Shown here in pieces: positions 1 through 64,000 of a stretch of DNA of 64,000 nt (position 1 is the first letter of the stretch; each line of letters starts with the position of its first letter). Both the position numbers and the translations under genes were made by a program. The DNA is from Aquirufa beregesia (GTDB taxonomy: Bacteria > Bacteroidota > Bacteroidia > Cytophagales > Spirosomataceae): NCBI RefSeq assembly GCF_011090385.1, contig NZ_SEWW01000003.1, forward strand, positions 62,001 through 126,000, written 5' to 3'. The notes under the pieces are model-generated. The model saw only the letters and a list, made by a program, of their open reading frames with translations. It had not been told where the DNA came from and did no database searches.

Positions 1-2509
1 TATCCAAGCCAGATTCAATGATATTCGTGGCCACTAAAACGTCATAATGCCCCTCAATGAACCCCAGCATGATTTTTTCTAATTTATCACCATCCATTTG
101 TCCATGTGCCACGGCAATTTTGGCATCAGGGACCAAACGTAAAATTCGATTAGCGATACTTTCAAGTTCTCCAATTCGGTTATAGACTACAAAGACCTGA
201 CCGTTTCTGGAAAGCTCTTCTCTAATGCCATCCCTTAACAATTCATCGTTCAATACGACCAATTTGGTTTCTACCGGCTGGCGGTTGGGTGGAGGGGTCG
301 CTATGATGGATAAATCCCGGGCCCCCATGAGCGAAAAGTGCAAGGTTCTAGGAATAGGTGTAGCAGTTAAGGTCAATACATCTACGTTTACGCGCATTTC
401 TTTCAAGCGGTCTTTGACCTTCACCCCAAATTTTTGTTCCTCATCAATAATCATCAGTCCCAAATTTTTGAAAACAACATCTTTGTTGACCAATCGATGG
501 GTTCCTATCAAAATGTCGGTCACACCTTTAGCTACGCGATCTAACGTTTCTTTAATTTGTTTGGGCGACTTAAATCGATTGATATATTCTACTTTACATG
601 GAAATGCGGCTAAGCGGTCATGAAAGGTTCTAAAATGCTGCATTGCCAAAACCGTAGTAGGGACTAGAACAGCTACTTGCTTGGAATCTGCTACGGCTTT
701 GAAAGCAGCCCTAATAGCTATTTCCGTCTTACCAAAGCCTACATCTCCACAAACCAAACGATCCATGGGGTGGGGTTTTTCCATGTCGGCTTTGACATCT
801 TGCGTAGCTTTGGCTTGGTCTGGAGTATCTTCATACAAAAAGGAAGATTCTAATTCGGCTTGCAAATAGGTGTCTGGTGAAAATGAAAAACCAGGGGCAG
901 ATTTACGTTTGGCATATAAGGAAATCAATTCCTTGGCAATGTCTTTTACCTGTTTTTTGACTCTCGACTTTTTATTGTCCCAATCCGGAGAACCTAGTTT
1001 CGACATACTAGGAGGTGCTCCTTCCTTACCTGAATATTTAGAAATTTTGTGTAAAGCATGAATGGAAACTGAAAGCACATCATCATCTCGATAAATCAGA
1101 CGAATGACTTCCTGTTCTCCATTGGAAGTGTCAATCAGGTTTAATCCAGCAAAACGACCAATTCCGTAATCAATATGGGTAACAAAATCGCCCACTTGCA
1201 GGCTTCGCAATTCCTTTAAGGTCAGCGCTTTATTCTTAGAAAATTTATTTTTTTCTTTAAACCGATGGAATCGGTCAAATAGTTGATGGTCTGGGTAAAA
1301 TGCTATTTTCGTTTGCTCATCAATGAAACCTTCGCGCAAAGTAATCTGCAGGTTTTTGAATTGAATCGACGTATTTAATTCATTGAAAATTACTTCCAAT
1401 CGTTCCAATTGACGGGAAGATTCCGAGCAAATGATATTTTGATAGCCTTGAGTTTGATTATCGAGCAAAGCTCCGGCTAATCGTTCGAAATCCTTATGAA
1501 ATGCCCCTGGGTTTTTGGAAGCATAGGTGATGGTATCCGCATTTTTTAAGTGGTTCCTTTTTCCGTATTCGACTTGGGTAAATTGGTTCAGGGATTTCAA
1601 AAAGTCTTTTTTATTTTCCCAGCGTTCGGAAGGATCAGACATGATTTGAATGTCACTCCCTCGACTTTTCAGTTCTTCAAAAGCATCATGTGTTTTTTGG
1701 AAGTAGTTTTGAATAATTTCCAAGAGCATATCTTGGTCTTTTATCCAAAGGATGCTGTTTTCTGGGAAGAAACTCAAAAAACTTTCTCTACTTTCTTGAA
1801 TGAGCTTGGTTTGCACATCTGGGATGAGGTGCATGGCTGAAACGGACTGAATGGAAAGTTGTGTTTCCGGATGGAAGGTTCGAATACTATCTACTTCATT
1901 ACCAAAAAAATCTAGTCGATAGGGGAATTCTGTCGCATAAGAAAATACATCTAAAATTCCTCCCCGAACGGAATATTGACCTGCTTCATAGACAAAATCG
2001 GTCCGCTCAAAATCATACTCATTCAGCGTTTCTGCTACAAAATTTGGGTCAATTTTATCACCCACGTGGATGGAAAGTGTATTTTTAACCAGTGATTTTC
2101 GATTGATTACTTTTTCACTTAATGCTTCTGGATAGGTGACAATATAGATGTCTTTACTGGGTAAATTACTGAGCACATTGAGCACTTCAGCGCGCATCAA
2201 TACATTGGCATTATCTATTTCTTCCCATTCATAGGGTTTTTTATGGGACATAGGAAATAGTAAAACTTCAGCATCTCCTACCAATGCTTGTAGGTCATTG
2301 AGCAAGTAATGGGCCTCCTCTTTTTCTTCGCAAATCAGTAGATAAGGCCTTTTTTCTTGTTTGGTGGCCGCCATGATGATGGCGTCCAGAGAGCCATATA
2401 AGCCTTTTATATGAAATTTACTTCCTTTCGGGGCATGATGAATCTGCGAGGAAAGAGTTTGAATAATTCCATCGTGTTGGTAGTGAGCAATAAAATCTTT
2501 TACAATCAT
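1..2509 (-). CDS. mfd: Transcription-repair coupling factor Mfd (3' part missing)
   Basis: Mfd is an ATP-driven DNA translocase that removes stalled RNA polymerase from lesions and recruits UvrA. The frame starts with ATG at 2509 and stays open to the window edge, giving about 836 of the usual 1,100 or so residues. The UvrB-like N-terminal half comes first, then the polymerase-interaction region. The helicase core follows, with Walker [12 protein letters not shown] near residue 590 and the DEEQ box about 100 residues later. The C-terminal part of the motor and the UvrA-masking domain lie outside the window. It is divergent from the TPP-controlled receptor, and a minus-strand TACCTTTG at 2558-2551 is a plausible -7 box. 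Identification is secure. Confidence 0.96.
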
Positions 2510-2547
2510 AATCTACCAAATCAGGGCAGCCAATTTTTTCTTAGGGC

Positions 2548-2576
2548 TTGCAAAGGTAGGAATTTTTGTATCTTTG
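2548..2576 (+). promoter_or_regulatory. Bacteroidetes-type promoter for the TPP-riboswitch transcript
   Basis: TTG at 2548-2550 and TATCTTTG at 2569-2576 are 18 nt apart and match the Bacteroidetes -33/-7 pattern. Transcription would begin near 2583, exactly where the riboswitch P1 helix starts. That agreement is the main support. The minus-strand -7 box for mfd (2551-2558) lies inside the same spacer. Confidence 0.6.
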
Positions 2577-2582
2577 TGCATC

Positions 2583-2665
2583 CACAAAAAGGGGTGCCCA
2601 AATTTTTGGGCTGAGATTATACCCATTGAACCTGATACGGTTAGTACCGGCGAAGGGATTTTGTC
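2583..2665 (+). promoter_or_regulatory. TPP riboswitch (THI element)
   Basis: The conserved thiamin-pyrophosphate aptamer is easy to read: GGGGTGCCC, then GGGCTGAGA, ACCC, GAACCTGAT and GGTTAGTACCGGCGAAGGGA. Outer helix P1 pairs ACAAAA (2584-2589) with TTTTGT (2659-2664). The element precedes a TonB-dependent receptor, so the receptor is expected to be switched off when TPP is abundant. A hairpin at 2666-2687 (GAGTTTT/AAAACTC) and an ACAGG/CCTGT stem (2727-2731 with 2746-2750) follow. The second ends 17 nt before the start codon and may belong to the expression platform. No terminator T-run is present, so control of translation initiation is more likely than attenuation. Confidence 0.95.
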
Positions 2666-2767
2666 GAGTTTTTAGCGCTGAAAACTCAAAAAAATCATCG
2701 ATGTAAGGGTTAGCATGTTAAATCAGACAGGATTTGACTCCTTTACCTGTTGTTAAACTTTTCAAAA

Positions 2768-5218
2768 ATGAAAAAGATAACGACACAATTTTTTCTTATT
2801 GCAGTAATTGCCATGATGGCTGTGCCAGTTTGGGCGCAGAAAACCTTCCGTTGGGAAGGGACGGTCGTAGACCAGGAAAACTCCCAAGCTCTATGGGGGG
2901 CTAGTATTCAGCTAAAAGATAGTCAACGAGGTACCGTTACCGACAGTAAGGGACATTTTGTGTTAACCAGCACGCAATCTTCGGTGAGCATTTCGATTCA
3001 TTTTGTTGGATTTGAAACCCAAACCAGGGTATTACATGCTACCGAGAAATCCGTATCCATTCAGCTGAAGAAATCCTCATTTTTAAATGATGAAGTGGTT
3101 GTTAGGGCTACTCGTGCCGATGAAAATTCAGCGATGGCTTATACCAATGTGGGCACAAAAGAATTGACTAAGTCCAATTTGGGCCAAGATATGCCGGTAT
3201 TGCTCAATTTCACTCCCTCCATTGTGACTACATCCGATGCAGGAGCTGGCGTTGGATACACAGGGATTCGTATCCGAGGTTCTGATGCTACTCGTGTGAA
3301 TGTGACCATCAATGGAATACCTGTGAATGATTCAGAATCTCAAGGGACTTATTGGGTAAATATGCCCGATTTTGCCAGTTCGGTTGCCTCCGTGCAAATT
3401 CAACGCGGGGTAGGAACGTCCACCAATGGAGCTGGAGCATTTGGAGGATCTGTCAATATGCAAACCAATAGTTTTGAAAAAGAACCTTATGCCGAATTGA
3501 ATGCTTCTGGAGGCTCATTTGGGACATTAAAAACTACTTTGAAACTAGGAACGGGCTTGTTGGCTGGAAAATGGACCCTTGATGGTCGATTATCCCGCGT
3601 GGTTTCCAATGGTTACCTAGACAGAGCATCATCTAATTTGCAATCCGCGTATTTATCTGCTGCTTATTTTGGCAAAAAATCCTTTTTTCGATTGAATTAT
3701 TTTATTGGAAAGGAAAAAACGTTTCAATCCTGGTATGGAACTCCAGAAAGCCGGGTAAATAATGATGTGGCAGGAATGAATGCTTACATAGAACGAAATT
3801 GGTTGAGTGAAGCGGAAGCAAAGAATCTGTTAGAAAGCGGTAGGACATACAATTATTATACTTATCCCAATCAAACGGATAATTATGCACAAGATCATTA
3901 TCAATTGTTAACACATCACAGTTTGGGAACACATTGGAATTTGGACTTAAATGGACATTATACTTATGGAAGAGGTTATTACGAAGAGTATAAAGCTGAC
4001 GCCAGTTTGTCGAAATACGGTTTGGCTCCCATCAATCTAGGATCAGTTTTGTTAACAAGTACCAACTTAGTAAGAAGGAAATGGCTGGATAATGATTTTT
4101 ATGGAAGCACTTTTGCTTTGAATTATGATGCCAATCAAGGGTTCAAATTTATTTTTGGAGGAGCATGGAACCGTTATGTAGGTCGTCATTTTGGGGAAGT
4201 TATTTCTGGAGATAATATGCCAAATTCTTATTTGGGACATCGTTGGTATCAAAGCCGATCACAAAAAACAGATTTGAATATGTATGTCAAAATGAATTAT
4301 GCTTTGGCGGCTAAGTGGCAAAGTTATTTGGACTTACAGTACCGTTCTGTGGGTTATTCGATGCGAGGTACAGCAGACAAAATGCAGGATATTAGTCAAA
4401 TCTGGACCTATGATTTCTTTAATCCCAAATTTGGTTTGACGCATCAAGTATCTGAATCAAGTAAAATGTATGGTTCATTGGCTGTAGGAAGTAAGGAGCC
4501 TAGTCGACAAGATTTTATTGACAATCCAGGCACAACTCCAAGATCAGAGTTTTTGACGGATTATGAATTGGGTTTTGAGAGAGCAGCATCCAATTATTCA
4601 TTTCAATTGAATTTGTACCGAATGCAATACCGAGATCAATTGGTCTTGACTGGTGCGGTCAATAGTGTGGGAGAAGCCATTCGAACGAATGTTCCTGAAA
4701 GTTATCGCATGGGAGTAGAAGCCAGTTTAAATTATCGTTTGTCCAATCATTTTACTTGGCAGGCTAATCTTACGTTGAGTCAGAATAAAGTCTTGAATTT
4801 TGTAGAAAGTATTTCTGATTATGATACCTATGGGGTGAAAATAGTCAATCATGGAACCACAGATATCGCATATTCTCCATCGACCATTGCGGGAAGTCAA
4901 TTGACCTATATTTGGAAAAGTTTGGAAACGAGCTTGTTAACTAAATATGTGGGTCAACAGTATTTGGACAATACTTCGGATGAAAATAGGAAATTGAAAG
5001 CTTATTGGACTCAGGATATTCGTTTGACTTATCCTATAAAGACGAGTTGGGCAAAAAATTTACAAGCTAGTTTGCTGTTAAATAATGTAGCCAATACCTT
5101 GTATTCATCCAATGGATACACGTATAGTTATGTGTATGAACAAAAAGTGATTACTGAAAATTTTCAGTATCCTCAGGCAGGATTTAACTTTTTAGTAGGT
5201 CTTTCCATTCGCTTGTAG
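2768..5218 (+). CDS. TonB-dependent outer-membrane receptor, probable thiamin importer
   Basis: An 816-residue outer-membrane TonB-dependent receptor. A signal peptide (MKKITTQFFLIAVIAMMAVPVWAQ region, residues 1 to about 24) is followed by a carboxypeptidase-like beta-sandwich (about 27-105). The plug domain (about 115-230) contains GIRIRGSDATRVNVTINGIPVND, described here only by position, and the rest is a 22-strand barrel rich in aromatic residues. I chose ATG at 2768; a TTG 18 nt upstream would add residues before the signal peptide. The TPP riboswitch just upstream implies thiamin or a precursor as substrate, as predicted for riboswitch-linked receptors of Bacteroidetes. No inner-membrane PnuT or thiamin kinase gene follows, since the next gene is convergent, so the rest of the uptake route must be encoded elsewhere. 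Confidence 0.9.
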   Translation: MKKITTQFFLIAVIAMMAVPVWAQKTFRWEGTVVDQENSQALWGASIQLKDSQRGTVTDSKGHFVLTSTQSSVSISIHFVGFETQTRVLHATEKSVSIQLKKSSFLNDEVVVRATRADENSAMAYTNVGTKELTKSNLGQDMPVLLNFTPSIVTTSDAGAGVGYTGIRIRGSDATRVNVTINGIPVNDSESQGTYWVNMPDFASSVASVQIQRGVGTSTNGAGAFGGSVNMQTNSFEKEPYAELNASGGSFGTLKTTLKLGTGLLAGKWTLDGRLSRVVSNGYLDRASSNLQSAYLSAAYFGKKSFFRLNYFIGKEKTFQSWYGTPESRVNNDVAGMNAYIERNWLSEAEAKNLLESGRTYNYYTYPNQTDNYAQDHYQLLTHHSLGTHWNLDLNGHYTYGRGYYEEYKADASLSKYGLAPINLGSVLLTSTNLVRRKWLDNDFYGSTFALNYDANQGFKFIFGGAWNRYVGRHFGEVISGDNMPNSYLGHRWYQSRSQKTDLNMYVKMNYALAAKWQSYLDLQYRSVGYSMRGTADKMQDISQIWTYDFFNPKFGLTHQVSESSKMYGSLAVGSKEPSRQDFIDNPGTTPRSEFLTDYELGFERAASNYSFQLNLYRMQYRDQLVLTGAVNSVGEAIRTNVPESYRMGVEASLNYRLSNHFTWQANLTLSQNKVLNFVESISDYDTYGVKIVNHGTTDIAYSPSTIAGSQLTYIWKSLETSLLTKYVGQQYLDNTSDENRKLKAYWTQDIRLTYPIKTSWAKNLQASLLLNNVANTLYSSNGYTYSYVYEQKVITENFQYPQAGFNFLVGLSIRL

Positions 5219-5230
5219 GAAATTAAACAA

Positions 5231-5263
5231 AAATCCCCTGCCGGTTTGACAGGGGATTTTTTA
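5231..5263 (+). terminator. Rho-independent terminator, possibly bidirectional
   Basis: AATCCCCTG pairs with CAGGGGATT around a 9-nt loop, followed by a T-run. An A-run on the other side lets it also work for the convergent glycosyltransferase gene. Confidence 0.85.
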
Positions 5264-5278
5264 TTTAAAATGATAGCC

Positions 5279-6019
5279 TTACTTACCCATTAAGTCCCAA
5301 GTCCAGCCCATCTTGGCTAGGCGGTAACGAAGGGAATACCACAATACGCCAAAACCATAAATGGAACTGCGTTTGAAATTGATGGAAGAAGCTTCTTCAA
5401 AATATTTGGTTGGGCAGGTGACTTCACCCACTTCAAATTTTTTCCAAAATAATTGGAGCACCATTTGGTTGTCGAAAATGAAATCATCGTCACATTCTTG
5501 AAAAGGAACTGCTTCTAAAACTTCTCTTGAAAAAGCCCGGTAGCCAGTATGGTATTCGGAAAGTTTTTGACCTATGAGGATATTTTGGTACAAGGTCAAA
5601 ATGCGGTTGGCAATGTATTTATACATGGGCATACCACCTTTCAAAGCACCTTTTCCTAGGATTCTAGAGGCAAAAACCACGGGGTATAAACCGTTACCGA
5701 TGATACTTATCATAGCCTTTAAAAGCAATGGAGTATACTGGTAATCTGGGTGAAGCATGATGACGATGTCACCCTGCAATTCCAAAGCTTTGGTGTAACA
5801 GGTTTTTTGGTTACCCCCATAACCCTTGTTTTTGTCGTGGCGAATCACATGTTGAATGCCAATTTGCTTAGCGACTTCTACCGTATTGTCTGGACTATGG
5901 TCATCTACAAGAATGACATCATCCACCCAATCGTGAGGAATCTCGTTATACGTTTTTTCTAGTGTGAGTGCGGCTTTATAGGCAGGCATCACAACAATTA
6001 CCTTTTTCCCTTCGTACAT
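5279..6019 (-). CDS. Family 2 glycosyltransferase (dolichyl-phosphate-mannose-synthase-like)
   Basis: A 246-residue GT-A fold glycosyltransferase that probably transfers a sugar from a nucleotide donor to a polyprenyl phosphate or another cell-surface acceptor. The N-terminal strand with VVMPAYKAA, then ILVDDHSPDNT (nucleotide binding) and MLHPDYQY (metal-binding equivalent of DxD), are typical. YHTGYRAFSREV matches the acceptor-side motif of this branch. No transmembrane anchor is seen, so it acts at the cytoplasmic membrane face as a soluble or peripheral enzyme. It is monocistronic, convergent with the receptor gene and divergent from terC. The acceptor cannot be deduced. Confidence 0.85.
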   Translation of the reverse strand: MYEGKKVIVVMPAYKAALTLEKTYNEIPHDWVDDVILVDDHSPDNTVEVAKQIGIQHVIRHDKNKGYGGNQKTCYTKALELQGDIVIMLHPDYQYTPLLLKAMISIIGNGLYPVVFASRILGKGALKGGMPMYKYIANRILTLYQNILIGQKLSEYHTGYRAFSREVLEAVPFQECDDDFIFDNQMVLQLFWKKFEVGEVTCPTKYFEEASSINFKRSSIYGFGVLWYSLRYRLAKMGWTWDLMGK

Positions 6020-6074
6020 AAAATGTGTGCCAAAGATTTACGAACTTTGGGCTTTGATGCAAAATTAGATATTT

Positions 6075-7118
6075 ATGAGCGAAACTTTGTTTTTTATTCT
6101 GTTTTCAGTGGGAGTCTTGGCGGTGATGTTGGTGGATTTAGGTGTTTTTAAGACTGGACCACAGTCAGAAGTAACTTTTCGAGAGGCGGGTTTTTGGAGT
6201 GGGGCTTGGGTAATTTTAGCACTATTATTTTATCTATTTTTGAGGTTCAATGGAGGGATGGTTCATGGCATTCATGATGTGCCAAGTTTGCAAGTTGTTC
6301 AAGAATTATATGCTAAACAGATCCAATTAGGAACGGGTACTTATTTAGATCAACTAGCTGTATTTCAGGAAAATATGTCCTTGGAGTTTATTACAGGTTA
6401 TTTGGTGGAATACTCTTTGTCGGCTGATAATGTCTTTGTCTTTATTTTGATTTTCAATTCATTCGGGGTTCAAAAGCGTTACTACAAAAAGATTTTAGTT
6501 TGGGGTGTGTTGGGGGCTATTGTGTTGCGACTTATCTTCATCTTTTTGGGAGCAGCACTATTACAGAAGTTCGATTGGATTATTTATCTGTTTGGAGCAT
6601 TTTTGGTATATACGGGAATAAGCATCATTGTTAAAAAAGATAGTGAGGAGGAAATGGTTCCTGGACATCATCCTGTTGTGAAGATTTTATCTAAATATTT
6701 TAATGTGTACAAAAGGAATGTCATTGGACGCTTTTTTGTGCGTATGAAAACGGGCAAATTGTACATTACGCCCATTTTTGTCGTAGTAGTAGTTATTGCT
6801 TTTACGGATATTTTATTTGCGGTGGATTCAATTCCAGCCATATTTTCCATCTCTAAGGATCCATACATTGTATTCTTTTCCAACGTATTTGCGGTCATGG
6901 GATTACGGTCCTTATTTTTCTTCTTGTCGAACTTAATGGGTCTCTTTCGTTTTTTACCGATGGGATTAGGAGTGCTTTTGAGTTTTGTTGGAGTCAAGAT
7001 GTTAGCTCATCATTATTTGGAGCAAATAGGCTTTGGGACTTTAGCTTCACTGGGTGTCATTATTGGGATTTTGACCGTGAGCATTGTTTTAAGTATGCTT
7101 TTCCCAGAGAAAAAATAA
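6075..7118 (+). CDS. TerC/Alx-family integral membrane protein
   Basis: A 347-residue polytopic membrane protein of the TerC family. Members are linked to tellurite resistance and to Mn2+ export during secretion of metalloproteins. About nine hydrophobic segments are visible. The family signature is seen in EYSLSADNVFVF (residues about 114-125) and again in FTDILFAVDSIPAIF, which carry the conserved acidic residues thought to bind the metal. The ATG start is 56 nt after the divergent glycosyltransferase start. The gene is single and ends at a palindromic repeat that may be its terminator. Substrate in this organism is inferred only from the family. Confidence 0.9.
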   Translation: MSETLFFILFSVGVLAVMLVDLGVFKTGPQSEVTFREAGFWSGAWVILALLFYLFLRFNGGMVHGIHDVPSLQVVQELYAKQIQLGTGTYLDQLAVFQENMSLEFITGYLVEYSLSADNVFVFILIFNSFGVQKRYYKKILVWGVLGAIVLRLIFIFLGAALLQKFDWIIYLFGAFLVYTGISIIVKKDSEEEMVPGHHPVVKILSKYFNVYKRNVIGRFFVRMKTGKLYITPIFVVVVVIAFTDILFAVDSIPAIFSISKDPYIVFFSNVFAVMGLRSLFFFLSNLMGLFRFLPMGLGVLLSFVGVKMLAHHYLEQIGFGTLASLGVIIGILTVSIVLSMLFPEKK

Positions 7119-7175
7119 TCAGTTTTTTATCAGGTAGTTGAAGGTGGAATTGGGGGGAAATAGTGAAATTTGCCC

Positions 7176-7208
7176 AACGCTGGCAAGGTTTTAAACCTTG
7201 ACAGCGTT
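7176..7208. repeat. Palindromic intergenic repeat (AACCTTGACAGCG family), copy 1
   Basis: Arms AACGCTGGCAAGGTT and AACCTTGACAGCGTT flank TTA and differ from a perfect inverted repeat at one position. The site lies between convergent genes and has T-rich sequence on its right, so it can act as a terminator. The core AACCTTGACAGCG recurs at 26468, again between convergent genes. Confidence 0.75.
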
Positions 7209-7221
7209 AGGTTTTTCCCTT

Positions 7222-8109
7222 TTACCGATGCCATTCTAAAGTCAATTTTCGATATTGTAATGGTGGCATTTTCATCCATTGTTTGAACTGCTTGTTGAAG
7301 TGAGACAGATTTCCGAATCCACTCTCAAAACAAATCTCAATCATGGGTTTGGAGCTACTTCTAAGCAATTGACAGGCATGTTTAATCCTGAATTCGGTAA
7401 CTAATTCCACAAAGGTCTTATGGGTAACTTTTTTGAAATAGCGGCAAAAAGCCGTTTCAGTCATGTTGGCTAAATGGGCCACTTCATCTAAATGTACTTC
7501 ATGCGTATAATTGGCAATGACATAGGCATATACTCGATTGATTCTTTCTAAATCCACCGTAGATAATGTATAACTGCTTTCACTAGATTCAATGGGGTGA
7601 AGGTCAGCTGCTTGAGTACTTAAGGTATGTAGGATTTGTAAAAAATTCAATAAACGAGGAAAGGGGGCTAAACCTGTTAATAATAACATCTCCCTAGCAA
7701 TTTTGTCTTGAGTGCTTCCTTGAATTGAAAATCCCAAATTGGCTCTCTCTAGCAAAGATTTAATGGCGGAACTTTCTTTTTTATTCATAAAAGCCTCTCC
7801 CAAGAAATCTGTAGAAAAATGAATTACTAAAGCCTGAGCGGTATTTTCCTCCAAGTCTTCTGTTAGCCAATCTTTCCGGTGATTTTGCCAGCAATGCGGC
7901 AAATTTGATCCTAAAAGAACTAAATCTCCTGAGCTAAAGTCGCTTATTTGGTTGCCAATAAACCGTTTCCCTTCTCCTGAAATAATCAAGGTAAGTTCCA
8001 ATTCAGGATGGAAATGATATGGGGCATCAAAACGAGCTTGTTTTACTTCCTTGATTTCGAAGGACAAAGCTTCGCTTCCTTTTGCCAAATGCTCCAAACT
8101 AGCTTTCAT
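7222..8109 (-). CDS. AraC-family transcriptional regulator with cupin sensor domain
   Basis: A 295-residue regulator. The N-terminal cupin (residues about 15-120) contains FDAPYHFHPELELTLI, the usual small-molecule pocket. The C-terminal pair of helix-turn-helix motifs (about 190-290) ends with the AraC signature around MIEICFESGFGNLSHFNKQFK. It is transcribed divergently from the phytanoyl-CoA dioxygenase-like gene 127 bp away. This arrangement suggests it controls that oxygenase and perhaps itself. An imperfect inverted repeat at 8145-8171 in the shared control region is a candidate binding site. The inducer is not known; a sugar or another substrate of the neighbouring oxygenase is possible. 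Confidence 0.9.
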   Translation of the reverse strand: MKASLEHLAKGSEALSFEIKEVKQARFDAPYHFHPELELTLIISGEGKRFIGNQISDFSSGDLVLLGSNLPHCWQNHRKDWLTEDLEENTAQALVIHFSTDFLGEAFMNKKESSAIKSLLERANLGFSIQGSTQDKIAREMLLLTGLAPFPRLLNFLQILHTLSTQAADLHPIESSESSYTLSTVDLERINRVYAYVIANYTHEVHLDEVAHLANMTETAFCRYFKKVTHKTFVELVTEFRIKHACQLLRSSSKPMIEICFESGFGNLSHFNKQFKQWMKMPPLQYRKLTLEWHR

Positions 8110-8144
8110 CTTATTTGAAAATTATCAGAATAGTGGATGTAAAT

Positions 8145-8171
8145 ATTAATCAATGGTAAAATTGCATTAAT
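8145..8171. promoter_or_regulatory. Possible operator between araC-type and phyH genes
   Basis: ATTAATCAAT and ATTGCATTAAT form an imperfect inverted repeat around GGTAAA in the divergent control region. The sequence is A+T rich, so chance occurrence is a real possibility. Confidence 0.25.
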
Positions 8172-8236
8172 TTCTACAAATTTCACGGTAGATAGTCAGA
8201 TTCTTTTTCCTGAACTTTGACCTAAAATTTAGCTAG

Positions 8237-9028
8237 ATGCTTGATCAAGCTTACTTACTGAAGAACACAGACAAAACCTATTTTAATATGAATGGACACG
8301 TCTTTTTACCAGACGTGTTAAGTGCCGATGATTTGCAACCCTATCGGGAAGCAATCAATCGCTGGGCTAAGGATTTTCGTGCAAAGCAAAAGTCCTTAGC
8401 TGAACGCGATACCTATGGTAAAGCATTTTTGCAAATGATGAATTTGTGGGAAGAAGATACCAAAATCAGGGAATTTACTTTAGCGAAACGATTTGCGCAA
8501 ATAGCAGCTGATTTATTGGGTGTCCAGCATGTTCGTCTTTACCATGATCAAGCTTTATTTAAAGAGCCAGGTGGAGGCTTAACACCATGGCATCAAGATC
8601 AGTATTATTGGCCATTGGATACCAAGAATACAGTTACCATGTGGATGCCTTTGGTGGATATCGATGAAGAGATGGGCATGTTAACTTTTGCTTCAGGTAC
8701 TCAAGATGTCAGTTTACCTTTGGTGCATATTTCAGATGAGTCTGAACAAATGATTGGGCAGTTTGTCAAGGAAAATAATTTCCCCATCGTGGCTCAAAAA
8801 ACCATGAAAGCTGGGGACGCTACTTTTCATAAAGGTTGGACTTTACATGCCGCACCGGGTAACCATTCGAATAAAATGAGGGAAGTGATGACCATCATTT
8901 TTATAGATGCGGATGCAAAAATTATAGAACCACAAAATGACAATCAAGAAGCGGATCGCCAGCGTTGGTTTCAAGGCCTAGCTCCCGGAAATGATGCAGC
9001 CTCAGCTTTAAATCCCATTCTGGTTTAA
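8237..9028 (+). CDS. Phytanoyl-CoA dioxygenase (PhyH) family Fe(II)/2-oxoglutarate oxygenase
   Basis: A 263-residue non-heme iron oxygenase of the PhyH family, expected to hydroxylate a small molecule with O2 and 2-oxoglutarate. The iron-binding facial triad is visible: H119-x-D121 in TPWHQDQYYW, and the distal histidine H204 in WTLHAAPGNHS. A downstream arginine in KMREVMTI would hold 2-oxoglutarate. It is a cytoplasmic single-domain protein of normal family length. It stands alone, divergent from an AraC regulator that probably controls it. The substrate cannot be assigned. A second, distant PhyH paralogue lies at 50955-51782. Confidence 0.88.
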   Translation: MLDQAYLLKNTDKTYFNMNGHVFLPDVLSADDLQPYREAINRWAKDFRAKQKSLAERDTYGKAFLQMMNLWEEDTKIREFTLAKRFAQIAADLLGVQHVRLYHDQALFKEPGGGLTPWHQDQYYWPLDTKNTVTMWMPLVDIDEEMGMLTFASGTQDVSLPLVHISDESEQMIGQFVKENNFPIVAQKTMKAGDATFHKGWTLHAAPGNHSNKMREVMTIIFIDADAKIIEPQNDNQEADRQRWFQGLAPGNDAASALNPILV

Positions 9029-9057
9029 GCTAAAGACTTCAAGAAAAAATAATTTTT

Positions 9058-9249
9058 TTATAATTTAGGGCAATCGCAGCCTTTTTTCTTCTTTTTGAAA
9101 AGTCCCCAAAGAAAACCTTTCTTTTTTCGATATTTAGCCACTTTCTTGTTACTAGAGCTCGAATAGCTCAATTCCATTTTTGAGTCCGCTACCGTGCTAT
9201 GAGCTGGTATACTGAAAGAAATCAAGCAAAATAGAACCAGGTATTTCAT
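9058..9249 (-). CDS. Small secreted lysine-rich protein
   Basis: A 63-residue product not recognised from any family. It has a signal peptide (MKYLVLFCLISFSIPAHS), a short polar segment with a serine run, then a strongly basic part (KKVAKYRKKKGFLWGLFKKKKKG) ending in CDCPKL. The mature peptide would be about 45 residues with a hydrophobic FLWGLF core flanked by lysines. That is compatible with nucleic-acid, envelope or membrane interaction. It is monocistronic and convergent with the PhyH gene. Coding is supported by the signal peptide and a clean ATG start, but no function is assigned. Confidence 0.6.
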   Translation of the reverse strand: MKYLVLFCLISFSIPAHSTVADSKMELSYSSSSNKKVAKYRKKKGFLWGLFKKKKKGCDCPKL

Positions 9250-9407
9250 TGCTTTAAGCGCATTTGATAGATTACAAACTTAAGGTTTTTGAATGAATTA
9301 TCATGTAGTGTTGTAATTTGGATTTTTAGCATTGGGTTTTATTTTGAGAAGCGTGAAATAAATTCCATACTTGTACTATTATTCTTGGCTTTCTAAACCT
9401 TCCAAGC

Positions 9408-10742
9408 ATGTGTGATACTTTTTTTAGTCCTTCTCATCGGAATTTACATGGGAATGCCATCTTGGCTAAAAATTCCGATCGAGAGCCTAATGAAGCTCAA
9501 CAAATCTCCCGATTTCCAGCACATAACCGACCTCAAAAACGAGTACAGGCAACTTTTATTGTTGTGGATTGTCCCGAACAAGTTCATGAAGTCATACTTT
9601 CAAAGCCATTTCACATGTGGGGCGCAGAAATGGGAGTGAATGAATATGGTGTGGCTATAGGAAATGAAGCCGTGTTTACCAAAATGAAGTTGGGGAAGAA
9701 AAACAATGGTTTGACTGGGATGGACTTATTGCGCTTATCCTTGGAACAGTCTACAACAGCAGAAGAGGCTTTAGGTATAATCATTGAACTTTTAGGGAAA
9801 TACGGTCAAGATGCTTGTGGAGGTTATCAAGATAAAGGGATGTATTACAGTAATAGTTTTCTGATAGCTGATCCTCATTCAGCCTATGTAGTAGAAACGG
9901 CTGGGCCATTTTGGGCCTATAAACGAATTAAATCTTTTTATGCTATTTCCAATGTGTTGACACTTGGGACAGATTTTGATCAGATTCATCCGGAGGCCAA
10001 AGACTTCGCCTATCAAAAATCTTGGATGAAACAGGATGTTCCTTTTGATTTTCAAGGGGCCTTTTCAGAGCCCATCATGACATTTTTAGGTCGAGGAGCC
10101 TCCCGAAAACAGCAATGTGAACTTCAAGTTCCCGTATCAAAAAGTGGTAAATTTACCATTCAAGATGCCTTTGGGATTTTGAGAAGCCACCGAATCAAGG
10201 ATAATTTCGAGCCCTGCCAAGGAGATATGGGAAATATTTGTTTGCATGCACAAGGACTATTGACTCCTTCTCAAACCACAGGTAGTATGGTGGCTGAATT
10301 GAGGGAAAATGCCCAATCAAGTGTTTGGTTGACAGGATCATCTGCGCCTTGTTTGTCGGTTTTTAAACCCTTTTATTTTGGAACATCTACCTTGAATACC
10401 GACGTATTCCCGCAGGCTAGTGCCCGTATGGATGCATCTTATTGGTGGCAATGGGAAAAAATTCATCGGAAAGCATTGGTCGATTACTTTTCTATTTTGG
10501 CATTCATTCAGCCGTTTCAACAAGAAAAAGAAAACAGCTGGATGGAACTAGATAGGGTATTGGCAGTCAGTAAGGATATCAAAAAGAGGGAAGAGCTCAG
10601 TCAGGGGGCCATTGAGAATTGTCTTCAATTGGTGAAAAATTGGGAGCAGAAAGGTGATTCTAGCAAGTTCACCCAGTGGCCTTTAGCTTATAGATTGTAT
10701 TGGAAATGGCAAAATAGAAGGATGAAACATGAAAGAGATTAG
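9408..10742 (+). CDS. C69-type (secernin-like) Ntn hydrolase / dipeptidase
   Basis: A 444-residue member of the peptidase C69/secernin superfamily. These N-terminal-nucleophile hydrolases cleave dipeptides or other amides. The protein starts MCDTFF, so removal of Met exposes the catalytic Cys2. The early segment GNAILAKNSDREPNEAQ and the region MGVNEYGVAIGNEAVF are typical of secernins. No signal peptide is present, so it acts in the cytoplasm. Its last 14 nt overlap the start of the flavin amine oxidase gene, which implies translational coupling and a shared pathway, for example hydrolysis of an amide followed by oxidation of the freed amine (inference). The real substrate is unknown. Confidence 0.85.
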   Translation: MCDTFFSPSHRNLHGNAILAKNSDREPNEAQQISRFPAHNRPQKRVQATFIVVDCPEQVHEVILSKPFHMWGAEMGVNEYGVAIGNEAVFTKMKLGKKNNGLTGMDLLRLSLEQSTTAEEALGIIIELLGKYGQDACGGYQDKGMYYSNSFLIADPHSAYVVETAGPFWAYKRIKSFYAISNVLTLGTDFDQIHPEAKDFAYQKSWMKQDVPFDFQGAFSEPIMTFLGRGASRKQQCELQVPVSKSGKFTIQDAFGILRSHRIKDNFEPCQGDMGNICLHAQGLLTPSQTTGSMVAELRENAQSSVWLTGSSAPCLSVFKPFYFGTSTLNTDVFPQASARMDASYWWQWEKIHRKALVDYFSILAFIQPFQQEKENSWMELDRVLAVSKDIKKREELSQGAIENCLQLVKNWEQKGDSSKFTQWPLAYRLYWKWQNRRMKHERD

Positions 10743-12084
10743 TACGGACATATTGATTGTAGGAGCAGGCTATGCGGGTATCGCGGCAGCTAAAAAATTG
10801 CAGGCAGCCCATCAAGATTTTATCGTGATGGAAGCTAGAGATCGAATAGGAGGAAGAACCTTAACAGAGGATTTGGAATCAGGCGTGACGGTTGATATGG
10901 GTGCGAAGTGGGTTGGACCAACGCAACATTTGGTTTGGGAATGGATTAAGGAAACTCAAACAGAAACCTATGAAACCTATGACCAAGGAAAGAATCTATT
11001 GAAATTTAAAGATAAAATCAGTTCCTATACAGGTACGATTCCTAAAATAGATCCCATTTCTTTGATTGACCTAGGATGGGCGATCCATAAAATGAATAAA
11101 TTATCGGATCAAATATCAACCTCTGAACCTTGGAATCACCCGAAAGCCAGGGAATATGATGCCATGACTTTGGCTACTTGGATGGAAAAACATATATGGA
11201 CAGCCAAAGCCAAACACTTATTTGAGATAGGGATACAAACTGTTTTTGCTGCAGAAGCATCAGAAATCTCCCTACTTTTCGCCTTGTTTTATTTTAAGTC
11301 GGGGGATAATATGGATACCCTCATTTCCATAAAAAATGGAGCTCAACAAAGTATATTGAAAGGAGGAACTCAGGGACTGGTTAAAAAAATAGCTAATCCT
11401 TTTATGGACAAAATCCATCTTCAGGAACCTTTAGCGTATTTGAGTCAACATGAAGGAGGCATCATTGCGGAGTCAGCCAATTTGAGGATTAAAGCTAAGA
11501 AATGTATTGTAACCATCCCTCCAGTGTTAATAAATACCCTGGTATTTGATCCTCCTTTGCCCCAGCAAAAAGCGCAATTATATCAGAGAATGCCCATGGG
11601 AGCTGCCATGAAAGTGTATTTAATTTACCCTACACCTTTTTGGAGAGAAATGGGCTTTAGTGGGCAAATCGTGAGCGATGAATATCCGCTTAAAGTGACC
11701 TTTGATGTGGGACATGCTGATTCCGATCAAGGAGTATTATTGGTATTTGTGGAAGGAAATGATGCCCGAAATTTCATTGATTTGGAGGAAGGGACTCGGA
11801 AAAAAATGGTGTTAGAGCGAGTGGAGAAATTTTTTGGTCATCAGGCTTCATTGCCAATACAATATATCGACAAATGCTGGACAGAGGAAGTGTATTCTCG
11901 TGGATGTTATACGGGGTTGATGGGGCCAAATACCTTAACTCAATTTGGTCATCAAATTAGAGCGCCATTTCAGCATGTCCATTTTGCAGGAACAGAGACG
12001 GCAGAAAAATGGAGTGGATATTTAGATGGGGCTATTTCATCTGGTTATCGGGCAGCTTCTGAAGTGTTGAAAGAAATGCTTTAG
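10729..12084 (+). CDS. Flavin-containing monoamine oxidase
   Basis: A 451-residue FAD enzyme of the amine-oxidase superfamily, which oxidises amines or amino acids to imines with release of H2O2. The dinucleotide-binding motif GAGYAG (residues about 11-16) is followed by EARDRIGGRT. The C-terminal FAD contact is FAGTETAEKWSGYLDGA. The conserved middle section contains the GGTQGLVKKIA loop. It lacks a signal peptide. The start codon lies inside the end of the C69-type hydrolase gene (14-nt overlap), so the two are almost certainly co-translated. The pair is followed by a convergent dienelactone hydrolase. The amine substrate is not deducible. Confidence 0.9.
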   Translation: MKEISTDILIVGAGYAGIAAAKKLQAAHQDFIVMEARDRIGGRTLTEDLESGVTVDMGAKWVGPTQHLVWEWIKETQTETYETYDQGKNLLKFKDKISSYTGTIPKIDPISLIDLGWAIHKMNKLSDQISTSEPWNHPKAREYDAMTLATWMEKHIWTAKAKHLFEIGIQTVFAAEASEISLLFALFYFKSGDNMDTLISIKNGAQQSILKGGTQGLVKKIANPFMDKIHLQEPLAYLSQHEGGIIAESANLRIKAKKCIVTIPPVLINTLVFDPPLPQQKAQLYQRMPMGAAMKVYLIYPTPFWREMGFSGQIVSDEYPLKVTFDVGHADSDQGVLLVFVEGNDARNFIDLEEGTRKKMVLERVEKFFGHQASLPIQYIDKCWTEEVYSRGCYTGLMGPNTLTQFGHQIRAPFQHVHFAGTETAEKWSGYLDGAISSGYRAASEVLKEML

Positions 12085-12100
12085 AAGCTGCCCAATGATA

Positions 12101-12934
12101 TTATTTTATTCTTTCTTTGATGAAAGCAATGGCCATATTCCATGCTTCCTCGGTGGATTTTTTGTCAAATGCAGGGTTAGAAGGATTGGCAAAGGCATGT
12201 TCGGCATCAAAGCTTTTCACTTGTAATTTTTTACCAGCGGCCTTCATGTTTTCTTCAAATTCTGCTACTACTTTAGGGGAAATCCATTGTTCTTTACCCG
12301 CAAAAAGCCCTAAAACATCCGTATTTAAGGCTTTTAATTCAGAGATATCTTTAACAGGCATTCCGTAATACATCACACAGGCAACTCCTTGTTTACCAGC
12401 AAGAATAGATGCTTTTAAGGATAATCCCCCACCAAAACACCAGCCTACGGTGGCAATTTTAGCTTGTGGTCCAACATGATTAATCGCACCACGAATGATG
12501 GCTTCTAGTCGGGCAGGATTAGCTTCCCCCATGTATTTTCCAGCGTCTTCGCGCGTGGAGGCCACTTTCCCATCATACATATCAATGGCTAATACATTGA
12601 CATTGCCTAAGGTACTGTAGAAATGTTCGGCTTCTCTTTTTATATGATCATTTAGTCCCCACCATTCTTGAAATACGAATAAGGTATTATTGGTTGGTTG
12701 GGCTGCTTTGATAAAAAAAGCTTTGGCTTTTTGGCCATCAGGAGTACTGAATTCTATCATTTCTCCACCTGTTTTTGAAATGTGCACATAAGGCTTAGGT
12801 AATTTATGAGAGCGTTGAAAGGCCTTATTGGATGCCATTAATTGCATGTCATCTTTTTTGAGAAAGCAGCAGGATTGGGCGCTTAGTTCTTGAAAACCAA
12901 GGAGTACGGCGAGTAAAAGGACGATTTTTTTCAT
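12101..12934 (-). CDS. Secreted dienelactone hydrolase family protein
   Basis: A 277-residue alpha/beta hydrolase of the dienelactone hydrolase family with a signal peptide (MKKIVLLLAVLLGFQELSAQ), so it acts in the periplasm or outside. The nucleophile is the cysteine of GWCFGGG, as in classical dienelactone hydrolases. The aspartate is expected in the strand near LGLFAGKEQW, and the histidine is in DAEHAFANP. An early FQEWWGL segment forms the oxyanion-side loop. About 60 extra residues precede the catalytic domain. It is monocistronic, convergent with the amine oxidase and divergent from the giant dehydrogenase gene. Substrate is unknown; lactones or esters are likely. Confidence 0.88.
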   Translation of the reverse strand: MKKIVLLLAVLLGFQELSAQSCCFLKKDDMQLMASNKAFQRSHKLPKPYVHISKTGGEMIEFSTPDGQKAKAFFIKAAQPTNNTLFVFQEWWGLNDHIKREAEHFYSTLGNVNVLAIDMYDGKVASTREDAGKYMGEANPARLEAIIRGAINHVGPQAKIATVGWCFGGGLSLKASILAGKQGVACVMYYGMPVKDISELKALNTDVLGLFAGKEQWISPKVVAEFEENMKAAGKKLQVKSFDAEHAFANPSNPAFDKKSTEEAWNMAIAFIKERIK

Positions 12935-13023
12935 GGTATTATTTGAATAAAAATTTTGAATAATTTAATCGAAAATGAAGCTTTTAATTTAACTTTACCA
13001 ATTCTTTAAGACTGTAATATCAT

Positions 13024-16000
13024 ATGAAACACAATTTCTTCGGCTCTGTCCGAATCATGGCGAGCATCTGTCTTGCATGTTTATTTTCGTTCTCACTTGT
13101 TGCGCAAGATAAAAACGTACTCAAAGGTAAAAAGGTTTTGGTCTTTTCATCGACCAAAGGGTTTCGTCATAGTTCTATCGAACCTGGCAAAATAGCATTT
13201 TTGAAAATGGCCGCTGAAAAGGGTTTTTCCGTGGATACCACAGAAAACGCTGCCGCATTTGCTGAAAATAATTTAAAGAAATACCGAGTAGTGGTGTTTT
13301 TAAATACGACAGGAAATGTGTTGAATGCTCCTCAGCAAAACGCATTTGAGCGATTTATTCAGGCAGGAGGAGGATATCTTGGTATCCATGCGGCTACGGA
13401 CACCGAATATGATTGGCCTTGGTATGGTAAATTATCTGGAGGCTATTTCGCCTCACATCCTGGTCGTCCGAATGTTCAAGAAGGGAAAATGACGGTGGTC
13501 GATGGAAGTCATATTTCCACCTCCCACATGCCGGCTAGTTTTATTCGTAAGGATGAATTTTATGACATCAAAGAGTTTAACAAAGACGTTAAAGTGTTGG
13601 TGACTGTAGACGAAAAAACGTATAAAGATGGTAAAATGGGGGATTTTCACCCAATGGCCTGGTACCATGAATTTGATGGCGGTCGTGCATTTTATACCAA
13701 CTGGGGACATACCCATGAGACTTTTTCAGAGGACTTAGTGTTAAAACATATCTGGGGAGGGTTACAATGGGTGGCTTCAGGCGCTGACATCGATTATACT
13801 AAAAAATTACGCACAGGAGTTCTTCCCGAAGAAAATAGATTCACTAAAATTACTTTAGATCGTAATTTGGATGAACCCACTGAATTGGCGGTAACGAATC
13901 AGGGAAAAATCTTTTTTGCTGAGCGTAAAGGTAAATTGAAGATGTTTGATCCTAAAAAAGGCAAAACGAAAGTAATCGCTAACTTGGATGTATTCAATAA
14001 GTTTGAGTATGGTTTAATGGGGATGAATATTGATCCTAACTATGATCAAAACAAGTGGATTTATTTGTTTTATTCTCCACAAACAGGTCAGGCTGATACA
14101 GCACAACATTTATCTCGTTTTACTTATGATGATGTGAAAGATACCTTGTTAATGAATACAGAGAAGGTATTATTACGTGTTCCAGTTAAACGTACAGGAT
14201 GTTGTCATACAGGAGGTTCTATTGCTTGGGATAAAGAGGGAAACTTGTTTTTATCTACGGGTGATGATACCAATCCATTTGATTCCAACGGATTTGGTCC
14301 GATCGACAATCGTCCTGGAAGAGCGGGCTGGGATGCACGTGCTACGAGTTCTAACACGAATGATTTAAGAGGTAAGATTATGCGTATTAAGCCAACACCA
14401 GAAGGTTCTTATACGATTCCCAAGGGTAATTTGTTCCCAGAGAAAACTCCACATGCTAAAGCGGAGATTTATGTGATGGGTAATCGTAATCCTTACCGTA
14501 TAGCAGTGGATCAGCGTACAGGCTTCTTATATTGGGGCGAAGTAGGTCCAGATGCGGGTGAAAATTCACCTAAATATGGATCAAGAGGTTATGATGAAGT
14601 GAATCAGGCACGTGAAGCAGGTTATTTTGGTTGGCCATTATTTGTGGGAAATAATCAAACGTACAATCAACGTGATTTTGTGAAGGATAGTACTTGGGCG
14701 AAATTTAGTGTGGAGGCACCTATCAATCATTCTCCTCACAATACTGGATTTGCACATTTGCCTAAACCTCAAAAAGCATTTATTTTCTATCCTTATGTAG
14801 ATTCTCCAGAATTTGGTCCAGTCATTGGAAAAGGATCTAGAAATGCCATGGCAGGACCTGTGTATTATTCAGAAGATTTCCCCAGCACTTCTAAAACAAA
14901 ATTCCCATCCTATTACGATGGAAAATTGTTTGCTTACGATTGGGCTAGAGATATTATCTATACTGTTACGATGAAACAAAATGGAGATTTTGATTCCATG
15001 GAGCGCTTCTTGCCTTCGGTGAAGTTTTCTCATCCTATTGACATGCAATTTGCTAAAGATGGTACTTTCTATGGTTTAGAATATGGTCCAAATTGGTTTG
15101 CTCAAAACGAGGAGGCGACTTTGTATAAAATTGAATATAATGGTGGTAACCGTCCTCCTAAGGTGGAAATTGCGGTAGATAAGAAAGTAGGAGCATCGCC
15201 TTTGAAAGTAAAATTCTCTTCGGAAGGAACGTTGGACTATGATGGAGATGCCATTAAATATGCTTGGTCATTTGGTGATGGACAAACTAGTACATTGGCT
15301 AATCCGAGTATTACGTTTATTAAATCAGGAGTATTTAAAGCCGTATTGAAAGTGAAAGATGCGAAGGGCAATGTTAGTTCAGCGGAGACCATCGTGAAGG
15401 TAGGTAATGAAATTCCCAAAGTAGATGTGAGTATTGAAGGGAATAAATCGTTCTATTGGAATGACAAGGCCGTGAAATACCAAGTGAAAGTGGAGGATAA
15501 AGAAGATGGAACTTTAAGTAATAAGAAAATTGCCGAGGAAGATGTGGTGTTGAATATCAATTACTTACAAGGGTTTGACAAAACCTTAATTGAGCAAGGA
15601 CATCAGAGTAATACTTCATTCTCCAATGGAAAGCGTTTGATTGAACTTTCTGATTGTAAAACTTGCCATGCCGTAGAGAAGAAATCCATTGGACCTTCGT
15701 ATACTGAAGTCAGTAAGAAATACCGTGCTTCTGCAGCCAATGTAGACATGTTGGCAAAGAAAGTTATTTCGGGTGGTGGTGGAGTTTGGGGAGAACAAGT
15801 GATGGCTGCTCACCCTCAAATTAAATCCGATGAAGCGAAAGAAATGGTTCGTTATATCTTAAGTTTATCGGATACCAAGAAAGTCTCGAAACCATTAAAA
15901 GGGGAGTTTGTGACCAATGATGGTGGTAAACCAGGTACATTCTTGTTTGTAGCTAGCTATACCGATAAAGGTGGTTCTAAAGTAGGTTCTGCTACAGGTC

Positions 16001-16395
16001 AGCAGGTGATTACATTACGTAATTCACGTGTGGCTGCAGCATCTGCAGATCAGACATCTAAAACCATGAAATACAAGATCGATGGTGTTGGCGAATTATT
16101 GATAGCAACAGCCGATAAAGGTTATGCCAATTTTGGAATGATCGATTTGACGGGTATTAAGTCGATCCAAGTATCTTCTTTTGTGATGCCAGGACAAACA
16201 GTTGGAGGTAAACTGGAATTGAGATCAGGTAGTCCAAGCGGTACGCTTTTAGGGTCGATTGATATCAGTACTACGGGAGATACTAGAATGCCAGTTAGTG
16301 TATCTGGTTCTCAGAACTTATATTTTGTCTTTTCTAACCCGAATGCTGGAGATAAGCCCTTGTATGGTTTGAAGGAAATCTATTTTGAGAATTAG
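13024..16395 (+). CDS. Multidomain ThuA-like / PQQ-type sugar dehydrogenase / PKD / cytochrome c / CBM6 protein
   Basis: A 1,123-residue secreted protein that probably oxidises sugars or alcohols and passes electrons to its own heme. After a signal peptide comes a ThuA-like trehalose-utilisation domain (about 35-245, with GGGYLGIHAATDTEYD). A six-bladed glucose/sorbosone dehydrogenase propeller follows (about 260-720, with CCHTGGSIAWD and NRNPYRIAVD). Then come a PKD domain (about 735-825, DGDAIKYAWSFGDGQ), a class I cytochrome c domain with CKTCH at about residue 878, and a C-terminal CBM6-like beta-sandwich (about 980-1123). Such fusions occur in Bacteroidetes and Planctomycetes. Heme attachment would need the Ccm system at 39-43.5 kb. 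The gene is monocistronic with a strong terminator. Confidence 0.9.
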   Translation: MKHNFFGSVRIMASICLACLFSFSLVAQDKNVLKGKKVLVFSSTKGFRHSSIEPGKIAFLKMAAEKGFSVDTTENAAAFAENNLKKYRVVVFLNTTGNVLNAPQQNAFERFIQAGGGYLGIHAATDTEYDWPWYGKLSGGYFASHPGRPNVQEGKMTVVDGSHISTSHMPASFIRKDEFYDIKEFNKDVKVLVTVDEKTYKDGKMGDFHPMAWYHEFDGGRAFYTNWGHTHETFSEDLVLKHIWGGLQWVASGADIDYTKKLRTGVLPEENRFTKITLDRNLDEPTELAVTNQGKIFFAERKGKLKMFDPKKGKTKVIANLDVFNKFEYGLMGMNIDPNYDQNKWIYLFYSPQTGQADTAQHLSRFTYDDVKDTLLMNTEKVLLRVPVKRTGCCHTGGSIAWDKEGNLFLSTGDDTNPFDSNGFGPIDNRPGRAGWDARATSSNTNDLRGKIMRIKPTPEGSYTIPKGNLFPEKTPHAKAEIYVMGNRNPYRIAVDQRTGFLYWGEVGPDAGENSPKYGSRGYDEVNQAREAGYFGWPLFVGNNQTYNQRDFVKDSTWAKFSVEAPINHSPHNTGFAHLPKPQKAFIFYPYVDSPEFGPVIGKGSRNAMAGPVYYSEDFPSTSKTKFPSYYDGKLFAYDWARDIIYTVTMKQNGDFDSMERFLPSVKFSHPIDMQFAKDGTFYGLEYGPNWFAQNEEATLYKIEYNGGNRPPKVEIAVDKKVGASPLKVKFSSEGTLDYDGDAIKYAWSFGDGQTSTLANPSITFIKSGVFKAVLKVKDAKGNVSSAETIVKVGNEIPKVDVSIEGNKSFYWNDKAVKYQVKVEDKEDGTLSNKKIAEEDVVLNINYLQGFDKTLIEQGHQSNTSFSNGKRLIELSDCKTCHAVEKKSIGPSYTEVSKKYRASAANVDMLAKKVISGGGGVWGEQVMAAHPQIKSDEAKEMVRYILSLSDTKKVSKPLKGEFVTNDGGKPGTFLFVASYTDKGGSKVGSATGQQVITLRNSRVAAASADQTSKTMKYKIDGVGELLIATADKGYANFGMIDLTGIKSIQVSSFVMPGQTVGGKLELRSGSPSGTLLGSIDISTTGDTRMPVSVSGSQNLYFVFSNPNAGDKPLYGLKEIYFEN

Positions 16396-16410
16396 GAAAG
16401 TATATTCCAC

Positions 16411-16438
16411 AAAAAAGGCTCCGAAAGGAGCCTTTTTT
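16411..16438. terminator. Bidirectional terminator
   Basis: AAAAAAGGCTCC-GAAA-GGAGCCTTTTTT is a perfect hairpin with a GAAA loop, flanked by A- and T-runs. It serves both the dehydrogenase gene and the convergent minus-strand operon beginning with VF530. Confidence 0.92.
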
Positions 16439-16439
16439 G

Positions 16440-16661
16440 TTACCATTTAGTACGGATGTACAGATTTTCTACTTTTTGTCGGGCCCAAGGAGTTCTTCGC
16501 AAAAAAGTCAAGGAAGATTTGATACTTGGATTGATGGCAAAGCAGTTAATACGAATTCTTCGGGCTAGTTCTTCCCATCCATAACGCTCCACCAATTGCT
16601 CCATGATGAACGCTAAGGTTTTGCCATGTAAAGGGTCATTGGATACTTGTCCTTCGTTCAT
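16440..16661 (-). CDS. VF530 (DUF2132) family protein
   Basis: A 73-residue protein of the VF530/DUF2132 family, small helical proteins proposed to bind DNA. It shows the family pattern [22 protein letters not shown], cited as residues about 8-29, then [22 protein letters not shown] with the conserved tryptophan. Its length is normal for the family. It is the last gene of a minus-strand run after the ABC-F gene (11-nt gap) and ends right at a bidirectional terminator. Its biochemical role is not established in the family. Confidence 0.85.
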
Positions 16662-16672
16662 AAGGTGATGAT

Positions 16673-18532
16673 TTAAGCGCGCTCGGATAGCTCCAACCAG
16701 CGCAATTCTTTTTCCTCTAAACTATTTTTTAATCGTTCAATTTCTGCTGCCCAAGCCGTTAAGTCTTGAAAATCGTCTGAACCTTTGCTTAGGCGTTCAA
16801 TGAGCGCATCTTTTTGCCCTTCCATCACGGCCATTTCTTTTTCTAGTTCTTCCAATTCTTTCGCTTCTTTAAAACTTAATTTAGCCCCTTTGGGCTTAGG
16901 CTTATTTTCGACTACTGTTGCTGGATTTTTTTTCTCGGCAACAGGTTCTTTTTCTTTATTTTCCAGGGCTATTCGATAGTCAGTATAATTACCATTGAAG
17001 AAATTCACTTCTCCTTCTCCTTCCACTAATATCAATTGATCTACCAAATTATCCATGAAGTACCGATCGTGGGAGACTAATAACAAACAACCTTGGAATT
17101 CACTGAGGAAGTCTTCCAATAACTGCAAGGTATCTAAATCCAAATCATTGGTGGGCTCATCCAGAATCAAGAAGTTTGGATTCTTAACCAATACTTGCAT
17201 TAATTGTAGCCTTTTTTTCTCTCCTCCGGATAGTTTTTCTACTGGGGTATATTGCTGGGCGGTAGGGAACAAAAACTTGCTTAAGAACTGACTAGGGGTT
17301 AATGACTCATTTTTTCCATAAGGAATCACTTCGGCAATTTCAGTGATCGTATCAATGACGCGTTGTTCAGGCTTAAATTCAAATGGTATTTGGGTATAAT
17401 AACCAATTACTAGCGTTTCTCCTGGATCGATTGTACCTCCATCAGGTTGTTCTAAGCCAGTTAAAAGTTGAAGGAAGGTGGTTTTACCTGCACCGTTTTT
17501 CCCCACGATACCTATGCGATCTTTTTTCTTGAAGGTATAGGTGAAATCATTGACAATTTTTTTATCTCCCCAGGCTTTCTTGAGGTGATTAATTTCAATG
17601 ATTTTATTGCCTAAGCGTGACATCTGGATGTTTAATTCCAGTTTACTGTCATCTGTTTTGCGATGAGCCACTTCTTCTGTTTCAGCAAAGGCATCGATGC
17701 GTGACTGTGCCTTGGTACCACGTGCTTTGGGTTGTCTTCTCATCCATTCCAATTCCTTGCGGTACAGATTTTTTGCTTTGGAAATGGTACTAGCTTCGGA
17801 AGCTTCACGTTCGGCTTTTTTCTCTAAGAAATAGGCATAATTGCCTTCATAGGTATAGATGGAACCATTGCTTAGCTCCAACATTTTATTACATACTTTA
17901 TCTAGGAAATATCGATCGTGAGACACCACTAATACCGTGACGTTTGGACCAGAAAGAATACCTTCTAACCATTCAATGGTTTCTATATCCAAGTGGTTGG
18001 TTGGCTCATCCAGAATCATAATATCCGGACTTTCTATCAATAATTTAGCCAAAGAAAGTCGTTTCTTTTGACCTCCAGATAGGGTGCTTACTTTTTGATC
18101 TCCATCTGGAATCCCAAGACGTGTGATGATTTGTTTGGCTCTAGCCTCATAATCCCAGGCATTATTGGCTTCCATGAGTGCAAAAGAATCTTCTAGTTCT
18201 TTGGCATCACCTGAAATCATGGCCTTTTCATAGGCTTTGATAGCCTGAGCACTTGGTAAATCATCAGAAAAAAGGTAGTTGAGGACTTCTTCATTTTCCT
18301 GAAAAATAGGATTTTGAGGAAGATATCCCACGCGTATGCCTTTGCGGATGGTTACTTTACCTTCATCTGGGCTTTGGAGACCCATCAAGGTTTCCATCAG
18401 GGTAGTTTTACCCGTACCATTTTTTCCAATGAGGGATACTTTCTCTCCTTTTTGTAGGCCAAAGAATAGGTTTTTAAAGACCCATCTCTCACCCAAATTG
18501 CGAGAAATATTTTCCGCGGATAGGTAATTCAT
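16673..18532 (-). CDS. ABC-F family ATPase (Uup/YdiF-like)
   Basis: A 619-residue soluble ABC-F protein with two ATP-binding cassettes and no membrane domain. The first cassette has GKNGTGKTT (36-44), [13 protein letters not shown] and DEPTNHLD. The second has [22 protein letters not shown] and DEPTNDLD. Between them lies the basic P-site tRNA interaction linker ([18 protein letters not shown]). The C-terminal end, after a [10 protein letters not shown] segment, is a charged coiled coil like that of Uup, which binds DNA. Family members act on ribosomes or at branched DNA, and antibiotic resistance is possible but not indicated. It lies 21 nt downstream of tatC in the same direction, so co-transcription with tatC and glyA is likely. 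Confidence 0.93.
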
Positions 18533-18553
18533 GTTTGCTAATTAGGAACTCGA

Positions 18554-19420
18554 TTAGGAATTCGATTCGAGCGCTTCTTCTCTCATTTTTCTGCGCAATA
18601 CTCTTCCAGAAACGATGATACTAATTTCGTAGAGGCCAAAGAGAGGGAAGGCCACCAATAATTGAGAAATCACATCGGGGGAAGGGGTGATGATAGCCGC
18701 TACTAACAAAATCACGATTAAAGCATGTTTTCTGTATTCTCTCATGAAAGAAGGGGTTAAAATACCTACTTGAGAAAGCACAAATGCAATCATCGGTAAT
18801 TGGAAAGTTAGGCCGCAAGCCAAGGTCAACATCGACAATAACGAAATGTAATCGTTGATATCAAATTGATTTTGGATGCTAGGATCTAATTTGAAGTTCG
18901 CCAAGAAATTGATGGCCATGGGGGCTACCACAAAATAACCAAATGATACCCCAATAAAGAACAAAAGAGAAACCCAGAATACGGCTCCGCGGGCGGCTTT
19001 TTGTTCTTTTTCTTTTAAACCTGGACGGATAAATCGCCAGATTTCATAAAAGGCGTAAGGAAATGCAAATAACAGACCTACAATGATCGACTGGGTTAAA
19101 GCCATCATGAACTGTCCAGACACTTCTCTACTTTGAAGAATGAAATCAGCTGCTTGCATACACAAGCTGGTCATTCCTGTTAATTCGGCTAAATGGCAAA
19201 GAACTTGATTGGTATAGAAATCAACTTTGGTAGGCCCCATAATGATGATACCAAAGATTTCATTTCTGAAAATCCATGCTATGATAGTAAAAATCACAAT
19301 AGAAGCTAAGGAGCGTATGATATGCCACCTTAATTCTTCTAAATGATCCATAAACGACATCTCAGTGCCGTCCTTATCTTCATCCTGGTCCTCGTCGTCC
19401 CAATCCTGATCTAATGCCAT
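18554..19420 (-). CDS. tatC: Sec-independent protein translocase TatC
   Basis: TatC is the twin-arginine signal receptor of the Tat pathway in the cytoplasmic membrane. This 288-residue protein has the six expected transmembrane segments and the signature MSFMDHLEELRWHIIRS, with the conserved Glu and Arg of the signal-binding site. IRPGLKEKEQ follows in the second cytoplasmic loop. An unusual very acidic N-terminal extension (DQDWDDEDQDEDKDG, residues 4-18) precedes the family start. The gene follows glyA by 9 nt and precedes the ABC-F gene. TatA/B are not in the window. Confidence is high. Confidence 0.96.
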   Translation of the reverse strand: MALDQDWDDEDQDEDKDGTEMSFMDHLEELRWHIIRSLASIVIFTIIAWIFRNEIFGIIIMGPTKVDFYTNQVLCHLAELTGMTSLCMQAADFILQSREVSGQFMMALTQSIIVGLLFAFPYAFYEIWRFIRPGLKEKEQKAARGAVFWVSLLFFIGVSFGYFVVAPMAINFLANFKLDPSIQNQFDINDYISLLSMLTLACGLTFQLPMIAFVLSQVGILTPSFMREYRKHALIVILLVAAIITPSPDVISQLLVAFPLFGLYEISIIVSGRVLRRKMREEALESNS

Positions 19421-19429
19421 GTTTGTTTT

Positions 19430-20722
19430 TTATACATAAAGTGGGAATTGCTTCATCCACTGATTTACTTCTGTTTTAACTTGTGCTAATACCGTCTCGT
19501 TTTCATGGTTCATCAAAGCGCGATCCACTAAATCCACGATTTGTTCCATTTCTGTTTCTTTCAAACCACGGGTCGTCATCGCTGCTGTGCCTACACGCAT
19601 ACCTGAAGTAACAAATGGGGATTTATCATCAAACGGCACCATGTTTTTATTGATGGTAATGTCTGATTTAATCAAGGTGTTTTCGGCTAATTTACCCGTT
19701 AATCCTTTAGGGCGTAAGTCGATCAACATCAAGTGGTTATCGGTCCCACCTGAAATAATGTCATATCCTTTGGCTAAAAAGGCTTTCGCCATAGCTTGAG
19801 CATTACTTTGAACTTGTTTGGCATAAGCCTCAAATGTAGGAGTTAATGCTTCACCAAAAGCAATGGCTTTAGCCGCAATAACATGCTCTAAAGGACCACC
19901 TTGGGTTCCAGGGAAAACCGCACCATCCAAACATGCTGACATTGTTTTTAAATCACCTTTCAATGTTTTGAATCCAAATGGGTTTTCAAAATCATTTCCC
20001 ATCATGATCAAACCTCCACGAGGCCCACGTAGTGTTTTGTGGGTGGTAGTTGTAACAATATGGCAATGTTGCATAGGGTCATTCAATAAACCTTTAGCAA
20101 TCAAAGCGGATGGATGTGAAATATCAGCTAATAATATGGCGCCAACTTGGTCAGCGATGGCTCTTAAGCGAGCATAATCCCAATCACGAGAATAAGCGGA
20201 AGCACCACAAATGATTAATCTTGGCTTTTCTTTGGCCGCAGTAGCTTCTACTTTGTCCCAATCGATTAAACCTGTTTCTTTTTCTACTCCATAAAAAAAT
20301 GCTTGAAAGTATTTTCCAGAGAAGTTAACCGGAGAACCATGGGATAAGTGGCCACCATGAGAAAGGTCAAATCCTAAAATCTTGTCGCCAGGGTTTAAAA
20401 ACGACAAAAACACTGCCGCATTCGCTTGAGCACCCGAGTGAGGTTGTACGTTAGCCCAAGTAGCTCCAAATAATTTCTTGGCACGCTCTATAGCTAAAGT
20501 TTCTACTTCATCCACCACTTCACAACCACCATAATAACGTTTTCCTGGAAGTCCTTCTGCGTATTTATTCGTCAAAACGCTTCCTTGAGCCTCCATAACT
20601 TGAGGAGAAGTGAAGTTTTCAGATGCGATTAACTCGATACCGAATTCCTGACGGTGTGCTTCTTGACTAATCAATGAAAAAATTTCGTTATCGCGCTGTT
20701 GTGGGAATGTGCTTGCAGCCAT
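19430..20722 (-). CDS. glyA: Serine hydroxymethyltransferase
   Basis: GlyA interconverts serine and glycine with transfer of a one-carbon unit to tetrahydrofolate in the cytoplasm. The PLP lysine lies in [14 protein letters not shown]. Other hallmarks are [15 protein letters not shown] near the N-terminus and the [14 protein letters not shown] cofactor segment. I chose ATG at 20722 ([15 protein letters not shown], 430 residues). A longer frame from 20761 would add 13 residues that no family member needs. It heads the operon glyA-tatC-ABC-F-VF530 with a 9-nt gap to tatC. Confidence 0.97.
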
Positions 20723-20885
20723 GGATATGTATTGTTCGTATTTACGTGAGAATGGGCACAAAATTACGTTTTTTTATCCGAATAGAAAAACCAATTGATA
20801 GCCTTTTCCGTTCAGTAGATTTGTCATAGATATCCACTAAATTGTTTAATTTTGAAAATTATTTCACTCTCACGAACTAGATGTA

Positions 20886-20904
20886 TACCAAACGACGTTT
20901 GGTA
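20886..20904. promoter_or_regulatory. 19-bp perfect palindrome, operator-like, upstream of dsbD-like gene
   Basis: TACCAAACGACGTTTGGTA is a perfect palindrome around a central A. It sits 17 nt before the start codon, so a bound repressor would block transcription or translation initiation of the DsbD-like gene. The form CAAAC-N3-GTTTG resembles sites of TetR-family repressors, but no such regulator is adjacent. Confidence 0.5.
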
Positions 20905-20921
20905 ATGAAAATATTGAACTT

Positions 20922-22895
20922 ATGAAATACAAATTACTCATCCTAAGCTTGTTTCTTTTTGTGCTTAGCCCGGTGCTAGCACAAAAATTGGCTCCAGCTA
21001 AATGGTCTTGGACTTTAGAACCTGCTAAGCCTTCAGTAGGTCAAGAAGCTGAAATTGTATTTCAAGTTAAAATAGAAAAAGGCTGGTATTTATATTCTTC
21101 TGATTTTGATAAAGAATTAGGTCCTGTCGTTACTACAGTTACTATCAAAAATCCAGTTGGGTTTGAGTTAGTGGGCGGTTTAAAAGCAATTAATCCTCAT
21201 TCTAAATTTGATAAAGAGATTTGGAATGGAACCTATACCTATTTTACGGAAAAGGGGGAATTCAGACAGAAAATTAAAATAAATGCTGAAAATTGGAAGA
21301 TTGAAGGGATTTATGATTCTCAAGCATGTTCCAATGAAAGTGGTCTTTGTGTACCCGTCAAGGGGCCCTTCGTGATAGCAAGTTCTGCTGCGGCCTCGGA
21401 TGTAATGACAGACGAAGCAAAAAAAAAAATCCTTGAACCAAGTTTTGAAGCCAATGCTAGTCCAGTAGCTCCTTCAGAATCCTTGTGGCAATTTTTTTGG
21501 ATTGCCATGGGTGCAGGTCTTTTGGCTTTATTAACGCCCTGTGTCTATCCCTTGATTCCCATGACGGTGAGTTTTTTCACCAAGCAGAAAGGGGGTAAAG
21601 GTTTAGCCTTTTTATATGGGTCCTTCATCGTTTTGATTTATGTGTTTTTTGGGACTTTATTAGCCTTTTTTGCAGGAGCTAGTTTTGCCAATTTTCTAAG
21701 TACCCACTGGATTCCGAACCTCTTGTTTTTTGTCATTTTTATCTTTTTTGGAATCTCCTTTTTAGGGGCCTTCGAAATCGTATTGCCATCCGGAATGGTT
21801 AATTCCGTGGATGCTAAGTCAGACAAAGGCGGGATTATCGGTGTCTTTTTTATGGCGTTCACCTTGGTATTGGTATCATTTTCATGTACAGGCCCATTAG
21901 CAGGGAGTATTTTGATTGCCGCATCTCAAGGGGCCTTTGTGAAGCCCATCATTGGGATGTTGGGATTTTCTCTGGCCTTTGCTATTCCATTTACTTTATT
22001 TGCTATTTTCCCTGGATTCATGCAAAAATTACCTAAATCAGGAAATTGGATGAATGAGGTGAAGGTGGTGTTGGGTTTTTTAGAAATAGCTTTAGCCTTT
22101 AAATTTTTAAGTGTGGCGGATCAAGTGTATCACTGGCATTTATTAGATAGAGAGATTTTCTTGGCTATTTGGATTGCTATTTTTGGTGCTTTAACCTTAT
22201 ATCTTTTTGGCAAAATTTCCCTGCCTCATGATGGGCCCGCAGGGAAGCTATCGATCCCTAGAACTTTATTTGCTACGACGATCCTGGCCTTTGTGGTGTA
22301 TTTAATTCCAGGTATGTTTGGTGCTCCTTTGAAAGGTTTATCTGGCTGGTTACCGCCATTGAGTAGCCAAGATTTTAAAGGAAATTCAGGAGAAGTAAGC
22401 ATCAAACCGGGCTCCACAGGAGCGGTTAAATACGGTGATTTTTTAGAGTTGCCTCTGGGTTTGACGGGCTTTTTTGATTATCAGGAAGCTAAAGCTTATG
22501 CTATACAAGTAGGAAAACCTTTGTTCATTGATTTTACGGGTCACGGATGTGTGAACTGTCGTAAAATGGAAGAATATGTCTGGTCTGATCCCAAAGTATT
22601 GAAGCGATTGCAAGAAGAATATGTGATTGTGGCCTTGTATTGTGATGATAAAACAGAATTACCAGCTGACCAATGGTATGTTTCTAAAATAGATGGACAA
22701 GAAAAAAATACACTAGGAGACCAGAATTTGGATTTTCAGATTAGTCGATTTAATTCCAATGCACAGCCTCATTATGTCTTACTGGATCCTCGTAAAGAGG
22801 GGGCACCTATGGTGGCTCCAGTAGCTTTTGACGCTAACGTAGATCATTTTGTGGAGTTTTTGGATAAGGGTGTGCGTCAATATAAAATGAACTAA
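20922..22895 (+). CDS. dsbD: DsbD-family thiol:disulfide interchange protein
   Basis: A 657-residue inner-membrane electron conduit that carries reductant from cytoplasmic thioredoxin to the periplasm. A signal peptide is followed by the N-terminal DsbD-alpha domain (to about 150), whose cysteine pair is in ACSNESGLCVP. The eight-helix CcdA-like membrane domain has its two cysteines in TPCVYPLIP and SFSCTGPL. The C-terminal thioredoxin domain (about 520-657) has active site GCVNCRKME. All three redox pairs are present. It overlaps no gene but lies 2 nt before a small membrane protein with which it is surely co-transcribed. A likely client is the cytochrome c maturation pathway. A perfect palindrome lies directly upstream. 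Confidence 0.92.
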   Translation: MKYKLLILSLFLFVLSPVLAQKLAPAKWSWTLEPAKPSVGQEAEIVFQVKIEKGWYLYSSDFDKELGPVVTTVTIKNPVGFELVGGLKAINPHSKFDKEIWNGTYTYFTEKGEFRQKIKINAENWKIEGIYDSQACSNESGLCVPVKGPFVIASSAAASDVMTDEAKKKILEPSFEANASPVAPSESLWQFFWIAMGAGLLALLTPCVYPLIPMTVSFFTKQKGGKGLAFLYGSFIVLIYVFFGTLLAFFAGASFANFLSTHWIPNLLFFVIFIFFGISFLGAFEIVLPSGMVNSVDAKSDKGGIIGVFFMAFTLVLVSFSCTGPLAGSILIAASQGAFVKPIIGMLGFSLAFAIPFTLFAIFPGFMQKLPKSGNWMNEVKVVLGFLEIALAFKFLSVADQVYHWHLLDREIFLAIWIAIFGALTLYLFGKISLPHDGPAGKLSIPRTLFATTILAFVVYLIPGMFGAPLKGLSGWLPPLSSQDFKGNSGEVSIKPGSTGAVKYGDFLELPLGLTGFFDYQEAKAYAIQVGKPLFIDFTGHGCVNCRKMEEYVWSDPKVLKRLQEEYVIVALYCDDKTELPADQWYVSKIDGQEKNTLGDQNLDFQISRFNSNAQPHYVLLDPRKEGAPMVAPVAFDANVDHFVEFLDKGVRQYKMN

Positions 22896-22897
22896 GG

Positions 22898-23347
22898 ATG
22901 GATTGGTCTTCTTATTCAGCTGTCATGGCAGCTACAGCTATTAAGTTCATTGCTGGCCCCATTACGGGTTTTAGTTTAGGTCTAAGTTGGGTGGAAACGA
23001 TTCTTTTCACTTGGTTAGGCATGATGATTACAGTCAGTTTCATGATTAGCCTTGGTCAATGGTTGGTCAAGTATATTGCTAAATGGCGAAATCAAAAACC
23101 CTTGGTTTTCAGTAAACGCGCTCGATTGGCAGTTAAGATTTGGACAAAATTTGGAATCAAAGGGATTGCAGCCTGTACTCCCTTGTTTTTAACTCCTATT
23201 GGCGGAAGTTTATTGGCTCTGTCTTTTAAAGTGCCATTACCTAGGATTTTGTTTTTTATGGCCATTTCTGCCTTTTTGTGGGCGGGTATCTATACGGCCT
23301 TGATTTACCAACTGGATTTTATTCGCGATTATTTCATGGACAAATAA
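22898..23347 (+). CDS. Small polytopic membrane protein of unknown function
   Basis: A 149-residue protein with about four hydrophobic segments and a central basic loop (KWRNQKPLVFSKRARLAVK). The start ATG is 2 nt after the dsbD-like stop, so it is translated from the same message. The pattern GIKGIAACTPLFLTPIGGSLLAL resembles loosely the re-entrant regions of DedA/SNARE-associated proteins, but I do not assign it there. Coupling to a thiol-disulfide transporter suggests an envelope function. It contains one cysteine only, so it is unlikely to be a redox partner by itself. Confidence 0.75.
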   Translation: MDWSSYSAVMAATAIKFIAGPITGFSLGLSWVETILFTWLGMMITVSFMISLGQWLVKYIAKWRNQKPLVFSKRARLAVKIWTKFGIKGIAACTPLFLTPIGGSLLALSFKVPLPRILFFMAISAFLWAGIYTALIYQLDFIRDYFMDK

Positions 23348-23370
23348 AAAGCCCCCGAAATTCGGAGGCT
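23344..23370 (-). terminator. Terminator of the small lipoprotein gene
   Basis: On the minus strand, AGCCTCCGAA-TT-TCGGGGGCT forms a stem with one mismatch and is followed by TTTTTATTT. It overlaps the last codon of the plus-strand membrane-protein gene. Confidence 0.75.
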
Positions 23371-23401
23371 ATCATAAAGAAGAACAGGGAGCTAAACTTG
23401 C

Positions 23402-23635
23402 TTACTTTTTTGCACTGTATAATTTAGCACGAAGCTCGTTGGCTTTAACTTCCAATTCAGGTTTTGCTGTATAAGTTTGTTTTGTTTGTGCAGCGGCACT
23501 ATCCGGATGAACACCGTATACATAGGTATCGCCTTGACGAACATCTTTTTGTTTGATTCGATTGTTTTTTTGGTAATCGCATGAGCTCGCTAAAGCAACA
23601 ACAAGAAGGGCAGGCAATAAACTTTTCAATTTCAT
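23402..23635 (-). CDS. Small lipoprotein
   Basis: A 77-residue predicted lipoprotein. The signal peptide MKLKSLLPALLVVALASSC ends in a clear lipobox (ASSC), so the mature protein begins at Cys19 with a lipid anchor. The remainder is polar, lysine-rich and probably partly helical toward the C-terminus (ELEVKANELRAKLY). It is not recognised from a named family. It lies downstream of the M3 peptidase gene (73-nt gap) in the same direction and has its own terminator. Function is unknown. Confidence 0.75.
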   Translation of the reverse strand: MKLKSLLPALLVVALASSCDYQKNNRIKQKDVRQGDTYVYGVHPDSAAAQTKQTYTAKPELEVKANELRAKLYSAKK

Positions 23636-23708
23636 ATAGTTGTGTAAAAAATCCGATGCAAAAATAAGTCCAAAATTGGTACAAAAAAAATTTCTTTAAA
23701 TAAGCGGC

Positions 23709-25436
23709 TTAGCTTTCTTCTAAATTTTTGATTTTTTCAGCTAAAAAGCTCATTAATTCAGCAATGTAGGCTTTACTAAAATTGAATTCAATACCTGCGG
23801 CGGCATAAATTGTTTTCATCGGTTCGGTATAACCTAATTCTAAAGCTTGTAGATATTGTTCTAATGCCTGTTTCGGTTGACGGCAATAATTTCTCCAAAC
23901 TGCTAAAGCGCCCAACTGGGCAATGGCATATTCGATGTAATAAAAAGGTACTTCAAATAAGTGCAATTGTTTTTGCCAGATGTTGGTTTTAATCTCTTGC
24001 AAATCAGACCAATCCGTGATATTATCAGAGAACCGGGCTATAATCTCTAGCCATTTAGCATCTCGCTCAGCTTGACTGTGTGTTGGGTTTTCATAAATCC
24101 AGTGTTGAAAGGCATCGATGGTGGCCACCCAAGGTAACGTTTCTAAAATATCTTCTAGGTGCTTGATTTTAGCTCTTTTAGCTTCTTCAGGATTTGGGAA
24201 ATAGATATCCCAATGATCAATGGTTAATAATTCCATACTCATTGAGGCCAATTCGGCTACTTCTGATGGAACATTTCTAAAGGCATTTAAAGCTAAATCT
24301 TTGGTTACAATGGAATGTACCGCATGTCCACCTTCATGTAATAAAGTGACCATATCTCTCACTTGTCCAGCGGCATTCATGAAGATGAATGGGAAACCAC
24401 TTTCTTCTAGGGGATAATTATAACCACCAGGGTTTTTACCTTTTCGAGAGTCTAAATCAAAACGGTTTAATTTGACCATTTCTTTTAGGCAATTACCTAA
24501 GAATGGGTCTAATTCATCAAATACTTGGATGGTTTTTGTTAGTAATTCATCCGCTGTACTGAAGGGAACCAATGGCTTTCTCCCCCATGGGTCTACTGCT
24601 TTATCCCAAGGTTTTAAGGCTTCGACTTGAAGGACATCTTTTCTTTTGGCAGCTTGTTGGTTGACCATAGGTACAACTGTTTGAGCTACTGCTTCATGAA
24701 ACTCAAAACAATCGGCAGCCGTGTAGTCAAATCGGCCTAAACTGGCAAAAGAATAATCTCTAAAATTGTCAAATCCAGCATTTTGAGACACTTGATGTCT
24801 TCTCTCAATTAATTTGTTGAAAAGCTCATTTAATTCCTGCTTAATACTCAATCGTTTATTTGCTACAAGTAAATAAACCTCTTGTCTTTTATTTCGCTCG
24901 GTTGACTCCAAATAGGCATTGGCCTGCTGAAGCGTTTTTTCTTGGCCATCTATTTCCACCATCAATCCGCCAGTTAATGCGCCATATTCGGTGGATAAAT
25001 TGGATAGCTCCGTATAAAGTGGAATATTTTCTTCGCGAAATATTTCAATCGCCTTTTTCATCCCACGAAGCATGATACCATAACCATGTGACGGTAATTG
25101 ATCGGCATAGCCAGACTCAACGACTTTTTTGTTCCAAGCATCTTCGTAAATTGAAGCATTGGGCATAATGTCATTGACAAACTGCTGGTAACTTTTCTGA
25201 AGTTCCTCATTTTGGTTATCGCAAGACATTTTGATGTATCTCCAAGCAAAGTTTTCGGATAGATAGCTTTCTAATTCGGATCGACTGATACAAAATTGTT
25301 GTAATTCTTCTAGGTTTTGAATGCTCAAAGAGCTTAGTTTTTCAAAATAAGGTAATACACTATCCCAAGTACTTAGTTGGAAATTAGAAGGAAGAAAGTT
25401 TCTTTGGGGCGCTTCTACGCTGATCGTTCTACTCAT
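23709..25436 (-). CDS. M3-family oligoendopeptidase
   Basis: A 575-residue zinc metallopeptidase of family M3 (oligoendopeptidase F-like), which degrades short peptides in the cytoplasm. The zinc site HEGGHAVH lies near residue 365, and the third ligand glutamate is about 25 residues later in NVPSEVAELASMSMEL. The N-terminal helical half restricts access to the active site and is complete. No signal peptide is present. The start MSRTISVEAPQRNF is the first ATG in frame. It is divergent from the aldo/keto reductase gene, with the large palindrome at 25561 in the shared upstream region. Confidence 0.92.
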   Translation of the reverse strand: MSRTISVEAPQRNFLPSNFQLSTWDSVLPYFEKLSSLSIQNLEELQQFCISRSELESYLSENFAWRYIKMSCDNQNEELQKSYQQFVNDIMPNASIYEDAWNKKVVESGYADQLPSHGYGIMLRGMKKAIEIFREENIPLYTELSNLSTEYGALTGGLMVEIDGQEKTLQQANAYLESTERNKRQEVYLLVANKRLSIKQELNELFNKLIERRHQVSQNAGFDNFRDYSFASLGRFDYTAADCFEFHEAVAQTVVPMVNQQAAKRKDVLQVEALKPWDKAVDPWGRKPLVPFSTADELLTKTIQVFDELDPFLGNCLKEMVKLNRFDLDSRKGKNPGGYNYPLEESGFPFIFMNAAGQVRDMVTLLHEGGHAVHSIVTKDLALNAFRNVPSEVAELASMSMELLTIDHWDIYFPNPEEAKRAKIKHLEDILETLPWVATIDAFQHWIYENPTHSQAERDAKWLEIIARFSDNITDWSDLQEIKTNIWQKQLHLFEVPFYYIEYAIAQLGALAVWRNYCRQPKQALEQYLQALELGYTEPMKTIYAAAGIEFNFSKAYIAELMSFLAEKIKNLEES

Positions 25437-25560
25437 GCGAATATTTTTTTACAAAAATACGGAAGGTATTTGGCTTTTGCAGATGAAAAAATAGGTTTAT
25501 TGATAAGAAGAAATCAAATGCTTGATAAATAGGATAATATGTTGATTTGATTTTTTCTTT

Positions 25561-25593
25561 AGATTTGTCAACTTTTTAAAAGTTGACAAATCT
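25561..25593. repeat. 33-bp perfect palindrome in a divergent promoter region
   Basis: Arms AGATTTGTCAACTTTT and AAAAGTTGACAAATCT are exact reverse complements around one base. The palindrome lies between the divergent M3 peptidase and aldo/keto reductase genes, 48 nt before the latter. It could be an operator, an mRNA leader hairpin or a dispersed REP-like element. No T-run or other terminator feature follows. Confidence 0.8.
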
Positions 25594-25624
25594 AGGAGAT
25601 AAGCAAAAATAATCTAGGAGATAA
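25589..25624 (+). repeat. Two 14-bp direct repeats, 22-bp period
   Basis: AATCTAGGAGATAA occurs at 25589-25602 and at 25611-25624, about two helical turns apart. The first copy overlaps the right arm of the 33-bp palindrome. Both lie just upstream of the aldo/keto reductase start. They could be activator sites or leader elements, and each contains AGGAGAT, which resembles a ribosome-binding sequence. Confidence 0.6.
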
Positions 25625-25640
25625 CCAAGAAAATTCGAAA

Positions 25641-26456
25641 ATGAGCATACCATTTGTAACATTGAACAATGGCATTTTGATGCCACAATTAGGTGTAGGT
25701 TTATATGCACCCAAGCAGCAAGATGAGGTGAAGCAATCGGTACTGGATGCTTTAGATTTGGGTATTCGTTTGATTGATTCCGCGGCCATTTATGGCAATG
25801 AGCAGGAAGTAGGTCAGGGAATCGTTGAATCGGCTATAAAAAGGTCGGAGTTGTTCGTCACCAGTAAAGTGTGGATGGATGACATGGGTTACGATTCCAC
25901 GTTGAGAGCATTTGATAAAACGCTGAGCGATTTGGGTTTAGAATACCTAGACCTCTATTTAATTCATTGGCCTAAAGAAACCGCTAGGAAAGAAACATGG
26001 AAAGCCTTGGAAACGCTATATGAACAGAAATTATGTCGATCCATTGGCGTTTCTAATTATTATAGAAAGCACTTAGAAGAGCTATTTCTTCATGCGAATA
26101 TTTGTCCGGCGGTAAACCAGTTTGAATTGAGTCCTTTTTGCTATATGCCCGAGGAACTGGCATTTAATCAGGAAAATGATATTCAAGTGGAAGGATATGC
26201 GCCTTTAGTTCGTGGGTGGAAAAAAGAGGATGTGGTTTTGAATGAAATTGCTGCTAAATATGGTAAAAGTACTTATCAATTATTAGTTCGTTGGAATCTG
26301 GAATTAGGTGCTGTGACCATACCGAAATCGGTCAAAAGAGAGAGAATTCAAGAGAATATGGAAGTGTTTGATTTTAGTATTTCAGCAGAAGATATGCAGC
26401 AGTTGGGCCAACTGTTTGACAATACCCGAGTGGCTTGGGATCCAAGAGATTTTTGA
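25641..26456 (+). CDS. Aldo/keto reductase
   Basis: A 271-residue NADPH-dependent carbonyl reductase with the (beta/alpha)8 fold, similar in length to 2,5-diketogluconate reductases. The catalytic tetrad is visible: D46, Y51, K76 and H109 (in IDSAAIYGNE, TSKVW and LIHWP). The C-terminal NADP-phosphate motif is in TIPKSVKRERIQEN. It is a cytoplasmic single gene. Its upstream region holds a perfect palindrome and tandem repeats, which suggests specific regulation. The physiological aldehyde or ketone cannot be told from sequence. Confidence 0.92.
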   Translation: MSIPFVTLNNGILMPQLGVGLYAPKQQDEVKQSVLDALDLGIRLIDSAAIYGNEQEVGQGIVESAIKRSELFVTSKVWMDDMGYDSTLRAFDKTLSDLGLEYLDLYLIHWPKETARKETWKALETLYEQKLCRSIGVSNYYRKHLEELFLHANICPAVNQFELSPFCYMPEELAFNQENDIQVEGYAPLVRGWKKEDVVLNEIAAKYGKSTYQLLVRWNLELGAVTIPKSVKRERIQENMEVFDFSISAEDMQQLGQLFDNTRVAWDPRDF

Positions 26457-26467
26457 GGCGAAAATCA

Positions 26468-26500
26468 AACCTTGACAGCGCTGGGGGCGCTGTCAAGGTT
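26468..26500. repeat. Palindromic intergenic repeat (AACCTTGACAGCG family), copy 2
   Basis: Arms AACCTTGACAGCGC and GCGCTGTCAAGGTT are perfect reverse complements around TGGGG. It lies between two convergent genes and shares its core with the palindrome at 7176-7208. A T-run follows about 13 nt to the right. Confidence 0.78.
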
Positions 26501-26542
26501 AACGAGTAAATGATTTTTTTATTGAATCAAGAAATGGATAAA

Positions 26543-27595
26543 CTAATCTAAGTCTATAATTACACCACTAGATAAGGGGTGTGCCACGCAGGTAAGAACA
26601 TAGCCTTTTTTGATTTCATTATCCGTCAATCCATCTTCTTCATCCATCATCACCTTTCCACTTTTGCATAAGCCCATACAAGCGGTACACATACCGGCTT
26701 GACAAGAATAGGGCATATCCACATCGGCAGATAGGGCAGCCTCCAAAATTGTTTCGTTTGGTTTTACGGTGATTCGGTGTTCCTTCCCTTCGTAAATAAT
26801 CGTGATGTCCTGTTCTTTTAAGCTACCATCATCTTCTGATATTTCTTCCGTTTGCGAATTACTATGAAATAATTCTCGGTGAATATGTGCAACAGGTACA
26901 TCGAACATGCCTAAAGCTTCTTGAATCTCATCCATCATGCCCGCTGGACCACATAAATAATAATGCGCCAAGGAAATATGTAAACCAAACTCTTGTTTCA
27001 AATAATAAACCGTAGATGCTTTATTGATTCGTCCTTTTAATCCTGGCCAATTAGCCGCTGGTTGACTAATAATATGTAAAACATGAAAACGGCCAGTATA
27101 ATCCTGCTCCAATTGGTCCAATTCTTTTTTGAAAATAATTTGACTTTCATGTCTGGAGCCATAAATCAAATATACCTTAGACTGAGGTTCTGCTTTAAGC
27201 AAAGTTTTGATCATGGAAATTAAAGGCGTGATACCTGATCCCGCTCCCATAAAAACATAGGTCTTTGTCGCATTTGCTTGAGGCTCAATGTAAAAGTTGC
27301 CCATAGGCTCGATTACTTCTACATTATCTCCTACCTTGATTTGATCACACAAATAATTAGATACAGCACCCCCAGGAATCCGCTTGACGGTAATCGCTGG
27401 AGAATGATCAACCAACGGAGATGAAGATAAAGAATAGCTGCGGCGTATCTTTTTTCCATCAATTTCTGGAATAACAGTTAAAAACTGTCCTGAATGATAG
27501 CTTAGCGCCTCATGAATCGGATGCCAAAAATGTATTGTTTTGGTATCATTCGTTTCTTCAGTAATTTCTTTAACGGATAAATGCAAGAATTTCAT
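26543..27595 (-). CDS. PaaE-like NAD(P)H:ferredoxin oxidoreductase (FNR + 2Fe-2S)
   Basis: A 350-residue flavin reductase of the phenylacetyl-CoA-epoxidase-reductase type. The N-terminal FAD domain has RRSYSLSSSP, and the NAD(P) domain has GAGSGITPLISM and YLCGPAGMMD. The C-terminal plant-type ferredoxin has cysteines in SCQAGMCTACMG and LTCVAHP (CX4CX2C plus a distant Cys). I use the ATG at 27595 (MKFLHLSV), the form usual in the family. ATG 27601 is also possible. No PaaABCD subunits are nearby, so it more likely serves another oxygenase or desaturase. It is transcribed just after the GHL10 hydrolase gene. Confidence 0.88.
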   Translation of the reverse strand: MKFLHLSVKEITEETNDTKTIHFWHPIHEALSYHSGQFLTVIPEIDGKKIRRSYSLSSSPLVDHSPAITVKRIPGGAVSNYLCDQIKVGDNVEVIEPMGNFYIEPQANATKTYVFMGAGSGITPLISMIKTLLKAEPQSKVYLIYGSRHESQIIFKKELDQLEQDYTGRFHVLHIISQPAANWPGLKGRINKASTVYYLKQEFGLHISLAHYYLCGPAGMMDEIQEALGMFDVPVAHIHRELFHSNSQTEEISEDDGSLKEQDITIIYEGKEHRITVKPNETILEAALSADVDMPYSCQAGMCTACMGLCKSGKVMMDEEDGLTDNEIKKGYVLTCVAHPLSSGVIIDLD

Positions 27596-27605
27596 GTTCA
27601 TCAAT

Positions 27606-29111
27606 TTATTCAACTACGTTAGGAACTATCCATTGAATAGTCCCTGGAATAGATTCATTATGTAATCGGTCCAAAGCTGTTACAACAAAACCTGTACCCG
27701 ATTTGATCCATTTCGGATCAATTATTATTTGTTTCTCTGATCCCTTATAAATAATGTTTTCTGCTTTATCCAAAGGTTCAATGTCATCTTTTTGAATCCG
27801 ATATACTAAGTAATAGCGAGGAGGGTCATTGTCCAAACTTGGTTCTCCTTCTTTCCATCGTAAAATCCACTGATCTTTTTGCTTGGCTAAGTTCACTTGA
27901 TGGGGTGCCGTGGGTGCTATACTATCTAACCACAACATAGGTGGAACCAAGGCAATATGCTCAAAATGCGTCGTTCGTAAACTATCCCTCCAGCCTTTGG
28001 TATTTTGACTAATCTGGCGGGAACTGAAATAGATGGCTCCTTGAACTTTAGGTAAACTTCTGGAAATGCTTAATTGTTTGGACAACTCACTAGGCGCCCA
28101 TAAATCACTCAAATGGTAGGCTGCATGACCTATGTAGATTGGTCTATCAAAACTATGTTCATTCCACCAGGTAGCCAATGCCTTGTAAGGTGCTACCCGA
28201 TGGGTCGTTCCCCAATACAATTGTGGCGCTAAATAATCCACCCATCCTTTTCTAATCCATAATTCTGTGTCGGCAAATAAATCATCGTAAGATTGTAAGC
28301 CTGCTCGGGTAGGAGATCCGTCTTCTTGGTCAATACTTTGATGCCGCCAAATGCCAAATGGACTAATGCCAAACTTTACCCTAGGCTTGGTCGACTTCAC
28401 TGTTTCGGCAATTTCCTGAATGAGCATATTGACATTTCTCCTTCTCCAATCTGACAGACTCTCTTCTGGGAATTTATATTGCTGGTAAGTTTTTTCATCA
28501 GGAATGGTGGCTCCCTTGACAGGATAAGGATAAAAATAATCATCAAAATGGACTCCATCCACATCGTAATTCTTGACCAAATTCTTGACCAATTCGGCTA
28601 TGTAATGGCGAACTTGAGGGATACCAAAATTGAGAATCAATTGACCATTGTAGGAAAATAACCATTCTGGATGTCGACGAGCCAAATGATCCGAACTCAA
28701 AATGGTTTTAGAGGACATGGTTGCCCGATTCAAATTTAACCAAGCATGAAATTCCATTCCTCGTTCATGACTTTGCTCAATCATGAATTCCATAGGGTCA
28801 TAATATGGACTAGGTGCCTGCCCTTGAAAGCCAGATAAATAGGTTGACCACGGTTCTGTGCTTTTGGCATATAGCGCATCTGCTGCGCAGCGAACTTGCA
28901 CAAAAATGGCATTCATGCCTGTTTGATGGTGTGAATCAATCAGGTCAATAAACTCCTCTCTTTGTTTAATGCTATTGTAGTTTCTGGCAGAAGGCCAATC
29001 GATGTTTTGTACGGTAGCTACCCAAACGCCACGCAATTCCCGCTTAGGGCTTTGGGCCACCAAGGAATGAATCAAAAAAAATAGAGCTAGAATTAAATAA
29101 GAACCCCTCAT
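27606..29111 (-). CDS. GHL10 (DUF187, YngK-like) family glycoside hydrolase
   Basis: A 501-residue secreted or envelope enzyme of the GHL10 family, TIM-barrel proteins related to glycoside hydrolases that probably act on peptidoglycan or surface glycans. A signal peptide ends near SLVAQ. The family start ELRGVWVATVQNIDWPS follows, then YDVDGVHFDDYFYP with the acidic active-site residues. A C-terminal beta-sandwich (about 395-500) resembles a fibronectin type III domain. It precedes the PaaE-like gene by 11 nt, though no functional link is evident. The natural substrate is unknown. Confidence 0.88.
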   Translation of the reverse strand: MRGSYLILALFFLIHSLVAQSPKRELRGVWVATVQNIDWPSARNYNSIKQREEFIDLIDSHHQTGMNAIFVQVRCAADALYAKSTEPWSTYLSGFQGQAPSPYYDPMEFMIEQSHERGMEFHAWLNLNRATMSSKTILSSDHLARRHPEWLFSYNGQLILNFGIPQVRHYIAELVKNLVKNYDVDGVHFDDYFYPYPVKGATIPDEKTYQQYKFPEESLSDWRRRNVNMLIQEIAETVKSTKPRVKFGISPFGIWRHQSIDQEDGSPTRAGLQSYDDLFADTELWIRKGWVDYLAPQLYWGTTHRVAPYKALATWWNEHSFDRPIYIGHAAYHLSDLWAPSELSKQLSISRSLPKVQGAIYFSSRQISQNTKGWRDSLRTTHFEHIALVPPMLWLDSIAPTAPHQVNLAKQKDQWILRWKEGEPSLDNDPPRYYLVYRIQKDDIEPLDKAENIIYKGSEKQIIIDPKWIKSGTGFVVTALDRLHNESIPGTIQWIVPNVVE

Positions 29112-29153
29112 TGAGGGCGCAATTTACCTATAAATGATGGAAATGTGCTAAGA

Positions 29154-29852
29154 TTAATTCTTTTCAATCGAAAATAAATAACCAACACCTTTTAATGTTT
29201 TGATGTAATATTCAGGAATTTTCTCCCGCAATTTACGGATATGTACGTCGATCGTTCTTTCTACTACATAGACATCAGAGCCCCATACTTTCTCCAATAA
29301 TTCATCTCGGTTAAAGACTTTGTTGGGGTTTTTGGCTAAGAATGAAAGTAATTCAAATTCTTTCTTGGGCAAAACCAATGCCTTTCCATCAAATGTAGCC
29401 GCATATTGCGTACGATTGATATGCAAGCCTCCAATATCGGTAACTTCTTGATTGTCTTCTATGGTTTCCCGTTTTAACATGGCTTTGATTCGACTCACCA
29501 AAGCTCTTGGCTTAATGGGTTTGATGATGTAATCATGTGCTCCAGCATCAAAGGCCGCCACTTCGGTATATTCTTCTCCGCGGGCTGTTAAAAATAGAAT
29601 AAGTGCATCTTTTAATTCTGGCATGGATTTCATTCGACGAGCCGTTTCAATACCATCCATGGCTGGCATCATCACATCCAAAATCACTAATTGTGGATTA
29701 AATTCTTGCGCAATCGAAATGGCTTCTTTTCCATCTGACGCTTTGGCTAACAAAAATCCCTCTTTCGCTAAATTATATTCCAATAATTCTAAAATATCAG
29801 GATCATCATCTACCAAAAGAATTTTTGTCGAATTGGCTGCGGGATGGCTCAT
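29154..29852 (-). CDS. OmpR/PhoB-family response regulator
   Basis: A 232-residue two-component regulator. The receiver domain (1 to about 125) has the acidic pair in LLVDDDPDI, the phospho-acceptor Asp in LVILDVMMPAMDG and the lysine in YIIKPIKP. The C-terminal winged helix (about 135-230) has FNRDELLEKVWGSDVYVVERTIDVHI, given here as a positional landmark near residues 185-210. It would bind promoter repeats when phosphorylated. No histidine kinase gene is adjacent, so the partner must lie elsewhere. PhoB of Bacteroidetes is very similar, but specificity to phosphate cannot be claimed. Confidence 0.92.
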   Translation of the reverse strand: MSHPAANSTKILLVDDDPDILELLEYNLAKEGFLLAKASDGKEAISIAQEFNPQLVILDVMMPAMDGIETARRMKSMPELKDALILFLTARGEEYTEVAAFDAGAHDYIIKPIKPRALVSRIKAMLKRETIEDNQEVTDIGGLHINRTQYAATFDGKALVLPKKEFELLSFLAKNPNKVFNRDELLEKVWGSDVYVVERTIDVHIRKLREKIPEYYIKTLKGVGYLFSIEKN

Positions 29853-29959
29853 GTGAAGAAATTAGTGAAGTGCTTTTAAAACTTGCTGCAAATATAGATA
29901 GGCCTATGTTACCAAATTATTAATTTTTTTCGACTAAATTTAATCATTAGCTTTGGTTT

Positions 29960-31036
29960 ATGGCGAAAGAATCTTCCTATATAGTCCGTTTAGCCTCTGT
30001 TTTGATTTCCATTTCCTTATTGGTTTTGGGATTGTACCTTTTGCAGGATTTACTGATTCTTTTAGCTGCGGCTTTAATTTTAGCCATGCTTTTACTGCCT
30101 TTGGCCTCTTGGTTAGAAAGTAAAGGGCTTCCACGCTCCGTTTCCATCGCTATTTGCCTCATCATTACCGTAGCTGCTATAGCTGGTGTTTTGGCGATTT
30201 TGACGGTTCAAATGATTGAATTTGCCTCAGATTGGCCTATTTTTATTAAAAAAGCGGAATCGTACATTTCTAGTTTACAGAGTTTTTTATCCAGAAATCT
30301 CAATATCTCGCGTAAAAAGCAAATGGTGGAAATCAGTAACCAAACCATCAATCTTTTAAAGAATTCAGGGGCCATTTTGACGACTACTTTTGGCACCATT
30401 ATTCATTCCATCACGACCATCATCCTAATTCCCATATTTGTTTTCTTTTTCTTGTATTATCGAAGTTTTTTTGCCCAATTTTTAGAAATGGTTTTCCCCA
30501 ATACTGAATCTCATATCTTGAAAGGGATTATGAGTAAAACAGGACAGGTTGTGCAAGGATATTTGGTAGGATTAATGGTGGTTATGCTTATCGTTTCTAT
30601 TTTAAATACCTTGGGTTTCTGGTGGATAGGGGTGGACTATCCTTACTTTTTTGGTATTCTAACGGGGCTATTATTGCTTATTCCTTATATAGGGATTTGG
30701 ATGGGGGCTAGTGGCCCTATTGTATTGAGTTTGATCGTGCTGAGCCCATCTCATGCGGTAGCAGTCATCGCTTGGGTCGCAGCAGTACAGTTTATAGAAG
30801 CGAATTTTATCACCCCCGTGGTGATTGGTTCCAAGGTAAGTGTTAATCCTATGGTGGCCATGCTAGCCTTACTGTTGGGGGAAATGCTCTGGGGGATCCC
30901 AGGTTTGATTTTGGCCTTGCCTTTGACAGCCATAGTCAAAGTAATCTTTGACTATGTACCATCATTGCAGGCATATGGTTATGTGTTGGGCGAAGCCCCT
31001 TCTCGCAAAAAGAAAGAAAAATTAGAGGGAGAGTAA
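29960..31036 (+). CDS. AI-2E family transporter
   Basis: A 358-residue polytopic membrane protein of the AI-2E/PerM family. Members export small molecules or ions, and the name from autoinducer-2 export does not fix the substrate. Seven to eight hydrophobic segments are visible, with a soluble loop at about residues 75-135. The conserved core includes PYIGIWMGASGPIVLSL and the C-terminal PGLILALPLTAIVKVIFDY. A TAGCTTTG box at 29948-29955 lies only 5 nt before the ATG, so a leaderless or nearly leaderless message is possible. Its 3' end overlaps the convergent LytTR gene by 15 nt. Confidence 0.9.
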   Translation: MAKESSYIVRLASVLISISLLVLGLYLLQDLLILLAAALILAMLLLPLASWLESKGLPRSVSIAICLIITVAAIAGVLAILTVQMIEFASDWPIFIKKAESYISSLQSFLSRNLNISRKKQMVEISNQTINLLKNSGAILTTTFGTIIHSITTIILIPIFVFFFLYYRSFFAQFLEMVFPNTESHILKGIMSKTGQVVQGYLVGLMVVMLIVSILNTLGFWWIGVDYPYFFGILTGLLLLIPYIGIWMGASGPIVLSLIVLSPSHAVAVIAWVAAVQFIEANFITPVVIGSKVSVNPMVAMLALLLGEMLWGIPGLILALPLTAIVKVIFDYVPSLQAYGYVLGEAPSRKKKEKLEGE

Positions 31037-31765
31037 TTCTTTGAATCGAATGGATTGTCTTCTAGAAATCTCGATTTTCTCTCCTTTACCTTGTAATGTT
31101 ACTTGTAAACCTCCAGAAAACCATGGCTCGATTTTTTCAATAAAATTGAGATTGATGATGTGTTTTCTGTTCGCTCGGAAAAATACTTTAGGATCTAAGC
31201 GGTCTTCCAAAGCATTCAAGGATTTCAATACCAAAGGTTTTTGATCATCAAAAAACAAGCGCACATAATTGCCCATGGATTCGCATAAACGAACTTTATC
31301 CAAGCGAACAAACCAGCACTTTTCCCCATCTTTCACAAATATTTGATCCTGTGCACTCAAATAATGCTGAGGAGAAACAGAAATCTGTTCAGGATGAGAT
31401 TTGGTTTTATTGGCTAATTGTTTTTCCAATTTTTGAATGCTTTCACTCAAACGAGAAAGTTCAATTGGCTTTAATACATAATCAAGGGCATTAACTTCAA
31501 AAGCCTTTAAGGCATATTCATCAAATGCCGTAGTGAAAATTACTTCAGGTAAATAGCCGTCCCATTCTTCTAGCCATTCAAAACCTGTTTTGCCAGGCAT
31601 TTGGATATCCAAGAAAATGACATCTGGGTGTAACTCTTCAATTAAGGCCCCAGCCTCATCCGTATTCGCCGCTTCTCCAATGACCTGGATATGAGGGAAA
31701 TTTTCTAATAATCGTTTTAGTTCGTTTCTAGCTAAACGTTCATCGTCGATAATAATAGCGTTCAT
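31022..31765 (-). CDS. LytTR-family response regulator
   Basis: A 247-residue LytR/AlgR-type regulator. The receiver (1 to about 120) has IIDDERLARNEL, the phospho-acceptor Asp in VIFLDIQMPGKTGFEW and DYVLKPIEL. The LytTR DNA-binding domain (about 145-245) contains the FRANRKHIINLNFIEKIEPW segment. It is encoded 30 nt downstream of its cognate LytS-like kinase, so the pair forms a complete two-component system. The regulon is unknown; such systems in Bacteroidetes often regulate neighbouring transport or envelope genes, and the overlapping AI-2E gene is the nearest candidate. Confidence 0.92.
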   Translation of the reverse strand: MNAIIIDDERLARNELKRLLENFPHIQVIGEAANTDEAGALIEELHPDVIFLDIQMPGKTGFEWLEEWDGYLPEVIFTTAFDEYALKAFEVNALDYVLKPIELSRLSESIQKLEKQLANKTKSHPEQISVSPQHYLSAQDQIFVKDGEKCWFVRLDKVRLCESMGNYVRLFFDDQKPLVLKSLNALEDRLDPKVFFRANRKHIINLNFIEKIEPWFSGGLQVTLQGKGEKIEISRRQSIRFKELLSL

Positions 31766-31795
31766 AATAGGGTTTATTTTGTAAAAACACAGGAA

Positions 31796-32833
31796 TTAAG
31801 GCACAAGATAAGGGATTATTAATTCGGCAATCACTTGATTTTTGTCGAAAGGTTTAAGCCTTAGTTGAGCGGTCTCTCCAAACAATATCTTCAAACGTGC
31901 GATGGAATTTTTTATCCCAACTCCTGTTTCACTTTCTTTGGTTTTGATGTTTCCTGGATTAATGACATAGGCATGTAACAAATTCCCTACTTTATGCGCC
32001 TGAATCAGTATGGTGCCTCCCTTGACCGAATGGGAAATTCCATGTTTGATGGCATTTTCAACCAATGTCTGCAAAATCATGGGTGGAACTTCTGCTTTTA
32101 AATGCTCTTTCGGAATTTGCACTTCCCAGAATAAACGATCTTCGTATCGGATTTTCTCCAAGGACAGATAATCCACAATGGTTTCTATTTCCTCAGACAA
32201 AGGAATCGTCTTTTTCCTTTCTGTCAATAAAGAACTTCGTAATAATTTCGATAATTGATTAATCCCTTTTTTAGCTTTATTCGGATCTTCTGTGATTAAT
32301 GCCCGAATACTATTCAGCGCATTGAATACGAAGTGAGGGTTCATTTGAGCGCGTAAGACCTTCCCCTCCGTTTCCTGAATGGTTCGCTCCAATTGGTCGT
32401 TTTGCCTTTCAATTTCTAATTTTCTTTGGGAGTATTGAAAGAAGAAATAAATCAACTGCCAAATTGCCAGAGGTTTCATGAAATTGAACAGGTATTGCAG
32501 GATGATGAAGGTATTTAATTTTACCTCATAATTTTCTTGCAATAAGGCGAAATCCAAGGGTAAGTTAAAGGCCAACAAAATGGCGGACATAGCCAAGAGC
32601 GCCTGAAGATTTCTCCTCAATAATTTAAAAAGAGGATAATTTTGCCATTGGTATTTTTGAGTAATCTGCTTGTATTGATGTGTCAATAAAATGGCCAATG
32701 AAATATTTCCCACGAATGCATAGAGCCATGCCCATCTCCATCCGTATTGCATGGTGTACAATAAAGCCTCATTGAGTGTCCAGGCAAACCAGCCGGAAAA
32801 TTGTAATACCCAATAAAGCTTTTGTCTCTTCAT
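31796..32833 (-). CDS. LytS-like sensor histidine kinase
   Basis: A 345-residue membrane kinase. Four hydrophobic segments (residues about 5-130) form the sensor. A short coiled coil around residues 135-155 follows, and then the His_kinase domain with the phosphorylated histidine in NPHFVFNALNS. The ATP-binding lid has LVENAIKHG and GVGIKNSIARL. It lacks a periplasmic sensor domain, so the signal is probably sensed within or near the membrane. It is followed by the LytTR regulator and preceded by a phosphatase gene ending 2 nt upstream, so the three may be co-transcribed. Confidence 0.92.
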   Translation of the reverse strand: MKRQKLYWVLQFSGWFAWTLNEALLYTMQYGWRWAWLYAFVGNISLAILLTHQYKQITQKYQWQNYPLFKLLRRNLQALLAMSAILLAFNLPLDFALLQENYEVKLNTFIILQYLFNFMKPLAIWQLIYFFFQYSQRKLEIERQNDQLERTIQETEGKVLRAQMNPHFVFNALNSIRALITEDPNKAKKGINQLSKLLRSSLLTERKKTIPLSEEIETIVDYLSLEKIRYEDRLFWEVQIPKEHLKAEVPPMILQTLVENAIKHGISHSVKGGTILIQAHKVGNLLHAYVINPGNIKTKESETGVGIKNSIARLKILFGETAQLRLKPFDKNQVIAELIIPYLVP

Positions 32834-32834
32834 G

Positions 32835-33476
32835 TTACATGGAATCTGGCAAGTGCTTCAGGTGTTCGGTCAAAGGTCCTTTTACCAATTTAAAAGCACG
32901 ATCTGGGTAAGAGTATTGTAAATGGTATAAGCAGAGATTGCTGTGAGCAAAATCATCCATTTTGTGAAGGGGTTGTTCAAACAAATGTGTCAATAAAACT
33001 CGCATGGCACGTCCGTGCATAGCAATCAAAATAGCCTGCTCTTCTGGACGCGAAAGGATTAAATCAACCACGGGTTTTTGTCTTTCCAAAACCTGCACGG
33101 GGCTCTCACCCTCCTCCGAAGGTACATGAATGTTCCCTTCTCGCCAAGTTCTGGTTAAATTTTTATAGTAAAGGTCGTCATCCGTGTTGGGCGACTTCCC
33201 CTCCTTATTTCCCCAGGATATTTCGTTCAATCCTGTATGTTGTTCCCAAGCAATTCCTTTTTTAATAAAGCCATCCACCGACTGGTGTGTGCGGATTAAA
33301 GCTGAGGTATAAATTTTATCAATGTATAAATCTTCATAATGATCAAAAAACGCTTGAGCTTGCTGACGTCCCAATTCATTCAAGTGGGCGTCAATGCCGC
33401 TTCCTTGCACCACCCCCATTCTGTTATAATCAGTTTCTCCGTGGCGAATTAGGTAAATGTCTTTAATTGGGTGCAT
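32835..33476 (-). CDS. Histidine phosphatase (phosphoglycerate-mutase-like) family protein
   Basis: A 213-residue member of the histidine phosphatase superfamily. The catalytic histidine is in LIRHGETDYN (residues about 10-19), the second catalytic histidine in AMHGRAMRVLL, and the acid residue in LNEISWGNKEG. These enzymes hydrolyse phosphate monoesters or act as broad cobalamin- or sugar-phosphatases, and sequence alone does not decide between them. It lacks a signal peptide. It is the first gene of a likely transcript with the LytS/LytTR pair (gap of 1 nt). Confidence 0.88.
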   Translation of the reverse strand: MHPIKDIYLIRHGETDYNRMGVVQGSGIDAHLNELGRQQAQAFFDHYEDLYIDKIYTSALIRTHQSVDGFIKKGIAWEQHTGLNEISWGNKEGKSPNTDDDLYYKNLTRTWREGNIHVPSEEGESPVQVLERQKPVVDLILSRPEEQAILIAMHGRAMRVLLTHLFEQPLHKMDDFAHSNLCLYHLQYSYPDRAFKLVKGPLTEHLKHLPDSM

Positions 33477-33543
33477 AAAAAAGGCGAATTGAGATTGGAA
33501 TTAGTAAATTATTGCGAATTTTAGGCACAAAAATACGAAATAT

Positions 33544-33963
33544 ATGTTTAATACATCCATCACTTCAGAACAACTAAATAGCTTCAGTAAAGGCAATATG
33601 ATTGAGCATCTGGGAATTGAATTTTTAGAAGTTCATCCAGAATATTTTACGGCTCGTATGCCCGTAGATCATCGTACCAAACAACCCTTTGGGCTATTGC
33701 ACGGTGGAGCATCGGTGGTTTTAGCGGAAACCATGGGGAGTATCGCCACCATGCTTGTGGCGAAAGATCCTGCTACCATGAAAGCCGTGGGTGTGGAGAT
33801 TAATGCCAATCACCTCAAAGCCGTACGTGAGGGTTGGGTGATAGGGACATGTTCCCCCATTCGGATTGGTAGGACCATGCATGTGTATGATATTAAGATT
33901 CACAATGAGCAAGGTGACTTAGTCTGTGTAAGTAGATTGACGGTGGCGATTTTATCGGCTTAA
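33544..33963 (+). CDS. Hotdog-fold acyl-CoA thioesterase (MenI/PaaI-like)
   Basis: A 139-residue hotdog thioesterase. The signature GLLHGGASVVLAETMGSIAT (residues about 46-65) has the catalytic acidic residue of the EntH/PaaI/MenI group. The MenI enzymes hydrolyse 1,4-dihydroxy-2-naphthoyl-CoA in menaquinone synthesis. An isochorismate synthase gene lies 2.3 kb downstream on the same strand, which makes that role attractive but not proven. No signal peptide. A second hotdog protein at 46075-46524 is only distantly similar. Confidence 0.85.
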   Translation: MFNTSITSEQLNSFSKGNMIEHLGIEFLEVHPEYFTARMPVDHRTKQPFGLLHGGASVVLAETMGSIATMLVAKDPATMKAVGVEINANHLKAVREGWVIGTCSPIRIGRTMHVYDIKIHNEQGDLVCVSRLTVAILSA

Positions 33964-33994
33964 AAATTTCAAAATTTGTTCTAAATGTAATGAG

Positions 33995-34462
33995 ATGAAA
34001 ACAAGTAGGTTTTTGTGCTTATGTATACCCATACTTACTAGTTGGATACTGACTTCCTGCAGTCAACAGGCTTCTCGAGCTATCGTGGGTACCTGGGAAA
34101 TAGCCCATTTGAAAATTACTATGCTGAGCTTTAAGAATACAGATAGTACGCAAAACATGGAAGTGTTAGGTAAGGATTGGGAGGTGAAAATGAAAGCCAA
34201 AAATATCCAGACTACTTATGCTGCCGATGGTTCCTATCATTCTTTGCATCGAAATCTTCAAGGAAAGACCACCTATGACCCAGCTGGTACCTGGAGGATT
34301 ATTCAAGATACCTTGATCATTCAGGATACCATTCCTAAGCGCATCACCTATAAGTTTAAATTCAAAATCAAGAAAAATCAAATCGAGTATTGGGGAGTTG
34401 AGGATTTTGACCTAGATGGAAAAGTAGATGATCAGTATTACAGTAGGCAAGTGAAATTATAA
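33995..34462 (+). CDS. Lipocalin-like lipoprotein
   Basis: A 155-residue predicted lipoprotein. The signal peptide MKTSRFLCLCIPILTSWILTSC ends at a lipobox with Cys22. After it, IVGTWEIAHLKI resembles the start of lipocalin-like beta-barrels of Bacteroidetes, and repeated beta-strand patterns continue to the end. It lies 31 nt after the thioesterase gene on the same strand but has no obvious pathway link. Ligand and function are unknown. Confidence 0.7.
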   Translation: MKTSRFLCLCIPILTSWILTSCSQQASRAIVGTWEIAHLKITMLSFKNTDSTQNMEVLGKDWEVKMKAKNIQTTYAADGSYHSLHRNLQGKTTYDPAGTWRIIQDTLIIQDTIPKRITYKFKFKIKKNQIEYWGVEDFDLDGKVDDQYYSRQVKL

Positions 34463-34526
34463 GCCATACGGGGGAACATATTTGTAAGAAATAGAGTTTT
34501 AATTTCTTAATCCCAATTGAATAGAC

Positions 34527-35516
34527 ATGCCTAAAATCCCTATTTCCGTATTGGAACTTGCCCCTATTCCTCAAGGGGGAAATGCAGCTACTGCCATTGA
34601 AAGGACGGTGGAAATAGCACAACATGCAGAGACCTTGGGTTTTCAGCGGATCTGGTTGGCCGAACATCATAACATGGAGTTTATCGCTAGTTCAGCTACC
34701 TCCGTTTTGATAGGTCATGTCGCAGGAAAAACATCCCATATTCGGGTGGGTTCTGGTGGAATCATGTTGCCGAATCATAGTCCATTGGTTATAGCCGAGC
34801 AGTTTGGAACTTTGGCATCCATGTACCCACATCGGATAGATTTAGGTCTAGGGCGTGCCCCAGGAACAGATCAAATGACAGCCCGGGTGTTGAGAAGGGA
34901 TAACATGGATACGGCCTATCATTTTCCTAAAGATGTGGAGCAATTGCAATTGTATTTTAGTGAAGAAAATAGCTTGGCTCAAGTAAGAGCTTTCCCCGCA
35001 GAAGGTATCGAAGTACCTATTTGGATTTTAGGATCGAGTACGGACTCCGCCTATTTAGCTGCTAAAATGGGCTTGCCTTATGCATTTGCTGCCCATTTTG
35101 CTCCCGCACAATTTCGCGCCGCCATCGATATTTACCGAAAGAATTTTATCCCTTCCGCACAATTGAGTCTCCCCTATGTGATGGCTTGTGTCAATGTAGT
35201 TGGAGCGGATACGGATGAGGAGGCCGCTTTTCTCCGCAGTAGTTTAATCCGTATGTTTGTGGGTATCATTACTAACCGCCGAGTACCCTTAGCGCCTCCG
35301 GGACCCTTCCCTGAAGAGTATCAGATTCCTGAAATTAGGGCCATGGCAGATAAAATGCTGGCCTGCAGTTTTTATGGCAGTCCTGAGACCTTGCGTACGC
35401 AAGTGGGGAATTTTATCGAAGAATCGGGGATTGATGAATTAATGGTGGCTACCTATATTTTCGATGGGGAAAAGAAAAAGCAATCGTATACCATATTGCA
35501 TGATGCTTTGGCATAA
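34527..35516 (+). CDS. LLM-class flavin-dependent oxidoreductase
   Basis: A 329-residue bacterial-luciferase-like monooxygenase of the YhbW/MsnO8 group, which uses reduced FMN and O2. Typical landmarks are [12 protein letters not shown] near the start, IWLAEHHNM (residues about 43-51) and [17 protein letters not shown]. No signal peptide. A flavin reductase gene follows 83 nt downstream in the same orientation, and this could supply FMNH2 to it (inference). The substrate is unknown; the group includes many uncharacterised monooxygenases. Confidence 0.9.
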
Positions 35517-35599
35517 ATGGGGTTAAAAGGAAAATCATTTTTTCTAAGCTCTTTTTCTACTTTCAAATTTTACCTGCATTTCTGTTCATAAACGAGTAT

Positions 35600-36139
35600 A
35601 TGAAAAAAAAGATTTTTGCCATTGTGGGGAGTGCCAGTTCAAACTCTTCCAATTTGAAATTGCTTCAATATGTGAAGACTCAATTTTCTAGTGATTTCGA
35701 AGTAGAAATCTTTGATCAATTGGCACAAATACCTCATTTTAATCCTGAGCAATCTCAAGTGGATCCACCCATTTCAGTGATAGAAATTCGTAATCGGATT
35801 TTGATAGCCGATGGAATTATGATTTGTAGTCCCGAATATATTTTTAGTATTCCCAGTGTGTTGAAAAATGTATTAGAATGGTGTGTCGCCACCACTGTTT
35901 TTTCAGAAAAACCGACTTGCCTAATTACTGCTTCTGCTGATGGAAAGATGGGAGATGAAGAGTTAAGGTTAATCATGAAAACGCTCAATGCAAACTTCAC
36001 CGTGGAAACAAGTCTCCTGATTTCAGGAATTCGGGGGAAGTTGGATGAGGAAGGAAATCCATTGGACTCTGATTTGAGGGCCAATTTGAAGAGTTTAATC
36101 CATAAATTTGAAACACTTCTAACAGAATCGATGAATTGA
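35600..36139 (+). CDS. NADPH-dependent FMN reductase family protein
   Basis: A 179-residue flavodoxin-like NAD(P)H:FMN reductase. The FMN phosphate loop is IVGSASSNSSNLKLL (residues about 7-21). ICSPEYIFSIPSVLKNVLEW contains the conserved SPEY and flavin-ring contacts. Such enzymes reduce FMN, quinones or chromate. Located just after the LLM oxidoreductase, it plausibly forms a two-component system with it. The start ATG at 35600 is unambiguous. A short gap separates it from the isochorismate synthase gene. Confidence 0.88.
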   Translation: MKKKIFAIVGSASSNSSNLKLLQYVKTQFSSDFEVEIFDQLAQIPHFNPEQSQVDPPISVIEIRNRILIADGIMICSPEYIFSIPSVLKNVLEWCVATTVFSEKPTCLITASADGKMGDEELRLIMKTLNANFTVETSLLISGIRGKLDEEGNPLDSDLRANLKSLIHKFETLLTESMN

Positions 36140-36229
36140 AACCCTATTTTGAAAATGGAGCAAAAATCTCATCCATAATCAGCCTACCCTAATCTTAATT
36201 TTTTAACTTTGATATGCCAATTATACAAC

Positions 36230-37378
36230 ATGCCTAATACGCTTTCAGAAACGATGACGACCTTGCTCGATTGGGAACAATTGTGGCAAAATACGCTGCA
36301 AAAGCGTGGAGGCATGGCCGTTTGGAGACTACCCAAAAGTGATAAACGTTATTTTTTAGTGGACTCTAGCGGCGGAGAAAAGCTAGGCTCTTTGGATTTA
36401 GAAACATTCCCATCCGGATTTTTAGTTGCACCTTTCATCGGGTCACCTTATTTCTTAAAGGCAGAAACCTTATTGGAAGAATTGATTGTTCAAGAGGAAG
36501 TGCTAGGTTCAAGCATGCAGGCCCCCACCCATAATGAGGAGGAAAATGAACGGAAGCATCAGCATTTCACACATTGGGTGAGCGAATCTATCAAAGAAAT
36601 TCAATCAGGACATTTTCAAAAAGTAGTACTTTCTAGAACGGATGAAGTTAACTTCCCTGGAGACTTTTCTACGCTAAAGGCTTTTGGTCAATTATGCCAA
36701 GCCTACCCCAATGCCTTTGTTTGTGCCTTGTATATTCCAGAATTGAATAGCACTTGGTTGTGTGCCACGCCTGAAACTTTGGTAGAGCAAGATGCTCAAG
36801 GAATTTTTCGTACCATAGCTTTGGCCGGAACCCAATCCGCTATAGACCCGCAGGGAGAAATTATCCCTCCACAAAATGCACGTTGGTCTCAGAAAGAAAT
36901 TGAAGAACAAGCCTATGTTTGTCGATATGTTATTGAATGCTTTAAGAAAATTCGTTTAAGGGAATACCAGGAGATTGGCCCTAAAACGATTTTGGCAGGA
37001 AACCTTTTGCATTTAAAAACAGAATTTACGGTGGATACTAAGGCTTTGAATTTCTCTCAATTGCCAGGTATTTTGTTATCTCTCTTGCATCCTACCTCTG
37101 CTGTCTGCGGAACACCCAAAGAGGAGGCCATTGCTTGGATTTCTAAGGCAGAAAAACATGCGCGTGAATTGTACTCAGGGTATTTAGGGCCCATAAATGT
37201 GGGAGAGGAGATTCACCTTTTTGTTAATCTAAGAACGGTCAAAGTGGAGCAAAAAGAGGGTGAATGTCGGGCCACATATTTTGCGGGTTGTGGAATAACC
37301 GAAGATTCTGATCCAGAAAAAGAGTGGCAAGAAACGGTCATGAAATGCCAAACACTTCAGCGGGTTCTCGAAAACTAG
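36230..37378 (+). CDS. menF: Isochorismate synthase
   Basis: A 382-residue chorismate-binding enzyme that converts chorismate to isochorismate, here most likely for menaquinone. The C-terminal catalytic fold shows KVVLSRTDEV, ATPETLVEQD, HPTSAVCGTPKEEA and ELYSGYLGPI. I start at ATG 36230 (MPNTLSETMTT). A TTG at 36209 would add seven residues. An enterobactin-type role is unlikely because no siderophore genes are present. AroC and AroE lie farther right in the window and supply its substrate. Its stop overlaps the convergent gldE stop by 4 nt. Confidence 0.9.
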   Translation: MPNTLSETMTTLLDWEQLWQNTLQKRGGMAVWRLPKSDKRYFLVDSSGGEKLGSLDLETFPSGFLVAPFIGSPYFLKAETLLEELIVQEEVLGSSMQAPTHNEEENERKHQHFTHWVSESIKEIQSGHFQKVVLSRTDEVNFPGDFSTLKAFGQLCQAYPNAFVCALYIPELNSTWLCATPETLVEQDAQGIFRTIALAGTQSAIDPQGEIIPPQNARWSQKEIEEQAYVCRYVIECFKKIRLREYQEIGPKTILAGNLLHLKTEFTVDTKALNFSQLPGILLSLLHPTSAVCGTPKEEAIAWISKAEKHARELYSGYLGPINVGEEIHLFVNLRTVKVEQKEGECRATYFAGCGITEDSDPEKEWQETVMKCQTLQRVLEN

Positions 37379-38697
37379 TGTTTGATTTTAGCGTCTTCCT
37401 TGGGTGATATTTTACCAACAATCGTCATTTTGACCGTATCTATTCGAGCATCAGTCGAGGTCAAAATCTGAAATTGAAAAGGAGACATGGTGATGATTTC
37501 ATTGGCCTTAGGAATGTCCTCATATAAGCTAATCAACATACCACCTAGCGTTTCATAGTCTCCTTCGGGAAAATTCCAATCGTATTTTTCATTTAAGTAA
37601 TCAATTTCATGTCGGCCCGACAATAAATAGGAATTCTCATCCAATTTCTTTTCAATCCAATCTTCGGAATCATCGTATTCATCTTGGATTTCACCAAAAA
37701 TCTTTTCCATGACATCTTCCATACTGACAAGTCCTGAAGTACTCCCAAATTCATCCACCACCAAAGCCAAGGATTTTCTGTCTTTAGAGAATTTAAGCAT
37801 CAAGTCATTGGCTGGCATGGCTTCGGGTACAATTAAGATACTAGTCAGTATCGACTGAATATCCTTTGGTTTTTTGAATAGGGCTAATGAATGACAATAG
37901 CCTAATACATCTTCCAAACTTTCTTTATATACCAGTACTTTCGAGTGACCGGATTCTATAAATACTTCTTTTAAACCTTCTATGCCTTCTTCCAGATCAA
38001 TGGCTGTGATTTCAGTACGAGGAATCATGCAGTCACGTACTTTCACTTGCTTAAATTCTAGGGCATTATGAAAGATTTTGGTATCCACTTCTGTTTCTTC
38101 TTCCGTTGAAATTTTTCGATTTAAATTTTGCAAATAGTTATTGAGGTCAGTTAAGCCAAAAGCCGGCTTTTCTTCGGAATAGTTTAGTCGGAGTACTTTG
38201 GTAATGAACCATTTAGATAAACCTACTGTGACCCAAACCAATGGAAACATGAGGGCATAGACTATCCAAATGAGGATGGCCAAGAATTCTAAAATGACAT
38301 CTGGGTTAATTAAGAAGATGCTTTTGGGGGTAAATTCAGAGGTAATCAAAATCAAAATGGTGGCAATGATGGAGGCTAATAAACGTGCCAGAATTTCATT
38401 GTGAAGAAAGGGGATATACTCCAGAATTTGATGGTGCAAAAATTCTTCCATGAAAATACCATAGGCCACTAAGGATAAGGTATTACCAATCAACATGGTT
38501 CCAATGAAGCGGGAGGGGGATTGGTTAAAGTTGGAAATGATTTCGGCACTCAGAATATTTTGTTTCGCTTTAAGCTCAAAATATAATTTATTGCAGGAAA
38601 CAAAGGCCATTTCTACGCCAGAAAAGAAGGCCGAGAATATCATGGAAATGACGATTCCTGCAACTTGAGTGGTATATAATCCGGGATCTGGGTCCAT
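37375..38697 (-). CDS. gldE: GldE-like CNNM/CorC-type transporter
   Basis: A 440-residue inner-membrane protein. The DUF21 (CNNM) membrane domain covers residues about 10-190 with FSGVEMAFVSCNKL near the start. A CBS pair follows (about 210-330, with CMIPRTEITAIDLE), and the C-terminal CorC_HlyC domain (about 345-430) ends the protein. The family includes metal-ion effluxers and GldE, which supports gliding in Flavobacterium johnsoniae, where it lies near gldD. Here no other gld gene is adjacent, so a metal-transport role is equally possible. It is the downstream gene of the ccm run, 5 nt after a small membrane protein. Confidence 0.85.
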   Translation of the reverse strand: MDPDPGLYTTQVAGIVISMIFSAFFSGVEMAFVSCNKLYFELKAKQNILSAEIISNFNQSPSRFIGTMLIGNTLSLVAYGIFMEEFLHHQILEYIPFLHNEILARLLASIIATILILITSEFTPKSIFLINPDVILEFLAILIWIVYALMFPLVWVTVGLSKWFITKVLRLNYSEEKPAFGLTDLNNYLQNLNRKISTEEETEVDTKIFHNALEFKQVKVRDCMIPRTEITAIDLEEGIEGLKEVFIESGHSKVLVYKESLEDVLGYCHSLALFKKPKDIQSILTSILIVPEAMPANDLMLKFSKDRKSLALVVDEFGSTSGLVSMEDVMEKIFGEIQDEYDDSEDWIEKKLDENSYLLSGRHEIDYLNEKYDWNFPEGDYETLGGMLISLYEDIPKANEIITMSPFQFQILTSTDARIDTVKMTIVGKISPKEDAKIKH

Positions 38698-38702
38698 TTA
38701 AA

Positions 38703-38975
38703 TTAGTTTTTGCGCTTGTTACTTTTCATAGCTCGGCTACGGATATCTTGTTTGGTCTCTCCCGCTTTTTTTTCTTCTTCCTTGATGCGCAGGTTCTTGG
38801 AATATTGAAAATATAGGAGTGAACCTAGTCCAAACATAAGCCAAACATAATGAAAGTAAATCTCTAACCAAAAATTTCCTTGGATTTCAACTGGAGTAGG
38901 AGCATTTAAATCAATGATCCAAATGATCAAAAATCCAATTCCTGCGGATAATATGATGATTTCTTTCCTAGTCAT
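38703..38975 (-). CDS. Small membrane protein in the ccm cluster
   Basis: A 90-residue protein with two hydrophobic segments (about 5-22 and 35-57) and a basic, lysine/arginine-rich C-terminal tail. I start at ATG 38975 (MTRKEIIIL), 4 nt after the ccmF stop. A longer frame from 39023 would overlap ccmF. Not recognised from a named family. Its place between ccmF and gldE suggests it belongs to the same transcript and might assist the heme lyase, but this is only context. Confidence 0.65.
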   Translation of the reverse strand: MTRKEIIILSAGIGFLIIWIIDLNAPTPVEIQGNFWLEIYFHYVWLMFGLGSLLYFQYSKNLRIKEEEKKAGETKQDIRSRAMKSNKRKN

Positions 38976-38979
38976 GTGA

Positions 38980-41532
38980 TTAAGCAGCTTTGGGTTGTTG
39001 CAATCTTCGGTACATAGCCACAAATAATCCCATAAATATCAAAATAGAACCTACCCAGACCAAATTGATGTAGGGTTTTTCTAATGCTTTGATAATGATT
39101 AAGTCTTGCTGAGTCGTATTGACCGCAAAACTAAATTGTTGAGTTTTGGGGTTAATGGCCGTGAATTTAATTTTAATACCTGTTTCCTCACTTTCAAAAG
39201 CGGGCATGGCTACCATGCCTCCTTTGATGATGAAAAGTGGCGCTAGAGAGAATTGTTGGAAGTTTTTACCCAGTACCTGAAATTGTGCTTTTACCGCGGC
39301 ATCGTTTGGTCCTAAGGTCATATCTTCTACTGTATTCACGCGGGATACATCTTGTAAAATAGCCACAAAATCATTCAAGAATAAGGTGTCGCCTATGCTC
39401 ACGGTTGAATTTACTGTTTTGCTCCATTGTTTTTCTTCCCCTGCTTCTGCTGCCAGACGAGGGTCTAGTGAAACGTAGGTATAAATATCATGGCCCCAAG
39501 CATGTTTTACGTCGGGAGAAATGGCCGTTCCCATTTTAGGATTTACCTGCCAGCGAGGATATAATGAAACTGATTTCCCTTCAGCGTTTTTAAATTCTAA
39601 TTCATAATAGGTGTTCTCAGGTTCCACAGTTAACGTATCTCCTTTTTTGGCAATCATTTGTCCGTCTTTTTCCACATTGCGCAAAGCCACGGCATGGAAA
39701 TCACCCTCAATCACTTCAAAATCCTTTCTTGGATAATAATCTGGTTTTCCGCGCAATTCAATCATGCGGCCTTTGTAGGTCACCAGATAATCTTGCATTT
39801 GAGCTCCTTGGCCTAACCAAAGTGGAAGATTCTCTTTATTCTCCTTGTTGTCATCTTTGGTAAACTGTTCTACTTTGTTAGAAATAGCAAAACCAGAACG
39901 GTTTAAAGAAACGACTTTGGAATAACCAGATGAGAATAAAATACCAATGAGCATAACCGCTAGTCCTACGTGAGCCATGGCTCCCCCCACCAAATTAAAT
40001 CGCTGACGAATTAAGAATATCAGGATATTGGAATTAGCAATGACGGAGAATAAGCTTGTCCATAATAATATGATATAGGAAATCGTATAGACCTTCCCTA
40101 AATTGACAAACAGGACAGTCAATAGTGTCGCCACCAAAGCGGAGTTGGTCAGGGGCTTAAAGGAAGTCGATTCTTTTAATTTACCCCACCAAATGTATTG
40201 TCCTACGGCACTCAATGCCGCAATGGCCAAGAAAATCCAAATTTGAATTTTACTGTAGTGATCTACTTGGTCGGCAGGTAAGGCAATGTTGGATACGATT
40301 CCAAAGGCCTCCGCGATTTTGTTATAAACCGGAATGGAAGTGGTGAAAATCAATTGGAAGGCAGACAGACCTAAAATAGATGCTCCTACAAAAATCCAGA
40401 ATTCACGGGAGTAAATGCCTAATTCTTTTTCATCCACGGGTAGTTGTTTCCATCTTTTTGCTGCAAAAAATATAGCCACAAATAAGAAAGTTAACATGTA
40501 GATGAGCAACTGTCCCGATAAACCAAGGTCGGTAAATGAGTGGACAGAGGCATTTCCTAAAATACCTGAACGGTTTAGGAAAGTAGAATATAAAACCAAA
40601 ATAAAGGTGGCTACCACCAAGATGATGGAAGTCTTTAAGGCGGCACTCGAATGCTTGTAGGCAATCATGGTATGGATAGCACCGATGAGAACTAACCAAG
40701 GGACAAATGAGGCATTTTCTACTGGATCCCAGTTCCAATATCCTCCAAAGTTCAATGTTTCATAAGCCCAATAGGCACCCATCATGATACCGATACCTAA
40801 AATTCCAGCTCCAAAAAGAGCCCAAGGTAAAGCGGGCTTGATCCATTCGGTTAATTGGTTTTTCCAAAGGCCGGCAATTAAATAAGCAAAAGGCACTAAG
40901 GTTAAAGCAAAACCCAAGAATAAGGTAGGAGGGTGAATGACCATCCAATAATTCTGCAATAAAGGGTTTAAGCCACGACCATCTTTAGGAATGAAATTCG
41001 GTTGTAGACTCCATACGGGAAGATCTGGCTGAGCTTCTCGTAATAAAAGGAAAGGAGAAGAGCCAATCTTTAAATCGATATAGGGAAGGATAACTCCCAA
41101 AATCATGGAAGTTAAAAAGGTTTGAACCAAGGCAAAAACGGTCATAACGGGGGCTTCCCATTTAGGGTTTTTGACCATCAAAATGACACCTAAAATAGCT
41201 TGCCAGAAAATCCACAAAAGGAAACTACCTTCTTGTCCTTCCCAATAGCAAGAAATCATGAAGGCCATGGGTAATGCTTTAGATGAATGGGAGAAGGCGT
41301 AGTGGTATTCGAAATAATGGTTGTAAATGATGACAAATAGACTAGAAGCTACACCAATCACCGCAATCAGGTGAATAATGAAAATAGCTCTGGCTAATTT
41401 CACCCAATCTTTGGCTGCTAATTCATCGGCCGTTTGGGTGGCTTTAAAATAGGAGAACGTTGCCAAAAGGGCAGTTACAAAGGACATGATGACTAATAGG
41501 TGACCAACTGATCCGATTGTCTCGTGTATCAT
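38980..41532 (-). CDS. ccmF: Cytochrome c heme lyase CcmF
   Basis: An 850-residue polytopic membrane protein that attaches heme to apocytochrome c in the periplasm. The WWD heme-binding motif is WGGYWNWDPVENASFVPW. Around it lie the conserved heme-ligand histidines in MVIHPPTLFLGF and in nearby loops. About 13 transmembrane helices precede a large periplasmic C-terminal domain (about 530-830), which makes it longer than the Escherichia coli protein. The start overlaps the ccmE stop by 4 nt (ATGA). No CcmH or CcmG gene is found here, consistent with the reduced System I of Bacteroidetes. Confidence 0.93.
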   Translation of the reverse strand: MIHETIGSVGHLLVIMSFVTALLATFSYFKATQTADELAAKDWVKLARAIFIIHLIAVIGVASSLFVIIYNHYFEYHYAFSHSSKALPMAFMISCYWEGQEGSFLLWIFWQAILGVILMVKNPKWEAPVMTVFALVQTFLTSMILGVILPYIDLKIGSSPFLLLREAQPDLPVWSLQPNFIPKDGRGLNPLLQNYWMVIHPPTLFLGFALTLVPFAYLIAGLWKNQLTEWIKPALPWALFGAGILGIGIMMGAYWAYETLNFGGYWNWDPVENASFVPWLVLIGAIHTMIAYKHSSAALKTSIILVVATFILVLYSTFLNRSGILGNASVHSFTDLGLSGQLLIYMLTFLFVAIFFAAKRWKQLPVDEKELGIYSREFWIFVGASILGLSAFQLIFTTSIPVYNKIAEAFGIVSNIALPADQVDHYSKIQIWIFLAIAALSAVGQYIWWGKLKESTSFKPLTNSALVATLLTVLFVNLGKVYTISYIILLWTSLFSVIANSNILIFLIRQRFNLVGGAMAHVGLAVMLIGILFSSGYSKVVSLNRSGFAISNKVEQFTKDDNKENKENLPLWLGQGAQMQDYLVTYKGRMIELRGKPDYYPRKDFEVIEGDFHAVALRNVEKDGQMIAKKGDTLTVEPENTYYELEFKNAEGKSVSLYPRWQVNPKMGTAISPDVKHAWGHDIYTYVSLDPRLAAEAGEEKQWSKTVNSTVSIGDTLFLNDFVAILQDVSRVNTVEDMTLGPNDAAVKAQFQVLGKNFQQFSLAPLFIIKGGMVAMPAFESEETGIKIKFTAINPKTQQFSFAVNTTQQDLIIIKALEKPYINLVWVGSILIFMGLFVAMYRRLQQPKAA

Positions 41533-41978
41533 AATTGTTTTTTTGCTTCATAAGTGGCCGTTGAGTCAGCCGAAATTTTACCTTCCTGATATTTGGAAGG
41601 ACATTTCAATAATATTTTATCGCAATAAAAAACCTTGTCAGATTTCATACTACCCACCAACACGATTTTTTCGGAGCGTTCAAAATCTTGGGGTTTCGGC
41701 GCGGCATAGACCACTTGATTTTCTCTTCCTAAACTATCTTGAACGATGAATTCTAAGCGATTGGCATCCACGGCAGGATCAAAATGCATGCCAACAATCT
41801 TGCCTTGTGCATCTTTTTTTAATGTCCCTACCACATGAACTTTTTGATTGGGATCATTTTGAGCAATGCGTTCTGCCTCATCAAATCCCACATAGGTACT
41901 GGCATCTCCTGTGGTGATTAAAATGATTCCAATGGCTACAGCGATTAGAATCAGACCAATGATATGCGTCTTTTTCAT
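41529..41978 (-). CDS. ccmE: Heme chaperone CcmE, Cys-type (CxxxY)
   Basis: A 149-residue periplasmic heme chaperone with one N-terminal membrane anchor (residues about 5-21) and an OB-fold. In most bacteria the heme is bound covalently by a histidine in HxxxY. Here the equivalent segment is LLKCPSKYQ, with C126 and Y130, so the ligand is a cysteine (CxxxY). This variant is known from deltaproteobacteria such as Desulfovibrio and goes with a Ccm pathway lacking CcmH. The stop overlaps the start of ccmF by 4 nt. It receives heme from CcmC and hands it to CcmF. Confidence 0.92.
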   Translation of the reverse strand: MKKTHIIGLILIAVAIGIILITTGDASTYVGFDEAERIAQNDPNQKVHVVGTLKKDAQGKIVGMHFDPAVDANRLEFIVQDSLGRENQVVYAAPKPQDFERSEKIVLVGSMKSDKVFYCDKILLKCPSKYQEGKISADSTATYEAKKQL

Positions 41979-41983
41979 GCTTT

Positions 41984-42193
41984 TTATTTTTTGAGTTCTT
42001 TTTCAAGGGCACTGACCTTTTTGTCGAGACTAATCAGGTAAATGAATAATCCAGATAAAATAACGAGCACCACAGCTATAACGACATAGATTTTGCCATC
42101 AGCGCGGAACTTGTCCGCCATTTCAATCTCACTTTGAGCTAAACCTAGAAAGCAGGTAAAACTGAATAATAGGGTTAAGATATATTTTTTCAT
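41984..42193 (-). CDS. CcmD-like small membrane protein
   Basis: A 69-residue protein with a cleavable signal peptide (to about LAQS), one transmembrane helix (about 36-55) and a charged C-terminal tail (KKVSALEKELKK). By position and topology it matches the CcmD-type accessory protein that stabilises the CcmABC-CcmE complex. The signal peptide is unlike proteobacterial CcmD. It overlaps the ccmC stop by 4 nt and precedes ccmE by 5 nt, so it is clearly part of the operon. Confidence 0.75.
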   Translation of the reverse strand: MKKYILTLLFSFTCFLGLAQSEIEMADKFRADGKIYVVIAVVLVILSGLFIYLISLDKKVSALEKELKK

Positions 42194-42870
42194 GCTTGTT
42201 CTTTTTCTTCTAATAAAACTTCAATTTTTCTGATACGGATGCGTAATTGGGCATACCAAAATCCTAAGGACATCCAACCTAAAATAGCTGGGTAAAATAC
42301 CATGCGCATGCGGTTGTCTAGATCCATGGAATTGAAACCGGGATTTCCTCCATTGCCAGGATGCAATGAATCTGTCATGCGAGGTAAAATCCAAATAAGT
42401 ACCATGAATATGATAAATGCAAAAATATTATAAACCGATGATATTCTGGCTTTTTGCTGTTCATCAGGCAGGGAAGAGCGTACCAACCCATAAGCTAAGT
42501 AAATGAGCATACCGATGGCTACAGAATTCAATTTGGGGTCGTTGGTCCACCAATCTCCCCAGGTAAATTTAGCCCAAATACTCCCTGTTAATAAGCCTAA
42601 AGTCGCAAATACCAGACCTGTAACGACATAGGCATTGGACTTTAAATCATTCACGGGATCAGACTTACGCAAGTATTGAATGGAATGATAAACCGAAACG
42701 CCTAATAGGGCAATCATACTGAACCACATAGTCACATGGAAATACAAGTTGCGTACGGTTTCATTCAAAATGGCTTGTCGGGGAACTTGCCCTGCAAAAC
42801 CCATGTACATGGTGTATACTAGCAAAAGCATACCCGCCCATTTCCAGTAATATTTTTTTAATGTTTCCAT
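42190..42870 (-). CDS. ccmC: Heme-handling protein CcmC (CcsA/CcmC family)
   Basis: A 226-residue membrane protein of the heme-handling family. It has six hydrophobic segments and the WWD motif WGDWWTNDPKLNSV, where heme is presented to CcmE. Conserved histidines occur near NLYFHVTMWF and ahead of the last helices. It loads heme onto CcmE and later releases holo-CcmE together with CcmAB. The start overlaps the 3' end of ccmB by 13 nt. The assignment to CcmC rather than CcmF/CcsA rests on length and position. Confidence 0.92.
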   Translation of the reverse strand: METLKKYYWKWAGMLLLVYTMYMGFAGQVPRQAILNETVRNLYFHVTMWFSMIALLGVSVYHSIQYLRKSDPVNDLKSNAYVVTGLVFATLGLLTGSIWAKFTWGDWWTNDPKLNSVAIGMLIYLAYGLVRSSLPDEQQKARISSVYNIFAFIIFMVLIWILPRMTDSLHPGNGGNPGFNSMDLDNRMRMVFYPAILGWMSLGFWYAQLRIRIRKIEVLLEEKEQA

Positions 42871-43523
42871 ATATAAGGGAAAAGTATTCCTGATAAAACA
42901 ATCACAATAACGTCAAGTGAAGCAAGGACAGCAATTTCATCCCAGTTTTCAGAAAGTGAAATCCCATCTAAAGCACTTTTGGAAAGTTTTAATAAGAATA
43001 GTAATAAAGGAATGATGATGGGGAAACTTAATACGGCCATCAAAGTGGACGTATTTTCTGCTTGAGCGGCAATGCCTCCCACTAAAGATAAAGTTGAAGC
43101 AAAGCCAATGGACCCTAAAATCAGGGCAATGACATACAGCGACATGTTGCCAACCGGGTTTCCCATCACCCATGAATACATGAAAATTCCAGCCAAGGAA
43201 ATCCCGATCATGAGTACCGAATTATACAAGATTTTGGAATAAATGACTGACTCGGGTTTGACTAATGTATAGTAAAATATCCCGCGCTGGGATGACTCCT
43301 GGGTAAAGCTTTTCCCTATGGCGTTGATGGCTATAAAGAGCAAAATAATCCAGAATAGCACATTCCAGGTGATTGGGCTGATGGATTCTTGCTTGGCTTT
43401 AAAAGATAAATAACAGACAAAAATGGTAGAAGCCAAGTAAAGCAACAAACCATGAACGGCATATTTTTGACGCCATTCTAGCTGTAGCTCTTTTTGAAAC
43501 AAAACCTTAATCTCCTGAAGCAT
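42858..43523 (-). CDS. ccmB: Heme exporter permease CcmB
   Basis: A 221-residue membrane subunit of the CcmAB ABC transporter, which uses ATP to release holo-CcmE. Six hydrophobic segments are visible. The N-terminus MLQEIKVLFQKELQLEWRQ is the usual CcmB start; I use ATG 43523, because the longer frame to 43625 adds 34 residues unlike the family. The FTQESSQRGIFYYTLVKPES segment is typical. The ATPase CcmA is not encoded upstream, where feoA runs divergently, so it must lie elsewhere. The gene is the first of the ccm operon. Confidence 0.9.
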   Translation of the reverse strand: MLQEIKVLFQKELQLEWRQKYAVHGLLLYLASTIFVCYLSFKAKQESISPITWNVLFWIILLFIAINAIGKSFTQESSQRGIFYYTLVKPESVIYSKILYNSVLMIGISLAGIFMYSWVMGNPVGNMSLYVIALILGSIGFASTLSLVGGIAAQAENTSTLMAVLSFPIIIPLLLFLLKLSKSALDGISLSENWDEIAVLASLDVIVIVLSGILFPYIWKH

Positions 43524-43663
43524 TATCAATGTTAAATTAGTAAAGGACCTGCAATTTACGACAGAAAGTTGGCTTTGATGAATATTCCTAAGAGTATTTT
43601 GGGGATTTAAAATCAAATTATTCAAAACTAAGAATTATCATTTTTTAGCTCGGAAATACTTAG

Positions 43664-43698
43664 TACATTTGTGCCTAATTTTGAATTATTCTAAATAA
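43664..43698 (+). promoter_or_regulatory. Candidate promoter and operator of feoAB
   Basis: TACATTTG at 43664-43671 matches the Bacteroidetes -7 box, though no clear -33 TTG precedes it. TTATTCTAAATAA at 43686-43698 is a short palindrome in the leader and could bind an iron-responsive repressor. Both are weak on their own. Confidence 0.4.
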
Positions 43699-43714
43699 GA
43701 ATGGAGGGTTGAAT

Positions 43715-43939
43715 ATGCTAACACTGGCGGATTTACGGATAGGGGAACATGGTGAAATAACAGGGTTTACGGATGAAATACTCTCATTAAAACTTTTAGA
43801 AATGGGCTGTTTGCCCGGTACCGAAGTGATATTAACCCATCATGCTCCTTTTGGCGATCCCATTGCTTTAAAAGTTTCTGGTTATACCTTAACCATGCGA
43901 AGAGAGGAAGCGGCTACCATTCAAATCAAACGAAAATAA
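43715..43939 (+). CDS. feoA: Ferrous iron transport protein A
   Basis: A 74-residue cytoplasmic SH3-like protein that helps FeoB import Fe2+. The pattern LTLADLRIGEHGEITGF, then LLEMGCLPGTEVIL and GDPIALKVSGYTLTMRREEAATI is typical. I start at ATG 43715, which is preceded by GGAGGG (a rare strong Shine-Dalgarno in this genome) at about 8 nt; an in-frame TTG lies two codons earlier. feoB begins 8 nt after its stop, so they form an operon. It is divergent from the ccm operon. Confidence 0.93.
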   Translation: MLTLADLRIGEHGEITGFTDEILSLKLLEMGCLPGTEVILTHHAPFGDPIALKVSGYTLTMRREEAATIQIKRK

Positions 43940-43947
43940 ATTAAACA

Positions 43948-46074
43948 TTGGCTAACGTAACCAGAATAGCGCTTATTGGTAATCCAAATGCTGGGAAATC
44001 CTCTTTGTTCAATACATTGACAGGAATGAACCAAAAAACAGGAAACTTTCCGGGGGTAACCATGGATAAGTTGACAGGTATTTGGGAATTAGAACCAGGC
44101 AGAAATATTGAAATTCTGGATTTACCGGGCATCTATAGTATATATCCCAAATCCATAGATGAAGAGTTAGTCATTAATATTTTGGGCAATCCGAAACATC
44201 CGGATTATCCTGATATGGCCATTGTGGTGGCGGATGCATCCAATTTAAAGCGTAATTTATTGTTGTTTTCTCAAGTCCGAGACTTAGGTATTCCTACAGT
44301 TTTGGCTTTGAATATGATTGATGTAGCTGAAAACCAAGGATTTGTGATTAATTCTTTGAAATTAGCGCGTGAGCTCAATGTGGAGGTTGCTGAAATCAAT
44401 GCCAAAAAGGGAATTGGGGTAGGAGGATTGAAGTTAGCTGTTATCAAGACCTTGAAACACCGTTATGCTTCCAATGATGCCTTGCCTTTGGCCGTTGCAG
44501 ATGAGTTGATTGAAGATGTGCAAAAGCAATTTGGTGAAGCAGATCCGTATCGTTCTTTATTGTGGTTGATGGAACATGATCGCATGAAAATGTTTAATCA
44601 GGAGCAGCGAGAATCATTCGACCATTTGATGGAGAAACACCATTTTGAGTCGAAGAAATATAAATCTTCTGAAACGGTAAAACGCTATGAGCAGATATCA
44701 GAAGTGGTTGAACGTTGTGTGATCAATTTGAATCGTCAATGGGATGCCGAGCCAGTTAAAACGTGGACAGATCGACTAGATAAAGTGTTTATTCATTCCT
44801 TTTGGGGCTATGTGATTTTCTTGGCTATTTTATTTGTCATGTTCCAAGCCGTATTTACTTGGGCAACCTATCCCATGGATCTAATTGATGGAGGAGTGGC
44901 TCAATTAAATGATTGGTTGAAAGGTATTTTGCCTGATTCACCTTTGACAGGTATGTTGACCGACGGTCTGATAGCGGGTGTCGGAGGGGTATTGATATTT
45001 GTGCCTCAAATTGCCTTTTTGTTCTTCTTTATTTCCATGTTGGAAGAAACAGGATATATGTCGCGTGTGATGTTCATCATGGACAAAATGATGCGTCGAT
45101 TTGGATTAAATGGGAAATCAGTGGTGCCTTTGATTTCGGGAATAGCCTGTGCTGTGCCTGCCATCATGAGTACGCGCTCCATTGGTTCCTGGAAAGATCG
45201 TTTGATCACCATCTTGGTGACACCTTTAATGTCCTGCTCCGCTCGTTTACCTATTTATACGGTTTTAATAGCCTTAGTCGTTCCTGAAAAAAACACCCTA
45301 TTTGGAGTATTTAACTTACAAGGAGTGGCCCTTTTTGGATTGTACCTGTTAGGATTTTTTATGGCATTGTTCTCTGCCTGGGTATTGAAAAAAATATTGA
45401 GAGCTAAAGAAAGAAGCTATTTCATCATGGAATTGCCGACCTACAAAGGTCCTCGTTTTAAACATGTAGCCATATCCATATACAATTCTGTTCGTGCTTT
45501 TATTTTTGAAGCAGGTAAAATCATTGTTGCCATTTCCATCGTTCTTTGGGTTTTTGCTAGTTATGGGCCAGGAGATAGTATGGCCAAGATTGAGGAGCAG
45601 GTTCGATTGAAAAATCCGAGTTTAACCGGCGTAGATTTAAGCAATAAGATTGCTTCTGAAAAATTAGAAAATTCCTATGCCGGGCATTTTGGCAAATTGA
45701 TTGAACCTGCTATCAAGCCTTTGGGATATGATTGGAAAATTGGCATTGCGTTAATTACCTCCTTTGCCGCTCGTGAGGTTTTTGTGGGGACTATGTCAAC
45801 CATTTATAGCCTGGGGGGCGAAGTGGATAATGAAAATGCCACCATCAAAAATCGTATGCGTGCAGAAATTAATCCCGATACGGGAAAACCCATGTACGAT
45901 GCAGCCTTAGGATTTTCTTTATTGATCTTTTATGCCTTTGCCATGCAATGCATGAGTACTCTGGCGACTACTTATCGGGAGACAAAATCTTGGAAATATC
46001 CTTTGATTCAATTTGGTTATATGACCACCTTGGCCTATTTGGCCGCATTCTTGGTCTACCAAATATTGTCGTAA
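43948..46074 (+). CDS. feoB: Ferrous iron transporter FeoB, with TTG start
   Basis: A 708-residue GTP-gated Fe2+ permease. The N-terminal G domain has GNPNAGKS (residues 11-18), DLPG and NMID. After the linker come the Gate motifs GIACAVPAIMST and PLMSCSARLPIY within the polytopic domain. The only start that leaves the G1 motif complete is TTG at 43948, since a stop codon (TAA, 43942-43944) lies just upstream in frame and no ATG occurs between. TTG initiation after feoA may lower its translation relative to FeoA. Its stop abuts the convergent thioesterase stop with no gap. It is a normal full-length protein. Confidence 0.95.
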   Translation: MANVTRIALIGNPNAGKSSLFNTLTGMNQKTGNFPGVTMDKLTGIWELEPGRNIEILDLPGIYSIYPKSIDEELVINILGNPKHPDYPDMAIVVADASNLKRNLLLFSQVRDLGIPTVLALNMIDVAENQGFVINSLKLARELNVEVAEINAKKGIGVGGLKLAVIKTLKHRYASNDALPLAVADELIEDVQKQFGEADPYRSLLWLMEHDRMKMFNQEQRESFDHLMEKHHFESKKYKSSETVKRYEQISEVVERCVINLNRQWDAEPVKTWTDRLDKVFIHSFWGYVIFLAILFVMFQAVFTWATYPMDLIDGGVAQLNDWLKGILPDSPLTGMLTDGLIAGVGGVLIFVPQIAFLFFFISMLEETGYMSRVMFIMDKMMRRFGLNGKSVVPLISGIACAVPAIMSTRSIGSWKDRLITILVTPLMSCSARLPIYTVLIALVVPEKNTLFGVFNLQGVALFGLYLLGFFMALFSAWVLKKILRAKERSYFIMELPTYKGPRFKHVAISIYNSVRAFIFEAGKIIVAISIVLWVFASYGPGDSMAKIEEQVRLKNPSLTGVDLSNKIASEKLENSYAGHFGKLIEPAIKPLGYDWKIGIALITSFAAREVFVGTMSTIYSLGGEVDNENATIKNRMRAEINPDTGKPMYDAALGFSLLIFYAFAMQCMSTLATTYRETKSWKYPLIQFGYMTTLAYLAAFLVYQILS

Positions 46075-46524
46075 TTACATTTTAAATGGGATGGATGTGG
46101 CGGCTAGGTTACTAGAACCTTTAGCTAATAATTTGCCCTCAGCATTGTACATTTTAGCTTCCACGTTGGCTACTTTTTTTCCTACACGAAAGACCTCAGA
46201 AACAACCGTGATTTTTTCCCCTGCTTTGGCACCGTATAGAAAATCGATGCTTAAGTTGATGGTGACATACAAATGCTCAATGTCACAAGTGATTAAAGTG
46301 GTCCCCATCATTTCATCCAAGAGCATGGATATCACACCTCCGTGCAAAACTCCCGCATGATTACATTGATCTTCTCTTACTTCAAATTCTGCTGTCATGG
46401 ACCCCGCAGAAACAGATTTCAATATGCCATCTAAATAACGCGTAATAGGATTTGGGTTTTCATGGGCCATTTTCTTGCCAATGTATTGAGACAAAAATGC
46501 GATGGCTTTATCGTTTGCTTTCAT
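46075..46524 (-). CDS. PaaI-family hotdog thioesterase
   Basis: A 149-residue hotdog-fold acyl-CoA thioesterase. The signature NHAGVLHGGVISMLLDEMMGTTL (residues about 53-75) carries the catalytic acidic residue in the LDEM segment. The following beta-strand pairs are typical of the PaaI group. Cytoplasmic, no signal peptide. It is convergent with feoB, sharing an exact stop-to-stop junction. The acyl substrate is unknown. It precedes nothing in operon, since the DUF2147 gene upstream is 30 nt away in the same direction and could be its co-transcribed partner. Confidence 0.87.
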   Translation of the reverse strand: MKANDKAIAFLSQYIGKKMAHENPNPITRYLDGILKSVSAGSMTAEFEVREDQCNHAGVLHGGVISMLLDEMMGTTLITCDIEHLYVTINLSIDFLYGAKAGEKITVVSEVFRVGKKVANVEAKMYNAEGKLLAKGSSNLAATSIPFKM

Positions 46525-46554
46525 GTTGATGTATGTGTAGGCGGTGGTAAATTA

Positions 46555-46977
46555 TTATTGTGGACGAGTCCAAGTGCTGGTTCTTCCAAACATGGCAACT
46601 CCGACAAATCCCCTAATATCGAGTGTTTTATTATTATCTTTTACTTTTAAAATGCAGTCGTAGGTCTTTCCCGAATGCGGGTCATAAATGCTTCCTTTTT
46701 CCCAAGCTGAACCAGTAAAGGTGAAATCCTTTAAAATGACAGCTCCGAGTAAATCCCGACTTCTCAGGACCTCATTTGGATTTTTCACATCTTTTTTGCC
46801 TGGGGTTTTACTCCAGGAAATTTTCCCATAATATTTGTCCCCTTGTTTATATACGGTGATTTTACCGTCTTTTTGTTGGGATATCCAATCTCCTAAAATA
46901 ACATCGCTTGGGGGTTCAGCCATGCTCATGGAGGCAAAAAGGCAACTAAACAGTAAAACTAAAAAAGAGTTTTTCAT
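46555..46977 (-). CDS. Secreted DUF2147 protein
   Basis: A 140-residue secreted protein of the DUF2147 family. A signal peptide (MKNSFLVLLFSCLFASMSMA) is followed by the family core: ILGDWISQQKDGKITVYKQGDKYYGKISW, described as residues about 28-56, then DPHSGKTYDCILKVKDNNKTLDIRGFVG. I use ATG 46977; ATG 46983 would add two residues and an earlier TTG is unlikely. Function of the family is not established; it may bind an envelope component. Probably co-transcribed with the thioesterase gene 30 nt downstream. Confidence 0.8.
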   Translation of the reverse strand: MKNSFLVLLFSCLFASMSMAEPPSDVILGDWISQQKDGKITVYKQGDKYYGKISWSKTPGKKDVKNPNEVLRSRDLLGAVILKDFTFTGSAWEKGSIYDPHSGKTYDCILKVKDNNKTLDIRGFVGVAMFGRTSTWTRPQ

Positions 46978-47047
46978 GACCATTTTTTTGCAAATATACA
47001 AAAGGATATCTTCTTTTGAGCTTTCATAAGAATTGGATTATAGGAGG

Positions 47048-47079
47048 TTTGGCTCAATCAGATGTAATGCTTATTTTTG
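47048..47079 (+). promoter_or_regulatory. Bacteroidetes-type promoter of the phosphosulfolactate synthase gene
   Basis: TTTG at 47048-47051 and TATTTTTG at 47072-47079 are separated by 20 nt and match the -33/-7 consensus exactly. Transcription would begin near 47085, giving a leader of about 45 nt. Confidence 0.65.
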
Positions 47080-47130
47080 TAGGATAACTTGAAAACTACA
47101 TTCAACAAATAACCTAATGCTTGTTTCTAT

Positions 47131-47892
47131 ATGAACTATAATTTATCCCAAATACCTGAAAGATTTGAAAAGCCACGTCAGAAGGGCTTGACCATGGTCA
47201 TGGACAAAGGACTTAGCCTTCGACAAGTTGATGATTTTTTAGAGGTCGCGGGAGAGTATACTGATTTAGTGAAATTGGGTTGGGCTACTTCCTATGTAAC
47301 CCCCAATCTAAAGGAAAAATTAGCTATTTATAAGTCGGCAGGTATTCCTGTCTATTTTGGTGGAACCTTGTTTGAGGCCTTTTATATCCGTGGTCAAGTA
47401 GATGAGTACCGTCGTGTTTTAGATCAATATGGCATGGAATATGCTGAGATTTCCGATGGATCCGTAGAAATGAACTCCGATGTAAAATGTGAATATATCC
47501 GTCAGCTATCCCAGCAAGTAACCGTTCTTTCCGAAGTAGGGTCTAAAGATGAAGCAAAAATTATTCCTCCTTATAAGTGGATTAAGTTGATGCGCATGGA
47601 GTTGGAAGCAGGGGCATGGAAAGTGATTGGGGAAGCTAGAGAAGGAGGTAATGTGGGCCTTTTCCGGTCATCTGGAGAAGTTCGCCAAGGTTTAGTGGAG
47701 GAGATTTTAACCGAAATTTCAGAAGAAAATATCATTTGGGAAGCACCACAAAAATCACAACAAGTATGGTTTGTGAAATTGGTTGGTGCCAATGTCAACG
47801 TAGGAAATATTGCTCCTAATGAAGTGATTTCATTAGAAACAATCCGACTAGGCCTACGAGGAGATACCTTTGATCATTTCTTAACCCAATAA
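47131..47892 (+). CDS. Phosphosulfolactate synthase (ComA family)
   Basis: A 253-residue TIM-barrel enzyme of the ComA family, which joins sulfite and phosphoenolpyruvate to give (2R)-phospho-3-sulfolactate. The conserved active-site elements are seen in MVMDKGLS near residue 23, TDLVKLGWATSY, YFGGTLFEAF, EISDGSVEM and the C-terminal GANVNVGNIAPNEVISLETIRLGLRGDT. Length is normal. It stands alone with its own promoter and terminator; no later coenzyme M genes are nearby, so that pathway is not implied. In Bacteroidetes a C3-sulfonate could feed sulfolactate or the sulfonolipids of this phylum (inference). Confidence 0.9.
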   Translation: MNYNLSQIPERFEKPRQKGLTMVMDKGLSLRQVDDFLEVAGEYTDLVKLGWATSYVTPNLKEKLAIYKSAGIPVYFGGTLFEAFYIRGQVDEYRRVLDQYGMEYAEISDGSVEMNSDVKCEYIRQLSQQVTVLSEVGSKDEAKIIPPYKWIKLMRMELEAGAWKVIGEAREGGNVGLFRSSGEVRQGLVEEILTEISEENIIWEAPQKSQQVWFVKLVGANVNVGNIAPNEVISLETIRLGLRGDTFDHFLTQ

Positions 47893-47895
47893 GTT

Positions 47896-47920
47896 AAGCC
47901 CCGAATTTTCGGGGTTTTTT
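47896..47920 (+). terminator. Rho-independent terminator
   Basis: CCCCGAA-TT-TTCGGGG followed by a T-run, directly after the phosphosulfolactate synthase stop codon. Confidence 0.92.
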
Positions 47921-47942
47921 ATGTTATCTAATTGAAGCAAAC

Positions 47943-48581
47943 ATGATACAACAAGCCTTAGATCTATTAAAAGATCCATTGCATTTTTTAACGGAGTTTA
48001 TTGCAGCGCATGGTTCGTTGACCTATGCCTTATTATTTGCCATTGTATTTATGGAAACAGGCTTGGTTGTGACTCCTTTGTTACCAGGTGATTCCCTGTT
48101 GTTTTCTGTCGGTTTAATTGCCTCAGCCAGTGGTCAATTATCCATTGCCATCGTTATTCCTATGCTGATTTTTGCTGCTTTAAGTGGAGATCAAGTGAAT
48201 TATTTTATGGGAAAATATTTCAGTGCCTATGTTCGCTCCAAAGATAAAATCTTGTTTTTAAAACGCTCGCATTTCGAGGAAACAGAGAAGTTTTATGAAA
48301 AATATGGGGTGAAGACGGTGATAATAGCACGTTTCGTACCCATTGTACGTACGGTAGCCCCATTTGTCGCTGGCGCTGGTCGGATGTCTTATTCGGTTTA
48401 CCTGTTGTTTGGCTTCTTGGGAGCTTGCCTTTGGGTGACGAGCATTACTTTGGCTGGGTACTTTCTGGGAGATAATGAATGGGTTAAATCGAACTTTGAA
48501 AAAGTCGTTTTAGGCATTGTTGGTATTTCGGTATTGCCCATCATCATTGGAATCATGAAACAAAAATTCACTGCTAAGTAA
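47943..48581 (+). CDS. DedA-family membrane protein
   Basis: A 212-residue inner-membrane protein of the DedA/VTT family, which includes lipid-carrier flippases and proton-dependent transporters. The N-terminal re-entrant region is FMETGLVVTPLLPGDSLLF. The arginine motif FVPIVRTVAPFVAGAGRMSY (residues about 125-144) carries the conserved arginine and proline. Four to five hydrophobic stretches are visible. It is followed by aroE after 1 nt, so the two genes are co-transcribed although their functions are unrelated. Confidence 0.93.
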   Translation: MIQQALDLLKDPLHFLTEFIAAHGSLTYALLFAIVFMETGLVVTPLLPGDSLLFSVGLIASASGQLSIAIVIPMLIFAALSGDQVNYFMGKYFSAYVRSKDKILFLKRSHFEETEKFYEKYGVKTVIIARFVPIVRTVAPFVAGAGRMSYSVYLLFGFLGACLWVTSITLAGYFLGDNEWVKSNFEKVVLGIVGISVLPIIIGIMKQKFTAK

Positions 48582-48582
48582 G

Positions 48583-49341
48583 ATGGCCATCTCGCATGTA
48601 TACGGTTTGTTAGGTTATCCCTTGGGTCATTCTTTTTCTAAAAAATATTTTACTGAGAAGTTTGAAACATGGGGTTTATCAGAGACTCATCGCTATGAGC
48701 AATTTGAAATTCCACAAATCCACGATTTTTTGACCTTAAAATCAGAGCACAGGGCTCTATTGAAAGGATTAAATGTGACTATTCCCTATAAACAGCAAAT
48801 TATGCCTTTGTTGGATGAAATAGATCCAGCCGCAGCCAAGATAGGAGCTGTCAATACCATTAAAATCTACCCTGATGGTAAAACCAAAGGATTTAATACA
48901 GATTATTGGGGCTTTCGCCAGACCGTAGAATCCTGGGATGCCTTTCCTCTTTTTAAATCGAAGAAGGCAGTCGTTTTAGGTCAAGGAGGAGCTGCCAAAG
49001 CCATCATTGCGGCTTTAGAAGATCTGGGAATGGACGTGTGGAAGGTGTCGAGAACACCCGCTGAAGGACAGATCTCATATGAAGATTTAGCCGCCGCAAT
49101 GGATGAAGTGGGATTGATTGTCAATGCGACTCCGCTAGGGATGTATCCTAAAATAGATAGCTTTCCACCGATTGATTACAGCTTATTGAATAATCAACAT
49201 TATTTATACGATATCGTGTATAACCCTTTGAGAACGGCTTTTTTAGAGAAGGGAATTGCTCAAGGAGTTGGTGGAGTTTATGAAGGACTAGACATGTTGC
49301 ATGGTCAGGCCGACAAAGCTTGGGAAATCTGGAATGCTTAA
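48583..49341 (+). CDS. aroE: Shikimate dehydrogenase
   Basis: A 252-residue NADPH-dependent enzyme that reduces 3-dehydroshikimate in the shikimate pathway. The substrate site is YPLGHSFSKKYF, with the catalytic lysine in NVTIPYKQ and the aspartate in FNTDYWGF. The NADP loop is VLGQGGAAKAI, and the C-terminal contact is GLDMLHGQADKAWEIW. It lies directly after dedA and ends 4 nt into the convergent phosphoribosyltransferase gene. Together with aroC at 54.4 kb it supplies chorismate. Confidence 0.95.
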   Translation: MAISHVYGLLGYPLGHSFSKKYFTEKFETWGLSETHRYEQFEIPQIHDFLTLKSEHRALLKGLNVTIPYKQQIMPLLDEIDPAAAKIGAVNTIKIYPDGKTKGFNTDYWGFRQTVESWDAFPLFKSKKAVVLGQGGAAKAIIAALEDLGMDVWKVSRTPAEGQISYEDLAAAMDEVGLIVNATPLGMYPKIDSFPPIDYSLLNNQHYLYDIVYNPLRTAFLEKGIAQGVGGVYEGLDMLHGQADKAWEIWNA

Positions 49342-49856
49342 CGAAGGTAAACCCCTAGTCGATCTTTATCAGATAAAATGACCTCTACATGCTCAGATAG
49401 GGTGGTTGACATTTGGTAGCCAATATAATCTGCCGAAATAGGAAATTTTCGGTAATTACGGTCTACGACTACCGCCACTTGAATCTTTTTAACATGCATG
49501 CTAAGGAATGGTGCTAGGCTATAGGAGAAAGTCCTGCCCGTATTTAAAACATCATCCACCACAATGATTACCTTATCTTCAAAAATACTTTTGTCGCATT
49601 CAAATTGAACAGGACTTTCATAGGGAACGTCTTTATTCAGTTGAATGGCTACGGCTTGGGCTTTGATGGAGGAAATTTCTAAGATGTTTTGACACAGCAG
49701 TTGAGCAAGAGAAAAGCCTTCACCCACTATTCCAGCGATGATGATTTCTTTTTCTTCAAAATTGTTTTCAAAAATTTGAAAGGCAATCCGACGAATTTTT
49801 TGAAGTAAAGCTGGACCGTCAAGTATTTGTTTGGAATTCATGCTAATGGGATTCAT
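49338..49856 (-). CDS. PyrR-like phosphoribosyltransferase family protein
   Basis: A 172-residue type I phosphoribosyltransferase. The PRPP-binding motif is VIIVVDDVLNTGRTF (residues about 95-109). The rest resembles PyrR-type proteins and hypoxanthine/uracil phosphoribosyltransferases of Bacteroidetes. Whether it has enzyme activity or regulates pyrimidine genes by binding RNA cannot be told; no pyr operon leader is nearby. The start is ATG 49856, with a second possible ATG at 49841. It is convergent with aroE, overlapping by 4 nt. Confidence 0.82.
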   Translation of the reverse strand: MNPISMNSKQILDGPALLQKIRRIAFQIFENNFEEKEIIIAGIVGEGFSLAQLLCQNILEISSIKAQAVAIQLNKDVPYESPVQFECDKSIFEDKVIIVVDDVLNTGRTFSYSLAPFLSMHVKKIQVAVVVDRNYRKFPISADYIGYQMSTTLSEHVEVILSDKDRLGVYLR

Positions 49857-49937
49857 TCAAAATAGCCTCTGAAATTACCAAAAAGTATTCAAATTTTGTA
49901 CCTTTGCGACTTATTTAGCGATTAAAATAATAGATAT

Positions 49938-50483
49938 ATGGCCAAAATGTATGGGGCTCAGCAGCGAGTTCAGCAAGCACCCAGTAACCCTTTAGCAATT
50001 AAGACGAAGAAATTTTCTCTTGAAAAGAATAAATACATCGGCTTGTGTATGCGTCAACTCTTCTCTAATCAGTGGAAATGGTCTTTTTTGCCATTAGCCT
50101 TGATTGTTGGAAACGTGGCATTAAACCTTACATCGGTATATAAAAACTACTGGATTTATATTTTCATTGTGGTGGGTGTTATTGGCTATGTCTTGTTTTG
50201 GTTAATTCAATTTACAGGAATTACTCAATTGGCTCAGTATAAACAATTGTTTGATAAGTATCGTTATGAGATTGATAGCCGTCAGATATTTATGAAAATC
50301 TCGGATAAAGAAGGAGGAATGATTAAATGGGATATGATTACTAGCGCTTATAAAGATAAAGATGCGTATGTGTTTACAATGGGTAAATATCAATTCATTC
50401 ATCTTCCATTCAACGTGTTGACGAGCGATAACGATCGTAAATTATTGGATAAGATTTTACGCGACAAAGGTTTATTGTCATAA
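49938..50483 (+). CDS. YcxB-like membrane protein
   Basis: A 181-residue protein with two transmembrane helices (about 53-72 and 77-98) and a C-terminal cytoplasmic beta-rich domain with YcxB-like spacing (DKEGGMIKWDMITSAYKDKDAYVF). The function of the family is unknown. The start is ATG 49938, and TACCTTTG at 49899-49906 is a plausible -7 box. ruvX follows 24 nt downstream in the same direction, so they are probably co-transcribed. No catalytic motif is visible. Confidence 0.75.
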   Translation: MAKMYGAQQRVQQAPSNPLAIKTKKFSLEKNKYIGLCMRQLFSNQWKWSFLPLALIVGNVALNLTSVYKNYWIYIFIVVGVIGYVLFWLIQFTGITQLAQYKQLFDKYRYEIDSRQIFMKISDKEGGMIKWDMITSAYKDKDAYVFTMGKYQFIHLPFNVLTSDNDRKLLDKILRDKGLLS

Positions 50484-50507
50484 CAAGATTCTTTGGAATC
50501 ATCCATC

Positions 50508-50918
50508 ATGGGAAGAATACTGGCGATTGACTATGGCTTAAAGCGTACGGGAATTGCCGTGACCGATCCATTGCAAATCATTGCGAATGGGTTAGAGACT
50601 GTTCCGTCTCACCAGTTGTTGAATTTTTTGGCAGATTATATGGCTAAGGAAGGAGTGGATGAAATGGTTATAGGTATGCCCAAGAATTTGGACAATACCG
50701 ATACTGATTCTACCCAAGCCGTTAGGAACATAGTTAAGCAAATTCAAAAGAAATTTCCTGCGATCCCCTTGAGATTGCACGATGAACGATTTACCTCTCA
50801 AATGGCCATGAAGGCCATGATTGCCGGAGGGATGTCCAAGAAAGACCGAAGGGTGAAAGCCACTGTGGATCGGGTTTCGGCAACGATCATTTTACAATCT
50901 TATATGGAATCTAAATAG
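50508..50918 (+). CDS. ruvX: Putative pre-16S rRNA nuclease / Holliday junction resolvase YqgF (RuvX)
   Basis: A 136-residue RNase H-fold protein of the YqgF/RuvX family, implicated in 16S rRNA 5'-end maturation. The strand MGRILAIDYGLKRTGIAV has the first catalytic aspartate. MVIGMPKNLDN and LHDERFTSQMA follow, the latter with the second acidic pair. The start is ATG 50508 in good position; a TTG 15 nt upstream is unlikely. It follows the YcxB-like gene and ends in a strong bidirectional terminator. Length is normal for the family. Confidence 0.93.
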   Translation: MGRILAIDYGLKRTGIAVTDPLQIIANGLETVPSHQLLNFLADYMAKEGVDEMVIGMPKNLDNTDTDSTQAVRNIVKQIQKKFPAIPLRLHDERFTSQMAMKAMIAGGMSKKDRRVKATVDRVSATIILQSYMESK

Positions 50919-50921
50919 CAT

Positions 50922-50953
50922 AAAAAAGCCCTCGAAGATTCGAGGGCTTTTTG
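50922..50953. terminator. Bidirectional terminator
   Basis: AAAAAGCCCTCGAA-GAT-TTCGAGGGCTTTTT: perfect 10-bp GC-rich stem between the convergent ruvX and PhyH genes. Confidence 0.92.
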
Positions 50954-50954
50954 T

Positions 50955-51782
50955 TTATTTCTGAACTACTTTCGCAAAGCGATGGTAGAAAGGTGTTTTA
51001 CTATTTTCCGATTTTGGTTTGAATTTACCTGTGATAATTGGTACATACATGACACGTCTGCGGGATTTTTCTCCAAAATTAGGAGAGACCTCCACTCGGT
51101 GCCATAAACGGCCATCATGAATGGTTAGGTCACCACGCTCAATTTCAAAAGCCACTTCACGTGGATCTGGACGGTGGTCAATGAATTGTTTCTTACCAAA
51201 CAATAATTTAAGGACACTTTGGTTTTGAGTTCCCGGAATCACACGTAAACCTCCATTAGCAGATGGACAATTATCTAAATGGATACCTACGTTTAACATC
51301 GGTAAAATCTTTTGACCTAAAAATAAATCTCTAGGGCTATCCGTATGCCAGCCCATTTGAGTGAATTTAGAATTGGGTTGATTCACATAGTGATTAAATA
51401 CTAAACCATCTTTTTCATCTTCACTGATACGCCCATCATAAGGAGCCAAAAAGTCCGTCAATAATTGGAAACGAGGGTCTTTTAAGAATTCACCTAAAAC
51501 AGGGCTGTATTTATTGGTAAAACACATGCGTTGAATCATGTCATTACCTTGTGGGTCTTTACCAAACTTTAATGGAATTCCATTGATTTTTTCAACCTTA
51601 TCGTTTAACCATTTATTCTCTATTTGAGCTAATTCCTGGATAAATAATTGGGTTGTTTCATCGGTAATGAAACCCTTAAACTGAATAACTCCATATTTGG
51701 TAAAGTAGTCTTTCTGCTCTTGGGTTATGTCACTACCTAAAGTAAATGTTTTGTATTCAAACTTTGGTGATGATTTTTTCAT
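50955..51782 (-). CDS. Phytanoyl-CoA dioxygenase (PhyH) family oxygenase, second copy
   Basis: A 275-residue Fe(II)/2-oxoglutarate-dependent oxygenase. The iron ligands are in MGWHTDSPRDLF (HxD) and in GRLWHRVEV, and the 2-oxoglutarate arginine is in KSRRRVMYVP. It differs strongly from the PhyH protein at 8237, with little shared beyond these motifs, so the two are likely different enzymes. Cytoplasmic, no signal peptide. Monocistronic, divergent from an outer-membrane protein gene. The substrate is unknown. Confidence 0.87.
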   Translation of the reverse strand: MKKSSPKFEYKTFTLGSDITQEQKDYFTKYGVIQFKGFITDETTQLFIQELAQIENKWLNDKVEKINGIPLKFGKDPQGNDMIQRMCFTNKYSPVLGEFLKDPRFQLLTDFLAPYDGRISEDEKDGLVFNHYVNQPNSKFTQMGWHTDSPRDLFLGQKILPMLNVGIHLDNCPSANGGLRVIPGTQNQSVLKLLFGKKQFIDHRPDPREVAFEIERGDLTIHDGRLWHRVEVSPNFGEKSRRRVMYVPIITGKFKPKSENSKTPFYHRFAKVVQK

Positions 51783-52015
51783 ATTCTATGGCCAATTTTT
51801 GCGCGTTTTGTTTCTCGCTTAGTATTGGTACTCTAATTATAAATTTGAACTCGCAAGTTACGTCAATGTTACTAAAATTTGATTATTAAAACCTAATTTT
51901 ATGATGAAAATCATGATATTTTAAGCGTACTTTGTAGAAAAAATAGCAGCTTTGTATTCTTTTTTACGCTTAAGAAAAATGCACTTCATTTTATTGTTAT
52001 TTAATATTTTTGTTC

Positions 52016-52861
52016 ATGCCTAAGTACATCCTACTCTTTCTCTTTTTTATCCCATTTATTGCTGCATCCCAACCCGATCATTTACGCCGTAAAGGAACTT
52101 TCTTTGTTTTTTGGGGCTATAATAGATCAGCATACCCCACTTCTGACATTCGTTTTCAAGGTCCGGGATATGACTTCACATTAGCTGCAGTGCAAGCAAG
52201 TGATGCGCCAACTCCTTTTGATGGTTTTCAAACGTACTTTAACCCCTCCTTATTTTCCATCCCCCAGTTCAATTTACATGGAGGCTACTTTATCAATGAT
52301 AGCTGGTCAATAAGCTTAGGATGGGATCACATGAAATACGTGATGAACCCTGATCAGGCTTCTCACATTACAGGTCATATTGACGCCCAAGTGTCTAGCC
52401 CGCAAATCCCTGTAAATCCTGCCTATGTGGGAAATTATACCAATAGCCCTTTCGTGATCCAATCAAAGGACTTTTTGCAATATGAACATACCGACGGCTA
52501 TAATTACGCGGCTGTGGAAGTAGAAAATTATCATCCCATTTGGAAAAAAGAGAAATCGAATTTCCAGTTAGACTGGGTCAATGGATTGGGTATAGGAGTG
52601 GTAGTGCCTCGCTCAGATGTTCGTTTATTTACCGTGGGAACCAATAATTTTTGGAACTTGGCGGGAGCAGGAGCATCAGCCAAATCTGGATTGCGCTTGA
52701 ATTTAACGAAGCTCTTATTTTTTGAAGCCATGTTCAAAGGGGGCTATACTAATTTGTGGGAAGTTCATACTACAGGAAGGTCTGTGGATCATGCTTCTCA
52801 GAGCATTTGGTTTGGAGAAGTTTATGGAGCCTTAGGGTTTTCTATAGGTAAAGCAAAATAA
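52016..52861 (+). CDS. Predicted outer-membrane beta-barrel protein of unknown function
   Basis: A 281-residue protein with a signal peptide (MPKYILLFLFFIPFIAASQ). The rest is rich in aromatic residues and alternating strands, and it ends in a phenylalanine-containing final strand (YGALGFSIGKAK), as in outer-membrane barrels. It is not assigned to a named family. I use ATG 52016; an upstream TTG at 52010 would add two residues. It is monocistronic, divergent from the PhyH gene, with a 233-nt upstream region that shows no clear promoter box. Similar proteins of Bacteroidetes have no known function. Confidence 0.7.
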   Translation: MPKYILLFLFFIPFIAASQPDHLRRKGTFFVFWGYNRSAYPTSDIRFQGPGYDFTLAAVQASDAPTPFDGFQTYFNPSLFSIPQFNLHGGYFINDSWSISLGWDHMKYVMNPDQASHITGHIDAQVSSPQIPVNPAYVGNYTNSPFVIQSKDFLQYEHTDGYNYAAVEVENYHPIWKKEKSNFQLDWVNGLGIGVVVPRSDVRLFTVGTNNFWNLAGAGASAKSGLRLNLTKLLFFEAMFKGGYTNLWEVHTTGRSVDHASQSIWFGEVYGALGFSIGKAK

Positions 52862-52878
52862 GGCTGTATTTTGTCTTA

Positions 52879-52998
52879 ATGACTAGATTTTTGCTGTTTA
52901 AAACTTGTCTGATTCAGGGGATGCTTATCCGTTGCGTTTCAATTTTTTTAGGAACTAGTCTGCAGAGCTTGGGACAATTGCTTAAATTGCCAGAATGA
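52879..52998 (+). CDS. Possible 39-residue leader peptide or small protein upstream of batD
   Basis: An ATG at 52879 opens 39 codons ending in a TGA that overlaps the batD-like start as ATGA (52995-52998). Such an overlap often couples translation. The product (MTRFLLFKTCLIQGMLIRCV and about 19 more residues) is hydrophobic at the start but is not a clear signal peptide. No homologue is recognised. It may be a short coupled peptide or a chance frame, and the lack of a Shine-Dalgarno leaves this open. Confidence 0.3.
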   Translation: MTRFLLFKTCLIQGMLIRCVSIFLGTSLQSLGQLLKLPE

Positions 52999-54416
52999 AT
53001 TTACGAAATGCCTTTTGGGGCTTATTTCTTTATTTTTTTGTCGGTTTTCATGCTTTGACAGCTCAGAGCAAAATGGATTTTTCCATTCAGATTGGTGCTA
53101 AAAGTATCAATCAGGATGAAACTTTTGTCATTTCCATTACGGTACCTGCCAACGGGACCAGCTCGGAATCCATTTCGTATAAATTTCCTGAATTAGCCAA
53201 TTTCCAAAAATTGGGGATCAGTCGAGGAAAGTCTTCCAATTATCAGAATGGGCAAATAGAACAAAGGGTTATTTATTCTCAACATTATCAAGCTTTAGGG
53301 GTAGGCCAATTTTACATTCCATCGGAGGAGGTAATGGTCAATCAACAATATCAAAAGTTTGAACCGTTTTATATTTCAGTTAGTCCGAGTAATGGCTCAT
53401 CTACAGAAAATAACTCCGATGAAGTCTCCATAGCCGACGAAGTTTTGGCTAAAGCGAACCAGCCCTTTTTATTGGTAGCAAGTAATCATGTTCGTCCATT
53501 TGTGGGACAAGGATTTACCTTAAAGTTCTCCTTGTTTGTACCTGAAAATAATACTCAAGAACTGGAATTTGATCGAAATGATATTCAATTGCCTAAGCTA
53601 ATCCAACAATTGAGGCCGAGGAATTGCTGGGAAGAGAGTTTTGGTTTGCAGGTTGAAAAAGTTTCTAAAGTAGAAATCAATCAAAAAAAATATACCGAGT
53701 ATCGTTTTTTTCAAGCCACTTATTTTGCTTTGAATAATCGATCTATTCAAATCCCATCACTCAGTTTGCAGATTTTGAAGAAGGAAAAGGTTGCTGGTGA
53801 TGTAAAATCAATCCCCATCGTATTTAAATCGCCAGCTTTGTTGATCCAGCCTAGGCCCTTACCCAATCATCCATTAGCTACTAAAGTACCCGTAGGGATA
53901 TATGAATTGAAAGAATCCATTTCTAAAAATCTGGCAAAAACGGGAGAGCAATTATTGTATACTTCCAGTATCATAGGTGACGGGAATGGTATTTTATGGG
54001 ATTCCAAAGGATTGGAATCGGATTATTTTATCGATTTTAATCGACTATCTACTCAAAGTTCCGTGTATCCATCCATGGATAAAATGTTGGGGAATAAAAC
54101 AGAAATTATACAGATTATTCCTAAACAACCGGGTAAATTTGCATTAAAGCAGTATTTTTACTGGATTTATTTTAACACACGTACGGAAAAGTTTGATACG
54201 TTGCGATCAAAGATCGATGTTGAGATTCAAGGTCAGCCATCTGATTCACGCGTGAATACGGGTCGAGAAATGGATGGTTTATACCGAGGTATAGAGAACT
54301 TAAACTCAGATGCGGTAGTGTGGAATAGGTGGGTAAATTGGAGACAATTAGCCAATTTGACCATTTTTTCAATTTTTGTAGTCTTGGTTTTCCTGGTTTG
54401 GAAAACAAAAAAATAA
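52995..54416 (+). CDS. BatD-like protein (oxygen tolerance, envelope)
   Basis: A 473-residue secreted or membrane-anchored protein like BatD, part of the Bat system of Bacteroidetes linked to aerotolerance. A signal peptide (to about LTAQ) is followed by two beta-sandwich modules (about 25-140 and 150-290) with PANGTSSESISYKFPELANF, described as residues about 50-70. A C-terminal transmembrane helix (about 448-468) ends with a basic tail, giving the type of topology of BatD. No BatA, BatB, BatC or MoxR gene is adjacent, so it is a solitary paralogue rather than the operon copy. Confidence 0.78.
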   Translation: MNLRNAFWGLFLYFFVGFHALTAQSKMDFSIQIGAKSINQDETFVISITVPANGTSSESISYKFPELANFQKLGISRGKSSNYQNGQIEQRVIYSQHYQALGVGQFYIPSEEVMVNQQYQKFEPFYISVSPSNGSSTENNSDEVSIADEVLAKANQPFLLVASNHVRPFVGQGFTLKFSLFVPENNTQELEFDRNDIQLPKLIQQLRPRNCWEESFGLQVEKVSKVEINQKKYTEYRFFQATYFALNNRSIQIPSLSLQILKKEKVAGDVKSIPIVFKSPALLIQPRPLPNHPLATKVPVGIYELKESISKNLAKTGEQLLYTSSIIGDGNGILWDSKGLESDYFIDFNRLSTQSSVYPSMDKMLGNKTEIIQIIPKQPGKFALKQYFYWIYFNTRTEKFDTLRSKIDVEIQGQPSDSRVNTGREMDGLYRGIENLNSDAVVWNRWVNWRQLANLTIFSIFVVLVFLVWKTKK

Positions 54417-54422
54417 AGCGAT

Positions 54423-55508
54423 ATGGGGAGTATTTACGGGAAAATATTTCAGATTAGTACTTTTGGGGAATCACACGGAGCGGCAGTCGGTGTCGTGGTT
54501 CAAGGTTGTCCTGCTGGAATTTCATTTGATTTAGCTTTCATACAGGCTGAATTGGATAGAAGAAAGCCTGGGCAATCCAGAATTACCACTCAAAGAAAAG
54601 AGGCGGATAGCATTGAAGTGGTTTCTGGGGTATTTGAAGGTAAGACTACGGGTACGCCCATCGCCATGTTAGTTTGGAATGGCGACCAGCGTTCCAAAGA
54701 TTATTCACACATTGCGGATCAGTTTAGACCTTCCCATGCTGACTATACCTATTTTGCCAAATATGGTTTAAGGGATTATCGCGGAGGTGGACGTAGTTCT
54801 GCCAGAGAAACAGTGGCACGTGTGGCTGCTGGGGCCTTGGCAAAATTGGTTCTATCACAATTAGGGGTAAAAATTACGGCTTATGTTTCTCAAGTAGGAA
54901 CCTTAAAACTAAGTACACCGGTGGAACAATTGGATTTGAGTGTTACAGAAACTAATGCTGTTCGTTGCCCAGATCCTGTTATGGCTGACCAAATGTTTCA
55001 TTACATTGATGAGATACGTAAACAGGGAGACTCGGTTGGCGGTGTCGTTTCAGCGTACATCACGGGCTGTCCGGTGGGTTTAGGCGAACCCGTATTTGAT
55101 AAATTACATGCTGAATTAGGTAAAGCGATGTTGAGTATCAATGCCGTAAAAGGTTTTGAATATGGAAGTGGTTTTGATGGCGTAGAAAAGAAAGGTTCGG
55201 AACACAATGATGTTATCGTGAAAGAAGCAGATGGAAGGGTGCGCACCTTAACGAATCATTCTGGAGGAATTCAGGGAGGTATTTCCAATGGAGAACCTAT
55301 TTATTTCCGAGTTGGATTTAAGCCTGTAGCCACCATTATGCAAGACCAAGATAGTATCAATGAGAAGGGCGACAAGATTACCGTTTCCGGGAAAGGTCGC
55401 CATGATCCTTGTGTGGTTCCTAGAGCAGTACCCATAGTTGAAGCCATGGCTGCTATCGTGATTTTGGATTTTTACTTGAGAAATCGAGTGATTCAAATGC
55501 CCTCCTAA
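54423..55508 (+). CDS. aroC: Chorismate synthase
   Basis: A 361-residue FMN-dependent enzyme that makes chorismate from EPSP, the last shikimate step. The signatures are [19 protein letters not shown] near the start, [29 protein letters not shown] (residues about 101-129, given by position) and the C-terminal [18 protein letters not shown]. Start ATG 54423 is 6 nt after the batD stop. The stop overlaps the tadA start (ATG at 55508), implying coupling. It shares the pathway with aroE at 48.6 kb. Confidence 0.97.
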
Positions 55509-55948
55509 TGATGAGTCAGGAAGATGAATATTATATGGGCTTGGCGCTCATGCAAGCTCAAAAAGCGCTGGATGAGGAAGAGATTCCAGTAGGTGCTGTA
55601 GTGGTATGCCAAGGAAGAATTGTGGCCAAGGCGTATAATCAAACGGAAGTATTAACGGATGTGACGGCCCATGCCGAAATGATTGCGATAACCTCAGCCG
55701 CACAAACGATTGGTGCAAAATATTTGAAAGATTGCACCATGTATGTGACTTTAGAGCCTTGTTTGATGTGTGCTGGTGCGCTGTATTGGTCGCAACTTGG
55801 AAGACTGGTCTATGGAGCAAAAGAAGAAAAGCGAGGTTTTGAACGAGTAGGGCAGTCTGTTTTGCACCCTAAAACAGAAATACGAGGAGGAGTTAGAGCC
55901 GAGGAATCGGAATCCTTGTTGAAAGAGTTTTTTTCTATGCGCAGGTGA
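55508..55948 (+). CDS. tadA: tRNA adenosine(34) deaminase
   Basis: A 146-residue zinc deaminase that converts wobble adenosine to inosine in tRNA-Arg(ACG). The zinc/catalytic motif HAEMIAI (H and E) is near residues 56-62 and the cysteine pair in LEPCLMCAGAL completes the site. PVGAVVV precedes them. It overlaps the aroC stop by 1 nt. Two candidate ATGs occur one codon apart (55508 and 55511). Other deaminases share the fold, but the motif spacing and length fit TadA best. Confidence 0.92.
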   Translation: MMSQEDEYYMGLALMQAQKALDEEEIPVGAVVVCQGRIVAKAYNQTEVLTDVTAHAEMIAITSAAQTIGAKYLKDCTMYVTLEPCLMCAGALYWSQLGRLVYGAKEEKRGFERVGQSVLHPKTEIRGGVRAEESESLLKEFFSMRR

Positions 55949-56039
55949 ACCGAAACCGAGGTTTACTTGTTAAGGACCTACGCATCTTTAGTGAAGAATA
56001 TATTTAAGATAAAATTTACATACTATTAAAACCTATATT

Positions 56040-56651
56040 ATGGCTTTTGAACTAGCACCCCTACCTTATGCAAACAATGCTTTAGAACCGCATTTTGATG
56101 CATTAACCATGGAAATTCACCATGACCGTCACCACAATGCTTATGTGACCAATTTGAATGCAGCCCTTGCTGGCAGTCCGTCTGAAGGGAAATCTTTGGA
56201 AGAATTATTCAGTCATATTTCTAGCTTAAGCCCAGCTATTCGTAATAATGGCGGTGGACATTATAACCACGATTTGTTCTGGAATATTTTATCACCTAAC
56301 GGTGGTGGAGCTCCAGTAGGTACTTTAGCAAAAGCGATTGAGACTAAATTCGGCTCATTTGATGCTTTTAAAGAAGAATTTAAAAAAGCTGGTATTACGC
56401 GTTTTGGCTCAGGTTGGGCTTGGTTAGTAGCTCAAAAAGATGGATCTATTGCAGTTTCTTCTACTCCTAATCAAGATAATCCATTAATGGACGTTGCTGA
56501 TGTCAAAGGTTTTCCTGTGATTGGTTTAGACGTGTGGGAACATGCTTACTATTTGAAATTTCAAAATAAGCGCCCAGATTACGTGGATGCATTTTGGAAT
56601 GTAATCGATTGGAATGCAGCTGAAAAAAGATATTTAGCGGCACAGAAATAA
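56040..56651 (+). CDS. Fe/Mn superoxide dismutase
   Basis: A 203-residue cytoplasmic superoxide dismutase. The metal ligands are in [13 protein letters not shown] (His), [13 protein letters not shown] (His), and [12 protein letters not shown] (Asp and His). [14 protein letters not shown] is the usual N-terminus. The metal cannot be decided from sequence with certainty. It is monocistronic with its own strong terminator. Upstream promoter boxes are not obvious. Length is normal for the family. Confidence 0.95.
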
Positions 56652-56692
56652 AAAAAAGGGGATAAAATTTCGGTTTTATCCCCTTTTTTTTT
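56651..56692 (+). terminator. Strong terminator after the superoxide dismutase gene
   Basis: GGGGATAAAA pairs with TTTTATCCCC around TTTCGG, with A-run before and T-run after. Confidence 0.93.
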
Positions 56693-56701
56693 CGATTCAG
56701 A

Positions 56702-56732
56702 TTTGCGATGTACCTTGATTTGTGTATTTTTG
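56702..56732 (+). promoter_or_regulatory. Promoter of tRNA-His
   Basis: TTTG at 56702-56705 and TATTTTTG at 56725-56732, 19 nt apart, match the Bacteroidetes promoter consensus. The tRNA 5' end lies 12 nt downstream. Confidence 0.65.
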
Positions 56733-56743
56733 CAATCCTAAAT

Positions 56744-56818
56744 GGCGGTTGTAGCTCACTCGGTTAGAGCACTGGTTTGTGGTACCAGGGGTAGTGGGTT
56801 CGAATCCCATCATCCGCC
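56744..56818 (+). tRNA. tRNA-His (GTG)
   Basis: The cloverleaf has anticodon stem CTGGT/ACCAG with loop TTGTGGT (anticodon GTG), T arm GTGGG-TTCGAAT-CCCAT and D arm AGCTCACTCGGTTAGAGC. The extra G at -1 pairs with the discriminator C73, the hallmark of tRNA-His. CCA is not fully encoded. The acceptor stem has one mismatch, T5 with T68. Flanking promoter and terminator are present, so it is transcribed alone. Confidence 0.95.
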
Positions 56819-56820
56819 CA

Positions 56821-56853
56821 AAAAGTCTCAGTATTCTTACTGGGACTTTTTTT
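56821..56853 (+). terminator. Terminator of tRNA-His
   Basis: AGTCTCAGTA-TTCT-TACTGGGACT forms a 10-bp stem with one G-T pair, followed by seven T's. Confidence 0.88.
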
Positions 56854-56883
56854 GTTTATAGCCCTTTCCTATCCATAATTTAT

Positions 56884-56896
56884 AATTCATCATTTA
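56884..56896 (+). repeat. 13-bp flanking repeat, left copy
   Basis: AATTCATCATTTA here recurs directly at 58439-58451, so the two copies bracket the tandem array. It may be a target-site-like duplication, or common A+T-rich sequence. Confidence 0.35.
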
Positions 56897-56915
56897 TAAT
56901 TTACAATTTTCTTAT

Positions 56916-57432
56916 GGCTTCAATCTTTGACGCCATTACACATGGCCTATGCTCAGGGTCAAATATCCGCCTGCCGTTTCGCTCAAGCTCCGTTCCAATC
57001 TTTCGTTGGGATTAACCTAGAAATGTAGAATGTCGAATTTTCTTAAGAAAGAGAACCCCGTCGTCCAGCTCCAGCGAAAGGTGATGAGCGCAGCGGTAGA
57101 CGGGGTTTTGACCTCAGCATAGGCGATGTGCGTCGGCGTCAAAAATATAGGCGATAGCGGAGAGAATTACGGTTCCGCAAAGCGGAATTCGCCTTTGCTG
57201 GACGACAAAAAAAGAAGTTTTTTTGTTTCTTTTTTTTCAAAAAAGAAAATCCTAGTGAAATGATGAAACAATAAAGGTTTGGCTTATTTTGTTTCCTTTT
57301 ATCAATAACATTGTTGGAATAATACTTTTCATGGTATTTCTTTTTTTATAAAAAAGAAACAAAAAAAACAGAAGAAATACGGTTAATCCAAGACGAATTC
57401 CGCTTTGCGGAACCGATTGTCACTTTGCTTAC
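56916..57432 (+). repeat. Array unit 1 (517 bp)
   Basis: First unit of a non-coding tandem array. It starts at GGCTT-C-AATCTTTGACGCC and runs to the base before the same word recurs at 57433. It contains a forward partial copy of a structured element, an inverted copy (57062-57190), an A/T-rich spacer with homopolymer tracts, and then a forward copy beginning at 57395. No coding potential was seen in either strand: only short frames. Confidence 0.9.
57062..57190 (-). repeat. Inverted copy of the structured element, unit 1
   Basis: Reverse-complemented, this segment aligns with the forward element at 57395-57523. The 21 bases at 57170-57190 match those at 57395-57415 exactly on the opposite strand. 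The TTTGACGCC...GTCAAA stretch (about 38 bp) aligns with few differences. It contains hairpin TTCCGC-AAA-GCGGAA. Confidence 0.85.
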
Positions 57433-57951
57433 GGCTTTAATCTTTGACGCCATCACACATGGCCTATGCTCAGGGTCAAATATCCGCCTGCCGCTTCGCT
57501 CAAGCTCCGTTCCAATCTTTCGTGGGATTAACCTAGAAATGAAGAATGTCGAATCTTCTTAAGAAAGAGAACCCCGTCGTCCAGCTCCAGCGAAATGTGA
57601 TGAACGCAGCGGTAGACGAGGTTTTGACCTCAGCATGGGTCGATGTGCGTTGGCGTCAAAAATATAGGCGATAGCGGAGAGAATCACGGTTCCGCGAAGC
57701 GGAATTCGCCTTTGCTGGACGACAAAAAAAGAAGTTTTTTTGTTTCTTTTTTTTCAAAAAAAGAAAATCCTAGTGAAATGATGAAACAATAAAGGTTTGG
57801 CTTATTTTGTTTCCTTTTATCAGTAACATTGTTGGAATAGTACTTTTCATGGTATTTCTTTTTTTATAAAAAAAGAAACAAAAAAAACGGAAGGAATACG
57901 GTTAATCCAAGACGAATTCCGCTTTGCGGAACCGATTGTCACTTCGCTTAC
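57433..57951 (+). repeat. Array unit 2 (519 bp)
   Basis: Second full unit, nearly identical to unit 1 along its length, with an inverted element at 57578-57707 and the next forward element starting at 57914. Differences are scattered single bases, for example loop GAA in place of AAA in the 57687-57707 hairpin. Confidence 0.9.
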
Positions 57952-58273
57952 GGCTTTAATCTTTGACGCCATCACACATGGCCTATGCTCAGGGTCAAAT
58001 ATCCGCCTGCCGCTTCGCTCAAGCTTCGTTCCAATCTTTCGTGGGATTAACCTAGAAATGAAGAATGTCGAATTTTCTTAAGAAAGAAAATCCTAGTGAA
58101 ATGATGAAACAATAAAGGTTTGGCTTATTTTGTTTCCTTTTATCAGTAACATTGTTGGAATAATACTTTTCATGGTATTTCTTTTTTTATAAAAAAGAAA
58201 CAAAAAAAACGGAAGGAGTACGGTTAATCCAAGACGAATTCCGCTCTGCGGAACCGATTGTCACTCCGCTTAC
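57952..58273 (+). repeat. Array unit 3, truncated (322 bp)
   Basis: This unit lacks about 200 bp, including the whole inverted element, relative to unit 2. The junction is at AAGAAA (58080-58085). In unit 2 the same word occurs at both ends of the missing segment (57561 and 57761), so a deletion by recombination between short direct repeats explains it. Confidence 0.88.
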
Positions 58274-58394
58274 GGCTTTAATCTTTGACGCTTATGCTCA
58301 TGGCCTATGCTCAGGGTCAAAATATCCGCCTGCCGCTTCGCTCAAGCTCCGTTCCAATCTTTCGTTGGGATTAACCTAGAAATGAAGAATGTAG
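58274..58394 (+). repeat. Array unit 4, partial
   Basis: The last copy covers the TTTGACGC...TTAACCTAGAAATGAAGAATG part and then stops. Its forward element starts at 58236 in the previous spacer and has hairpin loop TCT. Beyond 58394 the sequence is unrelated, A+T-rich and runs into the esterase gene. Confidence 0.85.
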
Positions 58395-58438
58395 AAATGG
58401 ACAAATTAGTTAACCCCATTCAGGCATTCACAATTTGC

Positions 58439-58451
58439 AATTCATCATTTA
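58439..58451 (+). repeat. 13-bp flanking repeat, right copy
   Basis: AATTCATCATTTA, a direct repeat of 56884-56896, lies just outside the array and 4 nt from the esterase stop codon. Confidence 0.35.
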
Positions 58452-58454
58452 CCA

Positions 58455-59810
58455 TTATTTAAGGTATCTCGAAGCAAACTCTAAGAAGTTCGGCCAATTT
58501 GGGCCCGTCACATGGCCCTTGTCATGCATTCGGAATGCGATATTGCCTTGAGTTTTAGCTTCATTGATGAGTGGCGCACTGTCTGAAACCAAGCCTTTTT
58601 TGCCGAGTAATTCATACACAGAACTGGCTTCTTTGCCTGCTACATACATACCATAAGGATCAGCCCAACTGTCGCCATTTCCTCCCACACCAATATACAT
58701 GGGTCTTGGTGCGCAGAGGGCAATTAATTCATGAGCATCAATGGGTAAGTCGTTCCATTGCAATGGCCCCGCATATTTTAGAAAATTTCCAGCCATCCAA
58801 TGGTATTCATTTTTAGCAGCCACGTTCTCAATTAATTCCCCATAATTTCTTCGGTATAATTTCAGTCCGCCCGCTCCAGAGGAACAGATATAGCCAATCG
58901 CAAAGCGTGTATCAAATGCCATGGCCACGGCAGCCGCTTTTCCGTAGCGTGAATGTCCTGTAATTCCTACTTGTGTATATTTGATTTGTGGCAATGTTTC
59001 CAAATAGTCCAATACCTTACTAGCTCCCCAAGCCCAAGCTCTTAAAGAACCCCAGTCGTCCGCTTTTCTGTATTCTCCCCGATTCATCAATCCAATGATT
59101 CCTGATTTCAAACCAGCCCCATGATCAGCTTGGACGCTCGTTGGGTTTAATTGAATAAAGGCCCAGCCTTTGGCTATCACTTGTTCTGTCCAGAGTATTT
59201 CATTAGCTGGTGCAGGAGGTCGATTCATTCCTGGAGGAAAAAACCATGCCAATTCCATCATAGCGGGCATGGCCTTTTTGATGTCTTTTCTAAATCCAAT
59301 GGTCACTTCCATTTGGACGGATACGGAAGGGAATCGTTTATTGTCGACAGTCCCAATCAATTTTTGGACTTCAACCGGAAAACCGGCCATGGTTTTATTT
59401 TCTGTTGAGATAATTTTCCAGGAAATAGGCGGAATATTATCGGGGATACGGCCATAAATTTCCCTTTCAAAATCCTCTACAACCTCCGGTTTACGGTGGT
59501 AGTTCCAGCTTCTTTTGGAATCCACCATACGGCCATTTTTTAACTGTAGTACCGCCGGTATAGTAGGGAAAATGGTGGCTTTTGATTCATCATAATTAGC
59601 GGCATTAGGTGCTTTGGGGTTACTTCCATTGACACCCGGTCGGATGCTTTGGATGTTTAGTTGCTGCAACATTTGCTCGTAATCAGCCTGAGTTTTTCTA
59701 TTTCGATCGGCTAACATACTATCTTGTTCAGCCGTTCTAGCCACTTGAGCCCAACTGCTCCAGGAAAGTAGCAGAGAAAAAAGGAGGGAAAAGGATAAAT
59801 TGCGTTTCAT
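58455..59810 (-). CDS. CE15-like esterase (glucuronoyl-esterase-type)
   Basis: A 451-residue secreted alpha/beta hydrolase like carbohydrate esterase family 15, whose members cut the ester between lignin and glucuronic acid of xylan. A signal peptide (MKRNLSFSLLFSLLLSWSSWAQ) is present; I start at ATG 59810, with ATG 59825 also possible. The serine is in VGITGHSRYGKAA (GHSRxGK, as in bacterial CE15), and the histidine is in HDKGHVTGPNW. The acidic member should be in LIALCAPRPMYI. It is a solitary gene without SusCD or other polysaccharide genes. Related acetyl-xylan-type esterases cannot be excluded. Confidence 0.82.
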   Translation of the reverse strand: MKRNLSFSLLFSLLLSWSSWAQVARTAEQDSMLADRNRKTQADYEQMLQQLNIQSIRPGVNGSNPKAPNAANYDESKATIFPTIPAVLQLKNGRMVDSKRSWNYHRKPEVVEDFEREIYGRIPDNIPPISWKIISTENKTMAGFPVEVQKLIGTVDNKRFPSVSVQMEVTIGFRKDIKKAMPAMMELAWFFPPGMNRPPAPANEILWTEQVIAKGWAFIQLNPTSVQADHGAGLKSGIIGLMNRGEYRKADDWGSLRAWAWGASKVLDYLETLPQIKYTQVGITGHSRYGKAAAVAMAFDTRFAIGYICSSGAGGLKLYRRNYGELIENVAAKNEYHWMAGNFLKYAGPLQWNDLPIDAHELIALCAPRPMYIGVGGNGDSWADPYGMYVAGKEASSVYELLGKKGLVSDSAPLINEAKTQGNIAFRMHDKGHVTGPNWPNFLEFASRYLK

Positions 59811-59890
59811 CGTTATATGATTCATTCAACGATATTAATCAATTATTTCCTTTATTTATCCATGAAGCAGGATAGGCTAGAAAAAGTAAA

Positions 59891-59910
59891 TGCCCCACCT
59901 GAGTGGGGCA
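59891..59910 (+). promoter_or_regulatory. Leader hairpin upstream of the NYN gene
   Basis: TGCCCCAC-CTGA-GTGGGGCA is a perfect 8-bp GC-rich stem with a 4-nt loop, about 70 nt before the chosen start. Without a T-run it is not a terminator. It may regulate expression, or be coding if the upstream start at 59817 is used. Confidence 0.5.
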
Positions 59911-59978
59911 TCATTCCAAAGATGCTATCTTTGGAGAAGTTCTTGTACAAAGATACAATTCATTGGAGAAATAAGTTC

Positions 59979-60599
59979 ATGAAGGATAAAAAATATCGGG
60001 TTAAGGCTTACATCGATGGTTCCAATTTATATTTTGGGATGATAGATGCAGGTTTTAGAAATTGTAAATGGTTGAATGTGGATAAGCTTATTCGCAGTTT
60101 TTTACGCTCTAATCAAGAACTAGTTGAGATTAAATACTTTACAAGTCGGATTACCCATAATCCTCCGAAGCAAAAACGTCAAACTACGTATTTGGAAGCA
60201 TTAGAATCCACAGGAGTCAATTTGATTTATGGGTCATATCAAGCCAAATTCACGGATTGTAGAAAGTGCGGAAATAGCTGGATTATCCCTAATGAAAAAA
60301 TGACGGATGTCAATTTGGCTACTCATTTGCTGATGGATGCTTTTCAGGATCAATACGATATAGCCATTGTGGTTTCAGGAGATAGCGATTTTGTCCCTTG
60401 TATACAACGTGTGAATGAACATTTTTTGGATAAGTCGGTCGTGGTATTTTTCCCTCCATTAAGGAGGAATGAATCTATTGTGGCTGTGGCGAGAGCATTT
60501 CAAATGATAGGAAGAAAGAAATTAGTAGAAAATCAATTTCCTTTGCATGTGCACAAGGAAGATGGTTATGTATTAGAAAGGCCAGATGAATGGGTTTAG
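59979..60599 (+). CDS. NYN-domain (PIN-like) protein
   Basis: A 206-residue protein of the NYN/DUF88 family, PIN-like nucleases thought to cleave RNA. The acidic sites are in YIDGSNLYF (residues about 10-18), EKMTDVNLATHLLMDAF and VSGDSDFVP. A CRKCG pair sits between the first and second acidic motifs. I start at ATG 59979 (MKDKKYRVK). A longer frame from 59817 adds 54 residues not typical of the family, and that stretch contains a perfect hairpin. It is divergent from the CE15-like gene. RNA target unknown. Confidence 0.83.
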   Translation: MKDKKYRVKAYIDGSNLYFGMIDAGFRNCKWLNVDKLIRSFLRSNQELVEIKYFTSRITHNPPKQKRQTTYLEALESTGVNLIYGSYQAKFTDCRKCGNSWIIPNEKMTDVNLATHLLMDAFQDQYDIAIVVSGDSDFVPCIQRVNEHFLDKSVVVFFPPLRRNESIVAVARAFQMIGRKKLVENQFPLHVHKEDGYVLERPDEWV

Positions 60600-60621
60600 T
60601 TTTTAACTTGGAATAGTAAAT

Positions 60622-61254
60622 ATGTCAGGAGTATATTTAAAAAGATTTCTCATTGTTTTATACGCAGTTGGTTTAGTTGGCATGAACTTGCCTGCCACTC
60701 AGGAATTATTTGTTTCTCTGGTTCCTTTGACGTTGTGGTTTACCGGTTTTATCTGTTTGTTTTATTTCCCTAAGCCAAGTATGTCCGCCTACTTAACCTT
60801 AGGCGGAATCGTCGTAGCAGCATGGTTTTTAGAAGTGGTGGGTGTCAGAACAGGAAAGATTTTTGGGGTATATCATTATGGAGAAACCTTGGGCTTTAAG
60901 GTTTTAGACGTCCCTATCACCATTGGGATTAATTGGCTTATCTTATTATTGGGTTCCAGTGCCGTGGTAGAAGAATGGAATGTGGGAGGGAAGATAGGAA
61001 GAGCGGCTTTAGGAGCGGGATTGATGACTTCTTTGGATTTATTGATTGAACCTGTGGCTATTCATTTTGATTTTTGGCAATGGTCAGGTGGACAAGTGCC
61101 TATCCAAAACTTTGGGGCCTGGTGGCTCGTGAGTTTCTTTTTTCATTGGGTATTCCAATCGGGAGAGTTTACTAGCAAATCCTCTTTATTTCGGTGGGTA
61201 CTTCTTTTACAATTCATGTTTTTCTTGGGTCATTGGATTTTTTTACAAGCTTAA
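60622..61254 (+). CDS. cruF: Carotenoid biosynthesis protein, CruF-like
   Basis: A 210-residue polytopic membrane protein of the CruF (DUF422) family. These proteins hydrate the C-1',2' end of carotenoids such as gamma-carotene derivatives on the way to myxol- or bacterioruberin-like pigments. Six to seven hydrophobic segments are visible, with AWFLEVVGVRTGKIFGVYHYG (near residues 63-85) and MTSLDLLIEPVAIHFDFWQW carrying the conserved polar residues. It lies 23 nt after the NYN gene and 60 nt before a CarH-type regulator in the same direction. The exact carotenoid is not deducible. Confidence 0.85.
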   Translation: MSGVYLKRFLIVLYAVGLVGMNLPATQELFVSLVPLTLWFTGFICLFYFPKPSMSAYLTLGGIVVAAWFLEVVGVRTGKIFGVYHYGETLGFKVLDVPITIGINWLILLLGSSAVVEEWNVGGKIGRAALGAGLMTSLDLLIEPVAIHFDFWQWSGGQVPIQNFGAWWLVSFFFHWVFQSGEFTSKSSLFRWVLLLQFMFFLGHWIFLQA

Positions 61255-61314
61255 TTCCAAGCATGAAAACAATTGGGAGTCTTATCAGGTTAGCCCTAAA
61301 ATAGATATTACTTT

Positions 61315-62199
61315 ATGAGTGTTTATTCAATTAAAGATTTAGAACATCTTAGTGGCATAAAAGCTCATACCTTACGTATTTGGGAGCAAAGATATGGTAT
61401 ACTAAACCCTGAAAGGACAGATACCAATATCCGGACGTATGGTGATAAGGAATTGAAGTTGGTCTTAAATATTGCCATTTTACAAAGTAGAGGAGATTTT
61501 AAGATTTCTGAAATTGCAAAAATGAGCGATAGTGAGCGGTCAGCTAATTTACTTCGTTTATCCGAGGGAACCCTGCATTTTCCTGACCAGATTCAAGCCT
61601 TAACGATTTCTATGTTGGAATTAAATGAGGCGATGTTTCAGCAATTGACAAAAAATATTGTACAAAAACATGGATTTGAAGATTATTTGATTCAAATCAT
61701 TCATCCATTCATGTTGCGCTTGGGAACCTTGTGGTTATCAGGCTCGGTAGGTCCTGCTCAAGAACATTTTATCAGCCATTTGATCCGTCAAAAGGTAATA
61801 GCAGCTATAGATCAGCAAGATTTAAGTCATAAGCCCAATGCCAAGAAGTTCCTGTTGTATTTACCAGAAGGAGAGTTACATGAAATAGGATTGCTTTTTG
61901 CGAATTATTTATTGCGTTCGAGGAAACATCAAGTCATCTATTTAGGACAATCATTGCCTTTTGAAGAATTAGTTCGTGCATATGAGATTCATCAACCAGA
62001 TTATGTTTTAAGTGTCTTTACCTCTCAACCTAATCCCGATGAAATATCGGATTATTTAGAACAGTTAATAGAAAGAATTCCGAATGCGAAATTTTTATTA
62101 ACGGGATACCAATTATTGGCTTTAGGCCATGAGATACCTAAAAAGATTCAAGTCTTACGAAATTTTCAGGATTTGATTGAGTTAGCGAATACTAACTAA
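61315..62199 (+). CDS. CarH-type MerR regulator with B12-binding photosensor domain
   Basis: A 294-residue regulator. A MerR-type winged helix (residues 1 to about 70, YSIKDLEHLSGIKAHTLRIWEQRYGIL near the start) binds DNA. Residues about 85-170 form the four-helix bundle, and W140-x9-E150-H151 matches the Wx9EH motif of CarH. The cobalamin domain (about 175-290) has E187-x-H189-x-x-G192 (ExHxxG), the histidine that ligates adenosylcobalamin. In CarH, light breaks the cobalt-carbon bond and the repressor leaves DNA. It follows cruF directly, so it likely controls carotenogenesis. Convergent overlap of 8 nt with manC. Confidence 0.88.
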   Translation: MSVYSIKDLEHLSGIKAHTLRIWEQRYGILNPERTDTNIRTYGDKELKLVLNIAILQSRGDFKISEIAKMSDSERSANLLRLSEGTLHFPDQIQALTISMLELNEAMFQQLTKNIVQKHGFEDYLIQIIHPFMLRLGTLWLSGSVGPAQEHFISHLIRQKVIAAIDQQDLSHKPNAKKFLLYLPEGELHEIGLLFANYLLRSRKHQVIYLGQSLPFEELVRAYEIHQPDYVLSVFTSQPNPDEISDYLEQLIERIPNAKFLLTGYQLLALGHEIPKKIQVLRNFQDLIELANTN

Positions 62200-63256
62200 A
62201 TTTGGGATCTAAGGAGGTCGCTTCTTCCACAAATTTCTTTACCTCTTGTTCTTGGTCTTTTGGACAAATCATCAGGGCATTGCCATGTTCAGCTACAATA
62301 AAGCCTTTCAAACCTTGGATGACTACTAATTTTTCTGATGGTGTTTTGATGATGCAATTTTGCGTTTCATAGGTGATGACATTGCCTTCAATGACGTTAT
62401 TATTCACATCTTTTTCATTGATTTCATACAAAGACTGCCAAGTGCCTAAATCTGACCAACCGATATCAGAAAGAATGACTTTGACTTCTTGAGCTTTTTC
62501 CATGATACCTACATCCATGGAGATGTTTTTGCAAACTCCGTAGACTTTTTTGATGAAGGAATCTTCTTCTTTCGTATAATAATGGGGTAATCCTTCTTCA
62601 AATTGCTCTGCCATTCGGGATTGATGCTTTTCTAATTCTTTTTTGAAAGTAGGAAGTTTGAAGACAAAAATGCCAGCATTCCAAACATAATCACCGCTTT
62701 CTAAAAATGCTTGAGCTAATTCTAGATTCGGTTTTTCGGTAAAGGTTTTTACTTTTTGGGCTTTGTTTTCACTAGGAACATATTGAATGTAACCATAGCC
62801 GGTATCAGGTCGAGTAGGTATAATCCCCAAAGTCACAAAAACATCATCTTCGGCAACGGCTAAAGCTGTACGAATATTCTCCTGAAAAACGTGTTCTTTT
62901 AAAATGACATGATCCGCCGGAGCCACGATGAACTTCGCTTTTTTATTCTTTTTAGAGATTTTATAGGTGGCATAAGCAATACAAGGGGCCGTGTTTTTAC
63001 GTTGTGGCTCCTTCAAAATTTGCTCCTTACTTAAAAAAGGCAATTGCTCCTCGACTAATCCAGCAAACTCATCGCTGGTCACCACGTAAATATTTTCTGG
63101 GGGAATGATACCTTGAAAACGTTCGGCTGTTTGTTGAAGCATGGTCTTGCCAACACCTAAAACATCGTGAAATTGCTTTGGATTTGCACTTCTGCTAATT
63201 GGCCAAAAGCGAGTGCCTATTCCGCCAGCCATGATGATGAGGTAATTGTCTTTCAT
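62192..63256 (-). CDS. manC: Mannose-1-phosphate guanylyltransferase
   Basis: A 354-residue GDP-mannose pyrophosphorylase. The nucleotidyltransferase signature GGIGTRFWPISR (residues about 12-23) is followed by FTEKPNLELAQAFLESGDYVWNAGIFVF (about 163-190, cited by position) with the metal and sugar contacts. A left-handed beta-helix end is present, but the phosphomannose isomerase domain of longer bifunctional enzymes is absent. It supplies GDP-mannose for surface glycans. Monocistronic, convergent with the CarH-type gene, with a long intergenic region upstream. Confidence 0.93.
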   Translation of the reverse strand: MKDNYLIIMAGGIGTRFWPISRSANPKQFHDVLGVGKTMLQQTAERFQGIIPPENIYVVTSDEFAGLVEEQLPFLSKEQILKEPQRKNTAPCIAYATYKISKKNKKAKFIVAPADHVILKEHVFQENIRTALAVAEDDVFVTLGIIPTRPDTGYGYIQYVPSENKAQKVKTFTEKPNLELAQAFLESGDYVWNAGIFVFKLPTFKKELEKHQSRMAEQFEEGLPHYYTKEEDSFIKKVYGVCKNISMDVGIMEKAQEVKVILSDIGWSDLGTWQSLYEINEKDVNNNVIEGNVITYETQNCIIKTPSEKLVVIQGLKGFIVAEHGNALMICPKDQEQEVKKFVEEATSLDPKFS

Positions 63257-63594
63257 ACGTTATAATACGTTCAATTCATTTGAACGGATGCTTCTCCGAA
63301 TTCACATCTTTCATTGACCTGAAAATTCGATGCAGCATCATGCTCATTCCTTTAAGAAATCAAGAACTTTACCCTGTTATCTTGGAATTTCAATTCAAAG
63401 CTAACAAGAATTTCATTGGATTTAAAGTTCTTTTGAATTGGCCTAAATCAAGGAATATTACTTAAACGTTAATATTTAAGTATTTATTGAAAAACTAGTA
63501 ATTTTTTAATAAAATGAGTGCGCAATTCTATTTTCTTCCTTAGATTTGTTTGTGGTCTAGTGCCATATTTAAATTGTTATCTAAATTTATCAAC
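63257..63594. other. Intergenic region with one promoter-like box
   Basis: This 338-nt stretch between divergent genes has no convincing frame. TAGATTTG at 63541-63548 matches the -7 consensus for the receptor gene that starts at 63595, though no TTG lies at the expected -33 distance. I see no other structure. Confidence 0.45.
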
Positions 63595-64000
63595 ATGAAA
63601 AGACTATCACCCAAATTCCTACCCGCTATTTTAGTTATGTTTCTGATGAGTTTTTCTGTGCTTGCTCAAACGAAAGTGGGAGGTCAAGTTTCAGATGCCG
63701 CTTCCAAAGAGGCTTTAATTGGTGTGAGTATCGCTGTTAAAGGAAAAGTCATTGGAACGATTACAGATGCTAAAGGAAATTTCTCATTGAGCACTTCGAC
63801 CCCCGTGCCATTTACAATTATGGTTTCTATGGTAGGTTATGAAAGACAAGAAATTGGTATTACAGGAAATAAAACAGATTTAAAAATAAATTTAAAAGAG
63901 CAATCTGTATTAGGTCAGGACGTGGTTGTTTCTGCTAGTAGAGTGGAAGAAAGTGTCATGAAATCTCCAGTGTCGGTAGAGAAAATGGACATAAGAAGTA
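63595..64000 (+). CDS. TonB-dependent receptor (SusC-like), 3' part missing
   Basis: The first 135 residues of an outer-membrane TonB-dependent receptor. A signal peptide (MKRLSPKFLPAILVMFLMSFSVLAQ) is followed by the carboxypeptidase-like domain (about 27-105), with GGQVSDAASKEALIGVSI, MVSMVGYERQEI and INLKEQSVLGQDVVVSASR, where the plug begins. The frame is open to the window end. Ligand cannot be told; unlike the receptor at 2768 no riboswitch precedes it. Confidence 0.9.
   Translation, partial: MKRLSPKFLPAILVMFLMSFSVLAQTKVGGQVSDAASKEALIGVSIAVKGKVIGTITDAKGNFSLSTSTPVPFTIMVSMVGYERQEIGITGNKTDLKINLKEQSVLGQDVVVSASRVEESVMKSPVSVEKMDIRS

Follow-up and report, generated by a model that had tools for sequence, protein, structure and literature searches.

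The tandem repeat array beside tRNA-His in Aquirufa beregesia is, with a probability that we place at about 0.7, one cluster, amplified locally, of an interspersed mosaic repeat that is non-coding, non-autonomous and restricted to the genus. The best-supported kind is a new family resembling BIME, ERIC and BOX elements, which works like a BIME and which, by the tests made, does not belong to the RAYT-linked REP/BIMEs; the best explanation requires no dedicated host function. The family would add to the Bacteroidota a well-delimited interspersed mosaic repeat whose fold is backed by compensatory changes. In the open-licence literature, we found no description of such repeats and none for Aquirufa.

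Organization and fold of the array

The array was confirmed as real, between two genes, in the 64,000-nucleotide stretch of DNA that was analyzed as a whole (the window; Table 1). Its position had been given correctly in a preliminary description, and we obtained the same unit starts (56916, 57433, 57952 and 58274) and spacings (517, 519 and 322). Outside one block, identity is 96.7% between units 1 and 2, 98.1% between units 2 and 3 and 96.3% between units 1 and 3, and the partial fourth unit is 92.6–94.2% identical to the others. Unit 3 is short, as one 196-bp block comprising module B and its tail is absent, with AAAGA microhomology at the two edges; slippage across a hairpin would be expected to leave such a difference, as would a gain in the neighboring units. 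Tandem Repeats Finder, run with periods limited to 500, reported a 323-bp step as the sole period. As had been claimed, the array is tandem and non-coding and contains no transposase; protein coding was rejected, as there is no ORF of 80 aa or more within it.

Table 1. Features of the array and its surroundings (window positions)
Feature	Position	Strand	Remarks
tRNA-His, left neighbor	56745..56819	+	
Terminator-like hairpin just after tRNA-His	56820-56851		
AT-rich tract abutting left end of array	56870..56908	.	
Whole repeat cluster	56904..58396	.	units 517, 519, 322 bp and partial fourth
Module A copy 1	56904..57017	-	3′ part missing (profile positions 1-114 of 153); nhmmer
Module B copy 1	57060..57206	+	GTCGTCCAGC ... 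GCTGGACGAC
T-run and AT hairpin tail of B copy 1	57207..57249	+	
Tail-to-tail linker, B to next A	57250..57332	.	limits approximate
T-run and AT hairpin tail of A copy 2	57333..57380	-	limits approximate
Module A copy 2	57381..57534	-	complete; GGTTAATCC ... GGATTAACC
196-bp block of unit 2 (B and tail)	57564..57759	.	absent from unit 3; AAAGA at both edges
Module B copy 2	57576..57723	+	
Module A copy 3	57901..58052	-	complete
Module A copy 4	58223..58376	-	complete
AT-rich tracts abutting right end of array	58384..58456	.	
Right neighbor, protein matching Pfam GCE_fung (glucuronyl esterase)	58455..59825	-	convergent with sodA and tRNA-His

The unit, given earlier as about 518 bp, is not a featureless block but a mosaic: its 517 bp are made up of linkers and two modules, each of ~150 nt, that are homologous and oppositely oriented. 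Module A, on the minus strand, is closed by GGTTAATCC/GGATTAACC and module B, on the plus strand, by GTCGTCCAGC/GCTGGACGAC, and 3′ of each, on the strand of the module itself, a T-run and an AT hairpin form a T-rich tail of ~45 nt. A T-run also lies 3′ of two divergent copies, at loci L066 and L132. In all 16 clusters that have both types, A is opposite to B. Partial forms occur as well, among them head-only pieces of ~50 nt, tail-only pieces and modules in which the middle hairpin is swapped for AT-rich sequence. The mean column identity of module A is 89%, unpaired stretches included.

Two further observations concern sequences of this kind. Head-only A fragments of ~47 nt recur about every 128 bp at L146 (2275-2577) and L151 (124-426) of genome G033, which is another amplification mode of the family. 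AT-rich near-heptad tracts of the ATTCTACATTCTACATT and AATTTATAATTTACAATT types, which abut the array on both sides (Table 1), fill the same gap in relatives that lack modules there (L057-L060) and abut many module ends, forming a separate low-complexity intergenic repeat class.

Folded as DNA, the 517-nt unit reaches -106.2 kcal/mol against a shuffle mean of -58.6 (sd 4.8, n = 100; z -9.8). Modules A and B share a common fold of 40 pairs in seven helices. Initial consensus folds, computed by RNAalifold from alignments without filtering, were poor; the structure was then drawn from single-sequence folds and visible compensations, and was thus chosen with the same sequences in view. In the 41 A modules used (of 45), 96.0% of the cells are paired under this fold, and cells changed on both sides number 49, against 19.7 in shuffled and 2-12 in slid controls; there is no excess in the number of pairs with a both-side change (4 versus 4.5 shuffled) or in further pair types (16 versus 16.1). 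When B and divergent copies are included (101 distinct rows), 25 of the 40 pairs have both-side changes and 358 such cells compare with 115.7 shuffled and at most 87 slid, in an alignment that was fitted to the covariance model and so leans to structure. The compensations are visible in individual helices. One has the arms GATTG/CAATC, GATGG/ACATC, GATTT/AAATC, GTGAT/ATCAC and GGGAT/ATCCC across copies, and another TTCCGC/GCGGAA, TTCTGC/GCAGAA and TTTCGC/GCGAAA. The closing helix is swapped wholesale between A and B; the A form given above is replaced by CGTCCAGCC/GGCTGGACG in one B (L070) and by ATTTAATC/GATTAAAT in the copy of genome G225.

The module strand carries 58 G-U versus 16 A-C cells, at 20 versus 7 pair positions, whereas shuffles give 136 versus 91 (counted in the 91 best of 104 rows, 88 of them distinct, with one constant G-U pair excluded). 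The closing helix of A has the opposite bias, 6 A-C to 1 G-U. Folding energy is better on the module strand than on its complement in four of four modules, and the z-score, which is modest throughout (-1.3 to -3.0), favors the module strand in three, the exception being L081 (-1.93 versus -2.00). Together, the G-U excess and the strand energies suggest that one strand folds, as RNA or as single-stranded DNA. Since related copies are not independent, such one-strand folding may be taken as a lead and not as proof.

Known structured RNAs were rejected by Rfam, which matched only TPP and tRNA in the whole window, no family for the repeats at L068, L069 and L071, and, at a permissive threshold, nothing in the array better than E 0.096, far under the gathering score. 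The preliminary description had raised the possibility of a known rRNA/tRNA-linked spacer family, for which Rfam likewise offers no match. The TPP riboswitch lies at 2580-2675 of the window.

Distribution within the genome and among relatives

The statement that the unit resembles nothing else holds for the window, where all blastn matches of unit 1 lie inside 56913-58396 and all six covariance-model matches within 56875-58380. It fails for the genome: one array unit as blast query gave 128 matches, which, when fetched with their flanks and scanned with a profile, resolved into 28 clusters with 52 near-full modules. The tRNA-His neighborhood noted earlier is incidental. ARAGORN found a tRNA in 3 of the 25 other loci fetched from this genome, ~160 bp, 400 bp and 1.1 kb from modules, so linkage to tRNA was rejected, and there was no rRNA match in the window or at L068, L069 and L071. 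In all, the interpretation first offered for the array is partly supported.

Modules favor gaps between convergent genes. With ORFs called mechanically and three of the 28 clusters, at contig ends, outside the classification, 16 of 25 clusters were classified as convergent, five as divergent and four as tandem, against 13 of 55 convergent among the gaps of the window (Fisher p = 0.0009). The difference persists when the two clusters of L085 are counted once (15/24, p = 0.0018) and when this corrected count is compared with window gaps of at least 60 bp (6/26, p = 0.009). Modules overlap just four called ORFs, of 83-126 codons (L066, L080, L082 and L083), and the one tested against Pfam, at L066, gave no match. 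Recurrent cargo in the flanks was rejected: 10 flanking proteins chosen from nine clusters are mutually unrelated, one of them having an integrase core.

Several contigs end inside or beside repeats of the family. One of them, C12 (L089, 3471 bp), starts within a module and ends near an IS3-like end, which indicates that the assembly breaks at these repeats; assemblies of these genomes should be read with the warning that they break, and may miscount, at such arrays. In C12, rmuC is bracketed by inverted A modules, its placement being ordinary.

In five relatives, the orthologous gap lacks the array. The gap is module-free at L058, L060 and L061, and a ~50-nt head relic lies in those of L059 (by profile) and L057 (by eye, the profile being silent). 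The same five gap sequences recur at the corresponding loci (L110-L114) of the other five genomes that bear repeats, those of L112 and L113 being identical to L057 and L060, so that these five relatives carry the family elsewhere and not at the tRNA-His gap. Local amplification is therefore later than the split from them. The earlier claim of recent amplification is partly right: in addition to the absence of the array from these relatives, identity within it (96-98% for units 1-3) exceeds that to the closest other locus in this genome among matches longer than 350 nt (L070, 93.5%). The neighboring protein has relatives of 77-90% identity in one Cytophagaceae MAG and in four Aquirufa species with names; on the left of the array, tRNA-His sits downstream of sodA. 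For at least five other sites of this genome, one flank or both can be matched to a place in a relative that also bears repeats, the number of modules being different. In a sample weighted to this genome, 37 of 55 A modules and 26 of 36 B modules have their nearest neighbor within their own genome. Given occupied, empty and relic sites among close relatives, spread and local amplification can be traced species by species.

The covariance model found the family in 6 of 37 Aquirufa genomes (14 matches in one of them, G005) and, among 222 genomes of the taxonomic family, in one other genus, with one copy in the sister-genus genome G225. Samples of 194 genomes of the order and 395 of the phylum gave no further carriers; the four genome sets overlap, and only 7-48 candidates per genome were scored in these scans, so weak copies may be missed. 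Blastn against related genomes, which had been proposed as a check, gave weak matches in five genomes of other genera (G037, G041, G043, G044 and G056; 1-4 each, E 7e-4 to 2e-6), which the covariance model did not confirm and in whose loci the profile found no module. The HTH gene beside the single G225 copy was rejected as a partner, there being none beside a similar copy in L066. A phage or plasmid origin was also rejected: blastn against 50,697 phage and 72,556 plasmid records found no match, nor did a search for the exact 21-nt core in viral contigs.

Mobilization and alternative readings

End motifs that we take to be IS3-like (a presumptive name read from the sequences, like GNAT and biotin synthase below; the integrase core was found by a family search) offer one likely route by which modules disperse. 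Counted at up to 3 mismatches, with placement relative to modules read manually, 21 such ends occur in this genome: 13 within ~600 bp of modules, 5 equally near module fragments, 2 at contig ends and 1 elsewhere. Three AB pairs (L068, L069 and L071), 97-99% identical over 793-895 bp, are bracketed by these ends in differing flanks, which indicates that AB pairs have been copied as passengers. It would go further to propose that a non-autonomous IS3-family MITE has the AB pair as its interior and that all clusters are decayed copies of this MITE. Such a proposal would account for the 18 of 21 ends beside modules or module fragments, the three near-identical bracketed copies and a further element in the L080 cluster, which has a similar end and encodes an integrase-core protein. 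We nonetheless consider it improbable, as IS3-like ends are absent at 13 of the 26 loci of this genome (the window cluster included; L087 holds a fragment only) and at 36 of 38 module-bearing loci of relatives, some of which overlap; with only 2 of 38 positive, such ends do not explain the family's general spread. No target-site duplication was seen at L068, L069 or L071, and the L080 element, which may have a target duplication of 3-4 bp, carries no module and interrupts a linker, so that arrays are also IS targets. A second mobile source, a RAYT-type Y1 transposase driving a REP/BIME system, would fit the BIME-like alternation of two unit types and the presence of a strong Y1_Tnp (73-90 bits) in all but one of the 6 Aquirufa genomes with repeats, against nothing above 25 bits in the 31 congeners without them. 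This co-occurrence may instead reflect shared ancestry or genome completeness, and RAYT as mobilizer is largely refuted by where the gene lies. In all five genomes it is found between the same presumed biotin-synthase-like and GNAT-like genes, with a different palindrome, GCCATGGATTTAAATCCATGGC, at its flanks (1-8 copies per locus), which at up to 2 mismatches is absent from the window and from 25 repeat loci of this genome; blast found no module within 1.5 kb of the gene, and no RAYT-like gene was found in G005, for all its matches to the model. We therefore regard this source as very improbable.

The main open alternative to a mosaic repeat is a functional folded RNA, which we think unlikely: the modules would be a strand-specific structured non-coding RNA (or single-stranded DNA) whose fold is selected, and the array a multi-copy RNA locus or 3′-end element. 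The compensating helix arms, the preponderance of G-U over A-C and the lower energy of the module strand are consistent with such a role, as are the T-runs after A, B and the two divergent copies. The modest z-scores, with the module strand ahead in only three of four modules, and the opposite bias of the A closing helix argue against it. The 30 nt upstream of modules are, by eye, not conserved, and scans of the array found no sigma-70-like site (Bacteroidota promoters differ from that consensus) and no terminator-like site inside it by a simple scan, the two that were found both lying before the array. Presence in only 6 of 37 congeners and the lack of an Rfam match also weigh against an RNA. 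A variant that we likewise hold to be doubtful is a genus-restricted, proliferating structured RNA or single-stranded DNA, in which fold would be selected over sequence, two paralogous modules would have exchanged their closing helices and facing pairs would be kept, possibly with movement in trans by a reader of the strand-specific fold. If the strand-specific fold is indeed that of an RNA, an unannotated, expanding RNA family would be at hand. As the source of the array's existence, an assembly artefact is unlikely, since the array lies inside a 337-kb contig with the neighbors expected from relatives, scattered differences separate its units, and five other assemblies also contain A/B pairs or chains. 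We give the artefact almost no credence, even though the 3.23 Mb assembly is in 72 contigs, several of which end in or beside repeats; the copy number in the living strain is putatively, and not provenly, that of the assembly.

The mosaic-repeat reading also has observations against it. No insertion event was caught, and the three bracketed copies lack target-site duplications. Some clusters are kept in place across species, as a functional element would be, and the conservation of module A, which extends to unpaired stretches, exceeds the need of a decaying parasite. If the array is nevertheless a cluster of mosaic repeats, modules would only seldom enter new gaps, in some cases at least as passengers in non-autonomous IS3-like elements. 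Convergent gaps may tolerate them because nothing is interrupted there. After direct and inverted copies have come to lie close to each other, hairpin-aided replication slippage and unequal crossing-over could expand, shrink and homogenize the array.

Two side observations concern genes met during this work. At L099:1839-2554 of genome G033, a 94-bp unit with GCCATGGATTTAAATCCATGGC is repeated 7.6 times beside the RAYT-like Y1 transposase gene, and GCCATGGATTTAAATCCATGGC is found at the RAYT-like gene in four other Aquirufa genomes too, making this a RAYT/REP pair of the Bacteroidota in which the REPs form a tandem array. In this genome, a 622-codon frame with a reverse-transcriptase domain lies between two repeat clusters at L081 (~6744-7478; contig C2:65743-66477). 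Reverse transcriptase was rejected as a mobilizer, RVT_1 being found in 1 of 6 repeat-bearing Aquirufa genomes.

Comparison with known repeat systems

REPs and BIMEs are described as intergenic, mostly in gaps downstream of genes or between convergent ones, with close units that face in opposite directions and, in BIMEs, alternate regularly (PMC3733652, PMC2817692). The Aquirufa modules are likewise intergenic, mostly in convergent gaps and paired in opposite orientation. IS elements are reported to target REPs (PMC1525189), to which the integrase-core element in the L080 linker offers a parallel. CGTC-tagged REPs are described from five phyla, including Bacteroidetes, and as lacking a dedicated transposase (PMC3733652, PMC2817692). 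Such REPs have an unpaired CGTC at one end. In Aquirufa, B begins with ...CCCGTCGTCCAGC, in which an edge-lying CGTC belongs in part to the closing helix, and A begins with GGTTAATCC, which has none. A REP is also a palindromic unit of 20-40 bp, in contrast to the ~150 nt, 40 pairs and seven helices of the Aquirufa module, and RAYT genes are flanked by their own REPs, unlike the RAYT-like gene of Aquirufa with its other palindrome.

BOX elements consist of boxA-boxB-boxC on one strand, and ERIC has the form of an imperfect, ~127-bp palindrome. Compared by description, the two homologous facing modules of Aquirufa differ from the single-strand order of BOX, and they differ from ERIC and other MITEs in forming tandem A-B chains and in that neither target duplication nor parent element was shown. 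IS-derived MITEs have the terminal inverted repeats of a parent IS; in Aquirufa, IS3-like ends flank three AB pairs and lie near others, and are absent at the window cluster. Pneumococcal BOX, RUP and SPRITE elements are described as small, highly structured interspersed repeats that hardly occur outside one species group, transpose slowly, are interpreted as parasitic and are in some cases transcribed (PMC3049150), and ERIC and other MITEs as short intergenic repeats without coding capacity (PMC3733652). A minisatellite inside a MITE is described in Porphyromonas gingivalis (PMC4596501), a species of the same phylum; by description it resembles the Aquirufa array in that a repeat array is tied to non-coding mobile DNA. 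Like repeats of the ERIC/BOX-like kind, the Aquirufa family is non-coding, dispersed, structured, intergenic and clade-restricted.
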